From positions 8,624 through 30,625 of the IMG/VR virus record IMGVR_UViG_3300030090_002133: a stretch of DNA of 22,002 nt. One strand, 5' to 3'. This DNA is from a virus. Below are positions 1 to 22,002 of the stretch, piece after piece; positions within the stretch are counted from its first letter, which is position 1, and every line of letters begins with the position of its first letter. Position numbers and translations under genes: made by a program. Under the pieces are notes generated by a model. The model made no database searches. It had not been told where the DNA came from and saw only the letters and a program-made list of their open reading frames with translations.

Positions 1-113
1 CCTGGTTGCATAGAAGCCGAAGCCATTCTGCCTGCTCTGCCTATACCACCAATGTCTGCAAACCCTACTGGCTGATTTGTACCTTGACCTTGTAATCTTT
101 TTCTTTTAGCCAT
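1..113 (-). CDS. Partial structural/internal virion protein (N-terminus only)
   Basis: An ATG at 113 opens a reading frame that runs off the left edge after 37 codons. The visible start is MAKRKRLQGQG followed by a glycine-rich stretch. It lies 21 nt downstream of the internal-virion-like gene on the same strand, so it should be the next late gene, probably another virion component. The basic start followed by a Gly/Ala-rich segment is too short to assign to a family. Confidence 0.6.
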   Translation of the reverse strand, partial: MAKRKRLQGQGTNQPVGFADIGGIGRAGRMASASMQP

Positions 114-134
114 TTTAAATATTCCAAAATATTA

Positions 135-596
135 TTAAATAAGGCCAGCGACTTTTGCAGCACCTTTTAATAAAGTTCCACCACCTGCTTGCCACGAATT
201 TTTTCCCATGCGTTGAAATTCTGCTGACTCTGTTTCTGCCGCGGTTCGTGTTAATAATAATTTTCGTCCACTTTCTGCAGATTGCAGATTCATACGTCCA
301 ATATCACGTTGCAGAGTTCTTTGATTAGATTTACGCAAAGCAAGCAAACTTCCTTGTCCGTCTAAAGTTGTCTGCGTATTGTTACGATTAAACTCTTCTA
401 CTTCTAAAAATTGCCGTCTTCGATCTGATTCCTGTTGAATACCTCTAAGTCTTTCAAGATTCTCTTGATCTATGGCTTCTACTCGTCGTATCTCAGCTTG
501 CGCTCTGCCGAAAGCAGCAGTTGTTCTTTGTTGTTGATATTGCTGATATGAACTAAATGCAGTTGATGCGACTGTTAATCCAATTTCCCAAGTCAT
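135..596 (-). CDS. Internal virion protein-like coiled-coil protein
   Basis: This 153-residue protein has a short hydrophobic start (residues 5-15), then a long Gln/Arg/Glu-rich helical region (about 18-120) and a Gly/Ala-rich C-terminus. That architecture and its place directly after the nozzle gene recall the small internal virion protein of T7-like phages (gp14 position). Such proteins are ejected into the cell envelope during infection. Its ATG overlaps the stop of the upstream gene in an ATGA arrangement (596-593), so the two are probably translationally coupled. An AGAGG lies about 7 nt upstream. The role is inferred from position and composition, not from a diagnostic motif. Confidence 0.6.
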   Translation of the reverse strand: MTWEIGLTVASTAFSSYQQYQQQRTTAAFGRAQAEIRRVEAIDQENLERLRGIQQESDRRRQFLEVEEFNRNNTQTTLDGQGSLLALRKSNQRTLQRDIGRMNLQSAESGRKLLLTRTAAETESAEFQRMGKNSWQAGGGTLLKGAAKVAGLI

Positions 597-2545
597 AAGG
601 AAACCTCTTTATAAATAGATAATAATGTAAAAGGCAATGGCGAAGACTGCGATATTGTAATCTGACCATCCCTATCCCATCCTAATAAATTAAAAACATA
701 TTTACCACTTTTTGAAGTAGGAGCGGCAGATAAATCATCTGAAACCTGACGAGCTATAAAATCATAACCATCGACTGAAAATGATACACTTTCATGTACA
801 TTTAAAATAACTCTCGCAACTCGTTTATATTCGCCCGAATAAGAACCGCCACCATCTGATACAGATACAGGCAGATCTGTAATAGTTCGTGTATAATCAA
901 GACCGCCAACTGGAGAAGTCGCAGTTTCCGTTAAAGTAACTTGCCCAGAACCATTAACTGTAAAATTACCATGATGTATATTTGACTGCACAACTGAGGC
1001 TGATGAAGCAACAAGATGTGACAAACCGCTCCAAGTTGTACCACTAACTGAAGACAGACTGTTTGCACAATCTACTGTTTTATTAAAATCAAATTTTTCT
1101 AAATAATAAACAGTTGAACTATTTATAGTTCTTTTTACACAAGCAAAAATTTCCTGGTTCATTGTAGTAACACTAATAAACTGTCCTGTTGTAGTCCAAG
1201 GATACCATCCACTTATTTTTTCTGATCGAATAGAATGATAAGCGGCAATAGAACCAGCAGTATCCGTATTTACAACAAGAGCAAATTGTTCTGGACCACC
1301 AGTATGACCATATAAAACTGCAAGATCCTGAGCACCAGATATCATTTCATTAGAAATTAATGATATTGCATCAGCGGTATAAGCCTGTTGTACGTCACTA
1401 TAAATTAATTCTCGTGCAACTGTGCCTGTATCTTGAATATATATAGTTGCACCATCAAGCGACTGGGGAGTTACATTGCCTATACCATAAGGAACTTGCG
1501 CTCTAAAAATAAAGTTTGTTGGACTTACAGGAGATGTATCACTTTCTACAACATAGCCAACTGATCTATCAGTAAAAACCTGTAAATGACGGCCCGAATG
1601 TAAATGTCTTATTTCATTTACTTTAGATGTACCTACATCAACCTGTATGCTTTCTGCATCTAAAGCAGATCCAGCATCAAAATTAAAGTAAGCACCTTTT
1701 TTAGATCCCCAAATATTAGATGGCAAACTTAAACTACCGCCAAACCAAAGACGCTGTTGATGAAAAGCAACAGATCGAGGGTATCCATAAACTGCAGAAA
1801 ATGCACTCTCATTCCATTCTGTAGTTGTTGATCCAGAAGAATAAGAACTAAAAGATTCTTTAACTGTTGCTGTGGCTGTAGTTGTATTAGTAACACCAGT
1901 AATAAGAAGTTGTTTCCACTTACCAGTATCATCATCATCAATACGTACAACAACCCCAACATGCCCACTTACAAAGTGTGCTGCACTTGTAACTAGTGTA
2001 CCAGATGCACCAGCAGTTAAAGTGCCAGTATATTTAATAGTAGTTGCATTATCTGCATATTTATAAAAAGGCTCATAAGTAGGATAACCACTAGATGCAA
2101 CTTCAAAAACAAGATCGGCACTAGTAAAAGTAGAAGCACCAGTACGCAATAGTTTACGTGTAGGAAAATCTTTATGTGTAATTATAGTTGTATCGCCATT
2201 AGTGTCTAAGCGCATCTCCCACATAGTTGTAGCGTTCCAAGGCTGTGAAGTAAGATTTGTTACAGCCGCACCATCTTCATCAAAAATATCAATTCGACCA
2301 TTAGAAAATGCAAATACATATAATTGAGTTTCGTTAAACTCCATATTCTCAATACGTGATTCACCTTGCAAAGTTGCAAGATAATTTGTACCAGGTCTAC
2401 GGCGCACACCGCCTTGCACCAACGGAGAGCTATTGAGCAAGGCGGCAGCTCCATTCGCATACACAGTCGTATCCTCACGACCAAGCATGCGAGGATCTAC
2501 TTGACCGCTAGAAAAGTTTGTTTGAAGCTGGCGAAATTTTGCCAA
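593..2545 (-). CDS. Tail nozzle / stabilisation protein (T7 gp12-like position)
   Basis: This 650-residue protein begins with a pattern I recognise from podovirus stabilisation or tail tubular B-type proteins: NFSSGQVDPRMLGRED, then an Asn/Ala segment, then QGGVRRRPGT (about residues 10-53). The rest is rich in Ser, Thr, Gly and Val, as expected for beta-structured tail proteins. It follows the tail adaptor gene by 3 nt, the order seen for T7 genes 11 and 12. The product should form the distal tail tube attached to the adaptor ring. There are no internal stops and the length is normal for the family. Assignment to this broad family is secure; strict orthology with T7 gp12 is not claimed. Confidence 0.85.
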   Translation of the reverse strand: MAKFRQLQTNFSSGQVDPRMLGREDTTVYANGAAALLNSSPLVQGGVRRRPGTNYLATLQGESRIENMEFNETQLYVFAFSNGRIDIFDEDGAAVTNLTSQPWNATTMWEMRLDTNGDTTIITHKDFPTRKLLRTGASTFTSADLVFEVASSGYPTYEPFYKYADNATTIKYTGTLTAGASGTLVTSAAHFVSGHVGVVVRIDDDDTGKWKQLLITGVTNTTTATATVKESFSSYSSGSTTTEWNESAFSAVYGYPRSVAFHQQRLWFGGSLSLPSNIWGSKKGAYFNFDAGSALDAESIQVDVGTSKVNEIRHLHSGRHLQVFTDRSVGYVVESDTSPVSPTNFIFRAQVPYGIGNVTPQSLDGATIYIQDTGTVARELIYSDVQQAYTADAISLISNEMISGAQDLAVLYGHTGGPEQFALVVNTDTAGSIAAYHSIRSEKISGWYPWTTTGQFISVTTMNQEIFACVKRTINSSTVYYLEKFDFNKTVDCANSLSSVSGTTWSGLSHLVASSASVVQSNIHHGNFTVNGSGQVTLTETATSPVGGLDYTRTITDLPVSVSDGGGSYSGEYKRVARVILNVHESVSFSVDGYDFIARQVSDDLSAAPTSKSGKYVFNLLGWDRDGQITISQSSPLPFTLLSIYKEVSL

Positions 2546-2548
2546 GCC

Positions 2549-3133
2549 CTATCTCCTTACTGTAATAAACCTTTTGGTTTCTATAGTCGGAACTGTATCT
2601 ATCTGACTATCAACATTACGTGCTTTACGCATTTGAAAATCAGCTTTGCTTTCATAAGATTGTGCAAGATCTGACTTTTGAATTACCGCCAAGGCAAAAA
2701 CTGCGGCTAATTTATATTGAACACCCAATCGAAAATAAGGAGGCCAATCAGCTTCATCAGCACGATATATGTAATTTAGGAATACACTATCAGTACTTCC
2801 TGCATTACAGAAAATCTTATCACCATAAACTTCATAAGTAATGTTAGCATCATTTACAGTTACACGACGTACAGCAAGAGAATCAGTTGGTATTTGATAA
2901 GCGGCATCCCAAAGTGTATCTGGTGTAGTTGATAACCGATTTAAAGCATCTGATTGTTTAATGGCAAATCGCCAAGGATGCGACGTTAAACAATCTTCTA
3001 TTATTTCATCATAAACATTGTCAGCGACTATTGCTCCAGCATCATCATCGGTAAATGAAGCTATTGGCGAAGCACCAATTAAAACTAATGCATTAGACGC
3101 TATTGATATATTTGTATTAGCAACACCTGGCAT
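2549..3133 (-). CDS. Tail adaptor protein (T7 gp11-like tail tubular protein A)
   Basis: This 194-residue protein carries the hallmark layout of head-tail adaptors: SNALVLIGASPI at residues 13-24, a DDD/acidic linker, then a helix ending in HPWRFA (52-57). A later segment with PTDSLAVRRV fits the same family. The protein forms the ring joining the portal to the nozzle. An AGGAG sits 7 nt before the ATG, immediately after the 3149-3204 hairpin, so hairpin folding or cleavage could affect translation. It is followed after 3 nt by the nozzle gene. Length is typical. Confidence 0.85.
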   Translation of the reverse strand: MPGVANTNISIASNALVLIGASPIASFTDDDAGAIVADNVYDEIIEDCLTSHPWRFAIKQSDALNRLSTTPDTLWDAAYQIPTDSLAVRRVTVNDANITYEVYGDKIFCNAGSTDSVFLNYIYRADEADWPPYFRLGVQYKLAAVFALAVIQKSDLAQSYESKADFQMRKARNVDSQIDTVPTIETKRFITVRR

Positions 3134-3148
3134 TGCGAGTCTCCTCTA

Positions 3149-3204
3149 CTGTATTGGATAGAAAGCATAAGGAAGGAACTAACCCCAGCTTTCTATCCAT
3201 ACAG
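3149..3204 (-). promoter_or_regulatory. Long intergenic RNA hairpin between capsid and tail genes
   Basis: Arms 3149-3166 and 3188-3204 pair over 17 bp with a single bulged T, leaving a 21-nt loop. No T-tract follows on the minus strand, so it is not a classical intrinsic terminator. It lies between the capsid-accessory gene and the adaptor gene, 15 nt from the adaptor start. A processing or stabilising element is the simplest reading. Confidence 0.7.
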
Positions 3205-3210
3205 ACAGGT

Positions 3211-3480
3211 TTAGTCGCTATCCGTTAGTGTTAAAGCAACACCATCAGAAACGTCAACAACTGTACCAGTATTACTTAAAACAAGGCAACGTGACATAAC
3301 AGCAGTTCCACCAGTTGAAGTATAAGCTTCAACAATGTCACCGACATTCATCACAGGAGCTGCATCGTTAAAATAACCTTCAGTATTAACAGTAGCAATC
3401 GTATCTGTGGTTGTATAGTGCCACAATGTGAATCCGTTGCCGTTAGCCAACGAAGTCAAATTTGCTGCAGAATAAGCCAT
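3211..3480 (-). CDS. Small capsid-associated protein (possible decoration/head fibre)
   Basis: This 89-residue protein is rich in Thr, Ala, Val and Asp. It begins MAYSAANLTSLANGNGFTLW followed by HYTTTDTIATV and ends in a beta-rich segment. Small proteins with this start are commonly encoded directly after the major capsid gene in marine podoviruses and related prophages; a decoration or stabilising role is often assumed. It has one of the strongest ribosome binding sites in the window (AAGGAGG, 9 nt before the ATG) and shares the capsid transcription unit, which argues for high expression. The function itself is inferred from context. Confidence 0.65.
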   Translation of the reverse strand: MAYSAANLTSLANGNGFTLWHYTTTDTIATVNTEGYFNDAAPVMNVGDIVEAYTSTGGTAVMSRCLVLSNTGTVVDVSDGVALTLTDSD

Positions 3481-3496
3481 GTATCAATCCTCCTTA

Positions 3497-4324
3497 TTAA
3501 GTATTGTAAAGAACTTCGACACAACCGGTATCGTCAATCATACATGCGCCGTGAGACATATCAGCGGCAATTAATGTAGATTTCTTAGTTGGAATATAAT
3601 CCATATCGATACTGAAATCAGCAGCGATCCCGTGGCCTAAAGCAGATGAATGATAAGCGAATGACTTAGTATCAGCAGAACCATCTTGAGGAAGATTCTC
3701 ATGTGGGAACCATTTATACCCAAGCCAATCCTTAGCTGTTACACCTTCGTACCAGATGTTACTTTCCCCAATATAATCAGAATTAGAGAACTCATCAATA
3801 TCAAGTAAGTCACCCCACATACCCCAAGGAACAACCCAATATAGATGACCATCAAAAGGAACACTTGCATTACCCATAGCCTCCATAATTGCTATTGGTG
3901 AAGCAGCCGCAGTCCAAGTGGCGGCAGAGCCGACATTTGCTGAGTTTGCCGAAGTATCCATTTGAGTAGTAATGATACTATCAGTATCTTTACCCATAGC
4001 AGATGCTAAGTTTTTGGTTTGAGCAGAACGCTCATCGTGTTGTATTTTTAACTCGTCCAGTTTATCAACATAAATACCAGCATAACGATCTTGCATTGTG
4101 CAAGTAACTGGTGCGTGAGAAACATGAGTTATGGGAATATCGCCTTCACGGGATTTTGAACCCACTTCAGCATTACCAATAACTTGGAACGTAGTAGAAG
4201 AACCAACTACACCATTTTTGGTGCGAATGGTATTACGCAATTTAGAACCCATTTGCTGGTATTCAATATGCGCTTCACTTTCGAATTGTGTTACGAAAGC
4301 ATCATCAATGTCTGGTGCGGCCAT
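3497..4324 (-). CDS. Major capsid protein
   Basis: This 275-residue protein matches the Phage_capsid_2-type major capsid family of podoviruses. The conserved N-terminal block has QMGSKLRNTIRTK (24-36). A central block DKLDELKIQHDERS (87-100) is very characteristic. The protein presumably adopts the HK97 fold and assembles into the procapsid shell around the scaffold encoded upstream. A GGGAGG lies 5 nt before the ATG. The gene sits downstream of a strong terminator (4434-4473), so it probably has its own promoter or depends on read-through. Length and start agree with the family. Confidence 0.92.
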   Translation of the reverse strand: MAAPDIDDAFVTQFESEAHIEYQQMGSKLRNTIRTKNGVVGSSTTFQVIGNAEVGSKSREGDIPITHVSHAPVTCTMQDRYAGIYVDKLDELKIQHDERSAQTKNLASAMGKDTDSIITTQMDTSANSANVGSAATWTAAASPIAIMEAMGNASVPFDGHLYWVVPWGMWGDLLDIDEFSNSDYIGESNIWYEGVTAKDWLGYKWFPHENLPQDGSADTKSFAYHSSALGHGIAADFSIDMDYIPTKKSTLIAADMSHGACMIDDTGCVEVLYNT

Positions 4325-4354
4325 TTAAGCCTCCCTATTAAAAGTTAAACACAG

Positions 4355-4382
4355 AAGTTACACTCCGGGTGTCGTCAGTCAA
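4355..4382 (-). promoter_or_regulatory. Candidate promoter for the capsid unit
   Basis: On the minus strand TTGACT (4382-4377) is followed after 16 nt by TAACTT (4360-4355). The -35 fits well and the -10 poorly. It is proposed mainly because the capsid gene directly follows an intrinsic terminator and needs a source of transcripts. A phage-specific sigma or other element is equally possible. Confidence 0.25.
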
Positions 4383-4433
4383 GGGATCAGCGGGTATCCT
4401 TTCGGGCCGCCGACTTGCTTCGGGCCGGCTATC

Positions 4434-4473
4434 AAAAAAAGAGAGTAGTCAAACGTTTTTTGTCTGACTACTC
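4434..4473 (-). terminator. Intrinsic terminator between scaffold and capsid genes
   Basis: Arms 4465-4473 and 4443-4451 form a perfect 9-bp stem (GAGTAGTCA/TGACTACTC) that can extend past one mismatch. On the minus strand it is followed by TC and seven T residues (4440-4434). It lies just after the scaffold stop at 4499. No T-tract follows the stem on the plus strand, so it acts on leftward transcripts. Confidence 0.82.
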
Positions 4474-4498
4474 ACAAGTTTCAGGGAACATAAAAAGA

Positions 4499-5236
4499 TT
4501 AACGTACCTGTGTTAATCTTTTAAAACCTTCAGATACTTTTTGATTTAATGCTTCACGTTCTGCACCAGCTTTCATGCCACGTACACGTTTTTGCATCTC
4601 TTGCAGTTCAGCAAGTGTTGTCTGTCCACTTGGACTTGCATCATTGCCTTCTAGTGATACATCTTTTGTAAGAGCCATAATTTCTTCCATTGCAATAACT
4701 AACTCAGCATTATCAGAAGATCGAACTATTGCACCATAAGCTTCTGCACTAAGATGTCTTGCTGACCACATATCAACTCTGTCTAATCGAGCTTGTGCAT
4801 TTTCACCAAGTTTTGCTCTTTCTGCTTGTATATCAGGTTGCTGTGATAATTCATTTTTTACATATAAAGCAGTAGCTTCATTAAATTCTGCTGGTGTTAA
4901 ACCTTTTCTATGTGCAAATTCTTTCCATTCCTTCATTACAGGATCATTGCCTTTGAAAGTAATTTCCTGTCCTTCAGGTAATATACCTTCCGGCATTACA
5001 AAATTGTATTCTTCAGCTGTTGCTGGAACATCTTTACGCAGATCTGCAAGCCATTCTTCATGTAACTTGTCTGTTTCAACTTCAGGTTTTTCACCTAATT
5101 TAGCTTCTAATTCCTTATAACCAGCTTCAAGAGCATCAACATCTTTATATTTACCAGCAAGCATTGTTGGTGCTGTACTAGTTTCAGTTGATTCAATTTG
5201 CTGGTTTTCGCTTACTTCGTTTTCTGTTTCGCTCAT
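4499..5236 (-). CDS. Capsid assembly scaffolding protein
   Basis: This 245-residue, strongly acidic and highly charged protein has an unstructured Glu/Ser/Thr-rich N-terminus (1-24). It then has the scaffold-type motif LAGKYKDVDALEAGYKELEA (26-45). A helical middle follows, with a basic C-terminal helix (about 212-245) of the kind that contacts coat protein in other scaffolds. It lies between portal and capsid genes, the T7 gp9 position. A GGAG sits about 8 nt before the ATG. Its first 44 nt overlap the end of the preceding small gene, which suggests coupled translation. No protease is visible nearby, so the scaffold may leave intact. Confidence 0.85.
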   Translation of the reverse strand: MSETENEVSENQQIESTETSTAPTMLAGKYKDVDALEAGYKELEAKLGEKPEVETDKLHEEWLADLRKDVPATAEEYNFVMPEGILPEGQEITFKGNDPVMKEWKEFAHRKGLTPAEFNEATALYVKNELSQQPDIQAERAKLGENAQARLDRVDMWSARHLSAEAYGAIVRSSDNAELVIAMEEIMALTKDVSLEGNDASPSGQTTLAELQEMQKRVRGMKAGAEREALNQKVSEGFKRLTQVR

Positions 5237-5531
5237 TTCGCTCTCTCCGTCCTTGTTCTACGCGCTTATCAATTAAGTGAACAAGATATCTTTGTCCTTC
5301 CAGATGTATTAATGAATTAGCTTCAACCTGAGAAGGGTGCAAGACAGCGTTCACAGTTATTGATTTTAAATAGTCAAGACATGCTTTACCGCCACCTGTT
5401 TCGAAGATTTCCATGAATATGGAATTTAACTCTTCTTCTGCAGTATGTTCTCGACCAAAACCATCAAGTGTTTTTTTATGTGGAAGTCGTTTTAAACGCT
5501 CCCAGCCTTGTTCCTTTTTTAAGGCAGTAAT
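5193..5531 (-). CDS. Conserved small protein between portal and scaffold, probable ATT start
   Basis: The first ATG in this frame is at 5414 (73 codons). The same frame stays open upstream and reads like real protein (WERLKRLPHKKTLDGFG, then REHTAEEELNSIF) before MEIFETGGGKACLDYL. No ATG, GTG or TTG occurs between the in-frame stop inside the portal gene and 5414. ATT at 5531 is the best candidate and gives 112 residues with AGGG nine nt upstream. The product ends in a highly basic tail. It overlaps the portal 3' end by 13 nt and the scaffold 5' end by 44 nt. I recall similar proteins next to portal genes in marine phages; the function is unknown. Alternatives are initiation at 5414, a frameshift from the portal, or a sequencing error. 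Confidence 0.6.
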   Translation of the reverse strand: MTALKKEQGWERLKRLPHKKTLDGFGREHTAEEELNSIFMEIFETGGGKACLDYLKSITVNAVLHPSQVEANSLIHLEGQRYLVHLIDKRVEQGRRERNERNRKRSKRKPAN

Positions 5532-7084
5532 GCTCTTATTCCCTGTATTGGATCTATTCCTTGTGCAGCACTTTCAGCCATTGCATCACCAATTTGCTGT
5601 GCCATTGCCTTTTGTTCATCAGAACTTCTAACATGTTCACTTGACACTTCATACCATTCTGCCAGTTGTTCAGCATAACTTTGCGTATCTATTATTGATA
5701 ATGCCGCTTGTGGGCCAAACAATTGAGCTAAAACTGTTGCATAATTTACATGTTGTGCAATATCTTCATTGCGCTGTGCTCTTGATAATGGTGATACTGG
5801 AACAATTTTTAATTCTCGACCATTAGGTAAAGCAGGCAGATCAATTCGACCTTGCTGTTTTAATAAATATATTACTCTTTGTATTACAGGCTGTACATAT
5901 TCAGACTGAAGACGTCCATAGGTTGAACCTAGTTGACGGCTCATTTCTGCCATACGTTCAGCAGTTTCAGTAGCACTCATAGGCGTACCTTCTCTACGGC
6001 CTAGAGTTTCATTATAAAGAGCTTTATTAATATTATGTCTCATATCTTTTAAAACAAGTTGAGACACATTAAAATTTCCTGGTGTTGATAATGGCTCAAG
6101 ACCACGGCTATTTGTTGATCGAGGTATAATAGTTCCGGGTACTAGGCGCACATTTGCAGGATTAATTACACCATCATCATCAGCTTGCCAGATACCAGCG
6201 ATAGCCATTTCAGCATTTTCAAGTATTAACTGGACAGTAAGATTAGCTGTCTTGATTGCCGCCAAACTGTTATATAACGGACCTCTGCCGTAAACTTCGC
6301 CTGGATGTTTTGCCCATCGGAAGTTTACCCAAGGGCTAGAACCAAGTCCTGACCAGTTTGCAGTAAAAATAACATGTTTAGTCGATTCTTCTATAACCAT
6401 ATGATTGTATCGTTCAACAGTCAGATCCGACCAATCACGCATCGTTGCTTCAATCAAAGGAATTTTTTCGTCAGGTTTATTTTTAATGCAGTCATTAATC
6501 TTTTGAGAGTAACTTCCTTTAGGCCATATAATCGGTATATCAACTGCTTTAGGTTTTCTCACACGAAACTGTGCATCAATACGATCAAACGGCCCCGGCT
6601 CAAGATAAATTTCAGCTATTGGTGTTGCATGAAACTTAATAGGATTATTAACATCGCCTTCTTCAATAACCATATTGCCAGTTCCAAGTGCTACATCAAG
6701 GAACGCTTCATGTGCTTCTTGCTGATAATTAGAACTTTCGATGATATCAAATATTTCTTCTGTTGTAGTATCCAGTTCCGCTTGCAGATCTTTTAATTCG
6801 TTTTCATCAAAAAATCTTTTCATCGTAGGGGCTGGCTGTAATCGTGACCACCTAACATTATTAGGTGTAATGCCTTGTACCATCCTTGAAGAAAATTCCT
6901 GCGTACCAACAACAGCCGTTTCATCAAAAATTAAATCATCTCTGCGTGACCCAGGAGATCGTTCATAGATACTGGATCGGCCCGGCATTGTATAATCAAA
7001 GATTTCTTGCCAAACATTCTCCCAATTAGATCGAGCCTGTTTAGCCGATTGGTATCTTTTGTAAACTTGATTTACATTATCCAC
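5519..7084 (-). CDS. Portal (head-to-tail connector) protein
   Basis: This 521-residue protein belongs to the podovirus head-to-tail connecting protein family (T7 gp8 type). The N-terminus has YQSAKQARSNWENVWQEIFD (11-30), a conserved feature, followed by DDLIFDETAV and a stretch leading to the wing region. The C-terminal third is helical and rich in Gln and Arg, as expected for the crown. It forms the dodecameric ring through which DNA is packaged and on which the adaptor sits. It overlaps the preceding 77-codon gene by 8 nt. Length is typical for the family. Confidence 0.93.
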   Translation of the reverse strand: MDNVNQVYKRYQSAKQARSNWENVWQEIFDYTMPGRSSIYERSPGSRRDDLIFDETAVVGTQEFSSRMVQGITPNNVRWSRLQPAPTMKRFFDENELKDLQAELDTTTEEIFDIIESSNYQQEAHEAFLDVALGTGNMVIEEGDVNNPIKFHATPIAEIYLEPGPFDRIDAQFRVRKPKAVDIPIIWPKGSYSQKINDCIKNKPDEKIPLIEATMRDWSDLTVERYNHMVIEESTKHVIFTANWSGLGSSPWVNFRWAKHPGEVYGRGPLYNSLAAIKTANLTVQLILENAEMAIAGIWQADDDGVINPANVRLVPGTIIPRSTNSRGLEPLSTPGNFNVSQLVLKDMRHNINKALYNETLGRREGTPMSATETAERMAEMSRQLGSTYGRLQSEYVQPVIQRVIYLLKQQGRIDLPALPNGRELKIVPVSPLSRAQRNEDIAQHVNYATVLAQLFGPQAALSIIDTQSYAEQLAEWYEVSSEHVRSSDEQKAMAQQIGDAMAESAAQGIDPIQGIRALLP

Positions 7085-7310
7085 CTAAAGTATCCTTCTT
7101 TTCATCTGGAAATCCTAAAGGACCAGCACTTAGCAAGGATCTTCTGCCACGCAAGTTACGCATCCTTGCACTTTTTTCTTCCATGCGTCTTGCTTCAAGA
7201 TCTGCTTTTTCTTGATCTGCTCTTGCCTGTTCTTCAGCACGTAGTCGTGCTAATTCTGGATCAGGTGCAGGAACAGGAGGGGGTTTAGGCTGTCTAAAAA
7301 TACCACCCAT
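7077..7310 (-). CDS. Small charged protein upstream of portal
   Basis: This 77-residue protein starts MGGIFRQPKPPPVPAPDPE and continues as a single charged helix rich in Glu, Arg and Ala (about 20-55), then a basic Arg/Gly segment. Proteins with an MGG-F-proline-rich start are often found immediately before portal genes in podoviruses. I know of no established function. The 8-nt overlap with the portal start implies translational coupling. A minor virion or assembly role is possible but is inference only. Confidence 0.7.
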   Translation of the reverse strand: MGGIFRQPKPPPVPAPDPELARLRAEEQARADQEKADLEARRMEEKSARMRNLRGRRSLLSAGPLGFPDEKKDTLGG

Positions 7311-7314
7311 AATA

Positions 7315-7434
7315 CTACCTTTTTTTCATCATTGGTTTTTTACGCATAGTTTTCTTACGCATTGGCTTTTTTTCCATCATTTTCTTTGGTGGTCTGCCAA
7401 CTTTTCTTCCATATGTGCCTTTTCCGTAGGGCAT
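7315..7434 (-). CDS. Tiny basic protein with AT-hook-like core
   Basis: This 39-codon gene has a near-perfect ribosome binding site (AAGGAGT, 7 nt before the ATG at 7434) and stops 4 nt before the next gene. The protein starts MPYGKGTYGRKVGRPPKKMM and continues with Met/Lys/Arg repeats, about 40 percent basic residues. The GRPPKK core resembles an AT-hook, which binds the minor groove of AT-rich DNA. Similar MPYGKGTYG proteins are common in marine podovirus genomes. DNA binding in packaging or inside the capsid is a reasonable guess but unproven. Confidence 0.75.
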   Translation of the reverse strand: MPYGKGTYGRKVGRPPKKMMEKKPMRKKTMRKKPMMKKR

Positions 7435-7449
7435 GATATTACTCCTTGT

Positions 7450-7848
7450 CTATTGCTGTTCAAAGATTACATCCGCACCTAAACGCTTCAACTCACAAGA
7501 AAGCTGATAAGGTGTAATAACTCTAGGAAGTCGCAATCCAAGCAATTGTTTAGCCCAAGATACGCAATATAACGGCAATCTTGGCCTTATATTTCCTGTT
7601 ATACCTTGTGTTTCAAATGATAACATAGAACCTTCATTCTCTACACGCCACCATACAGCAGTAGCTTCATCGCCTTGTAGCATTTCTACAAAAAGTCTTT
7701 TAGAAGACCATTCAACAAAATGCCAGAGATTATATTTTGGTTCATAACGCATCATTATTACATGACGAAATCCTTTACGTGTCCATATACGCAACCACCA
7801 AGGAACATCAGTATCAACAAATCCTATAAACCAGCGTTCCTTCGCCAT
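7450..7848 (-). CDS. Hypothetical protein, possible permuted papain-like (NlpC/P60-type) fold
   Basis: This 132-residue, Trp-rich protein lies between terL and the tiny basic gene and overlaps the terL 3' end by 25 nt. A GFRHV segment (His29) sits before a beta-rich stretch (YNLWHFVEW), and YCVSWAKQLLGL (Cys95) is followed by TPYQLSCELKRLG. The His-before-Cys order, and Cys at the start of a helix with a downstream TPYQL motif, resemble circularly permuted papain-like domains found in small phage proteins. If correct, it could be a peptidase or amidase acting on cell wall or on a virion protein. The catalytic assignment is inference. Confidence 0.6.
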   Translation of the reverse strand: MAKERWFIGFVDTDVPWWLRIWTRKGFRHVIMMRYEPKYNLWHFVEWSSKRLFVEMLQGDEATAVWWRVENEGSMLSFETQGITGNIRPRLPLYCVSWAKQLLGLRLPRVITPYQLSCELKRLGADVIFEQQ

Positions 7849-9356
7849 TTTTTGTTCCGATCAAATACATTAAAACTGCGATCTGCCATAAATGGTTTTA
7901 TTGATTGACCGCCATTAATCAGTTTACGTCCTTCGCCACCGCCTAACATAAGGTATTGTAAAGCATCATGTATGTGACTGTATTTATTTTTATTGGGGCG
8001 TAAATCATATTTTGCTTCTCCTGATACCTGCATACGCCTGTATTGATACCCAGATGCAAAACCTTTTCTTAATTGTGTACAGGAGGGATCAATCAATAAT
8101 CCGGGCTTTCCGTCAATCATACGTGTAAGTGTTGCAGTTACAGATTCAATACGCATAACAGGGTCATTAGAAGGGGCTGGATAAGCAACAATTCCGTTTG
8201 CACGCAATATCTGGAATGGTGTCGCTTCATCTGTCTGCGCTCGTTGATCTCCAGCAGGGTCAGCATAAATCAGCATTTCGTTTTTAGGAAAATCTTTTAA
8301 TATCTGAGATCTTAAAACTTCAGAAAAACGAGATGCACCCATATCAGTTGTTACTACTTCACGCAATATTATCCATCGTCCATCTGATAACTGCTGTGCA
8401 AAAACTGCCGCTGGCGTTAATCCAAAGTCAATACCTGCATAAATAGGAAGTTTTTCAGAATACTCTAAAGTTTGTTTTGCAATATGTGTTTCGGGAGCAA
8501 ACATAGGATATACAGGTTTGCCGTCATCTAATGAACCTAATCTGTTCATTACAAAGACATCAATCCAGTTTTTTGTTTTACCTGTAATTGTTGTTTCATA
8601 ATATTTTGGGTGAAGATTATGTGTATTTTCTGCATCTTCGTTATTTTTATATCCAATAATCTCTTTTGTTTCGGGATTAAAGATTTCAATCATTCCAGGG
8701 GGCTGTGTATAGAATGACCAGCCTTCAGGTTTTTGAAGCATAATAGCTTCTTCTGTACTGATATAATCCGGTAAAGGAGCTTCTCCAGCCATAATAGGCC
8801 ACCAATGGTCATCATCTGGTGCGTTAGTGTCAGCAATAACACCATACCAAGTTGGCCCGCCTTCACGCATTGACGGGAATCTGCCTACCCTCATTGTACA
8901 GCCGTCAACAATTTGTTTGCTGACTTCCTTGGCTTCATTAATAAATATACCAGTTAGCTCAAGTGAAAGCAGTTTTCGTATTTCTTCCGGTCTATCAAGT
9001 GCTAGAAAAATTACTTCGCAGTCGATATCGCCTTTTTTAATATGGTGTGTATATGGAGGCGACCAGTTAAAACGTCCAAATACATTTTCTGGAAACCAGT
9101 CAAGCCATGTTTTTATAGTTGTTGTTTTTAACTGAGGATTGGTATTACGGATAACTGCCCATCGTGTTCTACGTTTGCCATCTGGACCTTTTTCTTGCTG
9201 ACTTGCTCTTCTAAATATTTCAATACAACAAGCAACACTTTTACCAGAACCTACTGGACCTCGAAGGCCACGAAAGAAACCTTCATCCAGTAAAAATTTT
9301 TTTGTAGTGTCTCCGTCGGGTTTGTATAAAAATTCCATTAGAAGATCAGACTGCAC
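7824..9356 (-). CDS. terL: Terminase large subunit
   Basis: This 510-residue protein is the packaging motor ATPase and nuclease. Walker A is GPVGSGKS (33-40). Walker B is GIFINE with Glu141 as the likely catalytic carboxylate. The RNase H-like nuclease has YAGIDFG (Asp310), IYADPAGD (Asp366) and HIHDAL (Asp464). The start used is a GTG at 9356, overlapping the upstream gene by 11 nt. An ATG at codon 7 (9338) is an alternative, and neither has a strong ribosome binding site. terS lies upstream on the same strand, separated by five tiny genes, an unusually wide spacing. Confidence 0.95.
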   Translation of the reverse strand: MQSDLLMEFLYKPDGDTTKKFLLDEGFFRGLRGPVGSGKSVACCIEIFRRASQQEKGPDGKRRTRWAVIRNTNPQLKTTTIKTWLDWFPENVFGRFNWSPPYTHHIKKGDIDCEVIFLALDRPEEIRKLLSLELTGIFINEAKEVSKQIVDGCTMRVGRFPSMREGGPTWYGVIADTNAPDDDHWWPIMAGEAPLPDYISTEEAIMLQKPEGWSFYTQPPGMIEIFNPETKEIIGYKNNEDAENTHNLHPKYYETTITGKTKNWIDVFVMNRLGSLDDGKPVYPMFAPETHIAKQTLEYSEKLPIYAGIDFGLTPAAVFAQQLSDGRWIILREVVTTDMGASRFSEVLRSQILKDFPKNEMLIYADPAGDQRAQTDEATPFQILRANGIVAYPAPSNDPVMRIESVTATLTRMIDGKPGLLIDPSCTQLRKGFASGYQYRRMQVSGEAKYDLRPNKNKYSHIHDALQYLMLGGGEGRKLINGGQSIKPFMADRSFNVFDRNKKWRRNAGL

Positions 9357-9579
9357 CTTTATCGACTGCTATTTTTATTCTTTTTTCTCGTACTTTTGGC
9401 CCCATACTTTCAATCCATTTATCAACTTCATGCAAGGGGAGTACACGATAAGCCTTACCAGCACGTACCATATTTTCTTTATGCACCTTCTGACAGACTG
9501 CTCGAAGACGATTTAAATCTTGTATAGACAGGTCAGCAACAAAACTTGATCTTGTTGTTCCTAAGTTAAATATATCCAT
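9346..9579 (-). CDS. Conserved small phage protein upstream of terL
   Basis: This 77-residue protein uses the ATG at 9579, which overlaps the previous stop as TAATG and has GGAAG 8 nt upstream. A longer frame from 9594 lacks such a site. The sequence MDIFNLGTTRSSFVADL is followed by LNRLRAVCQKVHKEN and a helical EVDKWIESMGPKVREKRIK segment. Two amphipathic helices dominate. I recall similar short proteins beside terminase genes in marine phages, without known function. Coupling to terL through the 11-nt overlap suggests a packaging-related role, as inference. Confidence 0.75.
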   Translation of the reverse strand: MDIFNLGTTRSSFVADLSIQDLNRLRAVCQKVHKENMVRAGKAYRVLPLHEVDKWIESMGPKVREKRIKIAVDKGAV

Positions 9580-9794
9580 TATTTTTTCTTCCAACTAATT
9601 CGTTTTGGACCTTTCTTCTTTTTAGAAGCTGAAGTGCATTGGGCTTTAGTAGGTCTGCAAGCCGGATAAGGACGTTTAGAACTTTTTGCAGATTTACGTC
9701 CGCATGGCTTGCCTGTTTTACAGTCTATCCACCCTTTACCTTTATTGCGGGAAAACCAAGTCCGCAGACTATCGCTTTTTCTTTTTGCCGCCAC
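9579..9794 (-). CDS. Lysine-rich four-cysteine small protein
   Basis: A GTG at 9794 preceded by GGGG 8 nt upstream is the preferred start and gives 71 residues beginning (M)AAKRKSDSLRTWFSRN. An ATG at 9818 would add eight residues. The core is NKGKGWIDCKTGKPC, with further Cys at 46 and 53 (four in all, at 25, 31, 46 and 53), which could bind zinc. About a third of the residues are Lys or Arg. It overlaps the preceding tiny gene by 26 nt in another frame. It belongs to a set of small basic proteins recurrent in marine phages; nucleic-acid binding is likely, function unknown. Confidence 0.72.
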   Translation of the reverse strand: MAAKRKSDSLRTWFSRNKGKGWIDCKTGKPCGRKSAKSSKRPYPACRPTKAQCTSASKKKKGPKRISWKKK

Positions 9795-9933
9795 TTTTAT
9801 TACCCCAGTTTTTTGCACCTACTTTACGACACTTAACTAAAGCACCAGATGCATAAGCAGAAGGCCACTTAGTATAACGAGATTTTACTTTGTGGTAACA
9901 AGCGTCTTTTTTACCCTTAGCTTTTTTTGCCAT
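9769..9933 (-). CDS. Tiny basic conserved protein (DACYHKVK type)
   Basis: This 54-codon gene starts at an ATG overlapping the previous stop as TAATG (9935-9931). The protein reads MAKKAKGKKDACYHKVKSRY, then TKWPSAYASGALVKCRKVGA and KNWGNKSGGKKKK. The WPSAYASGALVKCRKVGAxNWG block is a pattern I recognise from many marine phage and some giant-virus proteins. The two cysteines (12 and 35) are characteristic. Function is unknown; strong positive charge suggests contact with nucleic acid. The TAATG junctions on this run show a tightly coupled cassette. Confidence 0.82.
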   Translation of the reverse strand: MAKKAKGKKDACYHKVKSRYTKWPSAYASGALVKCRKVGAKNWGNKSGGKKKKR

Positions 9934-10223
9934 TATCGACACTTCCAACGTTTTCTAGCTTGCCTTAAACGGCTGTTAGGATCTTTGGCGGCTTTAGGAA
10001 ACTTTTTCATTTGCCCAGCAGAACGAGCGCAGAATGACTTACGCCTTTTTGCATCCTTGCTCCCCTTCTTTACTTTGCCTGTAACAGCAGTCTGTAACTT
10101 ACTGCCAGGGTTATCTCTACGATACTTAGCCACACCTTTTGCAGTCATACCAGCACCCTTTTTAGTAGGACGCTTATGACCGCCTTTAATAGTATGACCC
10201 TTCATAGAACCTTTTTTAGCCAT
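9933..10223 (-). CDS. Conserved basic protein, DUF6321-like
   Basis: This 96-residue, highly basic protein contains KRPTKKGAGMTAKGVAKYRR (18-37), NPGSKLQTAVTGKVK (38-52) and KRRKSFCARSAGQMKKF (59-75), and ends RLRQARKRWKCR. This matches the small family I know as DUF6321, found across phages and some algal viruses, with conserved Cys65 and Cys95. No biochemical role is established that I know of. It is linked to both neighbours by TAATG overlaps. A nucleic-acid-binding or capsid-internal role is plausible from charge alone. Confidence 0.82.
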   Translation of the reverse strand: MAKKGSMKGHTIKGGHKRPTKKGAGMTAKGVAKYRRDNPGSKLQTAVTGKVKKGSKDAKRRKSFCARSAGQMKKFPKAAKDPNSRLRQARKRWKCR

Positions 10224-10495
10224 TACTTTGCTTTCTTTTTAGGTGCTGGCTTCTTCTTAACAGCCTTCTTCTTTACAGGAGCTTTCTCAACTGGTGGTGG
10301 AGATACTTCTTTTGGCTTTTCTTTAACAACCGGAGTGTTTGAAGATACTAAAAAGTCATGCAATATTGAATCAATTGTGCTTTCAATAGAATCAATATAA
10401 CCAGAAATATCATTTAAACGCTTATCATCTGTCATTCTTCTATGAAACTTGGTAGATAAACGTACCATTCTCTTCTTTAAATTAGCCGCTTCCAT
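10223..10495 (-). CDS. Small protein with histone H1-like Lys/Pro tail
   Basis: The start at 10495 is preferred because GGAGG lies 8 nt upstream; an in-frame ATG at 10510 would place that site inside the coding sequence. The 90-residue protein has an N-terminal helical part (about 1-50, with LKKRMVRLSTKFHRRM) and a tail from about residue 60 made of Lys, Pro, Ala and Val. The tail contains KAPVKKKAVKKKPAPKKK and resembles the C-terminal tail of linker histones. It heads the cassette of small basic genes and overlaps the next one by TAATG. DNA binding is likely; specific function is unknown. Confidence 0.7.
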   Translation of the reverse strand: MEAANLKKRMVRLSTKFHRRMTDDKRLNDISGYIDSIESTIDSILHDFLVSSNTPVVKEKPKEVSPPPVEKAPVKKKAVKKKPAPKKKAK

Positions 10496-10525
10496 AACTT
10501 GTGCCTCCATTAATAATAAGAAAAA

Positions 10526-10539
10526 TACCTTATGAGGTA
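10526..10539. repeat. TACCT-TATG-AGGTA palindrome (operator-like)
   Basis: Five-base arms around a 4-nt centre, 31 nt upstream of the 10495 start. The right half, ATGAGGTA, recurs at 10590-10597 and at 11220-11227, always in the same orientation and always in gene-free DNA flanking terS. It could be an operator or a promoter element for the late genes. Confidence 0.4.
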
Positions 10540-10683
10540 AAAAAAATATATTCTACTCACAGGAAACGTACCTTTTTCGGGAAAAATACATGAGGTAGGG
10601 ATATAGCGATAGCAATGCGCAGTTTTCTAACCCCACCCCCCATACCTGTATAGCATGAGCGACAAGTGATTAGACAGACAGCA
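10540..10683. other. Intergenic spacer between terS and the basic-protein cassette
   Basis: No coding frame is supported here. It holds one copy of the ATGAGGTA motif (10590-10597), isolated TACCT half-sites (10569-10573, 10643-10647) and a C-rich run (about 10631-10641). No convincing intrinsic terminator is visible after terS, so the downstream genes may be co-transcribed with it or start from here. Confidence 0.5.
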
Positions 10684-11112
10684 CTACGATAAATCTATGG
10701 TGATCCTTAGATCGCCTTCTACTTGAACCTGCTGTCTGTCTGGTGGCTTATAGCCACTTCGATCAAGGATCGAATCACTTGCCTGTAGTTGCACATACTC
10801 AGAACGTGCAGATGTTGACAAACGCTGTAGGGTTAAAGCAGCACCTACAGCTGAACGCCGTAGGTTCTGCCCTACAGCTTCAGTCATGTAACGTTCTACA
10901 TGTGGCAAATGCATTATGCGTTGTACTGTAGTTCTGTGCAAACTCAACGACTTAGCAGTCGCTGTGTTTGAGTCACCTGTAGCAAGAATATGATCGACAA
11001 TCTTTTTTTGCCGAGCAGTCAACGGCTTCTGATCGATCGGGACTGGAAGAGGTTTCTTAATCAGTTTGGGTCGATCGTTATTCTTGGATGGTGACGAGGA
11101 TTGCTCTTGCAT
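10684..11112 (-). CDS. terS: Terminase small subunit
   Basis: This 142-residue protein has a basic, Pro-rich N-terminus (about 1-30), then LTARQKKIVDHILATGDSNT and AKSLSLHRTTVQRIM, a helix-turn-helix typical of small terminases that recognise the packaging site. A helical oligomerisation region (about 75-118) ends in SILDRSGYKPPDRQ, and a short acidic tail (DLRITIDLS) may contact TerL. The size fits TerS. It is the most upstream late gene and faces the large divergent region. The ribosome binding site is weak (AGG about 13 nt away). Confidence 0.8.
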   Translation of the reverse strand: MQEQSSSPSKNNDRPKLIKKPLPVPIDQKPLTARQKKIVDHILATGDSNTATAKSLSLHRTTVQRIMHLPHVERYMTEAVGQNLRRSAVGAALTLQRLSTSARSEYVQLQASDSILDRSGYKPPDRQQVQVEGDLRITIDLS

Positions 11113-11156
11113 TTAAGAAGGATACCTACTCAAAAATACCTGTCAAGTACCTTATT

Positions 11157-11174
11157 TGTCGTATGCACACGACA
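11157..11174. promoter_or_regulatory. Operator-like inverted repeat TGTCGT/ACGACA
   Basis: Perfect 6-bp arms around a 6-nt centre, 45 nt upstream of terS. Three TACCT half-sites (11123, 11137 and 11148) lie between it and the gene. The arrangement suits a repressor or activator site controlling leftward late transcription. Confidence 0.35.
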
Positions 11175-11242
11175 TATATGACGTATGACTGAAACGTACA
11201 GTATCCTTCAATTAAATGCATGAGGTAATCCTACGCACGAAA

Positions 11243-11347
11243 CTTTTGCCCTGCAAAAGCTTTCTACTCCGATATCCGAACGAATAACGTTCGTATATCT
11301 TTGGCACGCCAGAACCCCAAACAGCATTACTGTTTGGGAACGCTGGC
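11243..11347. other. Three consecutive hairpins in the divergent region
   Basis: Hairpin A: CTTTTGC/GCAAAAG at 11243-11259 with a 3-nt loop. Hairpin B: GATAT-c-CGAACG paired with CGTTCG-t-ATATC at 11271-11299, 5-nt loop. Hairpin C: GCCAG and CCCAAACAG paired with CTGTTTGGG and CTGGC at 11308-11347, 5-nt loop, one internal loop. None is followed by a T-tract on either strand, so they are not plain terminators. Replication-origin structure, a structured leader, or protein sites are possible. No coding frame is supported from 11113 to 11499. Confidence 0.65.
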
Positions 11348-11476
11348 TTGAGTAAACTGATAACCCAATTTTCTACGCAATGATCTAAAGACCAATGCTC
11401 GAAAATGTGTTGTGTTTATATATATTAATCAATGATGTCTGTTACACCTATATACTGACAGGGTACTACCGCAGTA

Positions 11477-11514
11477 CAAGTAACAACAGAACACAACACA
11501 GTTACTTGAGTAAC
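11477..11514. repeat. GTTACTTGAGTAAC palindrome with an adjacent inverted copy
   Basis: CAAGTAAC at 11477-11484 is the inverse of GTTACTTG at 11501-11508, which is itself part of the palindrome GTTACT-TG-AGTAAC (11501-11514). A further palindromic copy with inverted centre lies at 11862-11875, at the far end of the giant palindrome. It looks like a regulatory protein site. Confidence 0.45.
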
Positions 11515-11876
11515 AGAGATTTCTCGCCACTTGGATTGCACATATTCGCTTAAGAAGATGATTCGGATTATTTCCAGTAAAAACTTCCTTCACAGCCAGA
11601 ATATAGACCTTTCACAGAAATTTGAATGTTACGTTGATGGATCTAGGAATGTTGCCGAGAACGCCCTGTTATGCAAGGCCAAGCCACGTTGTGGTGGGCT
11701 TGCGCCCAGCCTTGCATATCAGTTCGTTATCGGCCTCATAAGATCCATTAACAACGTAATATTAAAATTTGAAAGGAACTATATTATGTCTATGAAGAAA
11801 ATTTTTGAAATAATCGAATCATCTAGCGAATTTGTACAAGTCCAAGTTCTGAGAAATATCTGTTACTCAAGTAACT
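11500..11876. repeat. Giant imperfect palindrome (inverted repeat of about 170-180 bp arms)
   Basis: The left arm (11500-11679) and the reverse complement of the right arm (11709-11876) align along their whole length, by eye about 70 percent identical with a few short gaps. Outer ends match at 32 of 36 positions (11500-11535 against 11841-11876). Inner ends match at 22 of 26 (11654-11679 against 11709-11734). The 29-nt loop (11680-11708) has its own small stems. The right arm contains the ribosome binding site, start codon and first 30 codons of the 142-residue gene. The left arm, read in the equivalent frame, has stops and is non-coding. It is either a decayed inverted duplication or a functional long RNA or DNA hairpin. 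Confidence 0.85.
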
Positions 11877-12214
11877 CAGACATGGACTACCAAAGAAAAC
11901 AGGGAGCACAATACCTCGCTGAAGCTCGGCATATTATGACCGAAGAATACAACGGCTCTGAGATACAAGGAGGCAAGCTTGATCGCCTCCGAGAGTTTCA
12001 TGAGCGTTGCATGGATCAGTTCGCTGAATGTGAAAAGATTCACAATGAAGCTCGCAAGCAGTACAAGAAAGCTACGGGCAATGATTGGGTCTTAACTCCT
12101 AAGAAGCAACCTACTAGCGACAAAGCTAAGACTGCTAGCGCAGGTTACTGGCAGAAGCTTATCGGTAAAACTGAAGCCGAGTATGAAGATTCCAAGAAGC
12201 GTAAAGCTTCTTAG
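11786..12214 (+). CDS. Hypothetical early protein with start codon inside the giant palindrome
   Basis: The ATG at 11786 with AAAGGA 8-12 nt upstream is preferred. The frame is open back to 11531 but that extension only reads through the palindrome and loop. The 142-residue protein starts MSMKKIFEIIESSSEFVQVQ and is helical and charged. A central part has AQYLAEARHIMTEE and REFHERCMDQFAECEKIHNE, and it ends in a Lys/Ser-rich tail. I do not recognise the family. It is the first rightward gene and is followed by a strong terminator (12222-12252), so it forms its own transcription unit. Long-stem folding of its mRNA would hide the start site, suggesting translational control. Confidence 0.7.
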   Translation: MSMKKIFEIIESSSEFVQVQVLRNICYSSNSDMDYQRKQGAQYLAEARHIMTEEYNGSEIQGGKLDRLREFHERCMDQFAECEKIHNEARKQYKKATGNDWVLTPKKQPTSDKAKTASAGYWQKLIGKTEAEYEDSKKRKAS

Positions 12215-12221
12215 GAATCTT

Positions 12222-12252
12222 GGGAGTAGCTTAACAGCTACTCCCTTTTTTT
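12222..12252 (+). terminator. Strong intrinsic terminator
   Basis: A perfect 10-bp stem, GGGAGTAGCT/AGCTACTCCC, with a 4-nt loop (12232-12235) is followed directly by seven T residues (12246-12252). It lies 8 nt after the stop of the 142-residue gene. Confidence 0.93.
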
Positions 12253-12282
12253 ATCAACATCCGTTTCAACCAAGGAAATATT

Positions 12283-12450
12283 ATGTCAGATGATAAGGAA
12301 CTAGCTCGGCTTCACGTTCGAATGGAAAAACTTTCCAAAGAACTTAAAGAAACAAAAGCAAAATATGGTATAGCGAAAGCAAAAGTAAACGAATTGCTTT
12401 TCATGCTTCAAATGACAAATGCTTACACACCAGAAGACAGTATTCATTAG
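12283..12450 (+). CDS. Short coiled-coil protein
   Basis: This 55-residue protein starts at an ATG with AAGGAAAT about 5 nt upstream. The sequence MSDDKELARLHVRMEKLSKE continues as a charged heptad-like helix (about 5-38) and ends with a short polar tail. Such small coiled coils often act as oligomerising early phage proteins, but the family is not recognised. It lies just after a strong terminator, so a promoter must be close upstream or some read-through must occur. The frame, ribosome binding site and amino-acid pattern all support a real gene. Confidence 0.7.
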   Translation: MSDDKELARLHVRMEKLSKELKETKAKYGIAKAKVNELLFMLQMTNAYTPEDSIH

Positions 12451-12463
12451 GAGATAATTGCAA

Positions 12464-12529
12464 ATGTATAAAGAATTAATTAGCATAATGCTTATATCAT
12501 TTATGATATATGCATCATTATGGATTTAA
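12464..12529 (+). CDS. Possible 21-residue membrane peptide
   Basis: An ATG at 12464 preceded by GGAG (11 nt away) opens a 21-codon frame, MYKELISIMLISFMIYASLW plus Ile, a polar start followed by one hydrophobic helix long enough to span a membrane. It follows the coiled-coil gene by 13 nt. The regular small membrane-peptide pattern supports it, but a frame this short can arise by chance in AT-rich DNA. Confidence 0.42.
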   Translation: MYKELISIMLISFMIYASLWI

Positions 12530-12877
12530 AAGTTCCGTGTCCCGTAGCAAGGACTAGTTTGCAGACCAACTGCGATGAAATGAAGTAGAGTAGCATCTAC
12601 AAACAAAGGACTGACACTGTTACGTGTCGGCTACTGAAGCCGTTAAGGATATGGGGAGGCAGACCTATGAAGGTGAATGGTTTTCTTTAATCGGTAAAAA
12701 GGTTAAAGATACATTCATGTAAACCCATTGAGGATGGTGCTAGGAGGGAAAAAAATAAGCCTCGTTATTGGTACTCATTAAATATGAGATGTAAAACAAT
12801 GCATCTGGTTTGTAACCTATTATCTTACCAGTATTTAAACGCTATTTTTTTTAATAATTTCCTTATAGCGTTTACAG
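12530..12877 (+). ncRNA. Gene-poor, hairpin-rich stretch; candidate structured RNA
   Basis: About 350 nt without a clear gene, ending at an excellent terminator (12878-12914). A series of local stems is visible: GTCC/GGAC (12539-12554), GCAG/CTGC (12561-12573), GTAGA/TCTAC (12585-12600), GACAC/GTGTC (12613-12628), GGCT/AGCC (12629-12641), CCAT/ATGG (12725-12737), CTCAT/ATGAG (12774-12788) and AAACGCTAT/ATAGCGTTT (12837-12873). No known RNA class is recognised. A competing reading is a short frame from GTG 12624 or ATG 12651 to 12722, encoding up to 32 residues with a protein-like sequence (MGRQTYEGEWFSLIGKK), so part of the region may be coding. Confidence 0.4.
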
Positions 12878-12914
12878 AAAAGGGGATCAGGCGAAAGCTT
12901 GGTCTCCTTTTTTT
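12878..12914 (+). terminator. Intrinsic terminator with GAAA tetraloop
   Basis: A 15-bp RNA stem forms between 12878-12892 and 12897-12911 (three G-U pairs), closed by a GAAA tetraloop (12893-12896). The right arm ends in a T run that continues to 12914. It closes the 12530-12877 region and insulates the next gene at 12944. Confidence 0.9.
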
Positions 12915-12943
12915 GTGATTTCAATCACATAAAGGAAATAACA

Positions 12944-13216
12944 ATGTTAGAATATGATACTACACACGAACTGGTAGTCACCAAATTGAGTACATTATAT
13001 GATGACCGATGGCAATGCGAAGCTACACTTGAAGATGAACGTGATGCTTCTGTAATTAATGTCGAATTGATTTCAACATTGGAAAACAATTTGAAAACAA
13101 TTCAAAGTGAAATTAGAAGACTTGAACAACTTGTTGAAGATGGCATAGAACTTTGGGAAGAGGTAGCTGAAGAAACAATCTCTGAGTTCTGGGCTAACAT
13201 TTCTAATTTAAAATAA
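12944..13216 (+). CDS. Hypothetical coiled-coil protein
   Basis: The start at 12944 is chosen for AAAGGA 7 nt upstream; an earlier in-frame ATG at 12899 lies inside the terminator stem. The 90-residue acidic protein begins MLEYDTTHELVVTKLSTLYD. Its central helix (ISTLENNLKTIQSEIRRLEQ, about 43-62) has coiled-coil heptads, followed by a Trp/Glu-rich end. No family is recognised. It is followed after 10 nt by the DUF2958 gene, probably in one operon, and may be a partner or regulator within the early module. Confidence 0.72.
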   Translation: MLEYDTTHELVVTKLSTLYDDRWQCEATLEDERDASVINVELISTLENNLKTIQSEIRRLEQLVEDGIELWEEVAEETISEFWANISNLK

Positions 13217-13226
13217 AGGAGCTGTT

Positions 13227-13565
13227 ATGAAACTTTTAACTAAAAATATAGAGCAAAAACTTCGTGCTAATTATCAAGTTAATGCCGGCAAAGAACAAAC
13301 AACAGATCATAAACCTGTTGTAAAATTCTTTCATCCAATCACTATTGCAACATGGCTTATTACTGAGCTTGATCCAGACAATGTTATGTTTGGGTTATGT
13401 GACCCAGGGCTAGGAAGTCCTGAAATGGGATATGTTGCACTATCAGAAATTAAAGAAACATCAGCTTTCGGTATTCCTATCGAACGTGATCGTTATTTTA
13501 AAGCAGATAAAACACTTACAGAATATGCTGATCTAGCTCGAAATAAAGGGTACATAGCTGCATAA
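13227..13565 (+). CDS. DUF2958-family protein
   Basis: This 112-residue protein matches the DUF2958 family: KLLTKNIEQKL at the start, VKFF (32-35), ATWLITELDP (41-50), FGLCDPG (55-61), GYVALSEI (68-75) and PIERDRYFK (84-92). The family is found on phages, plasmids and integrative elements, often near replication or antirestriction genes. No activity is established that I know of. A strong AAAGGAG precedes the ATG by 5 nt. Length is normal. It is followed by the structured 13566-13769 spacer. Confidence 0.85.
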   Translation: MKLLTKNIEQKLRANYQVNAGKEQTTDHKPVVKFFHPITIATWLITELDPDNVMFGLCDPGLGSPEMGYVALSEIKETSAFGIPIERDRYFKADKTLTEYADLARNKGYIAA

Positions 13566-13571
13566 AAAATA

Positions 13572-13750
13572 AGGGGGGCCAACCAAGGAAATGCCCCCCT
13601 AACACCCTATCGGTCAAGATGTAGCGCAACTTAAACCCGAAAGATACGCAAACAATAATCAATCGATAGGATCCAGTCAATATAATAATCGCATTGGGTT
13701 AAACGCACCCCTGTCGGGGCGAGGGTGCGTTTCCCCCATTGCTTTAATTA
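13572..13750 (+). other. Intergenic region with three long hairpins
   Basis: No gene is supported between 13566 and 13769. Hairpin 1: AGGGGGGC/GCCCCCCT (13572-13579 with 13593-13600), whose 13-nt loop is identical to the ribosome-binding region at 12267-12279. Long-range pairing: CCTATCG/CGATAGG (13606-13612 with 13664-13670). Hairpin 3: AAACGCACCC/GGGTGCGTTT (13701-13710 with 13723-13732), extended by GCATTGGG/CCCCATTGC outside. No T-tract follows on the plus strand. A structured leader for the next gene or an independent RNA is possible. Confidence 0.55.
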
Positions 13751-13769
13751 TCTAATGGAGATTTAAGTT

Positions 13770-13982
13770 ATGGATAAAGATAAGTTAGATACTTTAAATA
13801 TGTTAGTGCGAGATTTATTGTGGGATTATGAGCGTTTAAGTACAGGTGGTCAGGAAACTCTGCATAAAATTCTTAACCTTTTAGGATATTCTGAAGTTGC
13901 TGATGAATTTACTGATAGTGAAGAATTAAACGACTTAGAAAAAATAATTAGTGCTGAACTTAAAAAAACAAAGGTTAGTTAA
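13770..13982 (+). CDS. Small acidic hypothetical protein
   Basis: This 70-residue protein starts MDKDKLDTLNMLVRDLLWDY and is acidic and helical throughout, ending in SAELKKTKVS. No family is recognised. The ATG follows the 13701-13732 hairpin by 37 nt and has GGAG about 10 nt upstream. It joins the next gene with no gap (TAA then ATG), so the two are co-translated. An adaptor or inhibitor role would fit its charge and size, but nothing specific supports this. Confidence 0.7.
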   Translation: MDKDKLDTLNMLVRDLLWDYERLSTGGQETLHKILNLLGYSEVADEFTDSEELNDLEKIISAELKKTKVS

Positions 13983-14255
13983 ATGACAGAACAAGTATCA
14001 TTTCAATATGAATTACCCAATGGGCAAGTCTTATATGTAGTTGCTGAAGTAGATCCCGGAGAAAGACCAGAGAAAGCACCGGGTATAGACCCTGGTATCG
14101 ATGGCCGTGTCGAGATTACTCAATGTTTAATAAATGATCTTAACAATTTAAATAACTATGAATCTATTCAGGTTCAAATGGGTGACAAAGGTAAACCTGT
14201 TTCATTAATTGATATACTGGAGGAAAGAGCATGGGACGCATACGATCAAAGATAA
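13983..14255 (+). CDS. Hypothetical early protein
   Basis: This 90-residue acidic protein has a beta-rich start (MTEQVSFQYELPNGQVLYVV), a Pro/Gly-rich middle (PEKAPGIDPGIDGRVE) and a helical C-terminus (LIDILEERAWDAYDQR). No family is recognised with confidence. It starts immediately after the previous stop. Its 3' end overlaps the zinc-finger gene by 25 nt, which places that gene's ribosome binding site inside this coding region. The compact spacing points to one early operon from 13770 to 16071. Confidence 0.72.
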   Translation: MTEQVSFQYELPNGQVLYVVAEVDPGERPEKAPGIDPGIDGRVEITQCLINDLNNLNNYESIQVQMGDKGKPVSLIDILEERAWDAYDQR

Positions 14256-14413
14256 TTTGCCAAGCATGTCACGGCAATGGATATATAAAAAGTTCACCAA
14301 GTTTTGATAGTTCTTTGGAAATAATTATTCAATGTATTCGATGTGATTCTCAAGGAGAACTCACACCTGAACAACAAAGAAGAAATATAATTATTAATCC
14401 GGTGACAGCTTGA
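14231..14413 (+). CDS. DnaJ-like double zinc-finger protein
   Basis: This 60-residue protein carries two CxxCxxxG motifs, CQACHGNGY (Cys10, Cys13) and CIRCDSQGE (Cys35, Cys38), as in the zinc-binding centre of DnaJ and in many small phage proteins. The four cysteines should bind one zinc ion. A very good GGAGG lies 7 nt before the ATG. Small proteins of this kind are common in marine phages and have no settled function; protein or nucleic-acid binding is likely. It overlaps the previous gene by 25 nt. Confidence 0.8.
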   Translation: MGRIRSKIICQACHGNGYIKSSPSFDSSLEIIIQCIRCDSQGELTPEQQRRNIIINPVTA

Positions 14414-14414
14414 A

Positions 14415-14669
14415 TTGATTATTACAAAATTTATTTCAGAAAAAGCAGTACTTGTATTCAATCATAAAAAGAAACAATTGCTTACTCCAAAAATAACCAA
14501 GCAATACAATCAAAAAAATTTCTGGAAGCTAATGCACAAGGCTAGGGCTGAATGCATTAATGACAATATACCCTATCGTGTAACTCAAATAGAAGGAAAC
14601 TCTAATGAAGATAATAGAACTACCACTAAATCAGATAAAATCAACAAGCTTAAATCCACGAAAAAATAA
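14415..14669 (+). CDS. Hypothetical basic protein, TTG start
   Basis: The frame begins with TTG at 14415, 1 nt after the previous stop, with a GGTG about 10 nt upstream; no ATG is available nearby. The 84-residue protein reads MIITKFISEKAVLVFNHKKK, then KNFWKLMHKARAECINDNIP, and ends in a Lys/Thr-rich tail. The last 65 nt overlap the ParB-like gene in another frame. No family is recognised. The protein-like composition up to about residue 60 supports a real gene, though the tail may be neutral overprint. Confidence 0.6.
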   Translation: MIITKFISEKAVLVFNHKKKQLLTPKITKQYNQKNFWKLMHKARAECINDNIPYRVTQIEGNSNEDNRTTTKSDKINKLKSTKK

Positions 14670-16071
14670 TAAAGGTGGTCGAGGATTCGAAGAACTTGTT
14701 GCTAATATCAAAGCTAATGGAATACTCCAGCCTCCAGGTGTACGCAAAAATGGTGATGGCCGACATGAAATAGTGTGGGGCAATCGTCGTGTAGAAGCTG
14801 CTCGAGAATTAAAACTAAAATCTATACCCGTAAGCTTAGTTGAAATGGATGATATAAATGCACATGAATGTGCCTTGTCCGAGAACGCAGTTCGTGAAGA
14901 CATGGATGCAATGGATGAATGTGTAGCTTTTCAAAAGATGTTAAATAATGGAAGAAGTGTTACTGATATAGTAGAACGCTTTGGTGTTTCAGCATCAGTT
15001 GTAAATCAAAGACTAAAACTAGGTCAGTTAGATCAATGCATAATTGATAGCTATCATGCTGGGATAATAAACATTGAGCAATGCATGGCATTTACATTAC
15101 ACACAAAAGAAAAGCAAAAAGAAATAATTAAAGGCGATCACTTGCAAAGCTGGTATATACGCAACCTAGCTTTAGATACTAAAATTAATATGGAAAAAGC
15201 TTTATTTAAAAATTCTGATTACAAAGGTTCTATTGTTATGGATTTGTTTTCAGAAGATGTAGAATATTTTGCTGAAGACTATGATGAGTTTATGACATTG
15301 CAACGAATTGAATGTGACAAACTAAGAAATAAATACCTTAAAGACGGCTGGAGTTTTGTAGAAATACAAGAACAATCATTTGATGATCGTTTTAATCAAA
15401 TTGAACAAATATTAAATAAACCAGTAACACAATTATATTATAGTTTTACTGATGAAGATCGTGAACTCAATTCAAAAATAAATAAATCTGAATGTGGTGT
15501 TGTTATAATTTTATATAGTGATGGTTCTGTTAATAGCAAAGGTGCTTTCAAATTCACTGGCAATGAAATAGTGGATACTGAAACTGGTGAGATTATTGAA
15601 GAAAAAGATCAAGAAGATCCAACTGATTTTAATAAACTAACTGGTCCACAGTCTCAAGCAATAGCTGAATCTGCTTATTTAATGTTTGTTGAAAATGCTT
15701 CATTAATAGAATCAATTGCATATCTTTTGAAATGGGAACTTGATAAAGACTATTCAAAAATAATTAAAAACAATGATGCTGATTTACTTACAAAACATAT
15801 TAAAGCTATATGTGCTCGTAGATTTCCAAAGATTGGTATCGATACAGCATACAGTACATTGATGAAGAAAAATAAATGGGACTTGTCAAAACATTTTACT
15901 CCAGATGAAAAGTTTATTAAAAGCTACAGCCAGCCAAAGCTAAAAGCATTAGCTAAATATCTTGGTGTAAAGTTAGAAGATAACAGTAAGAAATCTACTA
16001 AAGTAGCTATGTTGGTTAAAGCTTTTAAAGAAGGTAAAGGTAAAGCTAAGTCATGGCTACCAAAGATTTAG
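14605..16071 (+). CDS. ParB-like DNA-binding protein
   Basis: This 488-residue protein has a clear ParB/Spo0J N-terminal domain: SLNPRKN (15-21), GILQPPGVR (39-47), WGNRRVEAARELK (58-70, the GERR-type box) and ENAVREDM (93-100). A helix-turn-helix follows (SVTDIVERFGVSASVVNQRL, about 118-137). The long C-terminal half is acidic then basic at the end (KAFKEGKGKAKSW). No ParA is visible, so it may be a transcription regulator, a CTP-dependent clamp used in replication, or a ParB-type nuclease rather than part of a partition pair. The AAGGAAA before the ATG is convincing. It ends convergent with, and 26 nt into, the minus-strand gene at 16046. Confidence 0.85.
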   Translation: MKIIELPLNQIKSTSLNPRKNNKGGRGFEELVANIKANGILQPPGVRKNGDGRHEIVWGNRRVEAARELKLKSIPVSLVEMDDINAHECALSENAVREDMDAMDECVAFQKMLNNGRSVTDIVERFGVSASVVNQRLKLGQLDQCIIDSYHAGIINIEQCMAFTLHTKEKQKEIIKGDHLQSWYIRNLALDTKINMEKALFKNSDYKGSIVMDLFSEDVEYFAEDYDEFMTLQRIECDKLRNKYLKDGWSFVEIQEQSFDDRFNQIEQILNKPVTQLYYSFTDEDRELNSKINKSECGVVIILYSDGSVNSKGAFKFTGNEIVDTETGEIIEEKDQEDPTDFNKLTGPQSQAIAESAYLMFVENASLIESIAYLLKWELDKDYSKIIKNNDADLLTKHIKAICARRFPKIGIDTAYSTLMKKNKWDLSKHFTPDEKFIKSYSQPKLKALAKYLGVKLEDNSKKSTKVAMLVKAFKEGKGKAKSWLPKI

Positions 16072-16297
16072 CTTTCATAGCATTAAGTTTTATCTCGGCT
16101 GTGCATCGTTTCCAATAATCTTTGTTAATATAACTACGTAGTTCAGATGGTTTTGGAAACCATTTAAGATTCATTCTACAAGTACGCATCATATCTATGA
16201 TTGCATCTAATGGAAGATCTTCAATAGCTTCAAGATAAAATTCTACTATTCGGTTCCAGTTATTGGGCATGCCATATAATTCCAGGGTCTGCTCCAT
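16046..16297 (-). CDS. Replication loader-like small protein
   Basis: The ATG at 16297 has AAGGGG 8 nt upstream and gives 83 residues: MEQTLELYGMPNNWNRIVEF, then YLEAIEDLPLDAII and WFPKPSELRSYI. The DLP plus WFPxxSELR pattern occurs in small phage proteins encoded next to replication initiators, some regarded as helicase-loader-like. The frame is open upstream to 16741 and the stretch just before the ATG also looks protein-like (QIDTLLYEVKILNEP), so a non-ATG start near 16390 remains possible. It follows the initiator gene in the same direction. Function is inferred from motif and neighbour. Confidence 0.6.
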   Translation of the reverse strand: MEQTLELYGMPNNWNRIVEFYLEAIEDLPLDAIIDMMRTCRMNLKWFPKPSELRSYINKDYWKRCTAEIKLNAMKAKSLVAMT

Positions 16298-16391
16298 AAC
16301 TGTAACCCCTTGTTCAATCTGACATGGTTCATTTAATATTTTTACTTCGTATAGTAATGTGTCTATTTGTGACGACGTTATATAAATTGAA

Positions 16392-17093
16392 TCAGTTGGA
16401 CGCCAATCGTTTATCCAATGCGGAACGGAAACCAGCTTGCCTTTCTTGGCGAGCTTGTTCGCCTCGAGCAAAACCATATCCCTTTCTTTCTGGCCTGTTA
16501 TCATTAAGCTTTTGATCTTGAAGCTTTGCGACATTTTTCCAGTCGATTGCATTGTTGATCCAATTACGGAATGATTTATTCCAATCTGATCGCTCTGCTC
16601 TATGACCAGACTTTTTCCAATAGTATTCACAAAATTTTCTGAATTGTTCTGTTGTAACTTGTTGTCCGACAATGGCGTTAGACCATGTAATTGTTTCTTC
16701 GTTAAGCTGGAAATTGACTGGAAGTCTTTCTGTTTTTTCATTTGCTACATCCTTGTTTTCAATAGGTTTTACTTGGTTATTTGATGGAGCTATATTCTCC
16801 ATCCATTTATGAACTGGAAACCTGTATATATTCGGCTGTCCTATTTGTATTGATTGTGTATTAATTAATTCATGATGTTCAAGTTCAGATAATGCACGTT
16901 GAAATGTTCTTAATTGTACACCAATACGTTGGCACATTTCATTTTGTTTTAATGTTACTTCTCCTTTATCCGTACTAGCAGAACACATCATAGCATAAAT
17001 TAACTTTGCATTAGCTGAAACATTAGGTTGTTCAAGCAACCAGTTTGGTATAAACGCACCTGACCAATGCTTGTTTGGAATTATCATTTTCAT
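16392..17093 (-). CDS. Winged-helix replication initiator-like protein
   Basis: This 233-residue protein starts with a winged helix domain: NVSANAKLIYAMMCSAS (24-40) and EMCQRIGVQLRTFQRALSEL (52-71), then a wing. A Pro/Asn linker leads to a C-terminal domain with FRKFCEYYWKKSG and RSDWNKSFRNWINNA (about 151-182), a motif widely shared by phage replication proteins that bind DNA and recruit helicase. AGAGGTG precedes the ATG by 4 nt and the start overlaps the upstream stop as ATGA. The origin it recognises may lie in one of the palindromic regions (17717-17771 or 11243-11347); this is inference. Confidence 0.8.
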   Translation of the reverse strand: MKMIIPNKHWSGAFIPNWLLEQPNVSANAKLIYAMMCSASTDKGEVTLKQNEMCQRIGVQLRTFQRALSELEHHELINTQSIQIGQPNIYRFPVHKWMENIAPSNNQVKPIENKDVANEKTERLPVNFQLNEETITWSNAIVGQQVTTEQFRKFCEYYWKKSGHRAERSDWNKSFRNWINNAIDWKNVAKLQDQKLNDNRPERKGYGFARGEQARQERQAGFRSALDKRLASN

Positions 17094-17401
17094 AATACAC
17101 CTCTTGATAGTTTTTGTACTACAAGAAATGGTTTATTATCTGCTTTAATTATTAAAGCATCGATGTTTGGATATTCATCTATCCATTTATATAATTGTTT
17201 AAAACCATTTGATCGGCATTTAACTTCAATGCGACAATCAATGTCCTGATCTTTATCTAATATTTCAAGATCATATGAATCTTGTGAACCAAGTTGCCCT
17301 ATTTTTTTATCAACACGACGAGCATCATAGCCCAAAGATATTAATTCTTTTACTAGATTTCTTTCAGTACGTGAACCTTTATCACGACTAAGTTTTGACA
17401 T
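17090..17401 (-). CDS. Holliday junction resolvase-like (Hjc-type) nuclease
   Basis: This 103-residue protein has the Hjc-like PD-(D/E)XK layout: SRDKGSRTERNLVKEL with Glu13, GYDARRVDKK, then SYDLEI (Asp44) and RIEVKCRS (Glu59, Lys61). These are the expected metal-binding and catalytic residues, all present. It would resolve branched DNA made during recombination-dependent replication. A strong AAAGGAG lies 6 nt before the ATG. It sits between the XRE regulator and the replication initiator, with overlap to the latter, so the three genes form one leftward operon. Confidence 0.85.
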   Translation of the reverse strand: MSKLSRDKGSRTERNLVKELISLGYDARRVDKKIGQLGSQDSYDLEILDKDQDIDCRIEVKCRSNGFKQLYKWIDEYPNIDALIIKADNKPFLVVQKLSRGVL

Positions 17402-17404
17402 GCG

Positions 17405-17668
17405 CTACTCCTTTGTTTTTTTTAGGGTGACAGTATATCCTAATGCTTCAGCCCATACAAATAAAGCAAAGGCTGATGGTGTTCGATCTCCACATTCCCA
17501 ACGACTAACTAAACTATCCGTATAACCTATTTCATCATTTAGTTTGGTCTGTGTTAATTGTTGTTTTTTTCTCTCAGCTATTAACTGGTCAATTAATGGT
17601 TTCAATTTTGTTTCTGTATATAATTTTCGTTTTTTCCAGGAACGGCAAAGAGTATTCCTTTTTGTCAT
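17405..17668 (-). CDS. XRE/Cro-CI-type transcription regulator
   Basis: This 87-residue protein has a basic N-terminal arm (TKRNTLCRSWKKRKLY), a helix leading into RKKQQLTQTKLNDEIG and YTDSLVSRWECGDRTPS (34-65), a standard XRE helix-turn-helix, and a short helical end. It lacks a C-terminal peptidase domain, so it is Cro-like or a short repressor. It is the first gene of the leftward replication operon and faces the divergent region with the 17717-17771 hairpin, the natural place for its operators. No good ribosome binding site is visible upstream of the ATG. Confidence 0.85.
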   Translation of the reverse strand: MTKRNTLCRSWKKRKLYTETKLKPLIDQLIAERKKQQLTQTKLNDEIGYTDSLVSRWECGDRTPSAFALFVWAEALGYTVTLKKTKE

Positions 17669-17716
17669 ATATAATTAATACAAAAAAAATAATCTAAATA
17701 AAAGTATAAAGTAAAT

Positions 17717-17771
17717 ATCGTTTATTAATTACCGCCCCTCCCCTTCATAGGGGGCGGTAATTAATAACGAT
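17717..17771. promoter_or_regulatory. Long perfect hairpin in the divergent control region
   Basis: Arms 17717-17738 and 17751-17771 pair over 21 bp with one bulged T and a 12-nt loop (17739-17750). The outer part is AT-rich (TTATTAATTA) and the inner part is GC-rich (CCGCCCC/GGGGCGG). It lies between divergent operons led by the XRE gene and the 17841 gene, so it does not end a gene. It could be an operator, a bidirectional attenuator, or an origin hairpin for the nearby initiator protein. Confidence 0.75.
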
Positions 17772-17776
17772 TATTC

Positions 17777-17805
17777 TTGCATAATATCTAATAAAATACT
17801 ATATT
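17777..17805 (+). promoter_or_regulatory. Candidate early rightward promoter
   Basis: TTGCAT (17777-17782) and TATATT (17800-17805) are separated by 17 nt, just after the hairpin and about 35 nt before the first gene of the recombination operon. The -10 is good and the -35 only partial. Confidence 0.35.
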
Positions 17806-17840
17806 CATTAATGGTCATAAATAGTCAGGAGTATTTAAAT

Positions 17841-18092
17841 ATGTCCAGAATCAAGGATCTTGTAATAGAAGAATTAGAAAACCGAGAAGAACTAGCTGGT
17901 TTATTAGAAGAATCAGAAGATCTTAAAAAGAAACTAAAACTCATACAATCTGAGTTAAGAGCGTCTACAAAAAATATAAATACATTACTCAAACGAATAA
18001 GAAACAATGAGAAATGTGCTGATGCCAAAGTGTTTGCGGATGCAATACAAGAACACGTAGACGGATTAACAGATGTAAATGAGTTAACATAA
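17841..18092 (+). CDS. Small coiled-coil protein heading the recombination operon
   Basis: The ATG at 17841 is chosen for its AGGAG 9 nt upstream; the frame is open to 17811 without a ribosome binding site. The 83-residue protein MSRIKDLVIEELENREELAG continues with a heptad-rich helix (about 12-50) and then a short domain with NNEKCADAKVFADAIQEHVD. No family is recognised. Its stop overlaps the exonuclease start as TAATG, so it is co-translated and may be a cofactor or regulator of that enzyme; this is inference. Confidence 0.75.
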   Translation: MSRIKDLVIEELENREELAGLLEESEDLKKKLKLIQSELRASTKNINTLLKRIRNNEKCADAKVFADAIQEHVDGLTDVNELT

Positions 18093-18946
18093 TGAACAAA
18101 CCTAGCAGACTATTATCAATTGGTGCATCTGAAATTAATACACTAATGAATGGATCTGAAGCAGAAATCCATGAACTGTGGCTAATCAAAACAAAACAGA
18201 AAAAAGAACCAGACTTAACTAATCCAAAAGAATGTGACAACTGGTTTCAAGTTATGCTTGGTACATTGACTGAAAGCTTAAACCTAACAGCTTTTGAATA
18301 TAACTTTCCAGATCTAAATGTAAGATTAAATACAGAAGCGTATGCTTACAAAAATAAATCTTTTATTACAGCGACACCAGATGCATTAATATATGATAAA
18401 AATGAAAACCTTATTGCTGTTATTGATGCTAAACATACGCATCCTTTTAATGGTAATTACAATAACAAAGAAGAAAGAGTAGCTACAACTTACTATTGGC
18501 AGATGCAACAGCAGATGCTTTGTCTAGGTGTAGACAAATATTACATATCTCCAATCTACGGAAACTCCCATGGTGATGTGATTGAAGGGAGAGCCAGCTC
18601 GTCCGATCAACTCAAACTAATCGGACGGGCTGAATGGTTCTGGGATCATGTAGAAAACATGAAAGAGCCACCTGTAACAGAACCTATAAAAGCTGTAGTG
18701 CCTTCAGAATATAGAAGCATAAAATTATCTGAGACAAACTTTGCAAGTGAAATATCAGAACATGTAAATGTATGGCTGGATAATAAAGACAACGTTAACA
18801 AATTCAAAGAAGCAGACAAACAAATAAAACAACTTATTCCTGATGATGTAAATCATGCTAGTGATTATGGCATTGTCATTACAAGATCTAAACCATCTAA
18901 AACAAGAGCCAATGGTTCATTAACAATCAAGGAAAAGAGGGAATAA
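18092..18946 (+). CDS. YqaJ-type viral recombinase / 5'-3' exonuclease
   Basis: This 284-residue protein fits the YqaJ (lambda exonuclease-like) family. It has GASEINTLMNG (11-21), LGTLTES with Glu61, TPDALIY (Asp97), the catalytic strand VIDAKH (Asp112, Lys114) and a QMQQQM helix (137-142). The usual ExK here is DxK, a conservative change within PD-(D/E)XK enzymes. It would resect DNA ends to feed the annealing protein encoded two genes downstream. Residues 217-223 (FASEISE) are encoded by the same 22 nt that recur near the start of the annealing protein gene. TAATG overlaps join it to both neighbours. Confidence 0.87.
   Translation: MNKPSRLLSIGASEINTLMNGSEAEIHELWLIKTKQKKEPDLTNPKECDNWFQVMLGTLTESLNLTAFEYNFPDLNVRLNTEAYAYKNKSFITATPDALIYDKNENLIAVIDAKHTHPFNGNYNNKEERVATTYYWQMQQQMLCLGVDKYYISPIYGNSHGDVIEGRASSSDQLKLIGRAEWFWDHVENMKEPPVTEPIKAVVPSEYRSIKLSETNFASEISEHVNVWLDNKDNVNKFKEADKQIKQLIPDDVNHASDYGIVITRSKPSKTRANGSLTIKEKRE
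18740..18761 (+). repeat. 22-nt direct repeat, copy 1 (inside exonuclease gene)
   Basis: Identical to 19245-19266 over 22 nt and in the same frame, both encoding FASEISE. Flanks are also partly similar (an A-rich stretch before, xTGT after). Confidence 0.9.
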
Positions 18947-19224
18947 TGAGCGATAAATTAAAAAAAGAATGGTGGGAATTCCACCAGAAGAATCCAGAAG
19001 TCTGGGAACTTTTTGCTAAATTTACACAAGATGTGATTGACATGGGTCACAAACATTATTCAGCAAAAGCTATCTTCGAACGCATACGCTGGCACACTGA
19101 TGTAGAAACGAAAGGTTCTAAGTTCAAATTACAAAACAACCACACCGCATACTACGCCAGGTACTTTATGTCTTTAAGTCCAATGCATGAAGGATTCTTT
19201 AGAACAAGGGAGATTAATAAATAA
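18946..19224 (+). CDS. Conserved phage protein of unknown function
   Basis: This 92-residue protein has strong sequence patterns I recognise from many phages: WWEFHQKNPEVWELFAKF (9-26), HYSAKAIFERIRWHTDVET (37-55), NNHTAYYARYFM (64-75) and a GFFRTR end. It is usually encoded among recombination or nuclease genes. No activity is established that I know of. The conserved Tyr/Arg cluster suggests nucleic-acid contact. It overlaps the exonuclease stop and the annealing-protein start by single bases, so it belongs to the same translationally coupled operon. Confidence 0.8.
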   Translation: MSDKLKKEWWEFHQKNPEVWELFAKFTQDVIDMGHKHYSAKAIFERIRWHTDVETKGSKFKLQNNHTAYYARYFMSLSPMHEGFFRTREINK

Positions 19225-19928
19225 TGGCTAACCAAAAACAAAAATTTGCAAGTGAAATATCAGAACCTGTGAGCATCTTTGATAACCTACAAACAACAGA
19301 TTATGAAGATCATATAGAAGAAAAAGGAGACTACAAATATCTTTCATGGGCTTGGGCATGGACATATGTAAAACAAAAATATCCAGATGCTAACTTTATT
19401 AAACATACATTTGAAAACGAATTGCCTTATATCAAAGATGATGAAGGCTACGCTTTTGTAAAAGTTACAGTAACTATACAAGAACTATCACATACTGAAA
19501 TTTTTGCAGTAATGAATAATGTAAACAAACCTATCAAAAATCCTACTTCCACACAGATAAATGTCTCTTTGCAAAGAGCATTAGTTAAAGCATTAGCTTA
19601 TCACGGACTTGGCTTACCCCTATATGGTGGCGAAGACCTACCCGAAGAAGTAGCTAAAGCAAAAACAAAAGAAAAGAAAGAGCAAACAAAAAAAGAAGAA
19701 GATAAAGAATATCTAAAATTAAGTGAAGATATAAAAACAAAATATGATTGTGCTTTAGATGATCTAACAAAAATTGAAACAAAAAAACATTTAGAACAAT
19801 ATATGACTTCAGTCGAAAACTTTTACACAACATTAAAAAAACATTACCCAGCATTAGCTGAAAAATTAGTTAATGAATTTAAACAAGTAGAAGATAAAGT
19901 AAACAAACAGAAAGAAAAGGCAGCGTAA
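19224..19928 (+). CDS. Single-strand annealing protein, DUF1071 type
   Basis: This 234-residue protein carries the signature of DUF1071-type annealing proteins: YLSWAWAWTYVKQKYPDANF (39-58), ENELPYIKDDEGYAFVKV (64-81), a central NVSLQRALVKALAYHGLGLP (113-132) and GGEDLP (135-140). A long Lys/Glu-rich helical C-terminus (141-234) follows. It would coat single strands produced by the YqaJ exonuclease and anneal them, working with the SSB encoded next. The N-terminal FASEISE (8-14) duplicates a segment in the exonuclease at the DNA level. Overlapping start/stop junctions on both sides show tight coupling. Confidence 0.85.
   Translation: MANQKQKFASEISEPVSIFDNLQTTDYEDHIEEKGDYKYLSWAWAWTYVKQKYPDANFIKHTFENELPYIKDDEGYAFVKVTVTIQELSHTEIFAVMNNVNKPIKNPTSTQINVSLQRALVKALAYHGLGLPLYGGEDLPEEVAKAKTKEKKEQTKKEEDKEYLKLSEDIKTKYDCALDDLTKIETKKHLEQYMTSVENFYTTLKKHYPALAEKLVNEFKQVEDKVNKQKEKAA
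19245..19266 (+). repeat. 22-nt direct repeat, copy 2 (inside annealing-protein gene)
   Basis: Second copy of the repeat at 18740-18761, 505 nt downstream, encoding residues 8-14 of the annealing protein. Confidence 0.9.
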
Positions 19929-20365
19929 TGAGTCAAGATATGAATATGTGTGTAGTCTTAGGTAATGTCGGAAGAGATGCCGAGATAAAAGAATTTGCCA
20001 ATGGTGGCAAAGTAGCTAACTTTTCTGTTGCTACCAAAGAAAGTTGGAAAGATAAAAATACAGGAGAATGGGTAGATAAAACTCAATGGCATAATATTGT
20101 AGCTAAGGGAAGCTATCTTGTTGGTGTCTGTGAACGCAAAGTTAAAAAAGGTTCTCGTGTCTGGGTGATGGGCAACATAGAAACAAGAGATTACAAAAAT
20201 CAATCAGGCGATACAGTTTACAGAACAGAAATTATTGCAAAAGAATTTGGGGGCAGAATTGAAGTGCAACTTTCTAATAAACTTGTACAAGAAGACAATG
20301 ACAATACAAATGAAAATCCTTTTGCAACAAAAGAACCGCCTAAAGATGATGTAATTCCGTTTTAA
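19928..20365 (+). CDS. ssb: Single-stranded DNA-binding protein
   Basis: This 145-residue protein has the bacterial SSB OB-fold: VVLGNVGRDAEIKEF (9-23), VANFSVATKESWKD (29-42), DKTQWHNIVAKG (50-61), VKKGSRVWVMGNIETRDYK (72-90) and YRTEIIAKEFGG. A short acidic linker leads to the tip DDVIPF, the motif that recruits partner proteins. It follows the annealing protein with a 1-nt overlap, and the set exonuclease, annealing protein and SSB is a complete phage recombination module. Confidence 0.95.
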   Translation: MSQDMNMCVVLGNVGRDAEIKEFANGGKVANFSVATKESWKDKNTGEWVDKTQWHNIVAKGSYLVGVCERKVKKGSRVWVMGNIETRDYKNQSGDTVYRTEIIAKEFGGRIEVQLSNKLVQEDNDNTNENPFATKEPPKDDVIPF

Positions 20366-20586
20366 TGAGTAGCATATGTCCCATATGTAAAGGAACTTAT
20401 GTTGTTTTCAAACCAGTACGTAAAGTTGAAACTGTAATTACTAATACATATCATCGAGGCACAAAATATGAGTACAAAAAACAAACTACACTCTACTCAA
20501 CCATTGGAGGAACAGACGCATGCCACAGATGCGCCGAACTTGCCGAGCTATGTTACGGACAACATTCCTTCATCACAAACAGTTAG
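20365..20586 (+). CDS. Small four-cysteine (zinc-ribbon-like) protein
   Basis: This 73-residue protein has CPIC (Cys5, Cys8) and CHRC (Cys53, Cys56), two CxxC knuckles suitable for one zinc ion, separated by a basic beta-rich segment (TVITNTYHRGTKYEYKKQ). It starts within the SSB stop (TAATG). A zinc ribbon contacting DNA or the replication proteins is likely. The family is not recognised. Its last 119 nt overlap the HTH gene in another frame. Confidence 0.72.
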   Translation: MSSICPICKGTYVVFKPVRKVETVITNTYHRGTKYEYKKQTTLYSTIGGTDACHRCAELAELCYGQHSFITNS

Positions 20587-20725
20587 TATGTTTGCAAAAG
20601 AATATAAGTACAGTAAATCAACAGTACGTAGAATGATTATGAATGGTGACTTGGAATGTCAACACGTTCCAGGTCACTCTATTCGTATACTTAAACACCA
20701 AGTAATTAAATGGATGAATAAATAA
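20468..20725 (+). CDS. Excisionase-like helix-turn-helix protein
   Basis: The ATG at 20468 has GAGG 8 nt upstream and gives 85 residues. A later ATG at 20588 would cut into the DNA-binding fold and lacks a ribosome binding site. The C-terminal half (SQTVSMFAKEYKYSKSTVRR, then MIMNGDLECQHVPGHSIRIL and VIKWMNK) is the compact MerR/excisionase-type HTH. Such proteins act as excisionases or small regulators; no integrase is in the window, so an excision role cannot be tested. The long overlap with the previous gene is unusual but both frames look protein-like. Confidence 0.75.
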   Translation: MSTKNKLHSTQPLEEQTHATDAPNLPSYVTDNIPSSQTVSMFAKEYKYSKSTVRRMIMNGDLECQHVPGHSIRILKHQVIKWMNK

Positions 20726-20737
20726 AAGGATAATAAA

Positions 20738-20890
20738 ATGTATTACCTTATGTCCACTATAAATGGCGAAACAATTTGTTATGGTGCATACAGTCATGAG
20801 TTTGCTGTATATGCAAAAAAAGCTAGACTAAAGAAATTAAATCCATATCAACAAATTGAAGTTATAATCTCTAATGAAAAAACTGGTTAG
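20738..20890 (+). CDS. Small hypothetical protein
   Basis: This 50-residue frame starts at an ATG with AAGGA 7 nt upstream. The protein is MYYLMSTINGETICYGAYSH, then EFAVYAKKARLKKLN and a short beta-like end. It looks like a small mixed alpha/beta protein; the family is not recognised. It follows the HTH gene by 12 nt in the same direction, so it is probably the penultimate gene of the early operon. Confidence 0.65.
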   Translation: MYYLMSTINGETICYGAYSHEFAVYAKKARLKKLNPYQQIEVIISNEKTG

Positions 20891-21041
20891 CGTTTGGTAT
20901 CTATATGACGATTGTAGTCGTGAATATGAAAGTAATGTTGACCGCATAACTGTAATTAAAATACCAAGATGGTTACATAGATTAATCAAGTGTGAGAAAC
21001 AAAGCTCTCTCAGCGACTCTTCGTCTGACCAAACCAGTTAA
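20874..21041 (+). CDS. Possible last early gene, overlapping the lysozyme 3' end
   Basis: A 55-codon frame starts at ATG 20874, inside the end of the previous gene, without a clear ribosome binding site. The first 42 residues look protein-like (MKKLVSVWYLYDDCSREYES, then VDRITVIKIPRWLHRLIK). The last part is a Ser-rich antisense read of the lysozyme gene, overlapping it by 60 nt tail to tail. No terminator is visible between the convergent genes. Confidence 0.4.
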   Translation: MKKLVSVWYLYDDCSREYESNVDRITVIKIPRWLHRLIKCEKQSSLSDSSSDQTS

Positions 21042-21431
21042 TACTCGACCACCAGCTTTACGCCACTTAGGGAACTCATCTGCTGCACCCTCAACATCCC
21101 CTCGATTTAACTTCATTCTTAACGTAGAATTCTGCACGTTACCACTACCGACATTAAACCCCCAGCTACAAAGCGCAGAAAATTGATTAATAGTTAATGG
21201 CGTTTTGATAAGGCGTCTAATTGCGCCTTCAATATGATGCACTTCTTTTCGCAGTAATGCCTCGCCTTGCTCTTCTGTAATGCTAGGGTGGTCAGCGGTA
21301 ATAGGATGTCCGTTAATATCCCATGTAGAACCATATGCAATCGTCCAACGATTTGCAGGACAAAGGTAAGGTTCGGAGGACCAACCTTCAAAAGACTTAA
21401 TTATCTCCAAGCCAGCCTTATTGATGTTCAC
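20982..21431 (-). CDS. Endolysin, GH24 (T4 lysozyme-like)
   Basis: This 149-residue protein has the GH24 catalytic layout: Glu15 in IKSFEGW, then Cys24 and Thr30 in YLCPANRWTIAYG, the E-8x-(D/C)-5x-T pattern with Cys in the middle place. A central block with LTINQFSALCSWGFNVG and a C-terminal ending in GLVRRRVAERALF match lysozyme/muraminidase endolysins. It cleaves peptidoglycan glycan strands. It has no signal anchor, so release through the holin encoded just upstream is expected. It starts with GTG, overlapping the holin stop as GTGA. Confidence 0.92.
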   Translation of the reverse strand: MNINKAGLEIIKSFEGWSSEPYLCPANRWTIAYGSTWDINGHPITADHPSITEEQGEALLRKEVHHIEGAIRRLIKTPLTINQFSALCSWGFNVGSGNVQNSTLRMKLNRGDVEGAADEFPKWRKAGGRVLTGLVRRRVAERALFLTLD

Positions 21432-21874
21432 GTTTGTTGCTTTCGTGCCATAGTCCTAGAGCCAAACCAAAATGAAACGATGCCAGCCCAGACAGCTTGC
21501 ATTTCATTATTCCATATTAATTTGTATTGTTCGTGATCCATCCATCCAAACTGCACAGCAAAAGTTAATATAAATATTTCAAGGAACAGCAAGTATGTTA
21601 CTACAGGACGTACCGAAGCGGCTAAGTTAACTACCCAGGGACTTGCCTTATTCTGTAGTTTTGCATCATGTTTTAACAAAGCTTCGCTTTCACGAATGTC
21701 AGCTTCAACGTGCGTCATTTGCAGTTTCTGTGCTCCAAGAACTTTCTGGTTTTCTAATTGTTTATCCATCAAACGCAATTCATGTGCTTTATCTTGTTTG
21801 TCTTGAAAAAAATCCATTACTTTTGGAAGAAAAGAAGTACCAAAGCCAAGGACAGATCCTAGTAAACTAAGCAT
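21428..21874 (-). CDS. Holin-like membrane protein (3TM GTA-holin type)
   Basis: This 148-residue protein has a short hydrophobic N-terminus (1-16), a charged coiled-coil segment (about 22-75, with HELRLMDKQLENQKV), a clear transmembrane helix at 90-110 (VVTYLLFLEIFILTFAVQFG) and a second near 126-138 (QAVWAGIVSFWFGSR). The layout matches the three-TM holins named from gene-transfer agents, which are usually followed by a lysozyme as here. It would form the membrane lesion that lets endolysin reach the wall. AGGAG lies 5 nt before the ATG. Confidence 0.78.
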   Translation of the reverse strand: MLSLLGSVLGFGTSFLPKVMDFFQDKQDKAHELRLMDKQLENQKVLGAQKLQMTHVEADIRESEALLKHDAKLQNKASPWVVNLAASVRPVVTYLLFLEIFILTFAVQFGWMDHEQYKLIWNNEMQAVWAGIVSFWFGSRTMARKQQT

Positions 21875-21882
21875 AATAACTC

Positions 21883-21993
21883 CTATTTAAGTATAAGCTT
21901 AACGATATGTTTTTTACCCATATAGATTTCTAATTCTGCTTCAGATTTTAAACATTCAAACCTTGTATTGCTACTTGATTTTATTTGTCTCAT
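21883..21993 (-). CDS. Small basic hypothetical protein (start uncertain, edge of window)
   Basis: A frame reading MRQIKSSSNTRFECLKSEAE, then LEIYMGKKHIVKLILK, ends at 21883, 8 nt before the holin start. The ATG at 21993 gives 36 residues, but the frame stays open to the window edge, so it may be the C-terminus of a longer gene. No family is recognised. Its place just before holin and endolysin suggests a late transcript entering from the right. Confidence 0.45.
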   Translation of the reverse strand: MRQIKSSSNTRFECLKSEAELEIYMGKKHIVKLILK

Positions 21994-22002
21994 AGCAACT
22001 CG

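Follow-up and report, generated by a model that had tools for sequence, protein, structure and literature searches.

The window, by which we mean the whole stretch of 22,002 nucleotides analysed here, is part of a 32,278-bp IMG/VR phage record whose large terminase subunit (TerL) is 64% identical to that of Pelagibacter phage EXVC031P. Its leftward late block begins with the gene for the terminase small subunit, TerS (10684-11112, minus strand; PHROG 2538, E = 2e-15), and divergent from TerS lies g142 (11786-12214, plus strand), the founding member of a 113-ORF family with this orientation, whose predicted all-helical product has 142 amino acids. A terminator scan placed an intrinsic terminator 3' of g142 (12222-12252, plus strand), which makes the gene a monocistronic unit, and in relatives too g142 tends to be monocistronic with a terminator of its own. 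With respect to function, g142 had no significant match in Pfam or PHROG, and its AlphaFold model (pLDDT 93.5) matched nothing in the PDB at E <= 0.001; its remaining matches, to unnamed phage proteins, were borderline. Foldseek gave a weak, non-significant resemblance to Psu of P4, a Rho inhibitor (3rx6, E 0.69).

Between the two genes, and reaching into g142, lies a giant imperfect palindrome. Its inverted arms (11500-11679 and 11709-11876) match along their full length, with 150 of 171 aligned bases identical and 35 gap columns in an end-to-end alignment, and comparison of the palindrome with itself by blastn in the window gives E = 1e-57. Identity is highest, as the original prediction had it, at the outer ends, which are complementary at 32 of 36 positions, and at the inner ends, where 31-nt arms separated by 29 nt agree at 81%. 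The ribosome binding site of g142 (AAAGGAAC, 11772-11779), its ATG (11786) and its first 30 codons all lie inside the right arm, where they had been correctly placed. Folded rightward over 11460-11900, a comparison with shuffled sequences that had been suggested at the outset, the RNA reaches -176.9 kcal/mol against -89.7 +/- 5.7 for shuffles (z = -15.2), and a leftward RNA of 11500-11876 reaches -186.5 against -80.8 +/- 5.2 (z = -20.5); on both strands the palindrome region is, by a wide margin, the strongest fold of the whole window. A chance palindrome is excluded by these z-scores and by control stretches of the same loci (see below); the structure is of RNA type, and its arms represent an inverted duplication that takes in the start of g142.

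On a leftward, TerS-sense RNA, alignment and fold make the right arm (11709-11876, minus strand) the 5' arm of a hairpin, antisense to the beginning of g142 (ribosome binding site, start codon, first 30 codons), and the left arm (11500-11679, minus strand) its 3' arm, an inverted copy of the g142 start that is non-coding in relatives. Transcribed leftward, the left arm had been expected to yield an antisense RNA; it would in fact give a sense-like RNA of the gene start, and an antisense would require its rightward transcription. The outer end of the left arm carries a 14-bp near-perfect palindrome (GTTACTTGAGTAAC / GTTACTYRAGTAAC, 11501-11514) that is mirrored at 11862-11875; 0.06 are expected by chance with one mismatch allowed, and it is possibly a regulator site. 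On the gene side (11862-11875), this palindrome encodes the CYSSN motif conserved in g142.

Distribution of the hairpin and origin of its arms

Relatives were gathered by searches with TerS and TerL, and a scan for TerS loci gave at least 565 matches. In the closest of them (locus L003), whose g142 protein is 86% identical, the same hairpin is present with matching changes in both arms. Comparing 1.10 Mb of loci with themselves uncovered giant palindromes, about 300-1300 nt in length; every one that scored above 53 bits lies just upstream of TerS or, in locus L102, where TerS was not recognised and the palindrome was placed relative to TerL, just upstream of TerL. The TerS-upstream stretch was folded first for 77 regions and then for another 65, and the longest stem found had about 445 pairs; in the second set (65 regions), the longest stem had a median of 65 pairs upstream of TerS, compared with 34 where control stretches from those loci were folded. 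Of the 102 TerS loci with g142, 77 have a stem of 60 pairs or more, as opposed to 4 of the 24 without it, and the giant size of the stem is dispensable, since about a quarter of the g142-bearing loci have short stems only. EXVC031P is the only close match among cultured phages related by TerS; this phage, which infects HTCC1062, carries one such hairpin (OQ414635, about 11,934-12,649; z = -19). In the more distant TerL relatives, Burkholderia phage BcepC6B and Vibrio phage VA-RY-3, the palindromes near TerS are limited to small ones of about 95 nt (positions 1-98 of L211 and 2009-2102 of L212). The phages with this hairpin form a broad marine family, EXVC031P-like and including a Pelagibacter phage. 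An assembly artefact, which had been considered for the window, or a chimeric foldback is excluded by diverged arms that recur across many metagenome assemblies and in the isolate EXVC031P.

The left arm had been described as stop-ridden, which depends on the direction of reading. In the window, the leftward sense-like frame is open for 30 codons, as part of an ORF (11429-11593, minus strand; peptide MKEVF...ARNLCYSSN), whereas L003 has 2 stops in the same frame, and full-length copies of g142 in other relatives have 5-14 in-frame stops together with frame-breaking gaps. The first 31 of the 54 residues of this ORF are like the g142 start, and, given that stops break its counterpart in L003, we take it as a remnant of the duplication. 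We judge the copy non-coding because of the 5-14 stops, the frame-breaking gaps and the distribution of arm mismatches, which in the full-length copies of relatives fall about equally over codon positions; the stops, which are many, and the broken frame rule out two divergent protein-coding paralogues. Read on the TerS-sense strand, the window's 5' arm is antisense to the start of g142, whereas the antisense covers the entire gene in L063, L010, L159, L162, L158, L139, L201, L068 and L020. As in hpRNA genes, the arms come from an inverted duplication and are complementary to a gene.

Pairing on the TerS-sense strand

A G.U mismatch on one strand is an A.C mismatch on the other, and the two can thus be counted against each other. 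In 38 hairpins, a few of which are near relatives and thus not all independent, with arms mostly defined without strand preference and only mismatches flanked by matches counted, the TerS-sense strand has 318 G.U versus 30 A.C isolated mismatches; G.U is in excess in 34 hairpins and A.C in 1. Individual G.U:A.C counts range from 25:0 (L158), 24:0 (L159), 22:0 (L055) and 39:2 (L020) to loci where the bias, taken singly, is weak or absent (L063, 9:4; L068, 9:3; L075, 13:4; the window, 4:1; L027, 2:2). Because of this excess of 318 over 30, we conclude that the pairing kept by selection is that of the leftward, TerS-sense RNA. Mutation skew alone is ruled out as its source by the composition of 4-fold sites (51-66% G+T on the TerS-sense strand), which predicts a neutral G.U:A.C ratio of about 1.4:1, between 1:1 and 2:1. 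The strand bias also bears on the picture originally preferred, in which a rightward mRNA folds and hides the g142 start, either as translation control or as an RNase III site. Although the rightward fold is itself strong (z = -15) and the start codon lies within the stem, pairing is unpreserved on that strand, which has A.C where the TerS-sense strand has G.U, and its stems are shorter in most loci; we regard this model as highly improbable.

Further evidence comes from 20 close pairs of relatives, one of which nearly duplicates another, compared only at base pairs that the folds of the two strands share. Double changes keep pairing in 66 cases and break it in 17, with 16.5 expected in all, and among single changes 68 produce G.U and 16 produce A.C. 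Between the window and L003, 3 double changes keep pairing and 0 break it (0.24 expected). Through compensatory and G.U substitutions, the 3' arm follows changes in g142. A decaying inverted duplication, which had been listed among the possible explanations and which relatives lacking the left arm and any covariation would have favoured, predicts neither covariation nor strand bias; the left arm is present in the relatives searched and covaries, strand bias between the arms is present as well, and the duplication is neither isolated nor decaying.

The double changes, taken alone, could stem from gene conversion between the arms, which could yield double changes that keep pairing but not the preference for G.U, so that conversion is insufficient. 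The broader proposal, that the palindromes are functionless remnants of repeated inverted duplications of g142 whose arms stay similar by template switching or gene conversion, draws on arms that span the full g142 in several relatives, on the wide variation of stem length and on these possible conversion products. However, neither conversion nor mutation skew explains a ratio of 318:30 where about 1.4:1 is neutral, the side hairpins of the tip covary though they lie outside the duplication, and the element keeps a single location throughout a very broad family. We consider this reading already disfavoured and very unlikely.

Alternatively, the same strand might fold as single-stranded DNA, serving as a single-strand origin or as a packaging or recombination signal, with the TerS strand exposed in replication. 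A displaced DNA strand would likewise predict strand-specific folding, the Y-shaped tip is reminiscent of hairpin origins, and the site adjoins TerS, a frequent place of pac signals. DNA, however, tolerates G.T, G.G and G.A about equally and should raise all three, whereas G.U alone stands out on the TerS-sense strand: the ratio of G.U to A.C is 10.6, compared with 1.4 for G.A:T.C, 3.4 for G.G:C.C and 4.0 for U.U:A.A. A spectrum with G.U so far above the other types would be expected for RNA rather than DNA; moreover, loops at the tip, G(CUUG)C and GNRA among them, resemble those of RNA, and the replication initiator is 5 kb distant. Folding as DNA is in our view unlikely.

The tip itself (11680-11708, minus strand) had been described as a 29-nt loop. 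It contains two small hairpins instead and forms a three-way junction, with side hairpins P2 (11696-11707, minus strand; GGGC-GCAA-GCCC, with a GNRA loop) and P3 (11684-11694, minus strand; CCAC-AAC-GTGG). L003 differs only in the loops (GGGC-GAA-GCCC and CCAC-AAA-GTGG), and the topology recurs in L055 and L057, where the sequences differ yet still pair. A large subgroup shares this topology according to a covariance model: its second branch consists of a conserved AGTTCGCAA...TTGCGAACT stem and a loop that measures 8-110 nt, and its first branch exists in 35 distinct versions with 26 different stems. The covariation score of 11 tips is 0.173 versus 0.071 for shuffles, with 0 of 500 shuffles reaching it, and full-length plus-strand matches to the covariance model in 1.26 Mb lie upstream of TerS only. 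This model (R1, 11 tips) does not match the tip of the window, which has the topology in common but not the sequence. The P3 loop of L019, L024, L137, L158 and L162 is long, often starts with a CCCCACAAGGC-like sequence and is T-poor, as if held single-stranded. Taken together, the G.U bias, the paired changes and the tip agree, and these three tests show that evolution kept the folding on the TerS-sense strand only.

Proposed function and relation to known systems

We propose that this is a widespread phage RNA element, a giant Y-tipped hairpin between TerS and g142, and consider it probable that its duplication origin, the selection for TerS-strand pairing and the transcription of that strand hold jointly. 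As the sequence of the arms shows, an inverted duplication of g142, of its start or of the entire gene, created the palindrome; selection then held the pairing of the TerS strand as the copy lost its coding capacity, which the covariation and the G.U:A.C bias show; and the TerS strand would be transcribed, either as the untranslated leader of a late transcript or as a separate RNA.

With respect to transcription, the terminator scan found no typical terminator 3' of the hairpin, and on the TerS strand the promoter scan showed no enrichment of signals ahead of the 5' arm. In relatives, sigma-70-like promoter matches are enriched between the hairpin and TerS, from which a TerS mRNA without the hairpin would arise; this speaks against a leader, and the hairpin RNA could be a separate one. 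EXVC031P has an 11/12 promoter match within the 3' arm. In the window, a promoter-like match (TTGACA-16-TATCCT; 11146-11119, minus strand) ends 6 bases before the TerS start codon. Within the otherwise rightward early region lies a leftward block (16046-17668, minus strand) with a replication-initiator-like and a small HTH-like protein, and read-through leftward from this block would traverse g142 and the hairpin. The RNA is most likely made as transcription turns from the early side to the late genes, be it as leader or separately.

As to what the hairpin does, its most likely role, which we put forward tentatively, is that of a self-locking leader. The stem would lock the untranslated antisense leader into itself during synthesis, such that it would neither pair with g142 mRNA nor leave free RNA within reach of Rho and nucleases, while a protein would bind the Y tip. 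The TerS-strand RNA might instead silence g142 at the early-to-late switch, with RNase III releasing the antisense 5' arm from the hairpin. This arm is perfectly antisense to the start of g142, the gene itself tends to be monocistronic with its own terminator, and hairpins mostly co-occur with g142; yet silencing would suffer if the 3' arm took the antisense back, and an antisense by itself requires no covarying copy, which leaves silencing rather doubtful. RNase III may process the hairpin. It is a serious possibility, if somewhat short of an even one, that the hairpin is a new class of phage RNA and a device of its own, an essentially double-stranded rod of 300-1300 nt with a Y tip that is made at the early-to-late switch and evolves by copying the neighbouring gene into its other arm again and again. 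Such a rod may be part of the packaging motor, an antitermination leader, or a decoy or trigger for double-stranded-RNA-sensing defences.

Double-stranded RNA rods that run to hundreds of base pairs are not expected to occur naturally in bacteria, whose RNase III cuts them, or in phages, which have to avoid RNA-sensing defences. That selection has kept such a rod in a broad marine phage family raises the questions of how it survives, what binds its tip and whether defences sense it. It also constitutes a clear case of an RNA partner strand that tracks a fast-evolving coding gene, and the existence of the isolate EXVC031P brings an experimental test within reach.

The original prediction knew of no phage element with such a layout, and we likewise found no description of one in the literature searched, the coverage of which is incomplete. 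In Rfam 15, no match scored above the gathering cut-off in the window, L055, L068, L020, L063 and six more loci, the window giving sub-threshold matches only. The large structured phage RNAs GOLLD and ROOL of Rfam are multi-domain and conserved in sequence, unlike the hairpin with its lack of an Rfam match. The single-strand origins (sso) of rolling-circle plasmids and hairpin origins are also large, imperfect, strand-specific palindromes; the sso, however, is DNA of 150-300 nt tied to plasmids with a rolling-circle Rep, whereas the mismatch spectrum found here is RNA-like.

In its location, the hairpin resembles cabRNA of staphylococcal phages, a structured RNA of ~400 nt from the terS-terL region that is sense to these genes, partly double-stranded and, in vitro, a substrate of RNase III (Banh et al., 2023; PMC10686824). 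Like cabRNA, the hairpin would be a structured phage RNA at the terminase genes and sense to them. In contrast to the hairpin, which lies upstream of terS as one giant rod, cabRNA, an activator of a CBASS cyclase, is inside the terS/terL coding sequence and consists of several hairpins with no inverted gene copy, and no sequence or taxonomic link connects the two. By analogy with cabRNA, the hairpin RNA may interplay with double-stranded-RNA-sensing defence.

The three-way junction is shared with phi29-type pRNA, and a structural RNA of the packaging machine would fit a site that adjoins the terminase genes in the same sense. pRNA, which sits on the prohead as part of the packaging motor, is nevertheless small and of fixed size, only about 120-174 nt, without a giant stem and without antisense relation to a gene, whereas stems here vary from 60 to 445 pairs and no conserved interlocking loops were seen, making a pRNA-like part the least probable of the readings weighed here. 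The three-way junction of pRNA and its link to packaging are described in PMC5340915.

In its origin, the hairpin is closest to genes of eukaryotes. The hairpin has the inverted-duplication origin in common with such genes, which are Dicer/Argonaute-dependent and give diced small RNAs that silence the target, whereas here the setting is a phage and one arm is itself the antisense of a coding gene. Fly hpRNA genes and young plant miRNA genes are long hairpins that arose by inverted gene duplication, with arms complementary to the gene concerned. Suppression of target genes by hpRNAs is described in PMC10317233. Hence, the element resembles no single known system: it has the junction of pRNA, the place of cabRNA and the origin of hpRNA genes.
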